The notes beneath the pieces were generated by a model that was not told the DNA's origin, searched no databases, and saw only the letters and a list, made by a program, of their open reading frames with translations. The translations under genes were made by a program, and so were the position numbers. This document shows, one piece after another, positions 1 through 64,000 of a DNA stretch of 64,000 nt. This stretch comes from Pseudohongiella sp. (GTDB lineage Bacteria > Pseudomonadota > Gammaproteobacteria > Pseudomonadales > Pseudohongiellaceae), in the NCBI RefSeq assembly GCF_011050365.1, contig NZ_DRFV01000012.1, forward strand, positions 1 through 64,000, given 5' to 3'. How positions within the stretch are numbered: the stretch's first letter is position 1; each line of letters begins with the position of its first letter.

Positions 1-9
1 GGCTTTGGT

Positions 10-95
10 CAGTGGATCGGGCGCCAAAGCCTGGGGTGATCGGCTCTCGCGACATGCGCTTCGAGGCGATGCACCCCATGCTCTGGAGCCCTCTG
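10..95. repeat. Long palindromic repeat, copy 1 (5' cluster)
   Basis: The unit runs from a CAGTGGATCGGGC-type left end to a GCCCTCTG right end. Bases 19-38 can pair with 72-91 (17 of 20 positions), closing a core (39-71) that begins ATCGGCTCTCGCGACATGCG and is almost identical in the five copies of this window. Copies 1 and 2 lie 141 bases apart, and the stretch between them repeats the left-end motif. The window starts inside this cluster, so more copies may lie upstream. It sits before ribF, outside any credible gene. Confidence 0.8.
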
Positions 96-150
96 ATGGG
101 TCAGGGGCTGGGCAGTGGGTCGGGCTCTGGTCAGTGGATCGGGCTTTGGT

Positions 151-236
151 CAGTGGATCGGGCGCCAAAGCTTGGGGTGATCGGCTCTCGCGGCATGCGC
201 TTCGAGGCGATACACCCCATGCTTTGGAGCCCTCTG
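151..236. repeat. Long palindromic repeat, copy 2 (5' cluster)
   Basis: Same architecture as the copy at 10-95. The arms at 160-179 (GGGCGCCAAAGCTTGGGGTG) and 213-232 pair at 18 of 20 positions around the conserved core. Compared with copy 1, one arm position has changed from a mismatch to a Watson-Crick pair (GCTCTGG to GCTTTGG opposite CCAAAGC), so pairing rather than sequence appears to be maintained. Confidence 0.82.
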
Positions 237-315
237 GCGGGGCAGCGGCGGGTCGGGGTCTGGCTTGTGTTAGGAACAGTGGCAAGTGGCGGTGGGAAGC
301 TGGGGCCTGACGCGT

Positions 316-321
316 TATAAT
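316..321 (+). promoter_or_regulatory. Possible -10 element of the ribF promoter
   Basis: A perfect TATAAT lies 25 bases before the ribF start. No good -35 hexamer is found 16-18 bases upstream (TGGGAA at the 17-base position), so this is a weak call based on the -10 element alone. Confidence 0.35.
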
Positions 322-346
322 CCGCGTTTTTCGGCAGCTTCCGGCA

Positions 347-1303
347 ATGAAAGTCATCCACAGTACTGAAGGTTTCCTGCAGCAGCATACTGGCTGCGTG
401 GCGACGATCGGCAAATTTGATGGTGTCCATCTGGGGCATCAGCGGATTGTGGGTCAGTTGCTGGAAAAAGCGGCTGCTTATGCTGTGCCCTCCGTGGTGA
501 TTGTTATTGAGCCTCACCCTGAGGAGTTTTTTGCCAGAGATCCCCGTGACTGTCCGCCGCGTCTGAGTGAGGCGGGTGAGAAAATCGAATTGCTGCGTGC
601 CCTGGGCGTTGATTATGTTTACCTGCTGGAGTTCAATCGCGAGCTAAGTCGGCTGAGCCCCGAGTCTTATGTAAACGATGTGCTGGTGGCTGGCCTGAAT
701 GTGCGATGCCTGATTGTGGGCAATGACTTTCGCTTTGGTTATCAGCGTGGCGGCGATTTTCAGTTGCTGTGTCGTTATGGTGAGAAGGCCGGTTTTGATG
801 TGGTGGAAACCGCCAGTTGTGAATCGGATGGTGTGCGTGTCAGCAGCACCTACGTGCGTGAGTGTCTGGCCAAAGCGGACTTCGACCGGGTGGCAGAGGT
901 TCTCGGTCGGCCGTATACAATCTCCGGCACCGTGGTACGGGGGCAGCAATTGGGGCGTGATCTTGGGTTTCCGACCTGTAACCTGGCCCTGAACAGACGC
1001 AATATTCCACTGCACGGTGTATACGCCTGTACCGTGGAGATCATCCTCGGCGAGGGCGAGCGCATGGATGCTGTTGGCGCGGCCAATATTGGTTATCGCC
1101 CCACGGTAAAGGAGGCCGGCAAAGCGCTGCTGGAAGTGCATCTGCTGGAATTTGATCAGGACATCTATGGTGCCAGGGTATCGGTGACGTTCCGGCACCG
1201 GGTCAGGCCGGAACAAAAGTTTGAGTCGCTCGAAGCGCTCAAATCCCGTATTGCGCTGGATGTGGAGGAGGTTAAACAATACTTCTCACGCTTCAGGCAG
1301 TAA
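347..1303 (+). CDS. ribF: Bifunctional riboflavin kinase / FAD synthetase RibF
   Basis: Converts riboflavin to FMN and then FMN to FAD in the cytoplasm. The 318-residue length is normal for the family. The N-terminal nucleotidyltransferase-like FAD synthetase domain carries the IGKFDGVHLGHQRI motif at about residues 21-35. The C-terminal riboflavin kinase domain starts near residue 185 and contains the GFPTCNL motif. It is the first gene of the ribF-ileS-fkpB-ispH block, as in many gammaproteobacteria. The 139-base gap before ileS could hold a second promoter, but I see no convincing one. The flavin product is relevant to the NirB and flavoprotein genes further along. Confidence 0.97.
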   Translation: MKVIHSTEGFLQQHTGCVATIGKFDGVHLGHQRIVGQLLEKAAAYAVPSVVIVIEPHPEEFFARDPRDCPPRLSEAGEKIELLRALGVDYVYLLEFNRELSRLSPESYVNDVLVAGLNVRCLIVGNDFRFGYQRGGDFQLLCRYGEKAGFDVVETASCESDGVRVSSTYVRECLAKADFDRVAEVLGRPYTISGTVVRGQQLGRDLGFPTCNLALNRRNIPLHGVYACTVEIILGEGERMDAVGAANIGYRPTVKEAGKALLEVHLLEFDQDIYGARVSVTFRHRVRPEQKFESLEALKSRIALDVEEVKQYFSRFRQ

Positions 1304-1442
1304 TAAGCCGGGGCGGCAATCAATGAGCGCAATGGCGGGCTCCGGCAGTTGCAACAAAGACTACAGTTGCGTTCAGACAACACAATAGCGGACGCTAAAA
1401 TTGACGAATGACAGGAACAACCTGTTCCATGAGTGAGACGAG

Positions 1443-4280
1443 ATGACTGACTACAAACAGACTCTGAATTTGCCCTTTACCGACTTCCCCATGAAAGCCA
1501 GTCTGGCTCAGCGGGAACCCGGTATGCTGGCCCGCTGGCAAGACATGGACCTGTATCGTCGGATTCGCGAAAGCAGCGCCGGTCGCCCGTCGTTCATTCT
1601 GCATGATGGTCCGCCCTACGCCAACGGTGATCTGCATTTGGGTCACTCAGTCAACAAAACCCTGAAAGACATCATCGTCAAGTCGCGGACGTTGGCCGGT
1701 TTTGATGCGCCGTATGTGCCCGGCTGGGACTGTCATGGTTTGCCCATCGAACACAATGTGGAAAAGAAAAAAGGCAAGGCGGGGCAAAAGATCAGTCACG
1801 CTGAATTTCGTCAGGCCTGTCGTGACTACGCGGCGAAGCAGGTGGAAAATCAGAAGCAGGATTTTGTTCGCCTCGGTGTTTTTGGCGACTGGGACAATCC
1901 CTATCTGACCATGAACTTTGATACCGAGGCCAATATCGTTCGAGCACTCGGGCGCATTGCAGGCAATGGCCATCTGGTGAAAGGGTTCAAACCGGTCTAC
2001 TGGAGTGTCGTCGGTGCCTCGGCACTGGCCGAAGCGGAAGTTGAGTATCAGGACAAAACCTCGTTTGCCATTGATGTCCGTTTCGCGGTGCTGGAGCCAG
2101 CGTCATGGTTGACCGCGTTTGCCGTGAATGAAGAGACAGCGGCCGGTCACAACATCTCCCTTGTTATCTGGACTACAACGCCCTGGACATTGCCTTCAAA
2201 CCAGGCGGTTTGCCTGAACGAAAACCTGGAATATGCCCTGTTGCGCTGCACGGTTGACGTTGCGATAGGTGCAGAGTTGCTGATCATTGCCGCCGATATG
2301 CAGGACGAAGTCATGGCGCGTTATGGCTGCGACAATGTCGAGCGTCTGGGTATTGCCAAGGGTGCAGTGCTTGAAGGCCAGCGCCTGCAGCATCCCTTTG
2401 TCAATCGTCAGGTACCGGTATTGATGGGCGATCACGTCACCACTGACGCGGGTACCGGTGCTGTGCACACGGCGCCGGATCACGGCATGGAAGATTTCAT
2501 CGCCGGCCAGACCTATGGGTTGGGTACGCTGAATCTGGTCGATGAAAACGGCGTATTCGTCGAAGCGGCCGGCGAGCTGGCTGGTGTGCATGTATACAAG
2601 GCAGATGAGCAGATACTGGACATACTGCGACGCGAAAACGCCCTGGTCGCGATGGAGAAAATCCGTCACAGCTATCCGCATTGTTGGCGCACCAAAACAC
2701 CATTGATCTACCGTGCCACGCCGCAGTGGTTTATCAGCATGACCGAGAAAGGCCTGCTGGATGCATCGCTTGCCGCCGTCAAGGGTGTGAAGTGGGTGCC
2801 GGAATGGGGGCAGGCGCGTATCGAGTTGATGTTAAAAGGCAGTCCGGACTGGTGTGTGTCGCGTCAGCGTACCTGGGGTGTGCCCATCACGTTGTTTGTG
2901 CACAAGACAACGGGCGAGCTGCATCCGGACACGGCTGGTCTTATCGAACAGGTTGCACAGCGCATCGAGAAAAAAGGCATTGATGCCTGGTTTGAGGCCA
3001 GTGCTGAAGATCTGCTCGGTGATGATGCCCGTCACTACAATAAAGTAACCGACACCCTGGACGTCTGGTTCGATTCTGGTGTTACGCATTTCTCTGTCTT
3101 GCAACAGCGTGAGGGTCTGGGCTATCCGGCTGACCTTTACCTGGAAGGCTCTGATCAGCATCGCGGCTGGTTTCAGTCCTCATTAAAAACAGCAATTGCC
3201 ATGAATGGCACAGCGCCGTACAAGCAGGTGCTGACACATGGATTCACCGTCGATGCTGACGGTCGCAAAATGTCGAAATCCATCGGTAACACGATTTCCC
3301 CGCAGGAAGTATTCAAGGAGTACGGTGCCGATATTCTGCGTTTGTGGGTAGCGGCGACTGACTATCGTGGTGAGATGGCGGTGTCGCCGGAGATCCTGAA
3401 ACGTGTCGCTGATGCTTACCGCCGTATCCGCAATACTGCGCGCTTCCTGTTGTCCAACCTGAACGGATTCGATCCGGTTACTGATGCCGTCGCGCCAGAG
3501 AATATGCTGGCGCTGGATTACTGGATCACACGTCAGGCGCAACAACTGCGTGAGCAGGTGAAGCAGGATTATGAGAACTATCAGTTCCTGAATGTATACC
3601 AGAAAGTTCATAATTTCTGTGTTATCGAATTGGGCAGTTTTTATCTGGATATCATCAAGGACCGGCAGTATACCGCCAAGTCTGACGGACTGGCGCGCCG
3701 TTCAACGCAAACCGCGATGTATCACATCACGGAAGTGCTGGTGCGGCTGATTGCGCCGATCCTGAGTTTTACCGCCGATGAGATCTGGCAATTCGTGCCC
3801 GGTGAGCGCAGCGATTCGGTGTTCCTGGCGCAATTTGACGAAGGCCTGCCAGTGTTGCCGGTGCGTAATGATTTTAGCGATGCATTCTGGCGCGAGCTGA
3901 TCGAGGTCAAAACTGCGGTCAACAAGGAGCTGGAGAAGCAACGCGCGGAGAAGAAGGTGGGTGCCGCTCTGTCCGCCGAGGTAACGCTGTATTGTGACGA
4001 CGCATTGTTGAAGCGCCTGTCGGCGCTGCAGGATGAGCTGCGCTTCGTCCTGATTGTGTCTGCGGCAAGCTTGCGGCCTATCGCTGACAGCAATGACGCC
4101 GAAACGGTGGCGACTGAACTGGTCGGGTTGCGTTTGCAGGTAACGCCGTCTGCACACGAGAAGTGTGTACGATGCTGGCACCACCGACCGGATGTGGGCA
4201 CCCATGCATCGCACCCTGAATTGTGCGGTCGCTGTGTGGACAATATCAGTGGCGATGGTGAGCAGCGACATTATGCATGA
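1443..4280 (+). CDS. ileS: Isoleucyl-tRNA synthetase
   Basis: Charges tRNA-Ile with isoleucine and edits misactivated valine. The 945 residues match the bacterial class Ia enzyme. The HIGH-type signature HLGH is at about residues 65-68 and KMSKS at 609-613. The CP1 editing domain lies between them ([11 protein letters not shown] motif). The C-terminus has a zinc-finger-like set of cysteines (CVRCWHHR...CGRC), typical of IleS type 1. Its stop codon overlaps the start of fkpB (ATGCATGA), so the two are probably translationally coupled. In most relatives lspA sits at exactly this junction, but it is absent here. Confidence 0.98.
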
Positions 4281-4791
4281 TTCGGATAATGACACCGCCG
4301 CACCGGGCAAGTCTGACGCTGTGGTCTGTGAGGGTGCTCGCGTTACCCTGCATTTTTCGCTGGCATTGCCCGACGGCACCGAGATAGACAGTAACTACGG
4401 CAAGGCACCGGCGACTTTCAGGGTCGGTGACGGTAATCTGCTGCCGGGCTTTGAAGCGGCCTTGATGGGTGCGGGGCAGGGTGCATCGGTGTCAGTGGTG
4501 CTGCCGCCGGACCAGGCGTTCGGGGCGGTCAATGCGGAGAATGTGCAGTCCTTCCCCCGCCAACGTTTCGCCGGGCTGCTGGCCAATACCACGGATCCGG
4601 TAGAGGAAGGCACTGTGGTATCCTTCGCCGATGCCGGTGGCAATGAGATACCCGGTGTGCTCCGGCAAATCGGCGAATTGCATGTGGTGATAGACTTTAA
4701 TCACCCGTTGGCCGGACGCGAAATTCTGTTTACCGCAGATATCCTGTCGGTCATTGCGCCTGGCACCGACGCCGTCAAAATTCAGCTTTAA
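4273..4791 (+). CDS. fkpB: FKBP-type peptidyl-prolyl cis-trans isomerase (FkpB/SlpA-like)
   Basis: A cytoplasmic FKBP with predicted prolyl isomerase/chaperone activity. From residue 20 onward it shows the SlpA-type pattern: [17 protein letters not shown], then the flap and insert region with [13 protein letters not shown], and the ending [16 protein letters not shown]. The start at 4273 gives 172 residues, overlaps the ileS stop and has a GGTGAG-like ribosome binding site. Upstream in-frame ATGs at 4165 and 4255 would extend far into ileS and lack such a site. The family is about 150-170 residues, so length is normal. It lies directly before ispH, a conserved pairing. Confidence 0.93.
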
Positions 4792-4844
4792 GACCGGGCA
4801 GTGCCGTGTCGTCGTAGCGGCGATCCGGACTTCAGGAGACAAAC

Positions 4845-5840
4845 ATGAGTGCAGTGCAATTGTTTGATGTCGAGGTTTCGCCTGATGCGGAAATCAGGCT
4901 GGCGAACCCGCGCGGATTCTGCGCCGGTGTGGATCGGGCGATTGATATCGTGAACCGGGCACTGGATGTTTATGGCGCGCCCATCTACGTGCGTCATGAA
5001 GTGGTGCACAATAAGTTTGTCGTGGATACCTTGCGCCAGCGCGGCGCAATATTTGTCGACGAGCTGGATGATGTGCCGATAGAGGATAGCCTGGGTCGGC
5101 AGCCAATCGTCATATTCAGCGCTCATGGCGTCTCTCAGCAGGTTCAGGAGGAAGCCGCTGCACGCGGATTTCAGGTATTTGATGCCACCTGTCCGCTGGT
5201 GACAAAAGTTCATCTTGAAGTCATGCGTTTTAGCGCTGAAGGCCGTGAGTGTGTGTTGATCGGCCATGCCCGTCATCCGGAAGTGGAAGGCACCATGGGG
5301 CAGTACAATAGCAACAAGGGTGGCAGTATCTATTTGGTAGAATCGGTTGCAGATGTTCAGAAACTCGAGGTTCATGATCCGGCACGGCTGGCTTATGTGA
5401 CACAGACAACCTTGTCGATGGATGATACTGCCAAGGTCATTGACGCGTTGCGCGACCGCTTTCCGCACATCGAGGGGCCACGTAAAAAGGACATTTGTTA
5501 CGCCACCCAGAATCGGCAGGATGCGGTCAAGCAATTGGCGTTGGAGTCGGATTTGTTATTGGTTGTGGGTTCGCCGAACAGTTCGAATTCCAATCGTTTG
5601 TGTGAGCTGGCGGAGCGTATGGGCTGTGAGGCCTATCTGATCGACCGGGTGGATGATCTGAAACCTGAGTGGTTTGTGGGCAAGAAGCGGTTCGGGGTGA
5701 CGGCGGGGGCGTCGGCGCCGGAAATTCTGGTGCAGCAGGTGGTTGATCGGTTGCGGGAGATTTCGGGGCAGGCGCCGTTGGAGGTGCCCGGGGTTGAGGA
5801 GAATATTGTGTTCCGGATGCCGAGGGAGCTTGCGCGGTAA
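4845..5840 (+). CDS. ispH: 4-hydroxy-3-methylbut-2-enyl diphosphate reductase IspH
   Basis: Last enzyme of the MEP isoprenoid pathway; reduces HMBPP to IPP and DMAPP with a [4Fe-4S] cluster. The three cluster cysteines are visible at residues 26 (NPRGFCAGV), 116 (DATCPLV) and 218 (ICYATQNRQ). The substrate-binding SPNSSNS motif follows, along with the TAGASAP motif. Length 331 is slightly longer than the usual 310-320 because of about 16 extra N-terminal residues; the start has a good AGGAGA site. It ends the operon and is followed by three palindromic repeats rather than a simple T-tailed terminator. Confidence 0.97.
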
Positions 5841-5854
5841 ATCCCTTGCAGAAT

Positions 5855-5940
5855 CAGTGGATCGGGCATCATCGCACAGGGTGATCGGCTCTCGCGGCAT
5901 GCGCTTCGAGGCGATACGCCCTGCACACTGATGCCCTCTG
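5855..5940. repeat. Long palindromic repeat, copy 3 (second cluster)
   Basis: Begins 15 bases after the ispH stop. The arms at 5864-5883 and 5917-5936 pair at 15 of 20 positions plus one G-T, with a perfect basal 8-bp GGGCATCA/TGATGCCC. The core is the same as in the 5' cluster, but the arm sequences are different. Copies 3, 4 and 5 are spaced exactly 122 bases apart at the core. Confidence 0.82.
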
Positions 5941-5978
5941 CGAGGGTGATGCTTGAGTGGGTCAGGCGTCAGCTGGTG

Positions 5979-6062
5979 GTGGATCGGACGTCATCGCACA
6001 GGCCGATCGGCTCTCGCGACACGCGCTTCGAGGCGATACGCCCTACACACTGACGTCCTCTG
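5979..6062. repeat. Long palindromic repeat, copy 4 (second cluster)
   Basis: The arms at 5986-6005 and 6039-6058 include a perfect basal 8-bp stem, GGACGTCA/TGACGTCC. Relative to copy 3, two base pairs of this stem have changed on both sides (G-C to A-T and A-T to G-C), which is direct compensatory covariation. The core differs from copy 3 at only a few positions. Confidence 0.82.
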
Positions 6063-6100
6063 CGAGGGTGATGCTAGAGTGGATCGGGTGTCAGCTGGCT

Positions 6101-6184
6101 TTGGATCCGAGGTCATCGCACAGGGTGATCGGCTCTCGCGACATGCGCTTCGAGGCGATACACCCTCCACACTGGCACCCTCTG
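6101..6184. repeat. Long palindromic repeat, copy 5 (second cluster)
   Basis: The core at about 6125-6162 is intact, and the inner stem GGGTG-ATCG / CGATACACCC is present. The basal arms pair poorly, so this copy looks partly decayed. It ends 25 bases before the stop codon of the convergent gene at 6210-7196. Confidence 0.75.
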
Positions 6185-6209
6185 CCGGCTTTAGTGTTTG
6201 ATTCCTTTC

Positions 6210-7196
6210 TTAATTGTTCTGTGCGTCGCGTTCTGCGGCACGGGCTCCGGATAAGATGCCCATCAATGCGTAGTTGCCTTCGTGGCAGGCGTACTCGTAG
6301 ATGGGGCCGTCGCTGGCGGTGTAGTTGATGACCGCGGTCCAGGGGCGTTCCCAGGTGGTGGGGTCTTCGACGGTGAATTGATATTCCAATACGTCGTCGG
6401 CGGTGCGGGTGTAGCGTTCGGTGAACAGGCGGTTGGCGCCGGCGCCGCGAAACGTGCTGTCATCGGAAAAGTTTCTGGTTTGCACAACAAGCGTGTCACC
6501 ATCCCACCAGCCGCGGGAATCGCCGTGCCACAGTTCGATGCGCTCATCAGCGTGGGGTTTGTCACTCAGCGGTACTATTCTGACGTCGTGAATCATTTCC
6601 TGAATGATGGCGACGGAGTTCTCGCTTTGCACGATCTGGTAGTAGCTGTTGTAGCCGGCCATGATGTAGGGCATACCCCAGGTGATGCAGCGTTCCTGCA
6701 GCGGGCGGCCGAGGTAGGAGTCAGTGGCGCCAGGGCGGTCGGCGGCGCGAGCCTGCATGCGGGCGCGGCCTTCTTCGGTCATGGGCGGAATGCGGCCGTT
6801 GGGCGGGTCGACAATCAGTGAGGTGCGGTTTTCCAGGTTGCGGTCAACCATCCAGGCGGCGTCGTAGTTGCCCGTGGCGGGGTCGTAGGATTCGACTTCG
6901 CCCGATACCACAGCATTGAGAAATCCGTCACCGAATAGCGCATCGCCGCCGCTGGCTGCGATTTCTTCAGCTTGCGCACGCAGGTTGGCGAATTCTTCTG
7001 CGGTCAGTTCGGGGCGGTCGCCAAAAAATTCCGGACGCTCCAGTGGCGTGCTGCTGTTGTTGGCCCAGACGCCTTGCAGGTTGGGGTGACCGTTGATGGT
7101 GCGAGGGACCTGCCAGTCGGAGTCCTGAGCGAAACTGTAGAAACTGCTGGCGCATAGCAGCACTAACAGGGCCGGTTGCTGCAACGATGGTTTCAT
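6210..7196 (-). CDS. Secreted protein of unknown function, PDLQGVW-type family, member A
   Basis: I recognise the family pattern but not a function. A signal peptide (about residues 1-24, ending SFAQ) is followed by PRTINGHPNLQGVWANNSSTP, the N-terminal hallmark shared with three other genes in this window. Also shared are the ERC motif, a Q-x-V-x-E block, GDSRGWWDGDTLVV and the C-terminal YEYACHEGNYA. The mature protein has exactly two cysteines (ERC and YAC), suggesting a disulfide in the periplasm. Length 328. The start at 7196 fits a GGAG site; the longer reading frame would run into the upstream gene. It lies 22 bases after member B and is probably co-transcribed with it. Confidence 0.85.
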   Translation of the reverse strand: MKPSLQQPALLVLLCASSFYSFAQDSDWQVPRTINGHPNLQGVWANNSSTPLERPEFFGDRPELTAEEFANLRAQAEEIAASGGDALFGDGFLNAVVSGEVESYDPATGNYDAAWMVDRNLENRTSLIVDPPNGRIPPMTEEGRARMQARAADRPGATDSYLGRPLQERCITWGMPYIMAGYNSYYQIVQSENSVAIIQEMIHDVRIVPLSDKPHADERIELWHGDSRGWWDGDTLVVQTRNFSDDSTFRGAGANRLFTERYTRTADDVLEYQFTVEDPTTWERPWTAVINYTASDGPIYEYACHEGNYALMGILSGARAAERDAQNN

Positions 7197-7218
7197 GATG
7201 ATGTACTCCACGTCCGAA

Positions 7219-8088
7219 TTATTGGGTGACCGGTTCCTGAATGGTGAAGGGCATGCCGCGGGGCGGCTCCCGGTCTGGTGGCGCATCCTTGTTCAGGTAG
7301 CCGTAAATCAGTTCTTCAGCAAATTCCACACATTTGAACTCCAGTAACTGTGCGTTTTCTTCCATGCGCCGGTACAGCGGCAGACTCAGTGTCCAGGGGC
7401 GGGTGAAGGTCTCGGGATCGCGGATTTCAGCTTCATACATGATCAGGTTGGGATTCTCCAGCGTGTAGCGCTCGATGACTTCGAGCTGATCGCTGTGGTG
7501 GTTGCCGGCGCGATCAAACCAGGTGTAGGGCATGAAATCGGTGACGCGTATCACCAGCGTATCGCCTTCCCAGTGGCCACGTGAATGACCCATCCAGGCT
7601 GGTACCGGGCCGTCGAAATCCGGTTGATCCATATACACAATACGCATGGCGCTGGCGAATTCGTAGGCCATGACGGTGTGTTCGGGAGATTGCACAATCT
7701 GGAACGGGTAGGGCATATAGTTGGCGCGGGGCACGCCGGGCATGTAGCATTTGCCCACCGGGTCGAGCGCAGCCCAGTCTCCGGCATTCCGGTTTCGGGT
7801 TTCGAGCGCTTCGGGGGTATAGGGTATCGGACCCTCTTTGACGACGCCCAGCGTGGCGGGGATGGCGCCGTTGGCGCCCATGCGGTAATCGGGGCCGGCC
7901 TTTGCGGCACCGGGTTCGAGGTTCCAGTAAGTGCTGCCCAGCGCCTGCCACAGGCCATTCATATCCGGTTTGCCGTCGGCTGTCCGAGGAATGTCCCCGC
8001 CCTGTGCGTTGGCCGTTGAGCCGGTGCCTCCCAGGCTTACTGCAAACACCGCAGCCAGTAATGACGCTGCCATGAAGTCTTTCGACAT
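7219..8088 (-). CDS. Secreted protein of unknown function, PDLQGVW-type family, divergent member B
   Basis: A 289-residue exported protein with a signal peptide ending TANAQ at about residue 29. The mature start IPRTADGKPDMNGLWQ and the central MGHSRGHWEGDTLVI block place it in the same family as the genes at 6210, 21495 and 29252. It diverges at the C-terminus: YACHEGNY is replaced by EFKCVEFAEE, which keeps the cysteine but not the HEGNY. It again has two cysteines in the mature part. The start has a good GGGAG site. It is the first gene of a two-gene operon with member A. Function unknown. Confidence 0.83.
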   Translation of the reverse strand: MSKDFMAASLLAAVFAVSLGGTGSTANAQGGDIPRTADGKPDMNGLWQALGSTYWNLEPGAAKAGPDYRMGANGAIPATLGVVKEGPIPYTPEALETRNRNAGDWAALDPVGKCYMPGVPRANYMPYPFQIVQSPEHTVMAYEFASAMRIVYMDQPDFDGPVPAWMGHSRGHWEGDTLVIRVTDFMPYTWFDRAGNHHSDQLEVIERYTLENPNLIMYEAEIRDPETFTRPWTLSLPLYRRMEENAQLLEFKCVEFAEELIYGYLNKDAPPDREPPRGMPFTIQEPVTQ

Positions 8089-8163
8089 GCTTGTTCTCCC
8101 GCGTGTTCTTCTTTATTGTATCGGGGTGCTTGTTTTGCCCAACTATCCCACAGAGAAGTAAAC

Positions 8164-8529
8164 ATGTCTACGCTGGTTGCTGTGTACGGAACCCTCAAAC
8201 GAGGGCTCAGCAATAACCATTATTTGCAGGCAGCGACGTACCTGGGCAGCGATACCCTGCACACGATTTCGCTGTACGATCTGGGCCCCTATCCGGGTGC
8301 CAAAGCCGAACCGTCATCCGGTGTCGAGGTGGAGGTGTTTTCGGTGACGGCACAACAGTTGCAGGCGCTTGACGTACTGGAAGAGTATGAGCCCGAGGCC
8401 CCGGCCCGTGGCCTGTATGATCGACGCCTGTTTAACACCCGCCATGGGGCCGCCTGGGTGTATCTCTATAATCCGCCGGTGCCTGGATTGGTGCCGATAC
8501 TGGCAGGTGGCTGGCAGCCCCTGGGCTGA
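8164..8529 (+). CDS. Gamma-glutamylcyclotransferase-like (AIG2/YtfP-type) protein
   Basis: A small 121-residue cytoplasmic protein of the GGCT-like fold. The N-terminal VAVYGTLKRGLSNNHYL contains the family's YGTLKRG anion-binding loop. LDVLEEYEP near residue 75 supplies the acidic residue that acts as general acid/base in characterised members. Family enzymes release 5-oxoproline from gamma-glutamyl amino acids or amines; the substrate here cannot be read from sequence. The start at 8164 follows an AGAGAAG site; an earlier in-frame ATG at 8116 has no such site. It precedes the dipeptidase gene, so both may take part in peptide turnover, but that is inference. Confidence 0.82.
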   Translation: MSTLVAVYGTLKRGLSNNHYLQAATYLGSDTLHTISLYDLGPYPGAKAEPSSGVEVEVFSVTAQQLQALDVLEEYEPEAPARGLYDRRLFNTRHGAAWVYLYNPPVPGLVPILAGGWQPLG

Positions 8530-8572
8530 TAGAAAAAACGATTTCCCGATTCATTTTCCGGAGGTAATACTT

Positions 8573-10015
8573 GTGTTTGACAACGTCATAAAACTATCTG
8601 ACCGAGCAATCGGTAATACAACGCGTTCGCGGGCTGTTTTGCATTCGCGCCTGGCTTTGGCGGCAGTGTTTGCCTCGTCAGTCCTGCTGGCGGCCTGTGG
8701 TCCAGCGGATACGCCCGCCACCACCACGCCTGAGCCCGCTGCCGCCGCGCCGGTAACCAGTGAGTCCGCCGCCGAAAGCGAGGCCGGGTTGATCGAGCGC
8801 GCTCGCGGTATTCACGAGCGTGTCATCGTCATGGACACTCATGTTGATATCAATACTGCGAATTTTGCACCCGATACCAACTATATTCAGGATCTCGATA
8901 CGCAGGTCAACCTGCCCAAAATGCAGGCCGGCGGTATGGATGTCGCCTGGTTCGTGGTTTACACAGGACAGGGGCCGCTCACTGACGAAGGTTTCGCAGC
9001 AGCTGAAGCCAATGCCATGGACAAATTCAGTGCAATTCAGCGTCTGGTGACTGAAATTGCACCAGATCAGATCGAACTGGCCTACACGTCGGACGATGTG
9101 CGCCGCATTGTCGACAGTGGCAAAAAGGTCGCCATGATCGGCGTGGAAAATGCGTACCCGATGGGTATGGATATCAGCAATGTGCGTCGCTACTACGAGC
9201 TGGGTGCGCGGTACGCGTCGCTGTCGCATAATGGCCACAGTCAATTTGCCGACTCCAATACCGGCGAGCGTGATGATGTCTGGCTGCACAATGGTCTCAG
9301 CGATCTGGGGCGGCAGGCCATCGCCGAAATGAACAAATGGGGCATCATCATTGATGTTTCACACCCATCGTATGAGTCCAACAAAGAAACCATTGAACTG
9401 TCGCGTGCGCCGGTGATGGCATCACATTCGTCCGCGAGGGCACTGGACCCCAGTGTCAGTCGTAACCTCTATGATGATGAGCTGCTGGCGATCCGCGACA
9501 ACGGTGGTGTGGTTCAGGCAGTTGCTTTCCGCAGTTACGTGGATTCCGAGAAGCAGCGAGCCTATGCAGAGGCTCTGCGCAATTTGCGGGCTGACGTGGC
9601 AGACGACCTCGGTTTCACCTTGCTGGAATCTGCCGACGTGCGAGCGCTGGAGCCGGCGGCACTGAATACCTATCAGCAGCAGTTGGCTGATATTAATGCG
9701 CTGGTTGCGCCCCGCATTGCCGCCGAGGTCGATGCGGTTGCCCCGCCAGTGGATGTTAGTGATTTTGTTGATCACATTGATTATATGGTGGATCTGATCG
9801 GTGCCGATCATGTTGGTATCAGTGGTGACTTTGATGGCGGTGGTGGTGTCACCGGCTGGGGCGATGCGTCAGAGACCTTCAACGTGACGCTGGAGATGGT
9901 GCGCCGCGGTTATAGCGAGGAAGACATTGCCAAGATCTGGGGCGGCAATGTGCTGCGGGTACTGGATGACGTGCAGCGAATTGCCGGGGAAATCCAGTCC
10001 GCAGAAGGCGTCTGA
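8573..10015 (+). CDS. Lipoprotein dipeptidase, peptidase family M19 (renal dipeptidase type)
   Basis: A predicted zinc dipeptidase anchored as a lipoprotein. A GTG start with a GGAGG site 8 bases upstream gives 480 residues. The lipobox LLAAC puts the acylated cysteine at residue 42, after a long positively charged leader. M19 zinc ligands are recognisable: DTHVD (His-x-Asp), MIGVENAYPMG (Glu), DVSHPS and ASHSSARAL (His). HVGISGDFDGGGG near the C-terminus is the conserved substrate-side loop. The alanine/proline/threonine-rich stretch after the cysteine is a typical lipoprotein linker. Its 3' end lies 13 bases from convergent recD. Confidence 0.93.
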   Translation: MFDNVIKLSDRAIGNTTRSRAVLHSRLALAAVFASSVLLAACGPADTPATTTPEPAAAAPVTSESAAESEAGLIERARGIHERVIVMDTHVDINTANFAPDTNYIQDLDTQVNLPKMQAGGMDVAWFVVYTGQGPLTDEGFAAAEANAMDKFSAIQRLVTEIAPDQIELAYTSDDVRRIVDSGKKVAMIGVENAYPMGMDISNVRRYYELGARYASLSHNGHSQFADSNTGERDDVWLHNGLSDLGRQAIAEMNKWGIIIDVSHPSYESNKETIELSRAPVMASHSSARALDPSVSRNLYDDELLAIRDNGGVVQAVAFRSYVDSEKQRAYAEALRNLRADVADDLGFTLLESADVRALEPAALNTYQQQLADINALVAPRIAAEVDAVAPPVDVSDFVDHIDYMVDLIGADHVGISGDFDGGGGVTGWGDASETFNVTLEMVRRGYSEEDIAKIWGGNVLRVLDDVQRIAGEIQSAEGV

Positions 10016-10028
10016 GCGATCAGCCGGG

Positions 10029-12113
10029 TCAGTGACCTTCTGCCAATGACTTGCTGTTAATGGCATGCAGGAGGCCACTGGTCCGGAAAACGCTACTGGC
10101 GACGGCTTGTGGCAAGATGTTCGGGTTATCATCAATCAGTGTGAATTGTCGGGCTGCACGGGTAATGCCAGTATAAATCAGCTCCCGTGTCAGCACCGGA
10201 TTTTCATATTGCGGTAATAACAATGCTGTATGCGCAAATTCCGAACCCTGCGACTTATGGACAGTCATCGCGAACACAGTTTCCACCGACTGCAGCCGGC
10301 TGGGGAGTATCCAGCGTACCGGCGTGTGCGGCTCGGCACCGGGGAAAGCTACTCGCAACATCAATTCCAGACCCTCTGGTACTGATCTGGGAAAGGGCAG
10401 CGTGATCCCAATATCGCCGTTCATCAGGTCAAGGTTGTAATCGTTACGTGTCACCATCACCGGGCGTCCCGCGTACCATATAGCTTCATCGCGCGGCGCT
10501 GACAGCATACCGGCGTTGCGCAGGATTGCTGCTATACGTTCATTCAAGCCCTCAACACCGAACTCGCCCTTGCGCAAAGCCGCCAGCAACTGAAACTGTC
10601 CGTGCGCCCTGATAACGCTCAGTGCCCAGGCGTCCCATTGATCCGGGTCTGCGTCGGATGCCGGGTGTTGTTGTATTCGCTGCAGATAGTGACCATAGCC
10701 AGTCTCCGCGTTGCAGATCAGGCGGGCAAACGCAGGGTCCTGAGTGCTGCTGGTTTTAAGTCTGTTCAATTCGGCGAAGCTGCCGTCAAAGAAGGCATTT
10801 AGCGCCCGGCTACCGGCGCTGGTATTAACCGCCTGAGCCAACTTTCCGATCCCCGGTATGGCACCAAAACGATGGCTGTAGCGCAACATGGTGATGGACT
10901 GGTCCAGTGCACTGCCGTTGGTGTCGATCATGGATTCGGGCACAACCTGTCCGGTGACATGTGTTATCCAGGCAGCAGTATGCGGTGTGTAGTGCGCTTG
11001 TCCGGCACGCTGGCACAGGCTGCCCAGCACGGCGCCGGCTTCGACAGAAGCAAGCTGGTCCTTGTCACCGAGCAGGATCAGGCGGGATTTTTCGGGCAGG
11101 GCGTCCAGTAACAGGGCCATGAGTTCCACGTCAACCATGGAGGCTTCATCAACTACCACAACATCTGCCGGCAGCGGATTGGCGGCATGGTGTCTGAAGA
11201 AGCGGCTGTTACGAATGGGGCCGAGCAGGCGATGCACGGTACTGACCTCACCCGATATGTCCTGCAGATCATGCTGTGCCAACTGTGACGTGATGGATAC
11301 ACTCAGACGTGCTGCTGCCTTGCCGGTGGGCGCCGCCAGCCTGATCCGCAAGAGCTGACCTGAGCTCGTCTCATGCATTTCCTGCAGCACTGCCAGCAAC
11401 TTGACTACGGTGGTGGTTTTACCGGTGCCCGGGCCTCCGGTAATGATGGCAAAACGGTTTCGTGTGGCCAGGGCGCAGGCGATCTTTTGCCAGTCGCAAT
11501 CGGTGCGTGCTTTATCGGGTTCGTCTGTGATTGCTTTGTTATGAGACAACCGGTTGAAAACGCCAGAGATGGTCTTTGCCAGTCTGTCCCCGTCAATAGC
11601 CGGTGGCGACATCAGGCGCTGCCGGATATTGATGGCCAGCGTTTGTTCGTAGTGCCAGAATCGCCGCAGATATAGCAGCGCTCTGCCACTACTGTGATCG
11701 AGCACCAGAGGCTGGTTGTTGTCGCCGATCAGAGCCGTATGTTGCAGGTCGGATAACCATTGGTCGACAGTAAGGCTTGCCAGCAACTGTTGTGGTGTGA
11801 GCGCCGGTTGGTGTGCCGGAGACTCGGGAGGCAGCGACAACGCCCGATCGGGTTCAGCCAGGCAAAACCCGATATCCAGGCAGACATGGCCATGGCCATT
11901 CTGATGGCTGGTCAACGCCGCGGCCAGCAGCAATGCAGAAGAGGCCTCCGGTACCTGCCGGTGGAGGAATACAGCGAATTCGGCGTCCAGCCAGCGTATC
12001 CAGCCTGCACGTGCCCAATCGTCAAGAATAAGCAGGAACTGCCGGGTGTCAGCCAGAACCGAGTTGCTATCAGTGGGCAATGCCGGCGTTCCGGGATCAA
12101 ACTGTGCTGTCAT
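10029..12113 (-). CDS. recD: Exodeoxyribonuclease V alpha subunit RecD
   Basis: The 5'-3' SF1 helicase subunit of RecBCD, which repairs double-strand breaks and degrades linear DNA. It has 694 residues, somewhat longer than the E. coli protein. The Walker A motif GGPGTGKTTT is near residue 225, Walker B VVVDEASMVD and motif III LLGDKDQLASVEAG follow, and the C-terminal helicase motif is VHKSQGSEF. The start codon overlaps the recB stop by one base (TGATG), so it is translationally coupled and last in the recC-recB-recD operon. Confidence 0.97.
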   Translation of the reverse strand: MTAQFDPGTPALPTDSNSVLADTRQFLLILDDWARAGWIRWLDAEFAVFLHRQVPEASSALLLAAALTSHQNGHGHVCLDIGFCLAEPDRALSLPPESPAHQPALTPQQLLASLTVDQWLSDLQHTALIGDNNQPLVLDHSSGRALLYLRRFWHYEQTLAINIRQRLMSPPAIDGDRLAKTISGVFNRLSHNKAITDEPDKARTDCDWQKIACALATRNRFAIITGGPGTGKTTTVVKLLAVLQEMHETSSGQLLRIRLAAPTGKAAARLSVSITSQLAQHDLQDISGEVSTVHRLLGPIRNSRFFRHHAANPLPADVVVVDEASMVDVELMALLLDALPEKSRLILLGDKDQLASVEAGAVLGSLCQRAGQAHYTPHTAAWITHVTGQVVPESMIDTNGSALDQSITMLRYSHRFGAIPGIGKLAQAVNTSAGSRALNAFFDGSFAELNRLKTSSTQDPAFARLICNAETGYGHYLQRIQQHPASDADPDQWDAWALSVIRAHGQFQLLAALRKGEFGVEGLNERIAAILRNAGMLSAPRDEAIWYAGRPVMVTRNDYNLDLMNGDIGITLPFPRSVPEGLELMLRVAFPGAEPHTPVRWILPSRLQSVETVFAMTVHKSQGSEFAHTALLLPQYENPVLTRELIYTGITRAARQFTLIDDNPNILPQAVASSVFRTSGLLHAINSKSLAEGH

Positions 12114-15100
12114 CAGATCACGATCTCCTGTTGCTCCGGCGCGGACTGTGCGGACTGTGCGGACTGTCCGGTGCGGAACAGCATGTCGATGGCATTTATA
12201 AATTCAAGCGCAGGCTTGTCAGCCAGCAGGCCCTGGGTCGGAGCAGCATGGCCACGCAAAAAGAAATACAGGGCGCCGCCCACATGCTTTTCATAGTCAT
12301 AGTCAGGCAGGCGGTTGCGCAACAGGCGGTGCAGGGCCAGCAGATAGATGGCGTATTGTACGTCATAACGATTGTGCAGAATTTCATGTGCCAACGCCTG
12401 TGCCGTATAGCTGCTGTCGCGCGGTCCCAGATAGTTGGACTTCCAGTCGGCAACGTAATATTGGCCCTGATGTTCAAACACCAGGTCGATAAAACCTTTC
12501 ATCATGCCGTTCAGTTTTGCCGGCAGCAGCGCCGGCCGGGCAGTGCCCGGTTGAATAAAACGTTGGCACAGTGCGTCCAGTTCCTGCACGGCTACCTGGT
12601 GGCTGGCAAACAGAAACTCCATTTCGGCCTGTTGCGCGTGAAGCGCAGTCAATTGCAAAGGGGTTTGCCCGGGCAGAGTAAATTGTGTGTTCAGAAAATC
12701 TGTTAGCCAGCTGTCTAGGCGTGATACATCGTCCTGCCAGCCACGTTGGGTGCAGCGCAGATCCAGCATCAGCCGCCGCGCCTCATCGTTGTCTACTGCA
12801 TTGGCAAACCCTTCGGCTTCTGCCCATTCCAACAGGCCATGCAGGAAGGTGCCCGGTTTGGGGCCGCGGTGAAAACCGTGCAGACCAGGTGCCTGGCGGC
12901 TAAATTCACGGCGCGCACTGTCATCGCCGGCAGACAATTGTTCGCGGACGGTCGCATGCTCTTCCTGCGCCTGGTCATCCTGTGGCGCTTCCGGTTCACG
13001 CGGGAACAGGACATTGATACGAGGATCGGCGGCACCGGTTTTTAACGCCGAGTAACTGGCTATCCACCAGTTCTCGACCGGGCTGCGATGGCACACCAGC
13101 GCCGGTTTGATAGCGCTTGCCGGTATCGCTGACGAGGCGTGAAGAAAAGCGTCCGGGTCACGGACTGTCGGTGCAGCTTTCAATTTTATATTGTCGCAGC
13201 CCTCATCCCAACGTTGCAGGGCATTGGCGACATCAATGGCTTGCAGCGGCTCACCGCCGCCCATCAGATAACCCAGGGCGCTTTTGTGGTTGATCGTTTT
13301 TGGGCTGTTGCCGATACTGATGGCCGCGGCGCCGAGCCAAAGCCCATGGCGGGCGCGTGTTAATGCGACATACAGTAGCCGCATATCTTCGGACAGGCGC
13401 TCATGGTCAGCCTGCTGCCAGGCATCCGCATCCAGCTTGCTGCCGGCGATTTCCAGTCGCCGGGTCTGTCCCTGGTCGTCACCGACGATCATTACCTGTT
13501 TGACCCGGTTGTCGATCGGTTTCAGGGCAGGCGCGAACGGCAAGCATACCAGCGGGTATTCCAGACCCTTTGCCTTGTGAATGGTGACCACGCGTATCAG
13601 ATCATTGTCGCTTTCCAGGCGTAACACTTCCTCGTCGCCCGGATTGTGTATCTGCTCAGCCAGATGGCGAATCAGGGCCTGTTCACCTTCATGCTGCACA
13701 CTGGCTTTTTGCAGGTACTCCGCCAGGTGTAGCAGGTTGGTCAAACTGCGTTCGCCGCCGCTGGCATTGACCAGACGCTGTGGCAAGCGGTGGAACTGCA
13801 TCAGTCGACGCAGCATGGGCAGCACGCCCTGGGTTTGCCAGAGCCGGTGCAATTGGCGGAACAGTTCGGTCTCCGCTTCCCACGCCAATTCATCCCGATT
13901 CAGTCGTTCCAGCCGTGTCAGTGGCAGGTCGAGTGAAGCAGTGGCCAGTGCCGCCCGCAATTTACGCTCATCCGACGGTTCGGCGCAGGCACGAAGCCAG
14001 CGCAGAACATCTGCGGCCTCGGCGCTGGCAAATACGGATTCCCGGTCAGACAGGTAGACACTGGCCAGGCCATAGACTTGCAGGGCTGCGCGGATTTCAT
14101 CAGCTTCCCCGCGATGGCGCACCAGGATGGCAATATCTTGCGGGCGCAAGCGGACAAATCCGGTGTCGGACCGGAAGCCGGTTTCAGTGTCGTGCAGCCA
14201 GCTGGCGATTTCGCTGGCGCAGCGCAAGGCGATGTCTTCGCGGAAGCGCGTCACGGCGATGGTTTCTATGCGGTCCTCAATGTCATCGCTGTCGTCACTG
14301 CTGGCACCCAGATGCCAGAGGGTGACTGCCGGTGCGGGTTTGTTACTGATCAGCAAGACTTCCTGCCGACCGTTGGCGTTTACCGGCAGAAATGGCAGTG
14401 GATCAAGATCCTCTTTCCGGAACCGGAAGGCGCCCTCGGGAAAGGCCTCGGCCTGCCGGAACAGATAGTTGATGCCGTCGACTACACCAGCGGTTGAACG
14501 ATAGTTGGTGCCCAGGTTGAAATGGCGTCCGACTGTCGCCCGACGTGCTGCCAGGTAGGTATGAATATCGGCATTGCGAAAAGAGTAAATGGCCTGTTTG
14601 GGATCGCCGATCATGATCAGGGCGCTGTCCTGCAGGTTGCTGCCGAGTTGATAGATCTTGTCAAAGATACGGTATTGCAGCGGATCGGTATCCTGGAACT
14701 CATCAATCATGGCGACCGGATAATCGCTGCGAATCTGCGCGGCCAGCTTGTTGCCGAGCGGGCCCTGCAGGGCGCGATCCAGTTGCAGCAACAGGTCGTC
14801 ATAACCCAGCTCGGCTTTTTCCTGCAGGCGCTTCTGGAGCGCTGATTCCAGCCAGCGGCGGGCATGGCTGAGCACCACGGCGCGAACGTCGGGTCCAGTG
14901 CTGTTGGCAGCCGCTTCGACCGCGTCCATCCAGTCGGCAATCGCTGCCAGTGCAGCATGTCGCGGCTGGTCCGGGGCTTTTTTACCCCCGGTCAGTTTCC
15001 ACTGATTCTGTGCGAAGCGAGGCATGCGTGCTGGTGCCTCTTCGCCCTGTGCCCAAGCGGCAAGGCTCTGTTTCAAACCAGCGAAGTCGTCCTGATTCTT

Positions 15101-15916
15101 GGCTTCAGCATAGGCGTTTTTGTTCAGTACCGGTTGCAGGGTATCGAGCAAATCTTCAAGTTCGGCGCTGCCTTGAGACCATGCATCGCGGGCGCGGTCC
15201 TGCAGGCGGGCGATTTCCTGTGCCTGTTTGGCAAAAGCAGACAGCGCTTGCTGCAGGTCGGTGATGTCCGGCAGTGCGTGGCCGGCGAACGTGAGCTCAG
15301 TGTTGGTTTTGTTTATCAGCGGCAGCACTGCATGCAGTAGCGCGTCCGGATCACCGAATTCCTGCGCAATGATATGCACAGCAGCCGCTGGCAGGACATA
15401 AAAATGCTGGCGCCAGTAGTCGCGTATCAGGTCAGCCAACATGTCCTGTTGATTGGTGACCAGGGTCTGCTGAAACAGACTGCCACTGTCGAAGGCGTGC
15501 TCGCGCAACATGCGATAACACCACCCATGGATTGTCGATACCGCAGCCTGATCCATGCTCTGTGCCGCCAGACTGAGTAAACGCGCGCACTGTGGCCATT
15601 GTCTGGTGTCATAGTCGTCGCGCAGGGCGCGCAGGACGTCGTCGCCGGTTTCTTCCGGGTTGAGAAAACAACGCGCCGCGTCCGACAGCCGGGCGCGAAT
15701 GCGGTCTTTCAGTTCCTGGGTAGCGGCGTCGGTGAAGGTGACGACAAGAATGTCTTCCGGGCTCAGTGCTCGCGGGAATGCCGACTCGTGACCGTGCTGC
15801 AGAATCAGGCGGGCGTATAACAGCGCAATGGTGAAGGTTTTGCCCGTGCCGGCGCTGGCTTCGATCAATTGACTGCCGCGCAACGGAAAGCTGCGGATAT
15901 CCAGAGGCTGGCTCAT
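12113..15916 (-). CDS. recB: Exodeoxyribonuclease V beta subunit RecB
   Basis: The 3'-5' UvrD-like helicase and nuclease subunit of RecBCD. Walker A ASAGTGKTFTI is near residues 18-28, the Walker B region contains MIDEFQDTDPLQ, and TIHKAKGLEYP is helicase motif V. The C-terminal PD-(D/E)xK nuclease domain keeps the catalytic VADWKSNYLG motif near residue 1158. Length 1267 is slightly above the roughly 1180 of E. coli. Its start overlaps the recC stop by 4 bases (ATGA). A run of CGGACTGTG-like triplets near the 3' end encodes a short QSAQSAQSA tail, a small in-frame repeat. Confidence 0.97.
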   Translation of the reverse strand: MSQPLDIRSFPLRGSQLIEASAGTGKTFTIALLYARLILQHGHESAFPRALSPEDILVVTFTDAATQELKDRIRARLSDAARCFLNPEETGDDVLRALRDDYDTRQWPQCARLLSLAAQSMDQAAVSTIHGWCYRMLREHAFDSGSLFQQTLVTNQQDMLADLIRDYWRQHFYVLPAAAVHIIAQEFGDPDALLHAVLPLINKTNTELTFAGHALPDITDLQQALSAFAKQAQEIARLQDRARDAWSQGSAELEDLLDTLQPVLNKNAYAEAKNQDDFAGLKQSLAAWAQGEEAPARMPRFAQNQWKLTGGKKAPDQPRHAALAAIADWMDAVEAAANSTGPDVRAVVLSHARRWLESALQKRLQEKAELGYDDLLLQLDRALQGPLGNKLAAQIRSDYPVAMIDEFQDTDPLQYRIFDKIYQLGSNLQDSALIMIGDPKQAIYSFRNADIHTYLAARRATVGRHFNLGTNYRSTAGVVDGINYLFRQAEAFPEGAFRFRKEDLDPLPFLPVNANGRQEVLLISNKPAPAVTLWHLGASSDDSDDIEDRIETIAVTRFREDIALRCASEIASWLHDTETGFRSDTGFVRLRPQDIAILVRHRGEADEIRAALQVYGLASVYLSDRESVFASAEAADVLRWLRACAEPSDERKLRAALATASLDLPLTRLERLNRDELAWEAETELFRQLHRLWQTQGVLPMLRRLMQFHRLPQRLVNASGGERSLTNLLHLAEYLQKASVQHEGEQALIRHLAEQIHNPGDEEVLRLESDNDLIRVVTIHKAKGLEYPLVCLPFAPALKPIDNRVKQVMIVGDDQGQTRRLEIAGSKLDADAWQQADHERLSEDMRLLYVALTRARHGLWLGAAAISIGNSPKTINHKSALGYLMGGGEPLQAIDVANALQRWDEGCDNIKLKAAPTVRDPDAFLHASSAIPASAIKPALVCHRSPVENWWIASYSALKTGAADPRINVLFPREPEAPQDDQAQEEHATVREQLSAGDDSARREFSRQAPGLHGFHRGPKPGTFLHGLLEWAEAEGFANAVDNDEARRLMLDLRCTQRGWQDDVSRLDSWLTDFLNTQFTLPGQTPLQLTALHAQQAEMEFLFASHQVAVQELDALCQRFIQPGTARPALLPAKLNGMMKGFIDLVFEHQGQYYVADWKSNYLGPRDSSYTAQALAHEILHNRYDVQYAIYLLALHRLLRNRLPDYDYEKHVGGALYFFLRGHAAPTQGLLADKPALEFINAIDMLFRTGQSAQSAQSAPEQQEIVI

Positions 15917-18900
15917 GACTCGACCTCCTCGTCAGACCGGATGTGCTCGCGATGCAGTTGCCAGTGCTGGATCAGATCCTGATACAACTCAGTGCTGTGT
16001 CTGACAAATGCACTGGTAACAGCATCGGCCCCGGATGAGGGTGCTGCGCCTGGCAGTTGGCCGCCAAGCAGGTCGGTGAAATCCGGCCACAGGCGTGACA
16101 ATGCTTCGCTGGATTGCACCTGGCCGGTAGCACTGTAGCTGCCTTCGTACTCCGTTTGCGCCGCGCTCAGAGGCGCCTTGTCAGGATCTGCAGTGAGATA
16201 CACGCAACTGGTTTTGACCTCCGCGGCCAATGGCTGTTGCAGATTCTGCCGGTACAAGGTGAGCAGTTTAACCAGTATCCGCTGCGCGGTACCGGCATCC
16301 AGTGGTGCCAGCACTTCGTTGGTGGCCGGCCCCAGCACGTGCGTGGTCACCGGGCCGTGTAACTGTGCCGCCAGATGGGCAGGCCAGTGTCGTGCCAGGT
16401 AATGCCATTTGACTTTGCTTTTTGTCTTGCCCGGACCACCGCTTTTGCCGGCCCAGATCTGGCCGCTTAACATGACGTAACGCAAGCGTCTGCCATCGGC
16501 GTTGTTGCGGACATCGGTGATGCTGTCTTCCAGTAACAGCGTGTTATCGGCAAGGCCGACCTGAACGGGCAGCGATTCTACCTCAGTACTGGCGCAGATC
16601 AGGTCATGGCAGCGCTGCAATGGTTTTATCAAGGGTTGCGTCAACGTCGTATGGTAAAGGTCCGCAAATGGCGGCATTGGCAAGCCACCCTGACGTTGTT
16701 GTTTGCTGATCAGATTGTCCAGCAAGGCTTCAATATCAAGGTCCTGTGTTGGCGCGCTGGTGCGTAAGTGCCGGTGTGCGTCGTGAATCAGTTGGTCCTG
16801 TATCTGCCATTGGCTCAGGCCATTTATGGCAAACGCCTCATGATCATCTCCGGTCAACTCATCACTGGCAAACACTACGCCCAGACGCTTTTCAAAGAAT
16901 ACTGCCGCGGGGTTGCGCAGCAGTGCGCTGAGCGCCTGCAGGCCGATGACCTGCGGTGAGTTTTCATCGGACGCTAGCCATTCAGAGCGTGTGCCCGGCG
17001 TTGTTCCGGTGTCCGGTGTCCACTCTGCGGCATAGGTCGTCAGCGTGGAACCGGCGTTGAAGTAGGCAGCGCTGAATGGCTGCAACGGATACTCGTGGGT
17101 GATGTTGTCCAGTGCCTGTTGCCCGTTGGTGACCGTGTCTTTGATATAGTCACGCAACTGCGCGACCAGCACTGACGGGGGGCGCTCGCTGTTGTCACGG
17201 ATACTGCGTCCGGCCCAGCTGATGCTCAGCGATTGGCGGGCAGACAGCAACGCCTCCAGGAACAGATATCGATCGTCTTCGCGCCGCGACCGGTCTCCCG
17301 GTCGATAGTCCTGTCGCATCAGGTCGAAATCAACAGAGGTGACCTGGCGCGGGTAGTCGCCATCGTTCATGCCCAGCAGACAGATATGTTGAAAGGGGAT
17401 GGCACGCATCGGCATCAGCGTGGCAAAGTTTACCGCGCCTGCCAGAAAACGCTGGCTCAGGTCCAGTTCGTCCAGCGACTCGAGGAAAAACTCGCTCACC
17501 ACTTCAATGGGCAAGACATCACTGAAACCGGCTTGTGCACAGGCATCCGTCCAGCTTTGCAAACGTTGTTCGGCGCGACTGATCAACATCGCGTCGCGAT
17601 CGTCTGCCGCCACAAAACATTCGTTTAGCAGGGCGCTGATGCGGGTGCTCCAGGTATGGACGTCCGCGGGCTGACGGAACAGGTGCCAGTAATGTTCCAG
17701 CACCCGCAGCAAGTGCGTGAGTTTGCCGGTTACCGCCGCACTGAGGCCGCCGACTTCGGCAAAGGGCTCAATATCCTGCCAGGCATCGCTATCGCCTACC
17801 GCGTAGCCGAGCAGCATGCGGCGCAGGCCAAAGTGCCAGGTGTTTTGCTCCAGTGCGTTCCTGTCCAGTGCGGCGGGCATGCCTTGCACGACGCGCTGCT
17901 CCGCGTTCAGACCCCAGCGTATGCCGGCACCTTCCACCCAGCGGTGTAACAGGGCTTTGTCCGCAACATCCAGGTCAAACGCTTTTTGCAGTGCCGGCAC
18001 GTCCATCAGGTCCAACAGCTCGCTGACAGCAAATCGCGACGATGACAAATTCATCAGCATGGACAGGGCCAGGTAAATCGGCGCCTGGTGGCGTTTGCCC
18101 TGGTCGGAGATGGTGAATGGTATAAAACGGTTGTCGTCACGATTGATGCGACCGAACACCGCCTGAATATGTGGCGCGAACTGATTGATGTCCGGAACCA
18201 TCACCAGAATGTCCCGGGGGCGCAAGGTCGGGTCGTTGGCGAAAAGCCCGAGCAGGTGGTCCTGCAGAATTTCCACTTCGCGCTGTGTGCTATGCGCGAT
18301 GTGAAAGCTCAGACCCTGGCCGACGTCAATGCCTGCGCTGGCGGCGCGGGCTTCGTCGATACTGCGTAAATGAAAAATGTCGCTCTGGATGCGCCCCAGC
18401 AGTGTATCTTCGCAGGGCTCTTCGAACAGATCTATGTTGAGTTTGTTGTCATGGAACATCTGTTCGTAGGCGGCGCGTTCATCATGCTCGTCGAGCAGGC
18501 GAATATAGTCGCGACCCTGTTTGCCCCAGGCTGCCAGCAGTGGGTTGCCGCGCAGAAACAGCTCATCGACCGCGCTGGTCTCGGTGATCGCTGGCAGGTC
18601 GGCCCGCGGGGATGTCCGCTTGTAAGGTTTGGCGAACAGGCGTTGTGCCATATGCGGCTCGATGATGTCGCCCCAGTAGTGCGTGCAGGGGTTGTGCACA
18701 CACAACAGTACCTGGGTGCAGCGAGCGATTGCCGCCAACACTTCCAGACTTTGGCGAGGCAACGAAGATATGCCAAACACCACCACGCGGCGTGGCAGAT
18801 TTACCGGCCGTGTCTCCGGCGTCAACGTTGTACACGCTTCCAGAAACTGCTGGTGCACCTGGGCACGACCGCTGTTGCGCGCCTCGGGAGCGATATCGTG

Positions 18901-19518
18901 CAATAACCGTCGCCATAATTCAGCCTGCCAGCTTTGTTCACCGGGGAGCGCAATCGGCTGATTATTGCGGGTAATCCGGTTTACCCCCCGGGCCCAATCC
19001 TGTAGCCAGTCAGCACGGTATATCTGGTACTGGTCCAATAGGTCGGCCAGACGCTGAGCGAGCTGGAATTGCTTGCGCTGGCTACTGTCTTCGCTGAGGA
19101 AGTGATGCAGGGCCTCAAACTCGGGTTCCGCCAGCAAGGTCGGGAGCAGACGTAACAGACGCCAGCTGAGCAGGGTCTTGTCGTAAGGTGATGTTTCCGG
19201 CAGGTTGCCCAGCACGGCACGGTAGGCCTGCCAGTGGAAACGGCCGGGCAGGCTGATATTCATGGCGGCAGCGATGCCACAGCCGGGTTCCTCGGCGTCG
19301 GCATCTGCGGCCAGCGCCAGTTTTAACCACTGGGCAATACCGTTGCTTTGCACCAGCAGGGTTTCGTTTTCCAGCGGCGTCAGCGGGTGGCGCCCCAGCC
19401 AGGTGACGGTCACCTGACGAAGCTGCTCCAGCCGGTTGCTTTGCAACACCATGAAACCCGGCTGTATGGGCACTGCAGCCGACTGCGGAGTGGTATTCTC
19501 GGTTCCTGCTGGGTTCAT
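15913..19518 (-). CDS. recC: Exodeoxyribonuclease V gamma subunit RecC
   Basis: The Chi-recognition and scaffolding subunit of RecBCD. The family N-terminus LQSNRLEQL is followed by the inactivated helicase domains; the LLVQSNGIAQWLKL and LGMNDGDYPRQ motifs are characteristic. The start at 19518 gives 1201 residues with about 22 before the first conserved residue. The site upstream is weak (ACAGGT), and 19452 is an alternative start closer to the conserved region. A longer frame to 19722 would cross the divergent methyltransferase start and is rejected. It is the first gene of recC-recB-recD and is transcribed divergently from the gene at 19667. Confidence 0.95.
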   Translation of the reverse strand: MNPAGTENTTPQSAAVPIQPGFMVLQSNRLEQLRQVTVTWLGRHPLTPLENETLLVQSNGIAQWLKLALAADADAEEPGCGIAAAMNISLPGRFHWQAYRAVLGNLPETSPYDKTLLSWRLLRLLPTLLAEPEFEALHHFLSEDSSQRKQFQLAQRLADLLDQYQIYRADWLQDWARGVNRITRNNQPIALPGEQSWQAELWRRLLHDIAPEARNSGRAQVHQQFLEACTTLTPETRPVNLPRRVVVFGISSLPRQSLEVLAAIARCTQVLLCVHNPCTHYWGDIIEPHMAQRLFAKPYKRTSPRADLPAITETSAVDELFLRGNPLLAAWGKQGRDYIRLLDEHDERAAYEQMFHDNKLNIDLFEEPCEDTLLGRIQSDIFHLRSIDEARAASAGIDVGQGLSFHIAHSTQREVEILQDHLLGLFANDPTLRPRDILVMVPDINQFAPHIQAVFGRINRDDNRFIPFTISDQGKRHQAPIYLALSMLMNLSSSRFAVSELLDLMDVPALQKAFDLDVADKALLHRWVEGAGIRWGLNAEQRVVQGMPAALDRNALEQNTWHFGLRRMLLGYAVGDSDAWQDIEPFAEVGGLSAAVTGKLTHLLRVLEHYWHLFRQPADVHTWSTRISALLNECFVAADDRDAMLISRAEQRLQSWTDACAQAGFSDVLPIEVVSEFFLESLDELDLSQRFLAGAVNFATLMPMRAIPFQHICLLGMNDGDYPRQVTSVDFDLMRQDYRPGDRSRREDDRYLFLEALLSARQSLSISWAGRSIRDNSERPPSVLVAQLRDYIKDTVTNGQQALDNITHEYPLQPFSAAYFNAGSTLTTYAAEWTPDTGTTPGTRSEWLASDENSPQVIGLQALSALLRNPAAVFFEKRLGVVFASDELTGDDHEAFAINGLSQWQIQDQLIHDAHRHLRTSAPTQDLDIEALLDNLISKQQRQGGLPMPPFADLYHTTLTQPLIKPLQRCHDLICASTEVESLPVQVGLADNTLLLEDSITDVRNNADGRRLRYVMLSGQIWAGKSGGPGKTKSKVKWHYLARHWPAHLAAQLHGPVTTHVLGPATNEVLAPLDAGTAQRILVKLLTLYRQNLQQPLAAEVKTSCVYLTADPDKAPLSAAQTEYEGSYSATGQVQSSEALSRLWPDFTDLLGGQLPGAAPSSGADAVTSAFVRHSTELYQDLIQHWQLHREHIRSDEEVES

Positions 19519-19666
19519 TGACTGACCTGTATTCGTCCCTGACTTTGTCTGTGTGTCATCATCGTGAGTATAAGGCTTTTGGCGGCGATTGGTATGGTGC
19601 GTTATGGTCGGGTCTGGTGTAATCTGCGCGGGTTTTTCCCGTCGTGAACGCCATGAGTCTGCCAGC

Positions 19667-20467
19667 ATGTCTGATACAGGAAACCAGAAAACCGCAACCC
19701 CCGCTGCAAAGCAAATCGGCAATGGTGCGCTGTATGCGGATCTTGCGAGTTATTACGATCAGTTCTGCGCGCAGGTAGACTACGCCGGCCAATGCGCATT
19801 TGCGGCCCGCGTTTTTGACGGTTTTGCGCGTTCCGGCGCTCGGGACTACCTGGATCTTGCCTGCGGTACCGGGCAACATTTGCAGGAAATGACACGTCTG
19901 GGGTTTGTGCCCACCGGCCTCGACAACAGTCCGGCAATGTTGGCGCAGGCCCGGGCAAGATGCCCACAGGCGCAGCTGTTGCTGTGCGATCTGGCGGCAT
20001 TTGATCAGGTGGCCGGGTTTGATCTGATTACCTGTTTTTTGTATTCAATTCATTACAGCCATCCACTCAGCCATTTTACTGAAACCCTCAAGCGGGCCTG
20101 GCAGGCGCTCAAACCCGGCGGCGTTTTTGTATTCAACGCCGTTGATGCCAACGGTGCACGCAGGCAGCACAATGTTGTGACCCGCGAACAGACCGTTGAT
20201 GGTGAACTCATTTTTACGTCGGGATGGCACTACCGGGGTCAGGGAGAGGTGCTTGACCTGCACCTGTGCATTCGCCGTGAGACAGGCGATACCACGCAGA
20301 CATGGCACGACCATCACACCATGACGGCGATTACCTTGCCGGAACTGGAGCAGATGTTGCTCGCCCACGGGTTTGAGCCAATCCTGCTGGAGCATGACTA
20401 TGAACGCCTGACCCCCTGGACCGGGGAAAGCTTTAATGCCATTGTGGTCGCGACAAAACCTGCCTGA
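19667..20467 (+). CDS. Class I SAM-dependent methyltransferase
   Basis: A 266-residue protein with the Rossmann methyltransferase fold. Motif I is LDLACGTGQHL near residue 65, the acidic end of strand 2 is in PTGLDNSPAM, and LLLCDLAAFD and ITCFLYSIHYS follow. The C-terminal half resembles small-molecule methyltransferases of the Methyltransf_25/11 groups. The substrate cannot be inferred. It is transcribed divergently from recC and converges within 2 bases on the membrane-protein gene at 20470. The start at 19667 is chosen because conserved sequence begins shortly after; an upstream in-frame start at 19589 is possible. Confidence 0.85.
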   Translation: MSDTGNQKTATPAAKQIGNGALYADLASYYDQFCAQVDYAGQCAFAARVFDGFARSGARDYLDLACGTGQHLQEMTRLGFVPTGLDNSPAMLAQARARCPQAQLLLCDLAAFDQVAGFDLITCFLYSIHYSHPLSHFTETLKRAWQALKPGGVFVFNAVDANGARRQHNVVTREQTVDGELIFTSGWHYRGQGEVLDLHLCIRRETGDTTQTWHDHHTMTAITLPELEQMLLAHGFEPILLEHDYERLTPWTGESFNAIVVATKPA

Positions 20468-20469
20468 CG

Positions 20470-20979
20470 TCACAGGCACCAGAAGCACCAGAATTCCGGC
20501 GGCCGGTAGAAGGTAATCAGACGCCCGAAGCTGATGACAGCGATCCAGCACAGCAACGACACCAGCGCTACCAGCCGTGCCGACCGGGGCACCACAACAG
20601 CGTTGGGCAGGGCGCGGACCTGCGGCGCCAGCAGCGTATAAAACACCAACAAATTGGTGCCCGCAATCAACATGGCCAGCAGCTTCATCTGAAACGCCGG
20701 ATTGTAGACATACTGCCCCGGATCGCTGACCAGAAACATAAAACCGGTGGTGACGTTCAGGCAGAATCCGGCAACGCCCCAGGGCACCAGGGAGTGCAGG
20801 GCGGCGATCTCGATGCCGCGGCCAACACCGAGCAGGCGCAGATCAAACAAACCCACGGTCCCCAGCAACAGCGTCAAGCCGATAAAATGCAGTGATTCAA
20901 TAGCGGGCCAGCCCCATTGCGTGTTCATGAACGCAAAAATGCCGATGTTGTGGCCGATGCTGCTGAGAAATTCGACCAT
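20470..20979 (-). CDS. Small four-helix membrane protein, paralogue of the gene just upstream
   Basis: A 169-residue inner-membrane protein with about four hydrophobic helices. The W-x-x-x-ESLHFIGLTLLLG start, FDLRLLG loop, NPAFQMKLLAM segment and terminal WIAVISFGRLITFY can be aligned by eye with the neighbouring 165-residue protein, so the pair looks like a tandem duplication. It starts 2 bases after the upstream stop. A histidine in helix 1 and the GR near helix 4 are conserved in both. I do not know the function; heme or quinone binding is only a thought prompted by the buried histidine. Confidence 0.8.
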   Translation of the reverse strand: MVEFLSSIGHNIGIFAFMNTQWGWPAIESLHFIGLTLLLGTVGLFDLRLLGVGRGIEIAALHSLVPWGVAGFCLNVTTGFMFLVSDPGQYVYNPAFQMKLLAMLIAGTNLLVFYTLLAPQVRALPNAVVVPRSARLVALVSLLCWIAVISFGRLITFYRPPEFWCFWCL

Positions 20980-20981
20980 AA

Positions 20982-21479
20982 TCAGGGCACTCCCACCAGC
21001 CAGGAGGCAAGCAATATGCTGTGGGTGTAGGCCAGAAAGCGGCCCGATGCAATCACGCCGAACCAAAGCGCGATTGTGAACAGGGCGAGTAAACGGGCCG
21101 GTGATTTCCCCCGGGCCGGCAAGCGCTGCGCTGGTGCGGTCAGTCGCAGCGTCAGCCCGATAGCCGCGGCAAGCATCAGCAGTTTGATAAAAAACAGGGG
21201 ATTGGTTAATGCCTTGGCCGGATAGCCGGCGAGTAACAATAAACCCGATGTCGCGGCGACGCCCAGTCCGAACCAGAGCAGCGGCTGAAACTTGCGCAGC
21301 ATGGGCGGTGGAATTTGCCGGGCAAAACCCAGTGCGCGCAACGCGCAGACCACCCCTATGCCGGCCATCAGGCCCATGCTCAGGGAGTGAAACACGAGTA
21401 TGGTGGGGAAAACCCACCACAGTTCGCGTATGGCAGTGCTGAAGGCGGTCAGCTCAAAGCTGGCATATAATTCCAGCAC
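20982..21479 (-). CDS. Small four-helix membrane protein, first of a tandem pair
   Basis: A 165-residue predicted inner-membrane protein with four helices. Landmarks are IRELWWVFPTILVFHSLSMG, the NPLFFIKLLML segment and WFGVIASGRFLAYTH. It begins 15 bases after the stop of secreted family member C (21495-22499) and ends 2 bases before its paralogue. The three genes therefore form a compact minus-strand operon, which ties these membrane proteins to the secreted PDLQGVW-type family. No known function can be assigned. Confidence 0.8.
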   Translation of the reverse strand: MLELYASFELTAFSTAIRELWWVFPTILVFHSLSMGLMAGIGVVCALRALGFARQIPPPMLRKFQPLLWFGLGVAATSGLLLLAGYPAKALTNPLFFIKLLMLAAAIGLTLRLTAPAQRLPARGKSPARLLALFTIALWFGVIASGRFLAYTHSILLASWLVGVP

Positions 21480-21494
21480 TCCCGTATTCCCGGG

Positions 21495-22499
21495 TTACGG
21501 ATTCGCGGCTTCGGCTTCAGCGCGCCGGGCACCGGCAAGCACCCCGGGCAGGGCATAGTTGCCTTCGTGGCAGGCATATTCATACATTGGTTCGTCTGCT
21601 GACTTGGCATTGAACAACAGTTCACCGGTCCACGGCTGACTGAAGACAGTCGGGTCTTCTACGGTGAAGGTGTAAACGATTTCCGATGTTGATACCCGTT
21701 CAAAGCGCTCGGTGACGGTCAGATTTTCCGAGGCGCCAAACACTGTGTGTTGCGGGTGATAACCCGTTGTGGAGACCACCAGGGTGTCGTCTTCCCAGTG
21801 CCCGACAGAATCCCCCATCCATTTCTGCATGTGCGGCATGGGTTCATCATCAATGCGAATAATGCGGGCATCGTGAATCATTTCGGCCAGGATCATGACG
21901 TAGTCTTCGGTCTGCACAATCTGATAATTGTTGTTATACATCACCGGTAACATGGGTGGACCGGAGTGTGTGCCAAAGGAAATCAGGCAGCGTTCGGACA
22001 GCGGGCGTCCTTCGGGGCCATCATTGGCTGCCGGGGCGCCGGGCGCGCGGGCAAAGCGGGCGCGCGGGTCGCCGGCAAACGGGATCTGGCCGTTGGCCGG
22101 GTCAACAATGATGGAGGCGCGAGGTTCACCGTTGATGACCTGAATGCGATCACCGACTTCTTTCCAGAATTCGTTGTAGCCGTCATTGGTGTCACCGTCA
22201 TCGCCGCCCTGAGCACCGGCGCCGGGTTCGCGGTCGGGGTCGCTGGCGGCGTATTCCGCCTCCAGAAACTCCTGATGACCACCTTCCATGGCACGCACCT
22301 GATCAGCATTGAGCACCAGGGTTTCTCCCAGCTCGCGGTCACGGGTCAGCGGTGTCAGGGTGGCATTGCTCCATACGCCCTGCAGATCGGGTTTACCATC
22401 AGGCGTGCGTGGCAGGTCGTCCTGGGCCAGGGCCTGAGTGCTGATCAATGCAATGGCCAGGGATAAGGCGGCAAACGTCGGTTTCTGTCGGTTCATCAT
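21495..22499 (-). CDS. Secreted protein of unknown function, PDLQGVW-type family, member C
   Basis: A 334-residue exported protein. The signal peptide ends at STQALAQ near residue 25, followed by LPRTPDGKPDLQGVWSNATL, the best match to the family N-terminus in this window. ERCLISFG, GPPMLPVMYNNNYQIVQT, WMGDSVGHWEDDTLVVST and YEYACHEGNYALPGVLAGAR are shared with members A and D. Two cysteines occur in the mature protein. An acidic, glycine-rich insert (GAGAQGGDDGDTND) lies near residue 100. The start is ATGATG after GGGAG. It heads an operon with two membrane proteins and is divergent from the DUF5916-type gene. Function unknown. Confidence 0.87.
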   Translation of the reverse strand: MMNRQKPTFAALSLAIALISTQALAQDDLPRTPDGKPDLQGVWSNATLTPLTRDRELGETLVLNADQVRAMEGGHQEFLEAEYAASDPDREPGAGAQGGDDGDTNDGYNEFWKEVGDRIQVINGEPRASIIVDPANGQIPFAGDPRARFARAPGAPAANDGPEGRPLSERCLISFGTHSGPPMLPVMYNNNYQIVQTEDYVMILAEMIHDARIIRIDDEPMPHMQKWMGDSVGHWEDDTLVVSTTGYHPQHTVFGASENLTVTERFERVSTSEIVYTFTVEDPTVFSQPWTGELLFNAKSADEPMYEYACHEGNYALPGVLAGARRAEAEAANP

Positions 22500-22708
22500 T
22501 GTTATTCTCCCGCTAAAAACAGTGTCTTCATCCGATTATTGACCAATAATCCCTGCCTTACAAGGCGCCCGTGCAACGCTGACATTGGTGCCCGGGATTA
22601 CAATCTGTCAAACTTTACTGCAAAACATTGATGCCATCACAATTTGTTGCCGTTATACTCCCGCGGTTACATTTTTGTCACCCGAATAACAACCACAGGT
22701 AATCCGTT

Positions 22709-25150
22709 TTGAACTCCTTGCTCCGACTCTCGATTGTGGGACTGTCGTCCTTTTGTCTTCATGCCGCTGCCCAGGCCCAACCGGGTATTAATGGCATTAA
22801 TCCGGCCCCGTCCGGCGTGCAGGCACGTTTCGGCAGAGAAATGGTCATTCCACTGCAACGCCTGCCAGAAGATGTCGAGATCAACCTTGATGGCCAGCTG
22901 AATGAGGCGGTCTGGGCACAGGTGCCGGCACAAAGCGGCATGTGGGTGGTGGAGCCGGAAACCCTGGCGCGGGCGCCTTACGATACTGCCATGAAGGTGT
23001 TTTACACCGAGGACGGTGTTTATATCGCTGTTGATATGGAACAGCCGGCGGACACCCTGGTGCGCCGCATCACGGCGCGTGACAACCGTGAGGTGAGTCG
23101 TGATCGTGTCTCCATTACGCTGGATACCTCCGGTGAAGGTCAATATGGTTACTGGATGAGCCTGGCGTTGGGTGACAATCAGCTTGACGGCACAATTCTG
23201 CCCGAGCGCCAGTACAACAGTCAGTGGGACGGCGCCTGGTATGGCGCAACCAACGAAAATGACAATGGCTGGAGTGCCGAGTTCTATATTCCCTGGGGCC
23301 AGCTGGCGATGCCGGGACGCGAGGGGAGGCGGCAGATCGGTTTCTACGCCGAGCGTGTGGTTGCTCACCTGAACCAGAACTGGGCATGGCCACCCATTGC
23401 CAAGTCGGACCCTATCTTCCTGAGTAATTTCCCTTTGCTTGAGCTGGAAGGTGTCAACCCGCAACAGCAATGGAGCCTGTTCCCGTCTTTTGCCTCCACC
23501 TATGATGAAATTGACGCTGACTGGGAACATCGCGCCGGTGTCGATGTATTCTGGCGTCCTTCCAGCAACTTCCAGATGACGGCCACATTGAATCCTGACT
23601 TCGGCTCGGCCGAAGCCGATGATGTGGTGGTCAACCTGACTGCGACCGAAGTATTTTTCCCGGAAAAACGGCTGTTTTTCCAGGAAGGTCAGGAAATCTT
23701 TAACACCACTTCGCGCTCCAATGGCAGCATCGGCAAACGCTTCAGTATCCTGAACACGCGCCGAATCGGCGGACGCCCTCGTTCCCCGGACTTGCCTGAC
23801 GGTATTTCACTGCCAGCTCGTGAGCGTATCCAGACCGCCGACCTGCTAGGCGCAGCCAAGGCAACCGGACAGATCGGCAGCTTCCGCTACGGTGTTCTGG
23901 CTGCCTCCGAAGACGACACTCTGTATCGCCTGCCCGGCCAGCGCATTGAGCAGCAAGGACGGGATTTCACGGCATTCCGCCTGTTGTATGAAGATCAGGG
24001 TGGCAATACCGGAGCTGCGTATCGCGGTATCGGTTACATCGGCACGCTGGTTGCGCATCCGGATTCAGACGCCCAGGTGCATGCAATCGATTTTCGCTAC
24101 CTGACTCAAGGTGGCATCTGGAGTTTTGATGGTCAGGTAGTGACCTCGGATGTGGACGATGGTGACCAGGGTTTCGGCGCCTTCACCGACATCGTTTACT
24201 CACCGCAACAGGGCTTCACCCACACCTTGCATCTGACCTATTTCGATGAAGATCTCGACGTCAACGATTTCGGTTATCAGGATCGTAACAATGCCAAGGA
24301 AGCCTGGTACCGCTTCGAATGGGTGAAAACCGGCCTGACCCGTGTGCGAGACCTGCGCGTGTCATCGTTTCTGCGCTATGAAGAAAACCTGCAGGGCGAT
24401 CGCACCAACAATGCGATACCGGTGATCAGTACTGCAATAACACTGAACAACCTGGACCGGGTCAATATCAACCTGCAGCATTTCCCCAAGCGCTACGATG
24501 ACCTGAACAGTTTTGGTAACGGTACTTTCTCGACCCGTGAACGCACCAATTACAGCGCCAGGTATACGACAAATACCGCACGGGAAGTCAGCGTGTACAG
24601 TCAGGTCGGCAGATCGATTGAACTGGCAGGAGGTTACAGCGAGGCCTATGAAGCGGGTCTGAACTGGCGCCCGCTTCCCAATATCAACCTGACCGGTGAT
24701 GTCAAATATCAGGATCGTGATGGCTGGCTGCTGCACCAGGGCGGGCAGAACTTTACGGCTTTTGAGACCAGCCAGTGGGAAACCAGTTTCCGCTTCGAAT
24801 ACTACCTGACCGCGAAACAGCAACTCAGTGCCGGTCTGCAGTGGGTCGGTATCAAGGCCGCCGGTGATCGCTACTTTAATCTGCCGGCCGATGCGCCGAC
24901 GCGCAACCGGGACCTGGTGGAAGTCGATCAGCACGCGCGGACACCCGGTGACTTCTCGATTTCGCAGATGAATTTTCAGCTGCGTTATCGATGGCAACTG
25001 GCGCCATTGTCGGATCTGTTTATTGTGTATAACCGCAATGGCAACAAGCGCGACAATCTGATCAACTTCAATGAGCAGTTTGACAACGCCTGGAACGATC
25101 CCCTGGCAAGCCAACTGGTGGTGAAGCTGCGTTATCGCCTGGGTACCTGA
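22709..25150 (+). CDS. DUF5916-type outer-membrane protein with N-terminal CBM9-like domain
   Basis: An 813-residue exported protein. The TTG start follows ACAGGT, and the signal peptide ends HAAAQAQ. Residues about 45-215 form a carbohydrate-binding-module-9-like sandwich (INLDGQLNEAVWAQ, VYIAVDMEQP, WSAEFYIPWGQL). The rest is a long alternating-polarity region that looks like an outer-membrane beta-barrel and includes the conserved VFFPEKRLFFQEGQEIF and NPDFG segments. The protein ends in a beta strand (VVKLRYRLGT). Members of this family are common in marine gammaproteobacteria and Bacteroidetes, with unproven roles. It is divergent from member C across a 209-base promoter region in which I see a TATACT at 22654 but no firm -35. 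Confidence 0.87.
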   Translation: MNSLLRLSIVGLSSFCLHAAAQAQPGINGINPAPSGVQARFGREMVIPLQRLPEDVEINLDGQLNEAVWAQVPAQSGMWVVEPETLARAPYDTAMKVFYTEDGVYIAVDMEQPADTLVRRITARDNREVSRDRVSITLDTSGEGQYGYWMSLALGDNQLDGTILPERQYNSQWDGAWYGATNENDNGWSAEFYIPWGQLAMPGREGRRQIGFYAERVVAHLNQNWAWPPIAKSDPIFLSNFPLLELEGVNPQQQWSLFPSFASTYDEIDADWEHRAGVDVFWRPSSNFQMTATLNPDFGSAEADDVVVNLTATEVFFPEKRLFFQEGQEIFNTTSRSNGSIGKRFSILNTRRIGGRPRSPDLPDGISLPARERIQTADLLGAAKATGQIGSFRYGVLAASEDDTLYRLPGQRIEQQGRDFTAFRLLYEDQGGNTGAAYRGIGYIGTLVAHPDSDAQVHAIDFRYLTQGGIWSFDGQVVTSDVDDGDQGFGAFTDIVYSPQQGFTHTLHLTYFDEDLDVNDFGYQDRNNAKEAWYRFEWVKTGLTRVRDLRVSSFLRYEENLQGDRTNNAIPVISTAITLNNLDRVNINLQHFPKRYDDLNSFGNGTFSTRERTNYSARYTTNTAREVSVYSQVGRSIELAGGYSEAYEAGLNWRPLPNINLTGDVKYQDRDGWLLHQGGQNFTAFETSQWETSFRFEYYLTAKQQLSAGLQWVGIKAAGDRYFNLPADAPTRNRDLVEVDQHARTPGDFSISQMNFQLRYRWQLAPLSDLFIVYNRNGNKRDNLINFNEQFDNAWNDPLASQLVVKLRYRLGT

Positions 25151-25222
25151 ATGCCAGAGTTACCTTAGATTTATTCAGAGGTTCCCTGGCCGCGGCCACG
25201 GTCTGGTTTGGAGGAGAACGTG

Positions 25223-25825
25223 ATGCCGCTGGAACAGCTGCTGGCCCTGGTTGGTTTTGTTGTGGTGATGACAGGAACACCGGGCCCCAACAATATGATG
25301 TTGCTGGCGTCGGGGGCCAATTTCGGCTTTCGTCGCTCCATGCCGCATATTCTTGGTATCACCGTGGGTTGTCAGGTGCTGCTGTTGGCCGTGGCGCTGG
25401 GAATAGGGCAGTTACTGATTCGCTACCCCTGGCTTGATGTCGTGCTGAAAGTTCTGTGCGGTCTGGCGTTGGTCTATCTGGCATGGACACTGGTGCGTCC
25501 GACCAAGGTGCTGCCAGCCGCGGGTGAGGTTAAAGTCGCGAAACCGCTGACTTTCTGGCAAGCAGCCATGTTCCAGTGGGTGAACCCCAAGGCCTGGTTG
25601 ATGATGATTACTGCCATCGCCACCTACACACAACCGGCAACCATGCTGAGCAGTCTGGCGGTTATTGCGCTCCTGTTTGCCGTTGTCGGCATCCCGTGCA
25701 TCAGCACCTGGAATCTGTTTGGTGCATCGTTGCGACGGTTTCTGCAGGATACACGTCGTGCCCGGCTCTTTAATATAAGCATGGCAGTGTTGTTGCTGGG
25801 CTCCATGTATCCGCTGTTGCAGTGA
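25223..25825 (+). CDS. LysE/RhtB-family amino acid exporter
   Basis: A 200-residue inner-membrane protein with about six helices, the usual size for the LysE/RhtB family that exports amino acids such as threonine, homoserine or lysine. The family signature TPGPNNMMLLASGANFGFRRS follows the first helix, and QWVNPKAWLMM is the conserved loop before helix 4. The ATG at 25223 has a strong GGAGGAG site. The substrate cannot be inferred. It ends 12 bases from convergent sbcC, with no T-tailed hairpin between. Confidence 0.9.
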   Translation: MPLEQLLALVGFVVVMTGTPGPNNMMLLASGANFGFRRSMPHILGITVGCQVLLLAVALGIGQLLIRYPWLDVVLKVLCGLALVYLAWTLVRPTKVLPAAGEVKVAKPLTFWQAAMFQWVNPKAWLMMITAIATYTQPATMLSSLAVIALLFAVVGIPCISTWNLFGASLRRFLQDTRRARLFNISMAVLLLGSMYPLLQ

Positions 25826-25837
25826 CGGTTTCGCCGT

Positions 25838-28800
25838 TCATGCGAGCGCCCGGCACCCCGGCCCGCTGATGGTGCTGCGCCCGCCAGCCAGCGGCGCCAC
25901 ATTGATTTGCGTGGCGATGCGCTCCTTCAGAGCCGCCACATGAGAGATAACGCCGATCAGTTTGCCTTCCTGTTGCAGGCTGCTCAGTGTTTCCAGCGCC
26001 GTATCCAGTGCGTCTTCGTCCAGCGTACCAAAGCCTTCGTCCAGAAACAGCGAGTCTACCCGGACATTATGGCTGGCCATGCGCGACAGCCCCAGCGCGA
26101 GCGCCAGTGACACAATAAAACTTTCGCCGCCCGACAGATTTTTTGTTGAGCGCACCTCACCCGCCTGGTAGTTATCGACGACGTTGAGGTCCAGTGGTTG
26201 CTGCTGATCACGCTGCAACAGGTAGCGATCCGTCATTTTCTGCAACTGAACGTTGGCGTGCTGAATCATCAGTTCAAAGGTCAGTCCCTGGGCAAAGTTG
26301 CGGAACTTCTTGCCATCATTGGCGCCGATCAGAATATGCAATCGGCGCCAACGTTCAGTTTCGCTTTTCTGCTGATCGATCCTGGTCGCCAACGACTTTT
26401 GTTGGGCGCGGGTGTCATCGTTGTCTTTCAGGCGTTGCCGCAATGCCCCCAGTTTCTCCCGTAAAGCGCTGACCACGGCTTCCTGTGCCTGCCATCGGTG
26501 CTCAAGCTCTTCGGGCGACTCATCAGTAAGCGCCCGGGTCATTTCTGCGTCCAGTTCCTGACGCGTTCGCGACAGCGCGCTGCGCAGCTCAATACCCTGT
26601 TGCAGTAAGGCCTGTGACCTGGCTTCCAGCGCTTTGCGTTCGGACTCGGGGAGTTGGGCACTGACAAATGTCTGTTCATCCGGGAAATGCTGGTGTTGCA
26701 GTTTTTCTGAAAACGCCTGCTCTGCCTGTGTCAGATTTTCCGCGCGCAGCCTGATACTGTTTTCATGTGTCTCAATGTGTTGTCGCAGCTGCTGGTGCTG
26801 ATTTTGCAGTTGCTGTAGTTGATGTCGGGCTGTTGTCACAGACTGTTGTGCGTTGTCGACAAGCGCCTGCAGCCGGGCCTCTTCCTTATCCGGATCCCTG
26901 TCCTGCAGCAGGGCGTAGCGTTCAGTGTGCAGGGCATCCAGCTTTTGTTGCTGTTGCTGCAGGCTGTTGCGCACAGCAACCGCTTCCCTGATCAGTTTTG
27001 CCAGGTTCTGATCACGCTCACAGGTTTTGAGCGCGGCCTCCAGGTCATCAATTTGCTGCAGTGTTCTGGTGATTTCCAGTTTGCGTTTTTGCAGGACCTG
27101 CTGACGTTCTGCCACCGCTTCAGCATTGTCGGGGACGTTCAGTTGCAGGCACAAAGCCTGAATTTCCTGCGTCAGAGTTTGTCCTGTGTGTTCAAGCTGC
27201 TGGCGTTGGGTATCAAGATTTCTGATGGTTGTGCTTTGCTGAACCTGTGCGGTTTGCGCTGCACTGCGTTCCTGCTCGCTGGCGCTGACCTGCTCTTCCT
27301 GCGCCCGGATCTGTTGTGACAGGTTATTGATGTCGGTGTCCGGTGCATGCTCCGCGAACGGGTGGTCGCTGGCGCCGCACAACGGACAGGGATCGCCAGC
27401 TTCAAGTTCAGTGCGCAGGGTTTCCAGGTCAATGATACGTTGTTGCAGGACCCGTTGGTCCTGCAGGGATTTAAGTGTGGCTTTGTGAGCAGTCAGTATT
27501 TTTTCTGCTTGTGTCAATGTGTCGGAACTGCGCACCAGCTCTGCCTGATTGCGTTGTACGTCGGAAGCGAGGTCTTCGAGTCGCTGTAGCTGCTGTGTGC
27601 GCTCCCCTAGGCGCTGTTGCAGGGTATCGGTGCGGGTAATCTGATCGCCGAGTTCGTCACGCTGCTCACGCCATTGTGCCGGTCTGCTGCCCTGTGCGAT
27701 GTTGTCGAGCTGTTGTTGCGCCTGTTCGGCGGCTTTCAGCGCACGTTGATAATGTTGCTCGGCTTGTTGGTCATCGGCTAGCGTTGCCAGGTCAAAGTTG
27801 GCTTTGTGCTGACGCAATGAGACCAGTTTCTGATCCAGCATGCTCTGTTGTGACTGCAGGTTTTGCCGATTGTCAGCGAGGCGGCTGTCGAGCACGTGTA
27901 CCTTTTTCAGTATCGGACGGGCGCTGCCCAGTTGCAGTTCAGCGTCCGCCAGGGTTTTGCCCAGGTGTTCTACCTGTGTCTGCTGCTTCTCGAGGTGTGC
28001 AGCGAGCTCCGGCAGCTTCGCCTGGCTTTGCGTCAACGTCTGTTTTTCATCCTGTTGTGCCTTGCGCAGATTTGTCAGCGTAGCGTGCATCGCGTTGAGC
28101 TCCAGCGCGCGTGTGGCATTCATCAGTTGTTCGCGCTGGTCGCCAAAGGCGTCGTCCTGTTGTTGCCAGGACACCAGCTCCTGCGCAAGTCTGGTTTCCT
28201 GTTGCTGCAGCTGCTGGCAACGCTGTTGCCACTGATGCTGTTCGCGTAGCGAATTGGCCAGCTCAGCTTCAATGCTCAGTTGTGCCGCGAGCGCAGACTC
28301 GTCGGTTCGCAGTTCGGCCTCCACTTCTGGTGATAGCAGTCGCATGCCTTCCTGCTCGGCCAGCAGCACGTTCAATTGTTGCTCTTCCTGGTGGCGGCGT
28401 TCATGTACGCTGATGGATATGACGCTGTAAATAGCGGTACCGGTGATCTTTTCCAGGATCGGCGCGCGGTCATCGGCGCCGGCGCGCAAAAATGCCGCAA
28501 AGCCACCCTGCGCCAACAGCATGGACTGGGTAAAGCGGCTAAAATCCATGCCGGTGATCTCGACGATGCGCTGGTCGACGGTGCCAAATTTATTGTCAAT
28601 GATCTTGCCGCTGTCGGTATCGGCGATTTCATGTCTGGCGGCCTGCAGCTTGCCATCGGGTCGTTTACGTGCCCGATGCTGCGACCAGTGTGCCCGGTAG
28701 TTGCCGTTTTGTGTACTGAAAGTGACCTCGGCGAAGCACTCGCCGGTCTGTCGGGTCATGATTTCATTGCTGGTTGCGGTAATGTCGCCCAGTCGAGGGG

Positions 28801-28972
28801 TTTGCCGGTACAGTGCCAGGCACATGGCATCCAGTAACGTGGTTTTACCGGCCCCGGTCGGACCGGTGATAGCAAATATGCCATCACTGGTATAGGCCGG
28901 GTCAGTGAAATCCACTTCCCATTCGCCTGCCAGAGAGTTCAGGTTCTTGAACCGGATAGCCAGGATCCGCAT
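25838..28972 (-). CDS. sbcC: Nuclease SbcCD subunit C (SMC-like ATPase)
   Basis: The Rad50-like subunit of SbcCD, which opens hairpins and processes DNA ends and palindromes. The 1044 residues are the expected length. The N-terminal Walker A GPTGAGKTTLLDAMC is near residues 31-45. Two long coiled coils flank a zinc-hook CPLCG near residue 528. The C-terminal ABC signature is NLSGGESF and Walker B is LFLDEGFGTLDED. The start at 28972 fits the conserved MRILAIRFKNLNSL. SbcD is normally adjacent; here it lies about 1.9 kb upstream behind two genes on the other strand. Confidence 0.97.
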   Translation of the reverse strand: MRILAIRFKNLNSLAGEWEVDFTDPAYTSDGIFAITGPTGAGKTTLLDAMCLALYRQTPRLGDITATSNEIMTRQTGECFAEVTFSTQNGNYRAHWSQHRARKRPDGKLQAARHEIADTDSGKIIDNKFGTVDQRIVEITGMDFSRFTQSMLLAQGGFAAFLRAGADDRAPILEKITGTAIYSVISISVHERRHQEEQQLNVLLAEQEGMRLLSPEVEAELRTDESALAAQLSIEAELANSLREQHQWQQRCQQLQQQETRLAQELVSWQQQDDAFGDQREQLMNATRALELNAMHATLTNLRKAQQDEKQTLTQSQAKLPELAAHLEKQQTQVEHLGKTLADAELQLGSARPILKKVHVLDSRLADNRQNLQSQQSMLDQKLVSLRQHKANFDLATLADDQQAEQHYQRALKAAEQAQQQLDNIAQGSRPAQWREQRDELGDQITRTDTLQQRLGERTQQLQRLEDLASDVQRNQAELVRSSDTLTQAEKILTAHKATLKSLQDQRVLQQRIIDLETLRTELEAGDPCPLCGASDHPFAEHAPDTDINNLSQQIRAQEEQVSASEQERSAAQTAQVQQSTTIRNLDTQRQQLEHTGQTLTQEIQALCLQLNVPDNAEAVAERQQVLQKRKLEITRTLQQIDDLEAALKTCERDQNLAKLIREAVAVRNSLQQQQQKLDALHTERYALLQDRDPDKEEARLQALVDNAQQSVTTARHQLQQLQNQHQQLRQHIETHENSIRLRAENLTQAEQAFSEKLQHQHFPDEQTFVSAQLPESERKALEARSQALLQQGIELRSALSRTRQELDAEMTRALTDESPEELEHRWQAQEAVVSALREKLGALRQRLKDNDDTRAQQKSLATRIDQQKSETERWRRLHILIGANDGKKFRNFAQGLTFELMIQHANVQLQKMTDRYLLQRDQQQPLDLNVVDNYQAGEVRSTKNLSGGESFIVSLALALGLSRMASHNVRVDSLFLDEGFGTLDEDALDTALETLSSLQQEGKLIGVISHVAALKERIATQINVAPLAGGRSTISGPGCRALA

Positions 28973-29251
28973 CGTGTGTTGTGCCTCATGCAATTGTATT
29001 CAGACCGGTGCCAGCTTGATAGCCGGCCAGAAGTGACTATACAGGATTGAGGCCATACAGGACGAACGGTATAGCGGCAAAGGGAGTTTTTATGGCACCC
29101 GGAGTTGTCTTCGTTATTGGCGCTCGCCCCGATTTGATGCATATCAATTATCGGTGAGCTTTCAGGCATTTTGTGACAAATTGACAATCCCGAAGTGCGC
29201 CAATCTGGTTACAATCGGACATTGCCTAGCCGCCAAACCATGGACTTATGT

Positions 29252-30274
29252 ATGCGTCGCGTAAAATCATCCACGTCGTTCCTGATCAACGCAGCACTGC
29301 TTATCAGTGGCAGTCTGGCTGGCAGCAGCCTGGCGCATGCCCAGATCCCGCGCACCGATGAGGGCCGGCCGGATTTCCAGGGATTGTGGACCAATGAGAC
29401 AGAAACGCCGGTCGAACGCCCGGCGCAATTTTCTGGCCGCCAGACCATGACAGCGGAGGAGGCTGCCGCCTGGCGCCCCGGGTCTGCTGCCGGCCTCACT
29501 GACCTTACTGTTGAGGAGAGACTGGACCCTGATCGTGGTCCACCACCCAAGGGTGCGCCGATCCGTCTGGAGGCCGACTGGTTTTTTTCGACCGGTTATG
29601 TGGCGCATGTGGATGGTGAATTTCGCACGTCATTGGTCATTGATCCACCCGACGGCAAGATTCCCTATGCAGAGAATGGTCGAGGCCGGGACTGGGTGTC
29701 ACAGCAGCTTGCGCGGCCGCACGTGGAAGCTTATGACGGCCCTGAATTGCGCCCTGCAGGTGAACGCTGTCTGCTGTCGGTATTGTCTACTGCCGGTCCG
29801 CCCATGTTGCCCATGTCATACAACAGCAACTACCGTATTGTGCAGACCGCCGATTATCTGATGATCATGGCAGAGATGGTCAACGATGTGCGTATTGTCC
29901 GTATCGATGATGAGCATCAACCCGAAGCCATCCATCGCTGGATGGGTGACTCAGTCGGGCATTGGGAGGGCGATACCCTGGTGGTAAGCACCCGCAATAT
30001 TCATCCACAGCAGTCATTCCGCGGATCAACCGGTGCTTTGACGACAACCGAGAAGTTCAGGTTTGATGCCGACGGCCAGATTATTTACCAGGTGATCATG
30101 AGTGATGACCAGGTCTTCGGGCGGCCGTGGACGGCAGAGGTGCCGATGCGGCGTCTGCCGCCGCACAGTCATATTTATGAGTACGCCTGCCACGAGGGCA
30201 ACTACTCCATTGTCGGGGCGTTGGCTGGTCGGCGCTGGCAGGAACATTACGAACAGCAGGAGGCGGAGAACTAA
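29252..30274 (+). CDS. Secreted protein of unknown function, PDLQGVW-type family, member D
   Basis: A 340-residue exported protein. The signal peptide ends SLAHA near residue 30, then IPRTDEGRPDFQGLWTNETET. It shares ERCLLSVL, GPPMLPMSYNSNYRIVQT, WMGDSVGHWEGDTLVVST and YEYACHEGNYS with members A and C, again with two mature cysteines. The start at 29252 is preferred because a GGA lies 7 bases upstream and a clean signal peptide begins there; 29240 is possible. It is inserted, with the following lipoprotein, between sbcD and sbcC and is transcribed against them. Confidence 0.86.
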   Translation: MRRVKSSTSFLINAALLISGSLAGSSLAHAQIPRTDEGRPDFQGLWTNETETPVERPAQFSGRQTMTAEEAAAWRPGSAAGLTDLTVEERLDPDRGPPPKGAPIRLEADWFFSTGYVAHVDGEFRTSLVIDPPDGKIPYAENGRGRDWVSQQLARPHVEAYDGPELRPAGERCLLSVLSTAGPPMLPMSYNSNYRIVQTADYLMIMAEMVNDVRIVRIDDEHQPEAIHRWMGDSVGHWEGDTLVVSTRNIHPQQSFRGSTGALTTTEKFRFDADGQIIYQVIMSDDQVFGRPWTAEVPMRRLPPHSHIYEYACHEGNYSIVGALAGRRWQEHYEQQEAEN

Positions 30275-30364
30275 AAGCGTAACAGTTGATCTGGCGCATA
30301 TTGGCGTGCCGAAGCGCAGTGTATTGTTAAGTGGAATAATCGACAATGCTCTTAAGGAATCACT

Positions 30365-30886
30365 ATGCGGCAGATCCTCCGACAGACCCTACTTATGATG
30401 GTGGCAGGCTTATTGCTGGCTGCTTGTGTATCAGGCGGCCCGCAGGTTGGCCACACCGTAACCCTGTGTTGCCCGGGTAACTATGACAACTATCGCGCCT
30501 ACGGTCTTGAGCTGCAGGATATGCCGGGCTTTCTCAGCGACTACATGGTCGCTGAGTTTGATACCGCCTTGCAGGAAAAAGGCCTGGTACGCAATGATCG
30601 ACTTAATGACCTGACTGTAACAATGTCCTATCGTCACGTGAACCTGAATCCCGAGCAGGAGGAGATAGATCCCTTTGAGCGAAGAATAGAAGGGGAGCCA
30701 ATGTTGCGCTATGTGGCCAATATTGTCGTGGAAATGCGTGAATCCGATACCGGCCGTGAGGTCTGGGCGGGTCGCATCAATCGCATTCATACGGTATTGC
30801 CCGGTGAATATATGCATGAAGATGGCGCGCGTCCCGAGATCAGTAATGCATTCACAGAAATGCTGGAGAGTTATCCGGCGCTGTAA
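30365..30886 (+). CDS. Lipoprotein of the DUF4136-like type
   Basis: A 173-residue predicted lipoprotein with a clear lipobox (LLLAAC, acylated cysteine 21). The pattern YDNYRAYGLE, then FDTALQEKGL and a D-L-T-V-T-M-S strand, then VEMRESDTGREVWAG is like DUF4136 lipoproteins, which have an alternating alpha/beta fold and unknown function. A CC pair at about residues 35-36 is unusual. It sits 90 bases after member D on the same strand and ends 17 bases before convergent sbcD. Fold assignment is by pattern only. Confidence 0.75.
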   Translation: MRQILRQTLLMMVAGLLLAACVSGGPQVGHTVTLCCPGNYDNYRAYGLELQDMPGFLSDYMVAEFDTALQEKGLVRNDRLNDLTVTMSYRHVNLNPEQEEIDPFERRIEGEPMLRYVANIVVEMRESDTGREVWAGRINRIHTVLPGEYMHEDGARPEISNAFTEMLESYPAL

Positions 30887-30903
30887 TGTTGCCTGGCAGG
30901 CTG

Positions 30904-32160
30904 CTAGTCCGCCTGCCGGTCTGCCTCCTGCACCTGCCTGAGGATATCCTGATACAGGTGCAGCAGTTCCGGCCGTTGCTCGTCAGGCACTTCGTGTGCA
31001 TCCAGGCAGCGCCGGAATACATCCTGCGGGCTCAGGTCATCCAGCGTTTGTTCCGTATCCTGCGCGTGCAGTGTGCGTGCGGTAATACGCTGGTTTTTTA
31101 CCCGCAGCAAAGTAATCAGGCCGCCGGTGTCCTCTGCCAACGCTTCCAGCAGCTTCTCGCGCAAATCCGGCACAATATCGGCACCGGTATAGATGATCTC
31201 CACCCAGGTTGCTTCGCCATCGGCCAGTAGCGCCTGCAACTCAGTTTGCAGGCTCGCCAGGCTGCCAGTGAGCTGACGTAATCGCTGGAAGCAGGGTATA
31301 TCAAGCAGGCTGAGCTCGGGTTGGTGACCGTCAAAACCAATCACGCAAACGGACTTTTGTTGCATGGCTTCGCCAAAACCCATGGGTAGGGGAGAACCGC
31401 TGTAGCGGATATGGGTGTGGTTGCCGACTGCCTGCGGCACGTGCAGGTGACCCAGCGCCACATAGTCCAGCGAATCCGGAAAAATATCGGTGCCTACATG
31501 GGCCAGTGATCCGACATAGAGATCACGTACACCATCACCCTCGACCGTGCGCGCACCTGCCGCCCACAAATGCCCCATACCAATCAGCGGGATGTCAGAT
31601 GCAAATTGCTTCTGCAACTCTTGACGCTGCTGCACGCCGGCCGCGGTCACCGCCTGGTAATGGGCCTTGATGCCATCCAGCAATTTGTGCTCTTTGTCGT
31701 CGATGGTTTCGCCAGCTTCTGCCGTGCGAATATCACGATCACGCAGGTAGGGCACGGCGCACACGAGCAGCATGGGTGCGCCGTTGCTGTCATCCAGACG
31801 CAGCACTTCCTCCGCGGGATCATCGGTTTTGGCACCAACCACATGCACGTTCAGCATTTTCAGAATGTCGCGCGGTGCATTCAGAAATGTCGGTGAGTCG
31901 TGGTTGCCGCCAATGATCACCACATGTTGGCAACCGGTGTCGGCCACCTGACGCAGAAACTGGTAGTACTGCTGCATGGCACGATTGCCAGGTGCGGTAG
32001 TGTCGAAGATATCGCCGGCGATCAGCAACACGTCTGCTTGTTGATCGCGCAAAGTGTCCAGCATCCATGCCAGAAACGCATCAAACTCCGGATAGCGACG
32101 CTGGCCGTAGAGACTACGGCCAAGGTGCCAGTCGGAGGTGTGCAGTACCTTCAGGGTCAT
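30904..32160 (-). CDS. sbcD: Nuclease SbcCD subunit D
   Basis: The Mre11-like manganese-dependent nuclease partner of SbcC. The metallophosphoesterase motifs are in order: HTSDWHLGR near residue 7, AGDIFDT near 48, GGNHDSP near 84 and GMGHLWAAG, GHLHVPQ further on. The 418 residues are normal. The start ATG is 3 bases after the stop of the oxidoreductase gene at 32164, so it may be read from that upstream operon. The sbcC gene is not next to it, which is atypical. Confidence 0.96.
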   Translation of the reverse strand: MTLKVLHTSDWHLGRSLYGQRRYPEFDAFLAWMLDTLRDQQADVLLIAGDIFDTTAPGNRAMQQYYQFLRQVADTGCQHVVIIGGNHDSPTFLNAPRDILKMLNVHVVGAKTDDPAEEVLRLDDSNGAPMLLVCAVPYLRDRDIRTAEAGETIDDKEHKLLDGIKAHYQAVTAAGVQQRQELQKQFASDIPLIGMGHLWAAGARTVEGDGVRDLYVGSLAHVGTDIFPDSLDYVALGHLHVPQAVGNHTHIRYSGSPLPMGFGEAMQQKSVCVIGFDGHQPELSLLDIPCFQRLRQLTGSLASLQTELQALLADGEATWVEIIYTGADIVPDLREKLLEALAEDTGGLITLLRVKNQRITARTLHAQDTEQTLDDLSPQDVFRRCLDAHEVPDEQRPELLHLYQDILRQVQEADRQAD

Positions 32161-32163
32161 GCC

Positions 32164-34344
32164 TTACGCCAGCCGGAGCGGCAGACGTGTCAGCCTTTGT
32201 CCGGTGGCATCTGCCAGCGCATTGGCCACCGCCGGTGCTATCGGTGGGGTACCCGGTTCACCAACACCGGAGGGCGCATTGGTTGACGGTAGAATATGTG
32301 TCTCGACTATCGGCATCGCGTTCATTCGCAGTACCTGGTAGTTGTGAAAATTGCTCTGATCAACGACGCCATCGGTCAGTGTCAGTTCATCCTGCAAGGC
32401 AGCGGACAAACCATAGGCGATGGCACCCTCAACCTGCGCGCGAATAACGCCAGGGTTGACGGCAATACCACAATCAATCACCGCCACCACACGTTCCACT
32501 TTGAAGTTGTTGCCTTGCACCGAGACTTCGGCGATCTCCGCAACTGTCGATCCGAACGACGTATGCACGGCAACGCCCCGGCCCCAGCCCTCGGGCAGTT
32601 CGCGAGTGCCCCAGCCGGCTTTCTCTGCAGCCAGTTTTAATACCGCGGTTTCGCGCGGGTTGTTGCCAAGCAGTGACAGGCGGTATTCAATCGGGTCAAT
32701 ATCAGCCTTGCGGGCCAGTGCGTCGATGAATACTTCCTTGCTAAAGGCGGTGTGCGTATTGCCCACTGAACGCCACCACTGCACGGGTATGCCGACATCG
32801 GTGGTGTGAAGTTCGACCTGGCGCTCTGGTACGTCGTAGGCGAACTCGGTAAGGCCTTCCACCGAGGTATTGTCGATGCCATTGGACACCATCATCGCAG
32901 CCATGGAAGTGCCTGCCATGATCGACTGACCGGCAATGCGTGCCCGAAAAGCCGTGGGGTTACCCTGACTATCAAGCGCCGCACTGAGCTTATGGGCATA
33001 GGCCGGGCGGTAGAAACCGCCTTGCATATCATCTTCGCGCGACCACACCAGTTTCACTGCTGTATCCGGCACCTGCCGGGCGATGCGTACCGCCTCCAGC
33101 ACATAATCCGCCATCGGATTGGCTCGTCGACCAAAACCGCCGCCGGCAAATACCGTGTTGATCTTCACATCCTGCGGGCGAGCGCCCAGCAATTGTGCCA
33201 CCGCCATCTGATCGCCGGTTGCGCTCTGGCAGCCATACCATAGTTCGGCGCTGTTGCCGCTGACCTGCGCGACGCAGTTGACCGGTTCCATCTGCGCATG
33301 CGCCAGGTATGGAAACTCGAAAACCAGTTCCATCGTGTCGCTGGCATTGGTCAGGGTGGTAACGGCGTTGCCGTGTTGCTCGGCGATTGTACCCCCGGTT
33401 TCCACCAGGCTACGGTATTGTTGTAACAAGGTTTCGCTGCTGCGGGTTTCGGCGCGGGTTTCATCCCACTCAATCTGCAACAGTTCTCTGCCTTTGGTGG
33501 CCGACCAGTAGTCGTCCGCGACGACGGCAACGCCGGTGTCGATTTCAAAGACCTGGTGCACGCCCTTGCGTGCCAGGGCCGCTGTGGCATCAAAGGATCT
33601 GACGCGGGCGCCAAAACGCGGCGCATGCGCCACCACCGCTGTCAACATGCCGGGCAGTTGCACGTCCTGTGTGTAAATGGCGGTACCGTTGTGTTTGCCG
33701 ACATCCTTGCGTAGCGTCGACTCACTGCCTATTAGTTGAAACTGGTCGGGTGTCTTTAATTTGAGGTTGTCATTGGCGGGCGGCGTTTGTCGGGCAGCAT
33801 CAATCGCCAATTCACCAAATGTGGCGCTGTGCGACGCATGGGATACGATGCCCTGGCTGACCTTGATATCGTCAGCGGGCACTTGCCAGCGCTGGGCTGC
33901 GGCCGCCACCAGCATGGCCCTGGCGGCGGCACCGGCGCGGCGAAGCTGCATAAAGCTGTTGGCCATGGCGGTGCTGCCGCCGGTGCCCTGTTGGCCCATC
34001 AGCAGGTTGGCATATTTGGCGGTATCTACCGGCGCGTGTTCACAGACAATCTGCGCCCAGTCGGCGTCCAGCTCTTCTGCCACGCAGGTAGCCAACCCGG
34101 TGTAAACACCCTGGCCCATTTCCAGATGCTTGATATAAATGCGAACCGCATTGTCAGGCGTGATGCTGACAAATGCGTTGTACTCCAATGCGGTGTCGGC
34201 GACTGCCCGGGACTGAGCGCCAGCGCTCAGGCTGATACCCAGCGTAAGTCCTGCTGAACCGGTAGCAGCGACTTTAAGAAAGGTTCTGCGTCCTGTATCC
34301 ACGTCGGCATTTTGCTTGTTGACAGAAAATCGATTTGTATTCAT
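32164..34344 (-). CDS. Molybdenum hydroxylase large subunit (isoquinoline 1-oxidoreductase beta-like)
   Basis: A 726-residue molybdopterin-binding subunit of the xanthine oxidase superfamily, closest in pattern to the IorB/aldehyde dehydrogenase group. A twin-arginine signal (RRTFLKVAATGSAG, about residues 19-32) predicts folded export to the periplasm. EMGQGVYTGLATCVAEEL is the first conserved molybdopterin-domain motif; VFAGGGFGRRAN and the C-terminal GVGEPGTPPIAPAVANAL are also conserved. It overlaps the small subunit gene by one base (TGATG). The substrate is unknown; family members hydroxylate N-heterocycles or aldehydes. No cytochrome or maturation gene adjoins it. Confidence 0.9.
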   Translation of the reverse strand: MNTNRFSVNKQNADVDTGRRTFLKVAATGSAGLTLGISLSAGAQSRAVADTALEYNAFVSITPDNAVRIYIKHLEMGQGVYTGLATCVAEELDADWAQIVCEHAPVDTAKYANLLMGQQGTGGSTAMANSFMQLRRAGAAARAMLVAAAAQRWQVPADDIKVSQGIVSHASHSATFGELAIDAARQTPPANDNLKLKTPDQFQLIGSESTLRKDVGKHNGTAIYTQDVQLPGMLTAVVAHAPRFGARVRSFDATAALARKGVHQVFEIDTGVAVVADDYWSATKGRELLQIEWDETRAETRSSETLLQQYRSLVETGGTIAEQHGNAVTTLTNASDTMELVFEFPYLAHAQMEPVNCVAQVSGNSAELWYGCQSATGDQMAVAQLLGARPQDVKINTVFAGGGFGRRANPMADYVLEAVRIARQVPDTAVKLVWSREDDMQGGFYRPAYAHKLSAALDSQGNPTAFRARIAGQSIMAGTSMAAMMVSNGIDNTSVEGLTEFAYDVPERQVELHTTDVGIPVQWWRSVGNTHTAFSKEVFIDALARKADIDPIEYRLSLLGNNPRETAVLKLAAEKAGWGTRELPEGWGRGVAVHTSFGSTVAEIAEVSVQGNNFKVERVVAVIDCGIAVNPGVIRAQVEGAIAYGLSAALQDELTLTDGVVDQSNFHNYQVLRMNAMPIVETHILPSTNAPSGVGEPGTPPIAPAVANALADATGQRLTRLPLRLA

Positions 34345-34820
34345 CAGGCGACACCTCCGGCGTTCTTGATCTGATCGGCGGCCAGCTTGATACCTGCCTT
34401 GATACGCGGATAAGTGCCACAACGACAGATGTTGCCAGACATCGCTGAGTCGATATCGGCGTCGCTGGGGGCATTGTTCTGCTCCAGCAGAGCTGTGGCT
34501 GACATAACCTGACCGGACTGGCAGTAGCCGCATTGTGGCACCTGCAGCTCAACCCAGGCCGTCTGTACTGCCCTGGCTGCAGGAGAAGCCAGGCCTTCGA
34601 TCGTGGTGATTTCCTTGCCGACGGCGTCTGCCACGGGCAGAACACAGCTGCGGGTCGCCACACCGTCAATATGCAGGGTGCAGGCGCCACACTGTGCCAT
34701 GCCGCAGCCGAACTTGGTGCCGGTAAATTTCAGGTGATCGCGTACGGCCCAGAGCAGCGGCATATCGCCGTCCACATCCAGTTCGTGGTTTTGTCCGTTG
34801 ATCTTGAGGGTGTAGGACAT
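34344..34820 (-). CDS. Molybdenum hydroxylase [2Fe-2S] subunit (isoquinoline 1-oxidoreductase alpha-like)
   Basis: A 158-residue electron-transfer subunit with two [2Fe-2S] clusters. The N-terminal plant-ferredoxin cluster is CGMAQCGAC followed by a fourth cysteine (RSCVLPV). The C-terminal four-helix cluster has CGYCQSGQ and CRCGTYPRI. There is no signal peptide, so export would depend on the Tat-targeted large subunit. It precedes and overlaps the large subunit gene, the usual order in this family. The start has a GGAGA site. Confidence 0.93.
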   Translation of the reverse strand: MSYTLKINGQNHELDVDGDMPLLWAVRDHLKFTGTKFGCGMAQCGACTLHIDGVATRSCVLPVADAVGKEITTIEGLASPAARAVQTAWVELQVPQCGYCQSGQVMSATALLEQNNAPSDADIDSAMSGNICRCGTYPRIKAGIKLAADQIKNAGGVA

Positions 34821-34937
34821 AAAGTCTCCTGTGCCTGATACGTGGTCGCTGTGAAAACGTTTGGCGGGATGATACCGTGAATAGGCTCGATGCTGCTACC
34901 AAGGGGACAGTAGCGGGCTTTCTGTGGAGGTTCACCT

Positions 34938-35525
34938 GTGAGTCATGAAGATCGCGAAAAATGGCAGCGCAAGTACCGTGAAGGTGCCTATGCTTCGCGC
35001 CATCACGCATCTGTGTATCTGCAGCAGCACTTGCCGACACTTGCGCCGCCGTTGCACCGTGCCCTTGATCTTGCTTGCGGCGCTGGTCGCAACGCCCTGT
35101 TTCTGGCCAGGCAAGGTTATCAGGTAGACGCCGTCGACATCGCTGCCGAAGGGCTCGCGCGAGGCAAAACATCTGCCGACGATGAAGGGCTGGATAATAT
35201 TTGCTGGTACGAACACGATCTGGACGCTGGCTTGCCTGTGCGCCCGGATCAGTACGGGCTGATCATCATGATCCGGTATCTTGATATCGCTCTGCTGCGA
35301 GCGGCTACTCAACATCTGGTTAAGGGTGGTTATGTGCTGGCGGAAGTGCATTTACAGACCGACGTATCCGTGACAGGTCCTGGCAGCAAGCGTTTTCGAG
35401 TTGCGCCGGGTACATTGGCGAGCGTCGCCGATGATCTGGATATGATTGATTATTCCGAGGGCGTGACCACGGATCCCGACGGCAGCGTTGTTGCCCTGGC
35501 GCGATTATTGGCCAGGAAACGCTGA
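34938..35525 (+). CDS. SAM-dependent methyltransferase (TehB-like)
   Basis: A 195-residue methyltransferase with a GTG start behind GGAGG. The N-terminus EKWQRKYREGAYASRHHAS resembles TehB-like and related small methyltransferases. Motif I is LDLACGAGRNALFLA near residue 45, followed by VDAVDIAAEGL for strand 2. YGLIIMIRYLD corresponds to motif II, and GGYVLAEVHL to the motif III region. The substrate is not inferable; thiopurine or metalloid methylation is known for relatives. It is divergent from the molybdenum hydroxylase operon. Confidence 0.83.
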   Translation: MSHEDREKWQRKYREGAYASRHHASVYLQQHLPTLAPPLHRALDLACGAGRNALFLARQGYQVDAVDIAAEGLARGKTSADDEGLDNICWYEHDLDAGLPVRPDQYGLIIMIRYLDIALLRAATQHLVKGGYVLAEVHLQTDVSVTGPGSKRFRVAPGTLASVADDLDMIDYSEGVTTDPDGSVVALARLLARKR

Positions 35526-35536
35526 GCTTTTTATCA

Positions 35537-35722
35537 TTACCCACCTTTTTTCCTGTCCACATGACCGAGGTAGTGCTCAGGGGCGATAACATCACGCACC
35601 CGTTGTTTCAATTCGGTGACCTCGGGGAAACCCGCGTTTTCCTTGCGTGACCATAGCAAATGATTATTGGCGGAGACCTCGAAAATGCCGCCGGTTCCGG
35701 GATGCCCTGTCCGGTGGTCTGC
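35537..35722 (-). pseudogene. Remnant of a SelT/SelW/SelH-type (Rdx) thioredoxin-like gene
   Basis: On the minus strand the last 55 codons read as the C-terminal half of a SelW-like protein: PGTGGIFEVSANNHLLW, then SRKENAGFPEVTELKQRVRD, then VIAPEHYLGH, ending in TAA at 35537-35539. The N-terminal half with the CxxC redox motif is missing. In frame, nine codons before the conserved proline there is a TGA (35723-35725), and no start codon with a ribosome site is present. The missing part would overlap the promoter and start of the divergent esterase gene, so the gene looks truncated rather than missed. A frameshift remnant is an alternative reading. Confidence 0.7.
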
Positions 35723-35805
35723 TCAGACCAACTTGTGATGTCCTCCGCAACACTGAATAATGGTGTCATCGATACTAAAATCACGACAATTCATAGGTGA
35801 AGACC

Positions 35806-37344
35806 ATGAAAAACTGGAATCGTCCAATGATGACCGCGGTGGTGCTGGCGGCAATGCTGAGCGCCTGTGACGAACAACACTCAGAGGCCCCGGAGCAGCC
35901 TGCGCCGGAACCGGCCGGCATGACCGTAGAAAGAGGCGCTGCGGCGGCCGACCCGGTATTGGCAGAAACTGTGGCTGATGTGGTGTATACCCAATGGGGT
36001 GCTGTTCGCGGTGAAACTATTACAGATGAGGCTGTGGATGCATCAGCACGCATCTTCCGTGGCGTACCTTACGCGGAGCCGCCTGTGGGCGAACTGCGCT
36101 GGCAGCCACCGCAGCCCGCCACCGCCTGGGAGAGGGTGCGTGATGCCACCGAATGGGCGGATCGTTGTCCTCAGGGCGACAGCAGTATGGGTGAGGGCAG
36201 TGCCATCAGTGAAGACTGCCTGTACCTGAATGTAGTGACAGCGGCAGAATCCACCGATGCTCAACTCCCGGTCATGGTGTTCTTCCATGGCGGTGGTTTG
36301 ACCACCGGCACCGGCAATTCCACGATCTATAACCATCCCATGTTGCCCAGCAAGGGTGTGGTGCTGGTGAGTGTCAACAGTCGATTGGGACCGATCGGCT
36401 ATCTGGCGCATCCGGCGCTGACTGCGGAAGCAGAAAATGGCGGGTCGGGTAACTACGGCACACTGGATCTGGCAGCATCTCTGCAGTGGGTACAGGCCAA
36501 TATTGCCGCGTTTGGCGGCGACCCCGGTAATGTCACGATTTTTGGTGAATCCGGTGGTGGCACCAAGACCATTTCGCAGATGGCAACACCGCTGGCCTCG
36601 GGCCTGTTTCATAAAGCGATTGTGCAGAGCGGTTCTGCGCTGGTTTCCGAGCAACGGGTGACCATGCTGGACGAGGCAGAAGCTACCGGTGAGCGTCTGG
36701 CGGAAGCCCTGGGTGTTGCCGACCAGGATGATGTACTGGCGGCCATGCGCGCGCTGAGCTGGCAGGACATCATTGCCGCGGCCTCCAGCGAAGAGGTTGG
36801 TTTCAGAGCGAATGTTGTAGTCGACGGGTATGTCATTCCGGATACCGTGCACAATGTGTTCCGTGCGGGCAATCAAAGTGATGTGCCCCTGATTGTTGGC
36901 GCCAATGCGGGGGAAAGCATGCTGCAAAGTAGCGTGCCATTGATGGCCAATCTGCACAGCGCGACCGCGAGCTCGCCGACCTACGTTTACAGCTTTTCGC
37001 AACTGCCGAAAACCTGGCGCGACGAATACTGTGTGGCGTTCCACGGTCTGGAGCTCCCGTACGTGTTTGGCTCGGTGCCAACGGGAGTGGATTCACCGAC
37101 AATGTTATTCCTGTCTGCCGGCGGTGGTTGTACCTCCCGCGAGCCCATAACCGATGCCGTGGATATGACGGTATCGGACCAGGCGTCTTCGCTCTGGGCG
37201 CAATTTGCCAGGACCGGTGATCCCAGTGTCGAGGGTCTGGTCCAGTGGCCGGCCTACACTGAGGAGAACAGCCAATACCTGAACATTGGTGCACCCCTGG
37301 AAGCAAGAACCGGTATTCATGAATCGTATACGCCAGCGCCTTGA
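35806..37344 (+). CDS. Lipoprotein carboxylesterase, type B (alpha/beta hydrolase)
   Basis: A 512-residue type-B carboxylesterase predicted to be lipid-anchored: lipobox MLSAC with cysteine 21, then an acidic/proline linker. The N-terminal FRGVPYAEPPVGELRW and ISEDCLYLNV are family signatures, HGGG near residue 163 forms the oxyanion hole, and the nucleophile serine 249 lies in GESGGG. This differs from the usual GESAGG by Ala to Gly. Glu370 (NAGES) and His413 (FHGLELPYVFG) complete the likely triad. The start at 35806 follows a TAGGTGAAG site. Substrate unknown. Its promoter overlaps the SelW remnant. Confidence 0.92.
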   Translation: MKNWNRPMMTAVVLAAMLSACDEQHSEAPEQPAPEPAGMTVERGAAAADPVLAETVADVVYTQWGAVRGETITDEAVDASARIFRGVPYAEPPVGELRWQPPQPATAWERVRDATEWADRCPQGDSSMGEGSAISEDCLYLNVVTAAESTDAQLPVMVFFHGGGLTTGTGNSTIYNHPMLPSKGVVLVSVNSRLGPIGYLAHPALTAEAENGGSGNYGTLDLAASLQWVQANIAAFGGDPGNVTIFGESGGGTKTISQMATPLASGLFHKAIVQSGSALVSEQRVTMLDEAEATGERLAEALGVADQDDVLAAMRALSWQDIIAAASSEEVGFRANVVVDGYVIPDTVHNVFRAGNQSDVPLIVGANAGESMLQSSVPLMANLHSATASSPTYVYSFSQLPKTWRDEYCVAFHGLELPYVFGSVPTGVDSPTMLFLSAGGGCTSREPITDAVDMTVSDQASSLWAQFARTGDPSVEGLVQWPAYTEENSQYLNIGAPLEARTGIHESYTPAP

Positions 37345-37467
37345 GTGGAGGCCGAGTGGCCTGCATCTTGCTTGAGCCTTTATGAGTGTTTTAAAACCGG
37401 TCCGCAGAGTCAGAACATGGATGCTGGCTCGGCGGCCCCGCAATTTGCGACATAAAGGGCCAGCTCG

Positions 37468-38754
37468 ATGATTATGGATAAAACTGCCTCGGAACGCGGC
37501 TTCAGGACGGCAGCCGACTATCTGACCGCCTCAAAACAATGTGAGATCCGAAACCTGCAATCGTTGTTGTCACTGTGCGAACTGGTGGTAGCGTGCGGCA
37601 ATTTGGTGCACGCCCTGCAACGAGAGCGTGGTGCGTCGAATCTGTTTCTGGGTTCGGGCGGTAACCGGTTCGGGCAGGAAATTGCGCGTATCCGCGAACA
37701 AACCGATATCGAGAGGGGTGCCTTTCAGGACACGTTGAACGCCGCTGATGGCCATCTTGAGCACCTGGCTGACGGCACCCGCATGTTCAACGGACTGGCC
37801 TATGCCGTGCATGCGTTGTCGGAACTGGACGTGCTGCGCGCCAAGGTTAGCGCATTACAACTGGATGCAGTGCTGGTAACGCAGGCTTACAGTGCTGTGA
37901 TACAGGCATTGTTGTTGATTGTGTTTGAGACCGCTGATATCGCTGCTGACCCGGAGATTGCACGAGCCTTAGTGGCCATGTTCAATCTGATGCAGGGCAA
38001 GGAGTTGGCAGGCCAGGAAAGAGCAGCGGGCTCCGCCGGATTTGCCAGCCAGCGGTTTGATAGCGAGCGCAGCGCCTTGCTTGTGCATTTGATAGAGGCG
38101 CAGGAACGTTGTTTCGAGATATTCCTGCAATTCGCTGATGAGCAGTCGTCCGCCCGCTGGGCAACACTGCAGCAAGCGCCGGAATTGCTGGAAATCGAGC
38201 GCATGCGTCGCAGTGCCACTGCCCCTGCTGGGTCAGTGACACGCGGACCGGAATTGGCAGACCGGTGGTTTGCCCTGATGACATCGCGCATTGATGCCAT
38301 GAAGCAGGTAGAGGATGCGCTGGAACATTACCTGTCGCAGCTGTGTATCGACAGGCTCGCGCAGGCGCGGACCTGTCTGCACCAGAATCAGTTGGCGCTG
38401 GGAAGCCTGGGCAGCCACGCAGGCTTCAGCTCGGAACCTTTTGTGCTGGTCCGGGCCAAACCATTGCTGAACGACGGTTCCGATGTGACGGTTGCGGGTA
38501 AATCCATGATGGATCTGTTGCAGTATCAGTCACAGCGTTTGCAACAAATAAACAATGAGTTGGCTGAGGCGCGCGCGGCCCTGGAGGAGCGCAAGCTTTT
38601 GGAGCGCGCCAAAGTGCTGCTGATGACGCACCGGAAGATGAGTGAAGAGGAAGCGCACAAGCTACTCAGGAACATGGCAATGAATCAGAGCCGGCGACTG
38701 ATTGACGTCGCCCGCTCGGTGATCGACATGGCGGCGGTCTGGCAGGGTCAGTGA
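37468..38754 (+). CDS. nasR: Nitrate/nitrite-sensing antiterminator NasR (NIT-ANTAR)
   Basis: A 428-residue regulator. The N-terminal NIT domain (about residues 40-300) is all-helical and contains QRERGASNLFLGSGG, the conserved arginine-rich helix that binds nitrate or nitrite in this family. The C-terminal ANTAR domain (about 355-425) shows the ERAKVLLMTHRKMSEEEAH and LLRNMAMNQSRRLIDVA pattern. In Klebsiella, NasR binds a two-hairpin leader and prevents termination upstream of nas genes. Matching leaders exist here before nrtA and nirB. Its 3' end overlaps the convergent nrtD by 7 bases. The 123-base upstream gap shows no obvious leader of its own. Confidence 0.94.
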   Translation: MIMDKTASERGFRTAADYLTASKQCEIRNLQSLLSLCELVVACGNLVHALQRERGASNLFLGSGGNRFGQEIARIREQTDIERGAFQDTLNAADGHLEHLADGTRMFNGLAYAVHALSELDVLRAKVSALQLDAVLVTQAYSAVIQALLLIVFETADIAADPEIARALVAMFNLMQGKELAGQERAAGSAGFASQRFDSERSALLVHLIEAQERCFEIFLQFADEQSSARWATLQQAPELLEIERMRRSATAPAGSVTRGPELADRWFALMTSRIDAMKQVEDALEHYLSQLCIDRLAQARTCLHQNQLALGSLGSHAGFSSEPFVLVRAKPLLNDGSDVTVAGKSMMDLLQYQSQRLQQINNELAEARAALEERKLLERAKVLLMTHRKMSEEEAHKLLRNMAMNQSRRLIDVARSVIDMAAVWQGQ

Positions 38755-39536
38755 GTGGCCTGGTGCCCGTCGTACAGGAAGCGCAGCACGGCCTGCCGGT
38801 AGTTGTTGTAGTCAGCGTCCTTGGCCAGCGCCAGACGGTCGCGCGGTCGCGGCAACTCGACATGCAGGACTTCGCCAATGGTGGCTGACGGGCCGACAGT
38901 CATCATTACAATCTTGTCGGAAAGCAGCACTGCCTCATCGACATCATGCGTGATCATGATGACCGTATTGTTAAGCGTGGCATGTATGCGCATCACTTCC
39001 TCTTGCAGGTGCGCGCGAGTCAAGGCATCCAGCGCGCCAAATGGTTCATCCATCAGCAGCACTTTGGGCTCCATTGCCAGTCCCCGTGCGATGCCCACGC
39101 GCTGTTTCATGCCCCCGGATATTTCATGAGGCCGTTTGTCCCTGGCGTCAGTCATATGTACCAGTTCAAGATTATGAGTAATCCAGTCATGCATTTCTGC
39201 ACGACTTTTTTTACCTTTGAATACCTGTTTTACCGCCAGTGCCACATTATCGTATACGGTCAGCCAGGGCAGTAACGCGTGATTCTGAAAAACCACCGCC
39301 CGGTCCGGACTCGGCGAGTCGACCTGTCGACCCTCCAGAATGACGCCGCCTTCTGTGGCCTGATACAGACCCGCGACGATATTCAAAATGGTAGATTTAC
39401 CGCAGCCGGAGTGTCCGATCAGGGAAATATACTCCCCTTTGGATACTTTCAGGTTGACCTGATCCAGGGCCTTGAACGGGACGTTGTTTGTTTTGAATTC
39501 AATGCCGACGTTACTGAGTTCCAGATAATTTTGCAT
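38748..39536 (-). CDS. nrtD: Nitrate ABC transporter ATP-binding protein (NrtD type)
   Basis: A 262-residue ATPase of the nitrate/sulfonate/taurine ABC importer family. Walker A is GHSGCGKST near residue 40, the Q-loop is VFQNHALLPWLTV, the signature is ISGGMKQRVGIARGLA, Walker B is VLLMDEPFGALD, and the H-loop is MITHDVDEA. It lacks the extra substrate-binding domain of NrtC, so it is NrtD-like and probably works as a homodimer. The ATG at 39536 lies 8 bases after AGGAG; an ATG at 39542 is too close to the site. It is last in the nrtA-nrtB-nrtD operon. Confidence 0.93.
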   Translation of the reverse strand: MQNYLELSNVGIEFKTNNVPFKALDQVNLKVSKGEYISLIGHSGCGKSTILNIVAGLYQATEGGVILEGRQVDSPSPDRAVVFQNHALLPWLTVYDNVALAVKQVFKGKKSRAEMHDWITHNLELVHMTDARDKRPHEISGGMKQRVGIARGLAMEPKVLLMDEPFGALDALTRAHLQEEVMRIHATLNNTVIMITHDVDEAVLLSDKIVMMTVGPSATIGEVLHVELPRPRDRLALAKDADYNNYRQAVLRFLYDGHQATH

Positions 39537-39564
39537 GTTCATATCTCCTGATACCGGGTGTCGT

Positions 39565-40602
39565 TCAGCGCAAAGTGTTGGTCTTATCCCAGCTGACGTA
39601 GCGTTGTACCATCAGCATAAGTTTGTCCAGAATAAATCCCAGAATACCGATGACCAGAACGGCCACCATAATGCGGCCCATCGAGTCTGAACTGCCGTTC
39701 TGAAATTCATCCCAGATGAATTTTCCCAGTCCGGGGCTTTGTGCCAGCATTTCCGCTGCGATCAACACCATCCAACCGGTTGCCAGCGACAGACGCATGC
39801 CGGTAAAGATCATGGGTATGGCAGATGGCAACACTATTTTTTTGACGTGCTGCAAAGGTGGTAGGCGTATGACCCGGCTGACATTGATCAGGTCTTTGTC
39901 GACGCCGGCGACTCCAACCGTGGTGTTAATGACGGTGGGCCAAAGGCAGCACAACGCAACCGTAACGCCAGAGGTTATAAATGACTTGCTGAACAGAGTG
40001 CTCTCCGTGACATACAGGGCGCTGACGACCATGGTGACCAGTGGCAGCCAGGCCAGGGGTGACACCGGTTTGAATATTTGCACGATAGGGTTGATCGCGC
40101 TATAGACGGCCTGACTGAGACCGCAGAATATTCCCAAAGGTATGGCAACGATCATCGCAATGACAAAACCAAATGCCACAGTGAGCAGGCTGGTCCCGAT
40201 CTGATCAACAAAGGTAGGGCGACCGGTATAGGGGCGGATGCTTACATCGGCATCCGGATCACTGGCCAGCCGGTCCGCGTTGCGCGCTTCCTGTCGGGCA
40301 AAAAAATCACGTTCATTTTGTTGGTCGCGCTGGTACTCGCTATACAGGTTTTTGCTTTGCTCCAATACCTCTTGCGGGCCCGGGAATTTGCCCAGCGAGG
40401 TGTCAATGTTGTTGGCTGCTCCCTGCCACAGCAATGCGAACACTATCAATCCCACCAGTGAAAGCAACCAGGCGCGCATCAGTGTGGCGAGTTTCGAGCC
40501 CGGCGCCAGGTCAATGTTCAGCGACACGGGCATGGCGCTGCGTAGTTTGTTCAGTCGAGTAGCCATAGCGGTAAATCCAGTTTGTTTGTTACTGTCCAGC
40601 AT
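39565..40602 (-). CDS. nrtB: Nitrate ABC transporter permease (NrtB type)
   Basis: A 345-residue inner-membrane permease. The first helix is around residues 40-62, followed by a hydrophilic periplasmic stretch of about 70 residues rich in N, R and D. The binding-protein-dependent transport domain follows with GIFCGLSQAVYSAINPI and PVSPLAWLPLV. The EAA-like loop (VDKDLINVSRVIRLP) contacts the ATPase. The ending MLMVQRYVSWDK is typical of NrtB/CmpB proteins. It starts 11 bases after nrtA and ends 28 bases before nrtD. Confidence 0.93.
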   Translation of the reverse strand: MLDSNKQTGFTAMATRLNKLRSAMPVSLNIDLAPGSKLATLMRAWLLSLVGLIVFALLWQGAANNIDTSLGKFPGPQEVLEQSKNLYSEYQRDQQNERDFFARQEARNADRLASDPDADVSIRPYTGRPTFVDQIGTSLLTVAFGFVIAMIVAIPLGIFCGLSQAVYSAINPIVQIFKPVSPLAWLPLVTMVVSALYVTESTLFSKSFITSGVTVALCCLWPTVINTTVGVAGVDKDLINVSRVIRLPPLQHVKKIVLPSAIPMIFTGMRLSLATGWMVLIAAEMLAQSPGLGKFIWDEFQNGSSDSMGRIMVAVLVIGILGFILDKLMLMVQRYVSWDKTNTLR

Positions 40603-40613
40603 GCTGAAATCCC

Positions 40614-41990
40614 TTAAAGTGTTTCGTCCTTCAAGCCAATTGCCAGTGATTGCAAATAGGCATTGGGTTGGCGGCCGTCATAAGGAATACCATCAAGGAA
40701 TTCCGTTTGTACGGGTCGATAGCCGTCTTCATCGGCGAAGTCTGGAAAATCTTCTGCCGTCATTTTGCCCTCGGCAATCAGCGACTCGGCGGCCATGCGG
40801 TAAATATCCGGTCGATAGACGCTGGCAGCCGTTTGGTGATACCAGTCATCATTTTTGGGTTCGGCAATTTGTCCCCAGCGGCGCATTTGCGTCAAAAACC
40901 ATACCGCATCCGAGTAGTAGGGAAAGGTGGCATGGTTACGGAAAAAGACATTGAAGTCCGGTACCGGCAGCACCTCACCTTTTTCGTATTCAAAAGTGCC
41001 GGTCATGGAATTGGCGATCACCTCATAGTCGGCGCCCACATAGTCACTTCGTGACAGGATCCTGGCCGCTTCTTCACGGTTGGCGTTGTTGTTTTCGTCA
41101 AGCCATTTGCCAGCCCGTAACAACGCCTTGACCAGTCTTATTGAAGTGTTCGGGTTCTCCTCGATAAAGGCTTGTGTCATGCCCAGTACTTTCTCCGGGT
41201 TGTTCTGCCATATTTCGTAATCAGTGATAACCGGAACGCCAATGTCACGATAGATCGCCTGTTGGTTCCACGGTTCCCCCACGCTGTAGCCGACAATAGT
41301 CCCGGCTTCCAGTGTCGCGGGCATTTGTGGCGGCGGTGTCACTGAGATCATGACGTCTGCGTCCAGCATGCCGGAGGTGTCGCCTCGTGCCGGCGCGTAG
41401 TAGCCGGGATGGATGCCGCCGGCGGCAAGCCAGTATCGGAGTTCGTAATTGTGCGTCGATACAGGGAAGACCATACCCATATTAAACGGCTTGCCTTGTG
41501 CGTGATAACTGTCGATGACCGGCTTCAGGGCCTCGGCACTCACCGGTCTGACAACACGTCCGTCCTGTTGCGGTATGTGCGGGCGCATCATGGACCAGAC
41601 ATCATTCGATACGGTAATGGCGTTGCCGTTCAGGTCCAGGCTCAGGGGTGTCACGATATGCGCTTCGGTACCATAACCGATGGTTGCAGCCAAGGGTTGG
41701 CCGGCCAGCATGTGCGCACCATCCAGCCTGCCATCAATGACGCCATCGAGCAGAACCCGCCAGTTCGCCTGCGGCACCAGGGTCACATACAGGCCCTCGT
41801 CTTCAAAGAATCGTTTTTCATAGGCAATTGCCAGCGGTGCCATATCTGTCAGCTTGATGAAACCCAGCGTCAGGTCCTCTTTCTCCGGCCAACCGACATC
41901 GGCGGCGACGCTGGCAGAAACGGTCAGCAGCTTGCCCGTCAGCAAGAGTGCAATGGCGGAACCACGGAATGTCCTTAATGTGCTGAGCAT
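40614..41990 (-). CDS. nrtA: Nitrate ABC transporter substrate-binding protein (NrtA/NasF type)
   Basis: A 458-residue nitrate-binding protein of the NrtA/CmpA family. A signal peptide (about residues 1-29, ending VSASVAA) precedes [23 protein letters not shown], the conserved first strand and helix. [20 protein letters not shown] and [14 protein letters not shown] are ligand-pocket segments known in NrtA. No lipobox is seen, so it is probably free in the periplasm. The start at 41990 has an AGGAG site 7 bases upstream. It is first in the operon, behind a sigma-54 promoter and an antitermination leader. Confidence 0.95.
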
Positions 41991-42035
41991 GTCGATACTC
42001 CTTTGCTGTTTGCAACAACGATCAAATAAACGTGC

Positions 42036-42091
42036 AAAAAAAAAGCGCCCACTCGCGGTAACAGAAAAGCCTGTTATTCGCGTGCGGACGC
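42036..42091 (-). terminator. Intrinsic terminator in the nrtA leader
   Basis: Read on the minus strand, arms at 42091-42071 and 42064-42045 form a roughly 18-pair stem with a few mismatches (GCGTCCGCACGCGAATAACAG against a matching right arm), followed by nine T. It lies between the sigma-54 promoter at 42159 and the nrtA start at 41990, so by default it should stop transcription before nrtA. Its 5' arm overlaps the second hexaloop hairpin at 42086-42099. Confidence 0.88.
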
Positions 42092-42139
42092 CATTGCCCT
42101 TAAAACGTAGCAGGTAACCCATCTTTGGGTAATCGCTAC
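42086..42139 (-). promoter_or_regulatory. ANTAR-type two-hairpin antitermination leader of nrtA
   Basis: Minus strand. Hairpin P1 is at 42139-42107: outer stem GTAGC/GCTAC and inner ACCC/GGGT closing the hexaloop AAAGAT. Hairpin P2 is at 42099-42086: GGGC/GTCC closing the hexaloop AATGGC. Both loops have A at position 1 and G at 4, the known ANTAR recognition signature. P2 shares bases with the terminator, so the two structures should be mutually exclusive. The likely ligand protein is NasR, encoded at 37468. Confidence 0.82.
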
Positions 42140-42158
42140 GGTCGGTCTAAACAGATAA

Positions 42159-42174
42159 TGCATGAACTGTGCCA
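42159..42174 (-). promoter_or_regulatory. Sigma-54 promoter for nrtABD
   Basis: The minus strand reads TGGCACAGTTCATGCA, one mismatch from the -24/-12 consensus TGGCACR-N4-TTGCW, with correct GG-GC spacing. Transcription would start near 42148, about 9 bases before hairpin P1 of the leader. Confidence 0.78.
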
Positions 42175-42434
42175 GAGGCAGCCTGGTCTGTTCATACGGG
42201 TAGGTGCGTCCTTATAAGGCAATGGGATTTTGTAATGTATGTGCCCGGGCAACGAGTCGGTGATGTGACTGAGCAACCGATTTCACTGCCTTGTTTCGGT
42301 GCGTGGCGCTCGAAAATAAGGCAAAAATCCGTCTTGTCAGGCAAAGAGCAATTCGCGCCACCGACACTGGCAGCAACGCTAAAGGTCAATGAAATAGCCA
42401 TTTCGAATACTATTGCCCGATGCTTTTGAATTAC
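42175..42434. other. Intergenic control region between divergent nitrate operons
   Basis: 260 bases between the two sigma-54 promoters, with no gene. This is where activator (NtrC-type) binding would be expected. I looked for GCAC-N7-GTGC dyads and found none convincing. A 10-base palindrome TGCCCGGGCA (near 42242) and an imperfect dyad TTCGGTGCGTGGCGCTCGAA (near 42297) are the only symmetric sequences I noticed. Confidence 0.6.
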
Positions 42435-42450
42435 TGGCACAGCTCTTGCT
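42435..42450 (+). promoter_or_regulatory. Sigma-54 promoter for the nirB operon
   Basis: TGGCACAGCTCTTGCT matches the -24/-12 consensus TGGCACR-N4-TTGCW at every specified position. Transcription should begin near 42461, about 20 bases before hairpin P1 at 42482. It faces away from the nrtA promoter at 42159-42174. Confidence 0.85.
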
Positions 42451-42481
42451 CTGGTCTTACTACAAGTCACATGCCCGGCCC

Positions 42482-42542
42482 GAATCAAAGGCGATTCTGA
42501 AGCCACTGGCGGTGACATAAAGGTTTCAGGGCAATGGCGCCC
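42482..42542 (+). promoter_or_regulatory. ANTAR-type two-hairpin antitermination leader of nirB
   Basis: Hairpin P1 (42482-42497) is GAATC, loop AAAGGC, GATTC. Hairpin P2 (42529-42542) is GGGC, loop AATGGC, GCCC. Both hexaloops have A at position 1 and G at 4, as in known ANTAR targets, and the P2 loop is identical to that in the nrtA leader. P2 uses bases 42536-42542 of the terminator's left arm, so binding by NasR would block the terminator. The 31-base linker can form its own stem. Confidence 0.85.
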
Positions 42543-42579
42543 ATGACACGACAACAGTCGTGTGATGGGCGCCTTTTTT
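42536..42579 (+). terminator. Intrinsic terminator just before nirB
   Basis: GGCGCCCATGACACGAC (42536-42552) pairs with 42557-42573 at 16 of 17 positions around a 4-base loop, followed by six T. It is downstream of the sigma-54 promoter and 27 bases before the nirB start, so the operon needs antitermination to be expressed. Confidence 0.93.
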
Positions 42580-42606
42580 ATGCCTGCAGGAAAGAGGAGC
42601 AAATGC

Positions 42607-45132
42607 ATGAACAAGCGTCAGTTACTGGTAATTGGCAACGGCATGGTAGGCCAGCGCTTCCTGGAAGAGCTGGTTGAGCTGGAGCATGACTTTGAGGTCA
42701 CGGTGTTCTGTGAAGAAAGTCGCCCGGCCTATGACAGAGTGCAATTGAGTGCGTGGTTTAGTGGTGCCACTGCTGACGACCTGGCGCTGGGCAGCGTCGA
42801 GTTTTTTGAGCAGCACGGCATCAGCTTTCTGTGCAGTGAGGCAGTCGTCGCTATTGACCGTGGTGCCCGAGTGGTAACCGGCAGCAATGGCACCCAGTAC
42901 TCATACGACGCTCTGGTGCTGGCGACAGGCTCCTATCCCTTTGTGCCGCCCATTGAGGGCAGTGACCGCGAAGCGTGTCATGTGTACCGGACCATTGACG
43001 ATCTGGTGGCGATTAAAGCGTCTGCCGATACCAGTCGGCGCGGTGTAGTTGTTGGTGGTGGCTTGCTGGGCCTGGAGGCGGCCAAGGCCCTGAAAGACCT
43101 GGGGCTGGAAACCCATGTCATCGAATTCGCACCACGTCTGATGGCGATGCAACTCGATGCCAGTGGCGGCGAGATGTTACGCAGCAAGATTTCCGCGCTC
43201 GGCGTGACCGTGCATACCGGTAAAGCCACCCAACGTATTGAGGACGGCAGCTCACACCGTCATCGTCTGGTGTTTGCTGAGGGCGAACTGGAGACCGATC
43301 TGGTCCTGTTCTCGGCCGGTATCCGACCTCGCGACCAGTTGGCACGGGAGTGTGGCCTGGAAATCGGAGAGCGCGGTGGTGTGGTCGTTGATAATCAGTG
43401 TCGTACCTCTGACCCGGCCATCTTTGCCATCGGCGAGGTGGCATTGTGGCAGAACCGGATTTACGGATTGGTGGCGCCGGGTTACGACATGGCCCGCAAG
43501 CTGGCCGCTCAACTTTGCGGTGACCTGACTGCTGCGTTTACCGGGGCCGACATGAGCACCAAGCTGAAGCTGCTGGGTGTCGAGGTCGGATCCATTGGCA
43601 TGGCTCAGGGCGGAGCGCCTGAATACCGTGTCTGCTCTATCGAAGATGCCGGTAGCGGTGTTTACAAAAAGCTGGTGCTGAGCGAGGACGGCAAACGTCT
43701 GGTCGGTGCGGTGCTGGTGGGCGACACCAGCGACTATGACGCACTGTTGCAATATGTTTTGAACGCGCTGGAGTTGCCGGAATCGCCCATCAGCCTGATC
43801 GCCCCGGCATCGGGTGAGAAGCCCATGCTTGGTGTTGATGCCTTGCCGGCGTCAGCGCAGATCTGTTCCTGCAATAATGTCAGCAAAGGCGAGATTTGCA
43901 GTGCCATCAGCGCCGGGTGCACCACCATTGGCGCGCTCAAGAAAGAAACTCGTGCTTCTTCCACCTGTGGTGGTTGCGCGACATTGGTGAAACAGGTCCT
44001 GGATGCAGAGCTCAAGAGCCAGGGTATCGAGATCAACAACGATCTGTGTGAGCACTTTGCCTATACCCGGCAGGGGCTCTATCACCTGGTTCGCGTTCAT
44101 GGCATCCGGTCTTTTGCCGAGCTGCTGTCACAGCATGGCCACGGCAAGGGCTGTGATATTTGCAAGCCAGCGGTTGCGTCCATTCTCGCTTCATGCTGGA
44201 ACGACTATGTGCTGGATCCTCGCCATGTTGGACTGCAGGACACCAATGACAACTTTTTGGCCAACCTGCAAAAAGACGGCAGTTATTCTGTCGTGCCGCG
44301 TGTGCCCGGCGGCGAGATTACGCCCACGAAACTGTTGGTGTTGGCCCAGGTGGCACAGAAATATGATCTCTATACCAAAATTACCGGTGGTCAACGTATC
44401 GATCTGTTTGGTGCACGGGTAGATCAGTTGCCGGCCATATGGCGGGACCTGGTGGATGCCGGCTTTGAGTCGGGTCACGCCTACGGGAAATCATTGCGCA
44501 CCGTAAAATCCTGCGTCGGCTCAAGCTGGTGTCGATATGGTGTGCAGGACTCGGTAAGCATGGCGATTTACGTCGAAGAGCGCTACCGGGGTTTGCGCTC
44601 ACCACACAAACTGAAAATGGCGGTGTCCGGTTGCACGCGCGAATGTGCGGAAGCGCAAAGCAAGGATGTCGGTATCATCGCCACTGAGCAGGGCTGGAAC
44701 CTTTATGTGTGTGGCAATGGCGGCATGCGCCCGCGCCACGCAGAGCTGTTTGCCAGTGACCTGGATGACCAGACCCTGATTCGTTATATCGATCGTTTGC
44801 TGATGTTCTATATCCAGACTGCCGATCGGCTACAGCGCACGTCGGTATGGCGCGACAACATGGAAGGCGGCCTGGCTTATTTGCAGGACGTCATCATCAA
44901 TGACGTGCTGGGTATTGCTGACGAACTGGAATCTCAGATGCAGTCAGTAATCGACACCTATGTTTGTGAATGGAAGCGCACCATCGAAGACCCGGTGGCC
45001 CTGAAACGTTTCCGACCTTTCCTGAATGATGATCAGCCAGACGAACAGATTGTTTATGTGCGTGAGCGCGGCCAGAAGCGCCCGGCGCGTGCAGACGAAA
45101 AATCACCTGCTGACGTATTGGAGACAGTGTGA
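42607..45132 (+). CDS. nirB: Nitrite reductase [NAD(P)H] large subunit NirB
   Basis: The assimilatory siroheme nitrite reductase, reducing nitrite to ammonium with NAD(P)H. In order of its 841 residues: FAD domain (VIGNGMVGQRFLEEL), NAD domain (VVGGGLLGLEAAKAL), BFD-like [2Fe-2S] domain (CSCNNVSKGEIC...STCGGC), then the sulfite/nitrite reductase repeats. The siroheme/[4Fe-4S] cysteines are C636-x5-C642 and C676-x3-C680 (VSGCTRECAEAQ). The start at 42607 follows GAGGAG. Its stop overlaps the nirD start (TGATG). Expression should depend on the leader and terminator upstream. Confidence 0.97.
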   Translation: MNKRQLLVIGNGMVGQRFLEELVELEHDFEVTVFCEESRPAYDRVQLSAWFSGATADDLALGSVEFFEQHGISFLCSEAVVAIDRGARVVTGSNGTQYSYDALVLATGSYPFVPPIEGSDREACHVYRTIDDLVAIKASADTSRRGVVVGGGLLGLEAAKALKDLGLETHVIEFAPRLMAMQLDASGGEMLRSKISALGVTVHTGKATQRIEDGSSHRHRLVFAEGELETDLVLFSAGIRPRDQLARECGLEIGERGGVVVDNQCRTSDPAIFAIGEVALWQNRIYGLVAPGYDMARKLAAQLCGDLTAAFTGADMSTKLKLLGVEVGSIGMAQGGAPEYRVCSIEDAGSGVYKKLVLSEDGKRLVGAVLVGDTSDYDALLQYVLNALELPESPISLIAPASGEKPMLGVDALPASAQICSCNNVSKGEICSAISAGCTTIGALKKETRASSTCGGCATLVKQVLDAELKSQGIEINNDLCEHFAYTRQGLYHLVRVHGIRSFAELLSQHGHGKGCDICKPAVASILASCWNDYVLDPRHVGLQDTNDNFLANLQKDGSYSVVPRVPGGEITPTKLLVLAQVAQKYDLYTKITGGQRIDLFGARVDQLPAIWRDLVDAGFESGHAYGKSLRTVKSCVGSSWCRYGVQDSVSMAIYVEERYRGLRSPHKLKMAVSGCTRECAEAQSKDVGIIATEQGWNLYVCGNGGMRPRHAELFASDLDDQTLIRYIDRLLMFYIQTADRLQRTSVWRDNMEGGLAYLQDVIINDVLGIADELESQMQSVIDTYVCEWKRTIEDPVALKRFRPFLNDDQPDEQIVYVRERGQKRPARADEKSPADVLETV

Positions 45133-45473
45133 TGCAGAACTCAACTCAATGGGTCGAAATCGGTGCGCTGGATGATCTGATACCTGGCACCGGCGCTGCC
45201 GTGCGCGTCGAGGGCAAACAGATCGCTGTGTTCAGAACCGATGACGGATTGTTTGCGCTGGACAACCGTGACCCCTTCAGTGACGCGAATGTGCTCAGTC
45301 GCGGACTCACCGGTGACATCGCTGGCCGTCTGGTGGTGGCGTCGCCGGTTTATAAACAACATTTTTGCCTGAAGACCGGCGAGTGTCTGGAGGACGACCA
45401 GCAGAAAGTGCAAAGTTACCCGGTGGTGGAGCGCGATGGGCGGGTCTTCGTGGCCGCGGTGGGGGAGGCATGA
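45132..45473 (+). CDS. nirD: Nitrite reductase small subunit NirD
   Basis: A 113-residue Rieske-fold small subunit that assembles with NirB. DGLFALDNRDPFSDANVLSRG and ASPVYKQHFCLKTGECL are the family landmarks. As usual in NirD, the Cys/His ligands of a true Rieske cluster are missing, so it carries no iron-sulfur centre. The ATG overlaps the nirB stop, and its own stop overlaps the start of the next gene (ATGATG), indicating coupled translation throughout this part of the operon. Confidence 0.95.
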   Translation: MQNSTQWVEIGALDDLIPGTGAAVRVEGKQIAVFRTDDGLFALDNRDPFSDANVLSRGLTGDIAGRLVVASPVYKQHFCLKTGECLEDDQQKVQSYPVVERDGRVFVAAVGEA

Positions 45474-46768
45474 TGCATCGGCCCAAACCCAGATTGCTCA
45501 TTGTTGGATTCGGTATGGCCGCAGGGCGTCTGTTGCAGGAAATTTCACTGCAGGCGCCAGGTCTGTTCGACACTAGCGTGATCGGAGAGGAATCGCAGTC
45601 AGCCTACAATCGCATTCTATTGTCGCCGCTGTTGGCAGGTGAATCTGATGCGTCGTTGTTGCCCTTGCATTCAGCGTCCTGGTACCGATCACAAGATATT
45701 GCTGTCCATACTGGTGACCCGGTCATCGCACTTGATACTGACAGTCGTGTCGCCAGCACGGCGTCCGGCGCCTGCCATAAGTGGGATATGCTGGTGCTGG
45801 CGACAGGGTCGCGGGCGGCACGATTGCCGCTGCCCGGTGTTGATCTTTCCGGTATTGTCAGCCTGCGCACGCTGGATGATGCCGAGGCGGTGATGGCGCG
45901 AATTGGTAGCACTGGCCAGGCGGACGACGACAGGGTTCGTCGTGCCGTTGTTGTTGGTGGCGGCGTACTCGGACTGGAAGCCGCCTGTGCATTACAGAAC
46001 CGGGGCGTCACAACGACCGTGGTTCACAACGCGGGCTGGCCGATGAACCGGCAACTGGACAGTGAAGCGGGCGAGTATCTGGCGGCGACGCTGGCCGCGC
46101 GCAATATTCGCTTTATCAGTGACGCGCAGTGCAAACGGTTTGTTGCAACCGCGGACGGCCAAAGCGTCGCTGGTTTGCAGCTCGGTGACGGGGAATTGCT
46201 GGCCTGCGAATTGGTTATTATGGCCGTTGGCATTGCCCCGGAAGTATCTTTGGCCCGGCAAACAAATCTGTCAGTTGCTCGTGCCATCAATGTTGATGCT
46301 TGGTTGCGCAGTAGCCAGCACGGTGTTTTTGCATTGGGTGAATGTTGCGAAATCGATGGTGAACAGTTTGGTCTGGTGGCCCCGATTTACCAACAGGCCC
46401 AGGTGCTGGCAAAGGTGCTGCAACGATGCGCAGAATCCGGACCCGATGCCAGCCTGACTGATGTTGAACCGTATACGCGGCAATCGTTGCCGACCCGGCT
46501 AAAGGTTAGCGGTGTTCACGTTTTTTCCGCGGGCACGCTGGATGAGACCGGTCATCAGACGTCGCCGTCGCAACGCAGCCTGGCGTGGCGCGATAAAAAC
46601 GCCGGGGAGTATCGACGCCTGTGGTGGCAAGGTGATTGTCTGCAGGCGGCGGTGATGTTCGGCGATGTCGATGATAGCGGTATTTACGAGAGTCTGATTG
46701 AGAATCGGGCGCCTGTGCAGGCGTCGCCACAGGCTTTGTTGAATCCGGCCGGGCTGGTGCCGCAATGA
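45473..46768 (+). CDS. FAD/NAD(P)-dependent oxidoreductase, probable electron donor to NasA
   Basis: A 431-residue pyridine nucleotide-disulfide-type flavoprotein, similar in layout to the N-terminal half of NirB. The FAD motif is LLIVGFGMAAGRLLQE, followed by LVLATGSRAARLP, the NAD motif VVVGGGVLGLEAACAL and GVFALGECCE. Between nirD and nasA this matches the reductase subunit (NasB-like) that passes electrons from NAD(P)H to assimilatory nitrate reductase. It lacks the BFD and siroheme domains of NirB. ATG codons at 45470 and 45473 are both possible; GGGGAGG lies just upstream. It overlaps nasA by 4 bases. Confidence 0.87.
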   Translation: MHRPKPRLLIVGFGMAAGRLLQEISLQAPGLFDTSVIGEESQSAYNRILLSPLLAGESDASLLPLHSASWYRSQDIAVHTGDPVIALDTDSRVASTASGACHKWDMLVLATGSRAARLPLPGVDLSGIVSLRTLDDAEAVMARIGSTGQADDDRVRRAVVVGGGVLGLEAACALQNRGVTTTVVHNAGWPMNRQLDSEAGEYLAATLAARNIRFISDAQCKRFVATADGQSVAGLQLGDGELLACELVIMAVGIAPEVSLARQTNLSVARAINVDAWLRSSQHGVFALGECCEIDGEQFGLVAPIYQQAQVLAKVLQRCAESGPDASLTDVEPYTRQSLPTRLKVSGVHVFSAGTLDETGHQTSPSQRSLAWRDKNAGEYRRLWWQGDCLQAAVMFGDVDDSGIYESLIENRAPVQASPQALLNPAGLVPQ

Positions 46769-49440
46769 AAGCCGTTGATACCGTTTGTCCGTATTGTGGT
46801 GTCGGCTGTGGCGTGTCAGTTACCGTCGATGATGACACCCACGAGGTGTCAGTGAAGGGCGATTACACGCATCCGGCCAACGCCGGCCGGCTTTGTGTCA
46901 AAGGCAGCGCCCTGGCAGAGACCTTGGGCCTGGAATCACGCCTGCTCAATCCCAGAGTGGATGGACTGCAGGCAAGCTGGGATCACGCTCTGAGCGCCGT
47001 TGCGCATCGTCTTCAAGACACGATCGCCAGGTATGGCCCCGACTCGGTCGCTTTTTATGTGTCCGGTCAATTGTTGACGGAAGACTATTACGTCGCCAAC
47101 AAACTGATCAAGGGGTTTATCGGTACAGCCAATATCGATACCAACAGCCGCCTGTGCATGTCCACAGCGGTGGCCGCACACAAGCGTGTCCTGGGTAGTG
47201 ACACCGTGCCGGGTTGTTATCAGGACGTGGAATTGGCGGATCTGCTGGTCATTACCGGCTCCAATATGGCCTGGACGCACCCGGTGGTTTATCAGCGTAT
47301 TGTGGCCGCCAAACAGGCGCGGCCGCAGATGAAGATCGTGGTCATTGATCCGCGGCAAACGGCTACCAGCGAACTGGCTGATTTGCACCTGCAGATTGCG
47401 CCCGGGTCAGATATCTGGCTGTTTGATGGTCTGTTGGCATGGCTGTTGGATTCGCCGGCACTGGACGCCGGATTTATTGACAATCACACCGAGAACTTCG
47501 CCGGGCTGGTGGCGCAGTGTCGGCAACGCGAAAACGCAATTGACAGTATCGCAGACAAATGCGAACTGGATCCGGAGCTTTTGCGCACTTTTTATCAGTG
47601 GTTTGTACGCACCGCAAAAACGGTCACGGTGTTTTCCCAGGGCATCAACCAGTCGGCATACGGCGTCGACCAGGCCAGTCTGATTCTGTATTGCCATCTG
47701 GTCACCGGCCGCATTGGCAAGCCCGGAGCCAGTCCTTTTTCCATCACCGGTCAGCCTAACGCCATGGGCGGCCGCGAGGTCGGTGGCCTGGCCAATCAAT
47801 TGGCGGCGCACATGGATATCGAAAATCCCTTGCACCACGCGCTGGTCAGTAAGTTCTGGCAAACACAGACCCTGGCAACAAAGCCGGGTTTGAAAGCTGT
47901 CGATATGTTTCGCGCTGTCGCTGACGGCAACATCCGTTTCATCTGGGTCATGGCAACCAATCCGGTGGTTTCGATGCCGGAGGCAGATCTGGTGCGCGCA
48001 GCTCTGCAGAACTGCGAGCATGTCGTGGTGTCGGATTGCGTGGCTGACACCGATACCACCCGGTTGGCGCATGTGCTTTTGCCGGCTGCGGCCTGGGGAG
48101 AAAAGTCGGGCACGGTCACCAATTCGGAGCGCTGCATTTCCCGGCAGCGTGGGTTTCTTCCGCTGCCGGGAGACGCACAACCGGATTGGTGGATTGTCAG
48201 CGAAATCGCGAAACGTTTGGGCTTTGCACAGGCATTCAACTATCAGGGCGCCGCTGATATTTTTCGGGAACATGCAGCATTGTCAGCATTTGGCAACAAT
48301 GGCACACGCGATTTTGATATTGGGGCGCTGGCGCAATTGGAAAACTCGCAATATGAAGAAATGCAGCCACTGCAATGGCCACTGTCGAAAAAAAGAATGT
48401 TTGCCGATGGCCAATTTTTTACGCCATCGGGACGTGCACAGTTCATCGCGGTCGAGCCTGCATCGTTGCCACAGACAATCAATGCCGAATATCCGTTGTG
48501 GCTGAACACCGGCCGTATTCGCGATCAGTGGCATACCATGACGCGCACTGGCCTGAGCAGCAAGCTGCAAAAGCATACCATTGAGCCGTTTGTCGAGATG
48601 CATCCTGCGGACATGCAGTTGCGTGGATTGCAGGCGGGGGACTTGACATCTGTCAACAGTCGTCATGGTCAGTGTGTGGTACGTGTGCACGAACAGCGCG
48701 GCCAGACGCCGGGCACTGTGTTCATGCCAATTCACTGGAATGACTGTTTTGCATCAAGTGCGCGCGTGGGCAAGCTGGTGTCCGCCATTTGTGACCCGGT
48801 TTCCGGTCAGCCGGCGTTTAAACAAACCCCGGTGTCAGTGTCACGTTTGCCCGCCCTGTGGTACGCCTGCCTGATCTCGCCGCGTCGATTGTCATTGCCC
48901 GAAACAAGCTACTGGTGCACACGTTATCTGGATGGATTGTATTTTACTGTACTGGCGGGTGATCAGGGAACAGACGCCAATACACTGATGTCGCTATGGA
49001 CTGACTCGGCGTCTCGCTGGGCGCAAGTCGAAGATAGCCACAACGAATCCCTGCGCCTGATTGGACGAGATGATAACGGGGTACAAATCTGGTTTGCCAT
49101 GCAAACGACGTGTGTACCTGATGTCGATGAAGACTGGTTGATAGCGAGCTGGCAGCAGGCAGAAGTCTCCATACGTGACTTGATGCTGGGAAGACCATCC
49201 GGTAGCCAGACCCGTGACAAAGGCAAATTGATCTGCACATGCCACCAGGTTTATGACGTGACAATAAACGCTGCTATCCATGAGGGTTGCGACAATACAG
49301 CAGACATCGGCAGAAAAACCCGAGCAGGCACCAATTGCGGATCCTGCACTCCGGAGCTCGACAAACTGCTGAAATCTGAAGTCCCCGGGCAGTTTGCCGG
49401 GCCCGACACCCCCCCCGCAAAAGAGGAATCATTATGCTGA
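46765..49440 (+). CDS. nasA: Assimilatory nitrate reductase catalytic subunit NasA with C-terminal BFD domain
   Basis: Reduces nitrate to nitrite in the cytoplasm using bis-MGD molybdenum. The N-terminal [4Fe-4S] motif is CPYCGVGCG, with the fourth cysteine in GRLCVKG near residue 48. STNMAWTHP-like (GSNMAWTHPV) and NPVVSMPEADLVR are molybdopterin-oxidoreductase motifs, and TGRIRDQWHTMTRTG starts the dinucleotide-binding domain. A C-terminal bacterioferritin-associated-ferredoxin-like [2Fe-2S] domain (CTCHQVYDV...NCGSCTPEL) extends the protein to 891 residues, as in Klebsiella-type NasA. It has no Tat signal, consistent with assimilation. It overlaps cobA by 7 bases. Confidence 0.96.
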   Translation: MKAVDTVCPYCGVGCGVSVTVDDDTHEVSVKGDYTHPANAGRLCVKGSALAETLGLESRLLNPRVDGLQASWDHALSAVAHRLQDTIARYGPDSVAFYVSGQLLTEDYYVANKLIKGFIGTANIDTNSRLCMSTAVAAHKRVLGSDTVPGCYQDVELADLLVITGSNMAWTHPVVYQRIVAAKQARPQMKIVVIDPRQTATSELADLHLQIAPGSDIWLFDGLLAWLLDSPALDAGFIDNHTENFAGLVAQCRQRENAIDSIADKCELDPELLRTFYQWFVRTAKTVTVFSQGINQSAYGVDQASLILYCHLVTGRIGKPGASPFSITGQPNAMGGREVGGLANQLAAHMDIENPLHHALVSKFWQTQTLATKPGLKAVDMFRAVADGNIRFIWVMATNPVVSMPEADLVRAALQNCEHVVVSDCVADTDTTRLAHVLLPAAAWGEKSGTVTNSERCISRQRGFLPLPGDAQPDWWIVSEIAKRLGFAQAFNYQGAADIFREHAALSAFGNNGTRDFDIGALAQLENSQYEEMQPLQWPLSKKRMFADGQFFTPSGRAQFIAVEPASLPQTINAEYPLWLNTGRIRDQWHTMTRTGLSSKLQKHTIEPFVEMHPADMQLRGLQAGDLTSVNSRHGQCVVRVHEQRGQTPGTVFMPIHWNDCFASSARVGKLVSAICDPVSGQPAFKQTPVSVSRLPALWYACLISPRRLSLPETSYWCTRYLDGLYFTVLAGDQGTDANTLMSLWTDSASRWAQVEDSHNESLRLIGRDDNGVQIWFAMQTTCVPDVDEDWLIASWQQAEVSIRDLMLGRPSGSQTRDKGKLICTCHQVYDVTINAAIHEGCDNTADIGRKTRAGTNCGSCTPELDKLLKSEVPGQFAGPDTPPAKEESLC

Positions 49441-50234
49441 CGCTGATCAAGGCAAACCAAACCAAGCTGCCGGCAGGCGAAGTCTGGCTGGTGGGTGCGG
49501 GGCCCGGGGATCCGGAGCTGATCAGCGTCAAGGGTTTGCGTCTGATTCGGCAGGCGGATGTGCTGATCTACGATCGGCTGGTGTCCAGTGAATTACTGTC
49601 CGAGGCGCACGCCGGGGCACTGATGATTGACGTTGGCAAACGCCCGGGACACCATCCGGTGCCGCAATCTCAGATTGAAGCATTGTTGCTGCTACATGCC
49701 CGTGCCGGCCGGTCGGTGGTGCGGCTCAAGGGCGGTGATCCGTTTGTGTTTGGCCGCGGTGGTGAAGAGATGATGAGTCTGAAGGCCGCTGGTGTCACTG
49801 TGCACGTAGTACCGGGCATCACTGCTGCCTCGGCCTGCGCTGCGACCGCCGGATTTCCGTTGACGCAACGCAATATCGCATCCGGTGTCTGTCTGACCAC
49901 GGCACACTATGCCGACGAGCAGGATCATACCCACTGGCAATCGCTGGTGGCGGACAAATCGCGCACGCTGGTGTTTTATATGGGACTGTCCAGCCTGGGC
50001 AAAATCCGCAGTGCGTTGATGCAACACGGCATGCCCGCATCGACCCCGGCAGCGTTGATCGAAAACGGCAGTTGCGATGATCAGCGAAGCTGCTATTGCA
50101 CTGTCGCCGATATCGAGCGCGTCGCACGCAACCATAAACTGAAAAGTCCATGTCTGCTGGTTATCGGCGACGTCGTGGCACTGGCAGCACAAAACAACAA
50201 CACCGCACAAACAGTGGATGCCCTTAGTGCGTGA
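49434..50234 (+). CDS. cobA: Uroporphyrinogen-III C-methyltransferase (siroheme synthesis)
   Basis: Methylates uroporphyrinogen III twice to precorrin-2, the precursor of siroheme needed by NirB. The 266 residues cover only the SUMT domain, without the CysG dehydrogenase/ferrochelatase part. Conserved motifs are VGAGPGDPELISVKG near residue 20, DRLVS, VVRLKGGDPFVFGRGGEE, VVPGITAASA and the C-terminal IGDVVAL. The start at 49434 follows GAGGA and overlaps the nasA stop. Placement in the nitrate operon indicates a dedicated siroheme supply. Confidence 0.95.
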   Translation: MLTLIKANQTKLPAGEVWLVGAGPGDPELISVKGLRLIRQADVLIYDRLVSSELLSEAHAGALMIDVGKRPGHHPVPQSQIEALLLLHARAGRSVVRLKGGDPFVFGRGGEEMMSLKAAGVTVHVVPGITAASACAATAGFPLTQRNIASGVCLTTAHYADEQDHTHWQSLVADKSRTLVFYMGLSSLGKIRSALMQHGMPASTPAALIENGSCDDQRSCYCTVADIERVARNHKLKSPCLLVIGDVVALAAQNNNTAQTVDALSA

Positions 50235-50243
50235 GATTCATAG

Positions 50244-50272
50244 AGAGCCCTCAGCGAGAAAGAGCCCTCAGC
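50244..50272. repeat. Short tandem direct repeat between cobA and the porin gene
   Basis: AGAGCCCTCAGC occurs twice, at 50244-50255 and 50261-50272, with a 17-base period. It may be a remnant of local duplication; no function is evident. Confidence 0.5.
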
Positions 50273-50336
50273 AAAAAAGAGCAAAGTAACAGAGCCAACC
50301 CTTTAATCGTGTGACTACCAGCCAAAAGGACTAGCA

Positions 50337-51563
50337 ATGAAGCCACAACAGACTACTTTTTTATCAACTGTTATTGCCGCACTGGCGATTACGCTGGGCA
50401 ATTCTGCAATGGCGCAGGCGGAAACTGGTCTGACCGCTGCATTGACCACGGGCAGTACTAACGTAACATTCCGCCTGCGCAGCGAACAGGTTGACGATGC
50501 CGGCTTTATCAGTGATGCCGCAGCGAATACGTTGCGTACACGTCTGAGTTGGCGCAGTGGCAACTGGAAAAATCTCAATCTGCTCTTGGAGATGGACAAT
50601 GTCAGCTACCTGGGCGAGGAACGATTCAACAACACGCGCAACACAAAGACCCGCTACCCGGTCGTCCCCGATCCCGATGGCGTGGATCTGAATCAGGCCG
50701 CGGTGCAGTATCGTGTCGATAAAGGCAGCGCAACACTGGGACGACAGCGCCTGCTGCGTGACAATCAGCGCTTTATCGGCAGTGTGGGGTGGCGTCAGAA
50801 TGAGCAGACCTTCGATGCTGTTACTGTCAGTTTGGCGCCCGTGCCAAATGTTCAACTGGACTACGCCTGGATAGACGATACCCAGCGTATTTTCGGACCA
50901 GATGCCGGCAATCCACCACAGGCACTGGACAGTGATCATCATTTGTTGAACGCCCGTTGGCAGTCCGGTCCGGCATTTATCCTCAGTGCGTACAGTTATT
51001 CGCTGGCGTTCGAGGATGCGCCGGTATTGTCGTCGGCTACGTTGGGGCTCGCTGTTACCGGTGAACTTGATGCCACGGCTGACGTCAAGGTTGACTACCG
51101 CGTTGAATACGCCAGGCAATCTGACTATCGCAATAATCCCATCGCCTACAGCGCCGACTATATGCTGGCGACGGCTGGTGTCAAGGTCAGCGGCATACGT
51201 GCAGCCATGTCCCACGAGGTGATGGGCGCTGACAAAAGCGCTGGCGTTGCCATGCAGACTCCGCTGGCAACCTTGCATGCGTTTCAGGGTTGGGCCGATA
51301 AATTTCTGAATACGCCCGTCTTTGGCGTTCGCGATACCGCTTTCACGTTAACTGGCAAGGTCGCCAGTGCTGACGTAGTGCTGGTCTGGCATGATTACCG
51401 GTCAGATACGGGCAGCCTGGACCTGGGTCAGGAGTTGAATCTGCAGGTGGCAAAAACCTTTGCCTCGCGTTACACACTGGCGGTCAAATTTGCTGATTAT
51501 CAGGCCGAGCGATACAGCACCGATAGCCAGAAATTCTGGATAACCGCAGAGGCGAGGTTCTGA
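50337..51563 (+). CDS. Outer-membrane porin (alginate-export-like), probable nitrate/nitrite porin
   Basis: A 408-residue exported beta-barrel. The signal peptide ends NSAMAQA near residue 28. The mature part is made of alternating strands, starting TNVTFRLRSEQVDD and with ATLGRQRLLRDNQRFIGSVG, a motif typical of alginate-export-family barrels. The C-terminus is an aromatic-ending strand (KFWITAEARF), the signal for outer-membrane insertion. Inside the nitrate operon, between cobA and mobA, it most likely admits nitrate or nitrite; the alginate name reflects family only. The start follows AAGGA. Confidence 0.82.
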   Translation: MKPQQTTFLSTVIAALAITLGNSAMAQAETGLTAALTTGSTNVTFRLRSEQVDDAGFISDAAANTLRTRLSWRSGNWKNLNLLLEMDNVSYLGEERFNNTRNTKTRYPVVPDPDGVDLNQAAVQYRVDKGSATLGRQRLLRDNQRFIGSVGWRQNEQTFDAVTVSLAPVPNVQLDYAWIDDTQRIFGPDAGNPPQALDSDHHLLNARWQSGPAFILSAYSYSLAFEDAPVLSSATLGLAVTGELDATADVKVDYRVEYARQSDYRNNPIAYSADYMLATAGVKVSGIRAAMSHEVMGADKSAGVAMQTPLATLHAFQGWADKFLNTPVFGVRDTAFTLTGKVASADVVLVWHDYRSDTGSLDLGQELNLQVAKTFASRYTLAVKFADYQAERYSTDSQKFWITAEARF

Positions 51564-52181
51564 ATGTCAGCTTCCGCGACAGCTTATACGCTGATTGTTC
51601 TGGCCGGCGGTCAAGGTTCCCGCATGGGTGGCTGCGACAAGGGACTGCTGCCCTTCGGGGAACACTCCTTTGTCGAAATTCTGGTGCAGCGCTTGCGCTG
51701 CACTGTGCCGGGTGCAGATCATGTCCTGATCAGTGCCAATCGCAATCATGATGAATATAACCGTATGGATGCACAGGTATGTCCTGATCTACGCGCTGGT
51801 TTTCAGGGGCCACTGGCCGGGCTGGAGGCGACATTGGCTCAGGCGCCATGCCATCAGCCGGTAGTGGTGGTGCCGTGTGACATGCCGCTGCTGCCGCAAA
51901 GATTACCAGACCGGTTGTTGCAGCCGGTGCTGGCGAACTCAAGGTCCATTGCAGTGTTGCACGATGGCCGGCGGCGCCAACACCTGTGCCTGGCGATGTG
52001 GCCGCAGCAAGCATTGCCGACAATTCGCGATACGTTGGGCCGTGGTCAGCGATCAGTGGCAAACTGGTTATCGGGGCAGTGGGTGACCGACGTTTCATGC
52101 CATGAAATGACCGGAGCGGACATACAGGCCATGCTCAACGTCAATGACCCCGGTGACTTTAGTTCGCTGGCAGCCTGTTAG
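51564..52181 (+). CDS. mobA: Molybdenum cofactor guanylyltransferase MobA
   Basis: Attaches GMP to molybdopterin to form MGD, needed by NasA. A 205-residue nucleotidyltransferase with the signature LAGGQGSRMGGCDKGLLPFG near residue 14, PDLRAGFQGPLAGLEA, and the metal-binding VVPCDMPLLP. The ATG follows the porin stop directly with no gap, so it is translationally coupled. It is the last gene of the nitrate operon before a 106-base gap. Confidence 0.93.
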   Translation: MSASATAYTLIVLAGGQGSRMGGCDKGLLPFGEHSFVEILVQRLRCTVPGADHVLISANRNHDEYNRMDAQVCPDLRAGFQGPLAGLEATLAQAPCHQPVVVVPCDMPLLPQRLPDRLLQPVLANSRSIAVLHDGRRRQHLCLAMWPQQALPTIRDTLGRGQRSVANWLSGQWVTDVSCHEMTGADIQAMLNVNDPGDFSSLAAC

Positions 52182-52287
52182 ATCATGCTGTGTCTGGTCT
52201 GGCTTCGCAATGTCATCAATTTGTCATACCTTCCTGTTCGATAATTGGTGATAATGCCGCTTTTCCGCTGACTGGGCTGAAAGATTT

Positions 52288-52935
52288 GTGCCTGACAAAC
52301 TATCCGTACCTGCTACCGTTATAGCGATAACCGGCGCCTCGGCGTCCGGCAAGAGCTGGCTTGCTGCCACCCTGCGTCAGCAGCTCGAAAGCGAATTCGG
52401 TGACGATCATCTCGCCATACTGGCTGAAGACGCCTACTATCGTGATCAGTCTCATCTGCCGATGGAGCAACGGGTGCAGACCAACTATGATCATCCATCC
52501 GCGTTTGACCATGAATTGCTGGCCGGTCATTTGCTTGAGTTGCGCGCCGGGCGAGAGATTCAGATGCCACAGTATGATTTTTGCCGACATACGCGGATGT
52601 CCGGTTCAGTGGCAGTGCGGCCCGTCAGGGTCATTCTGGTTGAGGGCATTCTGTTGTTGAGCAGTGTACCGCTGCGGCAGATTATTGATTTCAGTGTGTT
52701 CGTCGATACGCCGCTGGATATTTGTCTCATGCGTCGGATTCGTCGTGATATGGAAGAGCGCGGGCGATCTCTGGCGTCCGTGATAGAGCAGTATGAGCGA
52801 ACGGTGAGGCCGTCATATTTTGCTTTCGTTAATCCCTCGCGGGAATACGCCGACATGATAGTAACGCATGAAGACCAGGATGATGCGGCCGTGGAAATGG
52901 TAAAAAACAGGATTCATCGCTTGCTCCAGGCATGA
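52288..52935 (+). CDS. udk: Uridine kinase
   Basis: Phosphorylates uridine and cytidine in pyrimidine salvage. The 215 residues are normal. P-loop GASASGKSWLA near residue 12; DAYYRD is the conserved acidic/aromatic motif; NYDHPSAFDHELL is the nucleoside-binding segment; ILVEGILLL is Walker B; and RRIRRDMEERGRS is the lid region. It uses a GTG start. It precedes nupC by 51 bases, making a nucleoside uptake and salvage pair. The gap after mobA (52182-52287) contains TGATAAT-like sequence that may be its -10 element, but this is weak. Confidence 0.92.
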   Translation: MPDKLSVPATVIAITGASASGKSWLAATLRQQLESEFGDDHLAILAEDAYYRDQSHLPMEQRVQTNYDHPSAFDHELLAGHLLELRAGREIQMPQYDFCRHTRMSGSVAVRPVRVILVEGILLLSSVPLRQIIDFSVFVDTPLDICLMRRIRRDMEERGRSLASVIEQYERTVRPSYFAFVNPSREYADMIVTHEDQDDAAVEMVKNRIHRLLQA

Positions 52936-52986
52936 GGCAACAGACCGGCGTACTCCATACGCCAAGTGACTTGAAAGGTAGGTATC

Positions 52987-54195
52987 ATGACGGGATTGCT
53001 GGGGATCGCGCTGTTGCTATTGGTTGCCTTTGTTCTGTCCGTTAACAGAAGCAACATCAACTGGCGCACAGTCGGGCTCGCATTTGCCTTACAGGTTGTT
53101 CTTGGTGCTTTTGTCATTTACCTGCCGTTCGGACAACAGGTGCTGTATCAGGTCACACAGGCAGTGGCTGCCATCATCGGTTACGCCAATGCCGGCATTG
53201 TTTTTGTCTTCGGTGAGATTGGCAATTTTTCACAAGGGTTCGTTTTTGCTGTCCATGTGCTGAGTGTCATTGTTTTCTTCTCTTCACTGATCGCTGTGCT
53301 CTACCACCTGGGTGTCATGCTGTGGGCGATTCGACTGATCGGCGGCGCCTTGCAGAAAGTGCTGGGCACCAGTCGCCCTGAATCCATGTCTGCTGCCGCC
53401 AATATTTTTGTCGGACAGACAGAAGCGCCGCTGGTGGTCAAACCGTTCATCAGCACCATGAGTCGCTCGGAATTGTTCGCTGTCATGGTGGGCGGGCTGG
53501 CCTCGGTTGCCGGCTCTGTTCTTGCCGGCTATGCCGGCTTGGGGGTAGAACTTAAATACCTGATTGCGGCCAGCTTTATGGCAGCACCGGGTGGCTTCCT
53601 GATGGCCAAAATGCTATTGCCCGAAACTGAAGCTACCAAAAATGACCTGACTGAAGTTGTCTCCGAACCAGGCTACACCAACGTCATAGATGCGGCAGCA
53701 GCTGGCGCTGCCAATGGCATGAAGCTGGCGCTGAATGTCGGGGCCATGGTGCTGGCGTTTGTTGGCCTGATAGCTTTGTTAAACGGTCTGCTGGGGTGGT
53801 TTGCGGGTCTTTTTGGCGTCGATGGCCTGACGTTGCAGCTGCTATTCGGATATCTGTTTCAGCCGCTGGCATGGTTGCTTGGTGTCAGTTGGAGCGAGGC
53901 GCAGCTGGCGGGCAGTTTTATTGGACAGAAACTGGTCATCAATGAGTTTGTGGCATACCTGGATTTTGTTCAGTACAAGGATGACCTGAGTGCGCAAACG
54001 CAGATAATTGTCACTATCGCGCTGTGCGGGTTCGCCAATTTCTCATCTATCGCCATTTTGCTTGGTGGACTGGGAGGCATGGCGCCGGACCGACGCAGCG
54101 ATATTGCCGAGTTGGGATTAAAGGCATTGCTGGCGGCTACCCTGGCAAACCTTATGAGCGCGGCCATCGCCGGCGTATTCTTTTCCTTGATCTGA
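52987..54195 (+). CDS. nupC: Concentrative nucleoside transporter (NupC family)
   Basis: A 402-residue inner-membrane nucleoside symporter (Na+ or H+ driven). The N-terminal helices include [17 protein letters not shown], then [16 protein letters not shown], the central CNT motif for nucleoside binding, and a C-terminal [11 protein letters not shown] and [15 protein letters not shown]. The family length is about 400. The ATG has an AAGGTAGG site. It probably forms a transport and phosphorylation unit with udk. The following gene starts 11 bases after its stop. Confidence 0.93.
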
Positions 54196-54206
54196 GGGTT
54201 ACTGTA

Positions 54207-55145
54207 GTGGCGGGACAGGTGCCAACACTGGATATACGTCGACTCGAATCGGACGGTGCGCTTTTTGTCGAGCAACTGGGCGCAGCTTATGCAGAGTTCG
54301 GCTTTTGCGGCATCCGGGGTCACGGCATTCCGGACACGGTGATCAGCAATTGTTACCAGGTCATCAAGTCGTTTTTCGCGCTGCCGCTGGCTGACAAGCA
54401 GCGCTACCATCAGCCCGGTCTGGGCGGCGCCCGCGGTTACACCGGTTTCGGTATTGAAACCGCGCGCGACAGTCGTCATCCCGACCTGAAGGAGTTCTGG
54501 CATGTGGGCCCGGAAGCGGGCCCGACACCGCCACACCCCAGCCTCTACCCCAACTGCTGGCCTGTTGAAGTGCCCGGTTTCAGGGCTGCCTCGCTGGCGC
54601 TGTATAAGGCACTCAGGCAACTGGGTGAGCGGGTGCTGCAGGCGCTTGCATTATATCTGGGCGAAGACCAAAACTACTTCGCCGATAAAATCTGTTATGG
54701 CAACTCAATATTGCGACCCATTCACTACCCGCCGGTCTCCGGCAGTTCGGGTGGCTCCATCCGCTCCGGGCGGCATGAGGATATCAACCTGATCACACTG
54801 CTGGTCGGCGCCAGCGAGCCGGGTCTGGAGATATTGCGCGCGGACGGTAGCTGGTTGCCGGTGACCACCGACGGCGATGCCATTGTGGTCAATATCGGGG
54901 ATATGTTGCAGCGCCTGAGCAACAATGTGCTGCCGTCAACCACTCACCGGGTGATTAATCCCGATGGTGAGGCCGCGCAGCATTCGCGCTACTCGATACC
55001 GTTTTTCCTGCATCCCAACCCGGATTTTGTCATCAGTACGCTGCCCTGTTGTGTGAGCGTTGAGCGACCAGACCGATACCCGGACAGCATCTGCGCGAAT
55101 GAATATCTATTGCAACGGCTGGCTGAGATTGGCTTGCTGAAGTAA
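54207..55145 (+). CDS. 2-oxoglutarate/Fe(II) oxygenase, isopenicillin N synthase-like
   Basis: A 312-residue non-heme iron dioxygenase with the N-terminal DIOX_N-type domain (AYAEFGFCGIRGHGIPD) and the C-terminal 2OG-Fe(II) domain. Iron ligands are His190-x-Asp192 (RHEDI) and His247 (STTHRV); Arg261-x-Ser263 binds 2-oxoglutarate. The GTG start at 54207 follows GAGGG. The substrate is unknown; similar bacterial proteins are annotated only by fold. It closely follows nupC, so nucleoside or base oxidation is conceivable, but that is inference from position. Confidence 0.87.
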   Translation: MAGQVPTLDIRRLESDGALFVEQLGAAYAEFGFCGIRGHGIPDTVISNCYQVIKSFFALPLADKQRYHQPGLGGARGYTGFGIETARDSRHPDLKEFWHVGPEAGPTPPHPSLYPNCWPVEVPGFRAASLALYKALRQLGERVLQALALYLGEDQNYFADKICYGNSILRPIHYPPVSGSSGGSIRSGRHEDINLITLLVGASEPGLEILRADGSWLPVTTDGDAIVVNIGDMLQRLSNNVLPSTTHRVINPDGEAAQHSRYSIPFFLHPNPDFVISTLPCCVSVERPDRYPDSICANEYLLQRLAEIGLLK

Positions 55146-55192
55146 GGTCTTGCTGAACTTTCTGTGGTTAGTCCCGGTGGCCGGGCCCGCCG

Positions 55193-56593
55193 CTACTCCA
55201 CGGGCCGATTGGTATCGAGCAGGTCGCTTTCGTCCTGGCTTGCGCGCTCCTCATTGACCATATCTTCAATAATGGTATCAGGTCGGGTGTCCAGCAGTTC
55301 GTCAGCATCCGGTCCGGGATCGCGACGAGGTCCAGCAGAGTTGTCGATAGCGTCGCTATCCTGCTTTGTTTGCGCCGGTCTGGCGGCACTGACCGGAAGC
55401 TGTTCTGGCAGCGCGCCCGTGTTCTGGCCAGCATCAAACCTGAGGCGGTAAATCGGCTCTGGCATGGAGAATCCCTCTGCGTCCAGTACCGTGGTGACGG
55501 CGCGGATGGCCAAACTCCGGGCGCGGAGGAAATCGGTCTCGCGTTGATCAATCCAGCCAGTAAAAAACAGTATGATGTTGGAGTCGCCTATGGTCTTGAT
55601 GGTACCGCCGGGCGCCGGATCAGACAGCATGAACGGCAATGCCTTCATGGCGTCAACGCCAGCTTTCATCGCAGCCACCGGATTGTCGGCAGCGTCCACC
55701 CCGAGTTCGAATTCGAAGCGACGTTGCGGATTACGGGTGTAGTTGAGAATGACGGCCTTGAATACAGTCGCGTTGGGGATCCGTAACTGATTGCCTTGCA
55801 ATGTCATCAGCACGGTTGCACGTGAGGTCAGGCGAACTACTTTGCCTTCATGAGTATTGATCACAACATGGTCATTGGGTCTGAAGGGCTGGCGTATACT
55901 CATCAGAATGCTGCAGATATAGTTTTCCATGGTGTCACGCACTGCGAAACCAATGGCCAGGCCCAGCACGCCGGCGCCGCCCAGGATGGTTGCCATCAGC
56001 GCCGTCGCTCCAAGCAGATTCAGTGTCACCACCAGCGCGGCGACTACTGCGGTAATGCGCACACCCTGTCCGATCAGTTCGACGAGAAACGGATTTGTGG
56101 TTAGCCTTTGCCATAACGATGACCAACGTGCCAACGCGTAGCCCAGGTAGACGATCAGGATAAAAATAAAAGCCGCCAGGGCGACCAGTGGCGAAGCCCT
56201 GAGCCACTGCCTCACGTTGGTTCGCATGGCATCCATCATCGGGGAGACATTACCCTGCACATCCAGACGGCGCTCGATACTGTCACCGACAGCAACGACG
56301 CCGGGTATCTGCGATGCGAGCGTCAATGCGCGCTCGGCCTGGGCTTCGTTGGGCGCGGCGCCGGACAGCAGCGCAACGCCTCCCGTCACCTGGACCTCGA
56401 CCCGACGCAAGGGCTCGAGCACGGCAAAAATCGAAGCCAGGCGTTCCTGCAACGCCATATCTTCAGGGTTCAGGCTCTGCGCGGATGCGACCGGATTTTC
56501 GCCCTGGCCCGGTTGCGCCAAAGCAGCTGGCTGGTTAATGCTCGCCAGCAGAACGAGCAACAGCCATGCGAGGATTGGCGGGAATTTTGTCAT
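55193..56593 (-). CDS. BON-domain mechanosensitive channel (MscS family)
   Basis: A 466-residue membrane protein. A signal peptide (ending AALAQ) is followed by a periplasmic BON domain (about residues 40-105: VEVQVTGGVALLSGAAPNEAQAERALTLA). Three helices lead to the pore helix GGAGVLGLAIGFAVRDT near residue 215 and the MscS beta domain (RPNDHVVINTHEGKV). The C-terminal alpha/beta domain ends in a hydrophilic acidic tail of about 60 residues. The start at 56593 puts the signal peptide at the N-terminus; 56614 is an alternative. Likely roles are osmotic safety or adaptation. Confidence 0.88.
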   Translation of the reverse strand: MTKFPPILAWLLLVLLASINQPAALAQPGQGENPVASAQSLNPEDMALQERLASIFAVLEPLRRVEVQVTGGVALLSGAAPNEAQAERALTLASQIPGVVAVGDSIERRLDVQGNVSPMMDAMRTNVRQWLRASPLVALAAFIFILIVYLGYALARWSSLWQRLTTNPFLVELIGQGVRITAVVAALVVTLNLLGATALMATILGGAGVLGLAIGFAVRDTMENYICSILMSIRQPFRPNDHVVINTHEGKVVRLTSRATVLMTLQGNQLRIPNATVFKAVILNYTRNPQRRFEFELGVDAADNPVAAMKAGVDAMKALPFMLSDPAPGGTIKTIGDSNIILFFTGWIDQRETDFLRARSLAIRAVTTVLDAEGFSMPEPIYRLRFDAGQNTGALPEQLPVSAARPAQTKQDSDAIDNSAGPRRDPGPDADELLDTRPDTIIEDMVNEERASQDESDLLDTNRPVE

Positions 56594-56665
56594 CGGATTC
56601 TCTAGGTATGTCATTGGGCCTGATACGTCACCGAGCTTGGTATTTCATCGTGATACCAGCTGGCG

Positions 56666-57040
56666 TCATCTGGACGATTTAAGCGCGGTTATCAACTCCT
56701 GCTTCCGCATCGTTGAGCGGCCACGGATATTCCGCTTTTTTGCCTCTTGCATCAATTCGTCTCTGGTTTTGTTCTCCAGTCGACCTTGTTCGGTTTCGCC
56801 CTGGCGGGTTGCCGCGGCCTGCCTGGCAGAGTCGCTTCTGTCGCGAAACTTCTGTTTGTCGCTTTTGTGTTTTCCGGAACCGCCTGCGCGCTCACCGCCG
56901 CCGCTTTGTTTGTTCACGGTGGCCCAGGCCCTGGCTTCAGCCTCCTCGGGCGCTACGCCTTTCTCTTCATAACTCTCTTCTATGTGTTCGGCCTTTCGTT
57001 TCTGTTTTTCTGTGTATTTTTCTTTGCTTCCACGCGGCAT
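56666..57040 (-). CDS. Small basic protein with Rho N-terminal-like domain
   Basis: A 124-residue, very hydrophilic protein. The first half (MPRGSKEKYTEKQKRKAEHI to VNKQSGGGER) matches small proteins often labelled plasmid stabilisation-like in databases, although nothing here is plasmid-borne. The last 35 residues (RDELMQEAKKRNIRGRSTM...ELITAL) look like a Rho_N/SAP-type helix-turn-helix that can bind nucleic acid. The start at 57040 has a GGAGG site. Function unknown; stress-related DNA or RNA binding is a guess. It is divergent from moxR. Confidence 0.8.
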   Translation of the reverse strand: MPRGSKEKYTEKQKRKAEHIEESYEEKGVAPEEAEARAWATVNKQSGGGERAGGSGKHKSDKQKFRDRSDSARQAAATRQGETEQGRLENKTRDELMQEAKKRNIRGRSTMRKQELITALKSSR

Positions 57041-57138
57041 GATCGTATCCTCCATAACCAGAACAGAAAGCAGCAGTGACTGGCGATACCACCAGGTCTG
57101 CGTTTCGCTTCCTGAATATTACTTCTGACAGTTACCCA

Positions 57139-57163
57139 CAGTGTTACGATGATGCTAACACTG
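57139..57163. promoter_or_regulatory. Perfect 8-bp inverted repeat upstream of moxR
   Basis: CAGTGTTA (57139-57146) and TAACACTG (57156-57163) are perfect inverted copies 9 bases apart, 49 bases before the moxR start, in the only gap between two divergent genes. The form suits a dimeric regulator; no regulator gene is adjacent. Confidence 0.45.
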
Positions 57164-57211
57164 ATGTTCTGACTCGGGCTACACTTCCGTTAGCACAGGA
57201 GAAAACACTCG

Positions 57212-58162
57212 ATGCAGGACAAGATTCAAAAAGCCCTCGCGCAGACCCGTCGCGCCGTGCTCGGCAAGGACGAACAGATTCGTCTGGCGTTATGCTGTCT
57301 GCTCAGCGGTGGGCACCTGCTGCTGGAGGACTTGCCGGGTATGGGCAAGACCACGCTGGCACATGCGCTGGCAGGTGTGATGGGGCTGTCCTTTCGGCGT
57401 ATTCAGTTCACCAGTGATTTACTGCCAGCTGACATTCTGGGAGGCTCGGTGTTCGATCCATCCAGTGGGCAGTTTCGCTTTCATGAGGGCCCGGTGTTTT
57501 GTCAGGTACTGATGGCCGATGAGATCAACCGGGCTACGCCGCGCACGCAGAGCGCGTTGCTGGAGGCCATGGAGGAAGGGCAGGTATCACTGGACGGTGA
57601 AACACGTCCACTGCCGGAACCTTTTTTTGTCATAGCAACACAAAATCCTTCCGAGCTGGCCGGCACTTTTCCTTTGCCCGAATCCCAAACTGATCGGTTT
57701 CTGATGTGCCTGTCGCTGGGGTATCCCGATCCTGCGGCAGAACGACAACTGCTGGCGCAACCCGATCTCCGCCTGAAGCCACATTTACCGGAAGCCTGTC
57801 TGTCGTTGGCAGATCTGCAAGCCTGGCAGCTGCAACTCGCGCAAGTGCACCTTGGTGATGCGGTGCTGGATTATGTGCAGCGCCTGATCGACTTCAGCCG
57901 CACGTCGCCGCGCATCCAGCTTGGTCTGTCACCGCGTGGCGGGCTGGCCATTGTGCGAGCTGCGCGCTGTCATGCACTGATGGCCGCGCGGGATTACGTG
58001 ACCCCGGATGACGTGCAGGCGGTGTTTGCGGCCGTGACCGATCACCGGTTAAGTGCCAGCGACCGGCTGGATCTGATGGCGGAACAGGGTGTTGACAATA
58101 AAGCGGGACACAGGACACTGGCTGAATGGATATTGGACTCCGTCAACGTGCTGTCGGCCTGA
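57212..58162 (+). CDS. MoxR-type AAA+ ATPase
   Basis: A 316-residue MoxR-family AAA+ protein, usually a chaperone for metal or cofactor insertion or for complexes with VWA/DUF58 partners. Walker A is EDLPGMGKTTLAHAL near residue 38, Walker B VLMADEINRATPRTQSALLEAMEEG, and sensor 1 FFVIATQNPSELAGTFPLPESQTDRF. The start follows CAGGAG. It overlaps the DUF58 gene by 37 bases and forms the common moxR-DUF58-transglutaminase operon. Confidence 0.94.
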   Translation: MQDKIQKALAQTRRAVLGKDEQIRLALCCLLSGGHLLLEDLPGMGKTTLAHALAGVMGLSFRRIQFTSDLLPADILGGSVFDPSSGQFRFHEGPVFCQVLMADEINRATPRTQSALLEAMEEGQVSLDGETRPLPEPFFVIATQNPSELAGTFPLPESQTDRFLMCLSLGYPDPAAERQLLAQPDLRLKPHLPEACLSLADLQAWQLQLAQVHLGDAVLDYVQRLIDFSRTSPRIQLGLSPRGGLAIVRAARCHALMAARDYVTPDDVQAVFAAVTDHRLSASDRLDLMAEQGVDNKAGHRTLAEWILDSVNVLSA

Positions 58163-59151
58163 AACAACGCTGGCACGCATTACGGGCTGAACGTCAGGCA
58201 CGCTGGCTGGCACGACGTGTGCCGCCGGTATCCCACCTGCAACTCAGTCAGAAGACGATTTTTATTCTGCCAACTTTGCATGGCTCGCTGTTTGGCGTTG
58301 GTGCCATCATTGTGCTGGTGATTGCCATTGCCGAGCGCAACGTGGTTTCCTTCCTGGTGTCGGCGCTGATGCTGAGTGTGTTTCTGCTCAGTCTGGTCTT
58401 GTGTTATCGCAACCTGAGCGGCCTGCGGCTGACGGCGCAGGATGTTGATTCAGCGCTGCCCCGGCAACGCTGTTTTGTGGGAGACACGGCACAGTTTATT
58501 GTCACGCTGACCTCGGCCGGGCGGCGCCGGTCACATAAGGACCTTTGGCTGGGTTTCAGCGCTGATGCGTCGCAGTTGATCTCGCTGACGCCCGGTGCCA
58601 GCATCACCGTCAGTCTGGGTGCGCAGACAACGCGGCGTGGTCTGCTGGATGCTCCGCGTCTGATATTGCGTACGCGCTATCCGGCAGGATTGTGGCAGGC
58701 CTGGAGCCGGCCGGATCTTGCCATGCGTTGTCTGGTGTATCCGCAGCCACGGATTTGTGTTTTGCCGCCAGCCGCATTGCAATCAGCGGCGAGTGGGGCT
58801 GGTCAGCAGCACGCGGCCAGACAAGCGGGCGTCGATGATTTTGTCGGCTTGCGTGACTATCAAACCGGGGATGCTATTCGGCGAGTTGCATGGCGCTCAC
58901 TGGCGCGCGGGCAGGGGCTGAAAACCAAGCAGTTTGTGCGTGAGGCAGACCCACAGATATTGTTGTCTTTCAAAGATTTTGCCGGACATGACGCTGAACA
59001 TGTGTTGTCCTGTCTGTGTTTTCAGGTGCTGCAACTCAGCCGTCGTCGGCAGACGCTGGCGCTGCAACTTCCGGGCAATAGTCTCATCAAGCCCGGGCAG
59101 GGTGACGCGCATAAACACAGGCTTTTACAGGCACTGGCATTATGGATTTGA
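58126..59151 (+). CDS. DUF58 domain protein
   Basis: A 341-residue membrane-associated protein with two helices near residues 48-95 and a cytoplasmic or periplasmic DUF58 region with the signature DFVGLRDYQTGDAIRRVAW followed by SLARGQGLKTKQF. It partners MoxR ATPases in conserved operons, with function unproven. The start at 58126 lies within moxR in another frame; conserved sequence begins about 35 residues later, so a shorter start is possible. It overlaps the next gene by 10 bases. Confidence 0.88.
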   Translation: MDIGLRQRAVGLKQRWHALRAERQARWLARRVPPVSHLQLSQKTIFILPTLHGSLFGVGAIIVLVIAIAERNVVSFLVSALMLSVFLLSLVLCYRNLSGLRLTAQDVDSALPRQRCFVGDTAQFIVTLTSAGRRRSHKDLWLGFSADASQLISLTPGASITVSLGAQTTRRGLLDAPRLILRTRYPAGLWQAWSRPDLAMRCLVYPQPRICVLPPAALQSAASGAGQQHAARQAGVDDFVGLRDYQTGDAIRRVAWRSLARGQGLKTKQFVREADPQILLSFKDFAGHDAEHVLSCLCFQVLQLSRRRQTLALQLPGNSLIKPGQGDAHKHRLLQALALWI

Positions 59152-60950
59152 TGGTGGACAACAGAGGCCAGGACCTGGTGATACCGGCGGCACTGATCGC
59201 GTCGGTCGCCCTGATATTGCCGGCACTGCAAACGCAGCCCTGGTGGTTGATTCTGCCGTGTCTGATCTGTCTGATCCTGCGCTGGCGACTGTTGGCTTTT
59301 GCGCTGCTGTTTGCTGCCATCAGTTATGCTGACACCTGGGCTTCCGGGGTTTATTATCTGGGACTGAGCCTGTTGTTGTTGATGCCCATGCATAGCAATC
59401 CGGGTGCCAACAGCGCCACTCAACTACTCGGTGCGCTGCGGCAGGTACTGCTGTCATTGCCAATTTTTGCGGTCATTGTCGCGTTGGCAGCCGGTGCACG
59501 CTGGACGGAACAACGCACGCCAACACAAACCATGACAGGTGTCAGTGATACCATGACGCCGGGTTCGGTCAGTGAACTGGTCAACGACAGCAACCTTGCG
59601 ATGCGTGTCAGGTTCACAGACGATACCACTGCCCTGCAATCGCAGGATCTGTACTGGCGTGGTCTTGTGCTGGAAGACTTTGACGGACGTACCTGGTCGC
59701 GCAGTAACAGGTTGCAGTTCGACCTGGATCCGGTGCCGACGCAGGCCAGCAGACAGCTGAAGTACCTGGTCACGCTGGAGCCCAACAGGCAATTCTGGTT
59801 GTACGGATTACATCAGGCATACACATCCCGCGCGCAGACCTACCGCGACGCCCGCGGCATGTTGGTCACGGCCGACATGGTGCGTCAGCGCATACGCTAT
59901 CCGGTTACATCCATTCTGCCTCCGCCAGAGTTGCGGCTCGACGTTGAAAGCCGGCAACGCAACCTGGCACTGCCCGCCGACAGCAATCCGCAGACTCGAC
60001 AGTGGATCGGCAATCTGCGGGCGCGGCATGAAAACGATCGCGAGTTGAGTGCGGCCGTCATGCGTTATTTCAGCGACGAGGCATTTTTCTACACGCTGAC
60101 GCCGACCCGCACCACTGAGGCTCAGATAGATGATTTTTTGTTTAACACCCGTGAAGGTTTCTGTGAACACTACGCTGGCGCACTGACCTTTGTGTTACGC
60201 GCTGCGGGCATCCCCGCTCGTGTGGTGACAGGCTATCAGGGCGGTGACTTTAACCCCATTACCGATCACTGGACTGTGTATCAGTACAATGCCCATGCCT
60301 GGGTAGAAGCATGGTTTCCCGGCAGTGGCTGGGAACGCCTGGATCCGACCACACAGATAGCGCCGGAACGGATAAGTTCGGGCATAGATGCCTGGCTTGC
60401 GTCCCTGAGTAGCGACGCAGAACGCAACCTGGATGCCGGCATCCGGCAACGTCTGCAGCTGGCCGCCATACCCGGCTACCACAGTATGCGCAACTCGCTG
60501 GATGCGTTGCAATATAGCTGGAACCTGAGCATGTACGACAACGAGGGCAGTCTGCGCACCGAGGACCTGAGCGACTGGCTGACAGGTCAGGGTCTGGGAA
60601 ACCTGCCGGTTTGGCTGCTGGCAGCGCTGCTGGTGTTCGTGGGGTTGCGCGCGACGTTGAGTGGCAGAAAGCGGCAACACCGTCTGTCACCCGCGCTGCG
60701 AGAGTATCTGCGCCTGAATGCGAGATTGCGCCATGCAGGCCTGGGACGAGAACCGTCGGAGACCATCAAGAGGCATCTTGAACGAGTGAGTGAGACATGG
60801 CCGGAGAACGCGGGGCAGTGGCAAAGGCTGGGCCGGATGTTAACAGAAGCCGAATACCGGACAGCGACAATGGACAGGGCGGATATCCGCAGAACGGCTG
60901 CACAGCTTCTCAGCGCGAGCCGGCGTCGACGAGCCGATCACACCGGTTGA
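59142..60950 (+). CDS. Membrane-bound transglutaminase-like protease (TgpA type)
   Basis: A 602-residue protein. About five or six N-terminal helices (to residue 130) precede a periplasmic transglutaminase-like domain. The cysteine-protease triad is visible: Cys in EGFCEHYAGAL, His in YNAHAWVEAW and Asp in ERLDPT. A further helix near residue 490 is followed by a DUF4129-like cytoplasmic tail (PSETIKRHLERV). In Pseudomonas the related TgpA is essential; I infer a cell-envelope role here. It is the last gene of the moxR operon. Confidence 0.9.
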   Translation: MDLMVDNRGQDLVIPAALIASVALILPALQTQPWWLILPCLICLILRWRLLAFALLFAAISYADTWASGVYYLGLSLLLLMPMHSNPGANSATQLLGALRQVLLSLPIFAVIVALAAGARWTEQRTPTQTMTGVSDTMTPGSVSELVNDSNLAMRVRFTDDTTALQSQDLYWRGLVLEDFDGRTWSRSNRLQFDLDPVPTQASRQLKYLVTLEPNRQFWLYGLHQAYTSRAQTYRDARGMLVTADMVRQRIRYPVTSILPPPELRLDVESRQRNLALPADSNPQTRQWIGNLRARHENDRELSAAVMRYFSDEAFFYTLTPTRTTEAQIDDFLFNTREGFCEHYAGALTFVLRAAGIPARVVTGYQGGDFNPITDHWTVYQYNAHAWVEAWFPGSGWERLDPTTQIAPERISSGIDAWLASLSSDAERNLDAGIRQRLQLAAIPGYHSMRNSLDALQYSWNLSMYDNEGSLRTEDLSDWLTGQGLGNLPVWLLAALLVFVGLRATLSGRKRQHRLSPALREYLRLNARLRHAGLGREPSETIKRHLERVSETWPENAGQWQRLGRMLTEAEYRTATMDRADIRRTAAQLLSASRRRRADHTG

Positions 60951-61056
60951 GTCTTTGGTACTGATCAGTATGCCAACCACACTGACTGATCCTGGGTTCC
61001 GGATGACGGCCTGACCTGAGTTTGCCTGGTCGTCAGATGCATTATTTTTTGCCGGA

Positions 61057-61686
61057 TCAATTATTGGTGTGGGCGGCCATCGCCTCACGCCATCTGCCAT
61101 GGTTGAGATAGATCTGGTGCAGGTGAATACTGCCGGCAACGATAAGACCCGTCAGCGCCAGATAACGCTGGTCACCGGTCACGCCCAGCAGAATGCCAAG
61201 CGCTGATAAGACAGTAACGACAGCAATTGACGGATAGAAGTCGCGCCAGGTGGCAGGAGTCGTTGTCGCGAAAAAAAGCCTGTTGTCATCGTCCTGTCGT
61301 GCCCTGCGTAAAATGGAATGCATAGCGATTGTCATGGCGGCAAAAATAACAGCCAGAATCAGAAACCAGGGCATCAGATGCTCTAACCCGAGAGCAGCGA
61401 TGAGGGTGAATTCAAGAATACCAATTCCGAACGGTACCAAAGAATCCGCGGGACTTGGTACCCAACTGAAGCGCATTGTCATGCTGCTGTAGAGCAGCCA
61501 GATCAGCATGATGCCAAACAATGTGACGGCTATCTGTATCCAGCTTAAAGCGGATGACCAGGAAAATTGCATCAACAGCGAGGTTTCGGTGACATGTACC
61601 CACAACAATTCCAGCGCCAGTGCCTGTATGATACTGAGTAACGTCAGCAAGACCATTGGCATTTGACTCTTAGCACGTTCTCGCAT
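61057..61686 (-). CDS. Membrane protein of unknown function in the MarR operon
   Basis: A 209-residue inner-membrane protein with about five or six helices (around residues 9-28, 42-65, 82-103, 107-124, 150-168 and 172-190). No family is recognised. It starts 14 bases after the marR stop and appears to be the third gene of the acg-like/marR operon, so it is probably under the same repressor. The C-terminus (GRWREAMAAHTNN) is cytoplasmic or periplasmic and short. Confidence 0.75.
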   Translation of the reverse strand: MRERAKSQMPMVLLTLLSIIQALALELLWVHVTETSLLMQFSWSSALSWIQIAVTLFGIMLIWLLYSSMTMRFSWVPSPADSLVPFGIGILEFTLIAALGLEHLMPWFLILAVIFAAMTIAMHSILRRARQDDDNRLFFATTTPATWRDFYPSIAVVTVLSALGILLGVTGDQRYLALTGLIVAGSIHLHQIYLNHGRWREAMAAHTNN

Positions 61687-61700
61687 GTTGGGCTCCTCGT

Positions 61701-62174
61701 TTAATCACGGGCACTGTCTAGTTGTACGCGCAGTTTACGCAGCAATGGCAGGACTGCGCTGGCATCCTCCTCACCGAATTGGGGCAGCATGGCAACTATG
61801 TCGGGCGTGATGGTATTGATCGCATTGTCGCGTAGCTGGCGACCAGCCGTTGTCAGATAGATCAGTTTGCCGCGTCCGTCTTCAGGGTTTGGCACCATGC
61901 GAATCAGTTCGCGTTTCTCCAGTCCTGCCAATGTGTGCGACATGCTGGTTTTGGGCACCTGAAAGGCCCGTGCCATCTCAAGCGGCGTGCGGCCATCGCC
62001 CAACCTCACCAGATGATTCAGCGCGCCGAAGTGATGCTGCGTGAGTCCATCGCCCAATCTGGATTCCAATAACGTGCGACTGAGCTGGGCAATAATGCCG
62101 ATCTCGTTCAACATGTCGAACATGAGCTGCGCGCCACCGTTCTGTTGTATGTCAGGTAACTCTGATTTTTTCAT
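61701..62174 (-). CDS. MarR-family transcriptional regulator
   Basis: A 157-residue winged-helix repressor. The recognition segment PLEMARAFQVPKTSMSHTLAGLEKRELI (about residues 65-92) and the wing NPEDGRGKLIYLT are typical MarR elements; flanking helices form the dimer. The start at 62174 has a TGGAG site and overlaps the end of the nitroreductase-like gene by 23 bases. It probably autoregulates through the dyad at 63375-63413 upstream of the operon. Inducer unknown. Confidence 0.92.
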   Translation of the reverse strand: MKKSELPDIQQNGGAQLMFDMLNEIGIIAQLSRTLLESRLGDGLTQHHFGALNHLVRLGDGRTPLEMARAFQVPKTSMSHTLAGLEKRELIRMVPNPEDGRGKLIYLTTAGRQLRDNAINTITPDIVAMLPQFGEEDASAVLPLLRKLRVQLDSARD

Positions 62175-63333
62175 CAAGGCTCCAGCGGGGTGTGGGGGGA
62201 ACAGCTGCAGCATACCCCAAACGGCCCAACATCTGAACGGTTTCGCCGTCGTTGGCCAGCAGCTGATGTCCGCGTTGATAGTGCGTTTGCATCTGCGGAT
62301 ACTCCTGCAGGCACTGACTGACAGGGTGTAGCGCCATGCCTTGTTGTGTCGTGGTCAAATTGAGTCGCAGCCACGCCTGGCCAGCTGCGATCTGGCTTTC
62401 CCGACTATTGTCGGCGGTGGTCAGCCAGACAAAAGCCGGGGTGGCGGCAAACATGTCCTGATACATATTCAAACCGGTCTGATAGGCCAGTGTGCCTGGT
62501 GTTGCAAGATCACCCGGGCTGATCAGGCCCAGGCGCTGAAGTCCTTCCAGCGGCATGCCACCAATATCAATACCATCGGGTGTCGCATTGATGGCGGTTT
62601 TGCCAAAGCGCATCAGGTCTATGCTTTCCTGCAACGTGGCGGGTGTTTCGTACTCGACCTGAAATGCGTTCCAGATCAGCTCGCGTAACCTGGCAACTTG
62701 TTCAGGACTGCGTGTGCCGGCAAATCTGACCCCAGCGACTGCCTGCGACAGGGCCACGATATTACTGTCATTAACCGCTTTTCCCATGTCAAACGGTTCT
62801 TTGGTTGATCGCCGTGATGAGACAAAATTGAACAGGGGGTCAGGCTGGACCTGGCCAGGTCGGAAGCGTACTTTGGCAACCGGTCGTGCGCTGATCAGTT
62901 GCGAATCGGCTCCGTCAGGGAACAGAGTGACGTCGATGTCATAGCCTTGCGCTGACGCTGCGATGCGCATCAACTCCAGAAAACCACCTAAACCGATAGT
63001 CAGTTGGCGATCAAACGGGTCGGTTTCGGGCAAACGTCGATCCGGGTCTGCCAGCAGCGTTACCATGTCGGGCTCACTCAGATCGACCATCCATGGCTGC
63101 AGGTTGTGGGGGTTGGGCGCCAGTATTGCGTATGACAGGGCAAAGCGACGCGGTTCAGCAAATTGTCCCGCCTCTGCCCACGGAGCCAGCGCTGCCTTGG
63201 GTGTTCGGGTGAGCGAAAAACCAGCGAGACCGGCGCCTGCGGCAAGGATGACGCCGCCGCCGACCGTTGCGATAAACTGTCTTCGGGATAGCAATGGTCG
63301 CGATGTAGCTGAATGTTTGTCTGAACTGGACAT
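62152..63333 (-). CDS. Tat-exported nitroreductase-like (Acg family) flavoprotein
   Basis: A 393-residue protein with a twin-arginine signal (SRRQFIATVGGG, about residues 16-27), predicting export of a folded cofactor protein. The body matches the Acg/nitroreductase-fold family: ILAPNPHNLQPWMVDL is the FMN-binding entry motif, SSRRSTKEPFD the second, and GQAWLRLNLTTTQQGMALHPVSQ the C-terminal helix. Such proteins bind or sequester FMN or reduce quinones and nitro compounds. The start at 63333 has GGAGG. It is the first gene of a three-gene operon with marR, behind the operator-like dyad. Confidence 0.87.
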   Translation of the reverse strand: MSSSDKHSATSRPLLSRRQFIATVGGGVILAAGAGLAGFSLTRTPKAALAPWAEAGQFAEPRRFALSYAILAPNPHNLQPWMVDLSEPDMVTLLADPDRRLPETDPFDRQLTIGLGGFLELMRIAASAQGYDIDVTLFPDGADSQLISARPVAKVRFRPGQVQPDPLFNFVSSRRSTKEPFDMGKAVNDSNIVALSQAVAGVRFAGTRSPEQVARLRELIWNAFQVEYETPATLQESIDLMRFGKTAINATPDGIDIGGMPLEGLQRLGLISPGDLATPGTLAYQTGLNMYQDMFAATPAFVWLTTADNSRESQIAAGQAWLRLNLTTTQQGMALHPVSQCLQEYPQMQTHYQRGHQLLANDGETVQMLGRLGYAAAVPPTPRWSLDEKIRVT

Positions 63334-63374
63334 GATGCTTGCCTCCGGGCAGGTCAACAGGAAAATCCATCATA

Positions 63375-63413
63375 TAGTACGATATCGAATCAAACAAGTC
63401 CGACATGGTACTA
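63375..63413. promoter_or_regulatory. Operator-like inverted repeat upstream of the acg-marR operon
   Basis: TAGTACGATATCGA (63375-63388) and TCCGACATGGTACTA (63399-63413) are inverted copies of TAGTAC-S-AT-R-TCG-R-A, centred about 60 bases before the operon start. The size and AT-rich symmetric form suit a MarR dimer or two half-sites. It likely overlaps the promoter. Confidence 0.65.
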
Positions 63414-63556
63414 AAATGCCTTTCCTATTTGATGATCCAGATCAACCAGCGACCTCGTCGGTAGCATTAAAGTAACGGGACACAAGGGCATTATCGATCA
63501 CGCCATCGTGAGGCTCAAATGCGCGACAAAAACCAAATCATTGAGGAGAACTGAAC

Positions 63557-63700
63557 ATGTCCAGAGAAGCAGGTGAACGTTACCGTTGTGAGTCGTGTAA
63601 AGCAGAGCTGGTGTATGAAGTGGGGTGCCCTTGTCCCGACAAGATGGCACATTCAGAAATTTGCTGTGGCGCGCAAATGGTCAAGGTCGACAAGCAATAA
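63557..63700 (+). CDS. Small cysteine-rich metal-binding protein (47 residues)
   Basis: A short reading frame with an AGGAG site 8 bases before ATG. It encodes a zinc-ribbon or desulforedoxin-like peptide: YRCESCKAEL near the N-terminus, then GCPCPDKM and SEICCGAQM, giving six cysteines as CxxC, CPC and CC. The CxxC...CC pattern resembles desulforedoxin-type iron or zinc sites, but the extra CPC is different. It is divergent from the Acg-like operon. Function unknown; metal binding or redox is inferred. Confidence 0.75.
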   Translation: MSREAGERYRCESCKAELVYEVGCPCPDKMAHSEICCGAQMVKVDKQ

Positions 63701-64000
63701 ACCGCTTAAATGCCCGGGCGGTGTTACCCGCCTGGTGAGCACAGCGTTAGTTCGGATTACGGTCGGGTGCCAGCTGAATTCTGGCACTTTCCGACTCATG
63801 CCATCAGTGTTTTCTCCCGCCAATCATTGCCGTGCTGGCAGATCTCAGGGCATTCAGACCTGAGACCCTGTTCCCGATTGCTGACATTTATTTCTCTCTA
63901 TCCTGTTAATAAATCTAGAGATAGATCACTATTTATGTGTTTCTTGCAAAGCCTTCGTGTCCGGTTTAGTATAATGCTATGTGCTGCACAGTATGTGGCA
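63701..64000. other. Non-coding end of window with a hairpin and a -10-like element
   Basis: No credible gene is seen. A stem GGCGG/CCGCC lies just after the small gene, and TCTCAGG/CCTGAGA forms a hairpin at 63843-63865 without a T tract, perhaps a weak terminator. A perfect TATAAT at 63970-63975 with TTGCAA 20 bases upstream (longer than the ideal spacing) may be a promoter for something beyond the window. Confidence 0.4.

What the first reader, a model, noticed from the sequence alone, without database searches (positions are those of the whole stretch)
5855..6184. Tandem palindromic repeats whose arms co-vary around a fixed core
Three units at exact 122-base spacing fold into long stem-loops. 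The core beginning ATCGGCTCTCGCG is near-identical in all units, while the outer arms differ but stay complementary: GGGCATCA/TGATGCCC in copy 3 against GGACGTCA/TGACGTCC in copy 4, two paired changes. Selection on structure, in DNA or RNA, is the simplest reading. The array sits between convergent genes, as REP/BIME elements do, but the conserved asymmetric core and variable arms are not the usual REP form. I cannot name a known family.
Basis: partly seen in the sequence, partly recalled or inferred. Interest (0 to 1): 0.76.

Follow-up and report, generated by a model that had tools for sequence, protein, structure and literature searches.

The report
Clade-specific hairpins bracketing an essential operon
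Four related marine bacteria carry a short DNA hairpin with an unchanging centre and paired, co-changing arms at exactly two places, just before and just after one operon of probably essential genes; it behaves like a conserved structured element, probably a transcript-end or boundary signal, and matches no family we could test.

Summary
Three units at 122-base spacing lie at 5857-6185, and two more at 15-235. Each is a 73-base hairpin: two 20-base arms around a 33-base core. Searching the whole genome and its relatives shows this is not a dispersed repeat. In four Pseudohongiella species (of 15 genus, 137 family and 391 sampled order genomes) it occurs at exactly two conserved positions, 5.7 kb apart, on either side of the ribF-ileS-fkpB-ispH operon, in one to at least four tandem copies. 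The core is almost invariant, although fourfold-degenerate sites of the same operon are only 45-54% identical between these species. The arms differ, yet 14 of 20 arm pairs show changes on both sides. Pairing, arm stability and two conserved G-A internal loops favour the strand opposite to the operon. Nine of eleven relatives without the element have a different hairpin across the ispH stop codon; the four carriers lack it, as if the element replaced it. Best reading: a lineage-specific, sequence-read hairpin marking transcript ends, at least at ispH. This is inferred; no expression data were available. It is not REP/BIME: two sites only, no tag motif, no transposase linkage. No Rfam, phage or viral match.

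The parts
5864..5936 (-). site 2, unit a: hairpin, arms 5864-5883 and 5917-5936, core 5884-5916
   Evidence: z -4.5 (+) and -5.4 (-); 15 of 20 arm pairs Watson-Crick
5986..6058 (-). site 2, unit b: hairpin, arms 5986-6005 and 6039-6058, core 6006-6038
   Evidence: paired changes against unit a; core carries C instead of T in the loop
6108..6180 (-). site 2, unit c: core and inner stem intact, outer arms partly decayed
   Evidence: 11 of 20 arm pairs Watson-Crick
19..91 (-). site 1, unit: hairpin with different arms, core 39-71
160..232 (-). site 1, unit next to ribF: hairpin, core 180-212; 18 of 20 arm pairs Watson-Crick
5857..6185 (.). whole site 2 array, 122-base period, between the stops of ispH (+) and an unnamed gene (-)
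1..240 (.). right-hand end of the site 1 array; continues on contig C3 (two more full units and a partial one), so at least four units in all
   Evidence: adjacency of C3 and C12 inferred from gene order in G007
347..1303 (+). ribF (FAD synthetase / riboflavin kinase), first gene of the bracketed operon
   Evidence: Pfam FAD_syn, Flavokinase
1443..4280 (+). ileS (isoleucyl-tRNA synthetase)
4165..4791 (+). fkpB-like peptidyl-prolyl isomerase (true start uncertain, probably further in)
   Evidence: Pfam FKBP_C
4845..5840 (+). ispH (LytB); its stop lies 23 bases before site 2, unit a
6210..7286 (-). convergent gene without Pfam match; its stop lies about 30 bases from site 2, unit c

Best explanation
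A vertically inherited, structured intergenic element of one Pseudohongiella clade. It forms a 73-base hairpin with 20-base arms that need only pair, and an apical core of about 33 bases whose sequence matters. It most likely acts as RNA at transcript ends: a hairpin that fixes or protects the 3' ends of messages and limits read-through at the two borders of the ribF-ileS-fkpB-ispH operon, with the invariant core read by an unidentified protein or RNA partner. SHOWN: hairpin, covariation, invariant core, two fixed sites, clade restriction, and at ispH the absence of the stop-spanning hairpin that most relatives have. INFERRED: that it works as RNA, that the strand opposite to the operon is the working one, the 3'-end role, and the existence of a reader of the core.
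For: Both sites begin just after a stop codon: that of the small membrane-protein gene at site 1, those of ispH and the convergent gene at site 2 (in G012 the contig ends before the convergent gene). Nine of eleven element-free relatives have a perfect 7-12-base inverted repeat across the ispH stop (six of them with a loop of only 3-5 bases); the four carriers have at most 6 bases, with a 14-35-base loop (folds). Arms covary: 14 pairs with changes on both sides, 0 of 500 shuffles, and every slid register far lower. The core is almost invariant over 14 copies in four species, while fourfold sites are 45-54% identical. Standard pairing is 91.9% on the minus strand against 86.1% on the plus strand. 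Arms fold better on the minus strand in 11 of 12 distinct units. On the minus strand both conserved internal loops read as tandem G-A (core GAA/GA; base CAGA in 13 of 14 and GATCC in 14 of 14).
Against: There is no U-tract after the hairpin, so it is not a standard intrinsic terminator. A plain 3'-end hairpin would not need a 33-base invariant core, nor be confined to two sites in a genome. At site 1 a minus-strand RNA would be antisense to the upstream gene's end and would need a promoter that was not found. At site 1, relatives without the element show no comparable hairpin by eye (output partly cut; not quantified). No expression data were available.
Confidence: 0.42

Rival explanations
1. 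DNA element: a protein-binding, cruciform or gyrase-type boundary site at each end of the operon. The invariant core is the binding site and the arms drive extrusion.
For: Invariant core; convergent-gene position at site 2; two sites bracketing one transcription unit; REPs are credited with supercoiling roles (PMC3733652).
Against: The strand asymmetry of pairing and of the G-A loops is not expected if both strands of a cruciform serve equally. The exact half-core ATCGGCTCTCG is found only once outside the two arrays, so there is no wider binding-site population.
Confidence: 0.2
2. Relic or local offshoot of a non-autonomous mobile repeat (REP/MITE-like, moved by a hairpin-recognising transposase). 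It inserted once, was copied to a second nearby place, and now only expands in tandem; pairing is kept partly by template switching.
For: Hairpin with bulges and mismatches; intergenic position directly after stop codons, as REPs; variable tandem number; a Y1-transposase-like gene in the genome; template switching can maintain stems (PMC8794818).
Against: Exactly two sites, the same two in four species with about 50% fourfold identity. Y1-like genes are genus-wide, also where the repeat is absent. No copies near that gene. Conserved core mismatches should be erased, not kept, by template switching.
Confidence: 0.2
3. Trans-acting small RNA or sponge made from the arrays, acting on a message elsewhere.
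For: Minus-strand folding preference; tandem copies; in G003 and G012 the core is strongly complementary to the last codons of ispH (rank 1 of 1047 and 2 of 904 windows).
Against: In G000 and G007 that complementarity is ordinary (best rank 291 of 6396 and 38 of 1047). No promoter-like site near the arrays. No Rfam match.
Confidence: 0.12
4. Neutral tandem palindrome without function, kept paired by replication template switching.
For: Template switching creates compensatory changes (PMC8794818); tandem units with identical arms in G007.
Against: Near-invariance of the core, including unpaired positions, across species with strongly diverged neutral sites.
Confidence: 0.06

Closest known systems
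REP / BIME / REPIN elements (GTAG- and CGTC-tagged families, PMC3733652; RAYT-linked, PMC2817692)
   Same: Intergenic imperfect palindromes directly after stop codons, favouring convergent and tandem gene spacings, often thought to act as RNA hairpins.
   Different: REPs are 20-40 bases and dispersed in high copy number; this is 73 bases, at two sites only, conserved between species, with no GTAG or CGTC tag at its foot and no linked transposase.
Stop-spanning bidirectional hairpins between convergent genes
   Same: Same place after ispH in relatives; hairpin shared by both transcripts.
   Different: Those are simple, species-variable inverted repeats without a conserved core.
Integron attC sites (from general knowledge, not tested)
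   Same: Tandem imperfect palindromes whose arms covary.
   Different: attC conserves its outer ends and varies in the middle; this element conserves its middle and varies in the arms. Not compared with an integrase.
IS200/IS605 and REP hairpins recognised by Y1 HUH transposases (PMC8266576)
   Same: Strand-specific hairpin with bulge or mismatch.
   Different: Larger, immobile in the data, and no linkage with the Y1-like gene.

Membership tests
REP/BIME | high copy number dispersed in the genome | tested here: not met
   Pattern with up to 3 mismatches and covariance model: two sites per genome only
REP/BIME | unpaired GTAG or CGTC tag at one end | tested here: not met
   Flanks of 14 copies read GGATC on one side and CTG on the other (given there as reverse complements)
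REP/BIME | unit length 20-40 bases | tested here: not met
   73-base hairpin
REP/BIME | associated RAYT transposase flanked by the repeat | tested here: not met
   Y1-like gene genus-wide, on another contig, no copy of the repeat on that contig
REP/BIME | intergenic position close to 3' ends of genes | tested here: met
   Both sites
known RNA family (Rfam 15) | match to a covariance model | tested here: not met
   None at gathering threshold, none up to E 10
intrinsic terminator | GC-rich hairpin followed by a T-run | tested here: not met
   No T-run after the units; only one weak terminator-like hit, at 6172-6188, at the end of unit c
bidirectional 3'-end hairpin | RNA 3' ends map to the hairpin | not testable with these tools
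   No transcript data
structured element under selection | compensatory changes beyond shuffles and slid registers | tested here: met

The most novel reading that the evidence does not exclude
A new lineage-specific structured RNA class whose invariant core is read by a dedicated partner and which marks both borders of one operon, so that the two flanking transcripts are processed or regulated together.
Probability: 0.3. Interest if true: 0.68.

Novelty: new variant of a known kind. Interest (0 to 1): 0.52.

Why it matters
It is a clean natural case of a hairpin with a frozen core and freely but jointly changing arms, held at two fixed places around core genes while neutral sites in the same operon have diverged to about 50% identity. 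It can show how a new structured element arises, and apparently takes over from an older stop-spanning hairpin, within one genus. It also separates the parts that need only pair from the part that is read.

Tried and rejected
(1) RAYT link: Y1_Tnp gene is genus-wide and unlinked. (2) Known RNA family: none. (3) Phage, plasmid or viral origin: no phage match, one insignificant plasmid match (E 0.3), none in viral contigs. (4) Searches used a pattern with one N too few, so their zero results are void; the viral scan was repeated correctly, but the genome-contig collection could not be rescanned by pattern. Absence outside the genus therefore rests. (5) Core-to-ispH complementarity as a regulatory pairing: striking in two species, ordinary in two; kept only as a lead. 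(6) Coding repeat: the 122-base period breaks the frame, and the core is conserved at every position while fourfold sites in real genes here are not. (7) Lagging-strand single-stranded DNA: GC skew of the window is positive on + (0.05), so the exposed template would be the + strand, not the better-folding minus strand; weak evidence. (8) Diverged versions in relatives: covariance-model searches of 80 ribF loci and 136 family genomes found only the four carriers.

Full report
WHAT IS THERE. The window (contig C12 of the genome, which begins exactly at the window's first base) holds five copies of a 73-base hairpin: units at 19-91 and 160-232 (141-base spacing) and units at 5864-5936, 5986-6058 and 6108-6180 (122-base spacing).

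WHERE ELSE. In the whole 3.6 Mb genome, allowing three mismatches, the core occurs only in these five units and in two more at the end of contig C3, with a fragment beside them. Gene order in G007 shows the small membrane-protein gene of C3 directly upstream of the repeat and ribF, so C3 and C12 are almost certainly neighbours and the site 1 array has at least four units, with the assembly broken inside it. Among 15 genus genomes the repeat is in four (G000, G003, G007, G012), and in none of the other family or sampled order genomes. The ribF scan names two of the carriers as uncultured gammaproteobacterial genomes and the nearest named relatives as Pseudohongiella. In every carrier it sits at the same two places: between the small membrane-protein gene and ribF, and directly after ispH.

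CONSTRAINT. Across ribF, ileS and ispH the four species are 90-95% identical in protein, but only 45-54% identical at fourfold-degenerate sites. Against this, 30 of the 33 core columns are identical in all 14 copies; the three that vary are the two loop positions R and Y and the last purine, which is a bulge. The arms are different in each species and site. On an alignment of 12 distinct units, 14 of 20 arm pairs show changes on both sides; 38 cells carry such changes against 14.0 in shuffles (0 of 500), and slid registers give at most 10. Whole-arm swaps between copies never reach the observed pairing (0 of 20,000); swapped only within a site, the true pairing is the best of 24 at site 1 and tied best at site 2. 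The copies are related, so these counts are not independent events, but several pair positions show three pair types.

WHICH STRAND. Three observations favour the strand opposite to the operon. Standard pairs are 91.9% against 86.1%, because A-C mismatches on the plus strand are G-U pairs on the minus strand. Arms alone fold better on the minus strand in 11 of 12 distinct units. The two conserved internal loops, one in the core (GAA/GA) and one at the base (CAGA...GATCC), can form tandem G-A pairs only on the minus strand. The excess of A-C over G-T cells shrinks when shared ancestry is considered (roughly 10 against 4 distinct events by my count), so this is suggestive, not proven.

HOW IT MAY WORK. 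Nine of eleven relatives without the element have a perfect 7-12-base inverted repeat across the ispH stop codon, next to a convergent gene (six with a tight loop of 3-5 bases, three with loops of 16-33 bases); the carriers do not. The element sits in the same place in the carriers. The simplest account is that it took over as a transcript-end hairpin shared by the two converging messages. At site 1 it separates the upstream gene from the ribF promoter region. The invariant core implies a reader beyond simple pairing. None of this has been shown at the RNA level.

ALTERNATIVES. A DNA boundary site, a relic of a mobile repeat, a small RNA, and a neutral palindrome kept by template switching (PMC8794818) are weighed in the rival list. 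The last is disfavoured by the invariant unpaired core positions. The mobile reading is weakened by the fixed two-site pattern and by the unlinked, genus-wide Y1-type gene.

AGAINST WHAT IS KNOWN. REP elements share the position next to gene ends (PMC3733652) but this element fails on copy number, length, tag and transposase linkage. No Rfam family matches. I therefore call it a new variant of the REP-like intergenic hairpin kind, not a REP.

LIMITS. Two collection scans were spoiled by a pattern error of mine; one could not be repeated. Order-level sampling was partial. 'Essential' for ribF, ileS and ispH is general knowledge from other bacteria, not tested here.

Noticed in passing
contig G000:C3 (L005:1-300) and window 1-240: Contigs C3 and C12 both end inside the same tandem array; the true number of units at site 1 is unknown. 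Extra 20-base sub-repeats (TTTGGTCAGTGGATCGGGC) lie between units.
   Followed up: partly
window 4165-4845: No lspA between ileS and fkpB/ispH, where many gammaproteobacteria have it; the ribF-to-ispH distance is similar in at least one element-free relative.
   Followed up: no
window 5800-5840 and 5884-5916: In G003 and G012 the ispH end can pair over about 16 bases with the core; weaker in G000 and G007. Possible origin of the core from an older ispH hairpin.
   Followed up: partly
window 6210-8088: Two adjacent minus-strand genes of similar sequence type without any Pfam match.
   Followed up: no
G000:C2:382800-383129 (L095:1468-2436): A 322-residue Y1-transposase-like protein of a type found in all 15 genus genomes, perhaps domesticated.
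   Followed up: partly
window 285-345: Inverted repeat (GGAAGCTG/CAGCTTCC) around the TATAAT of the ribF upstream region.
   Followed up: no
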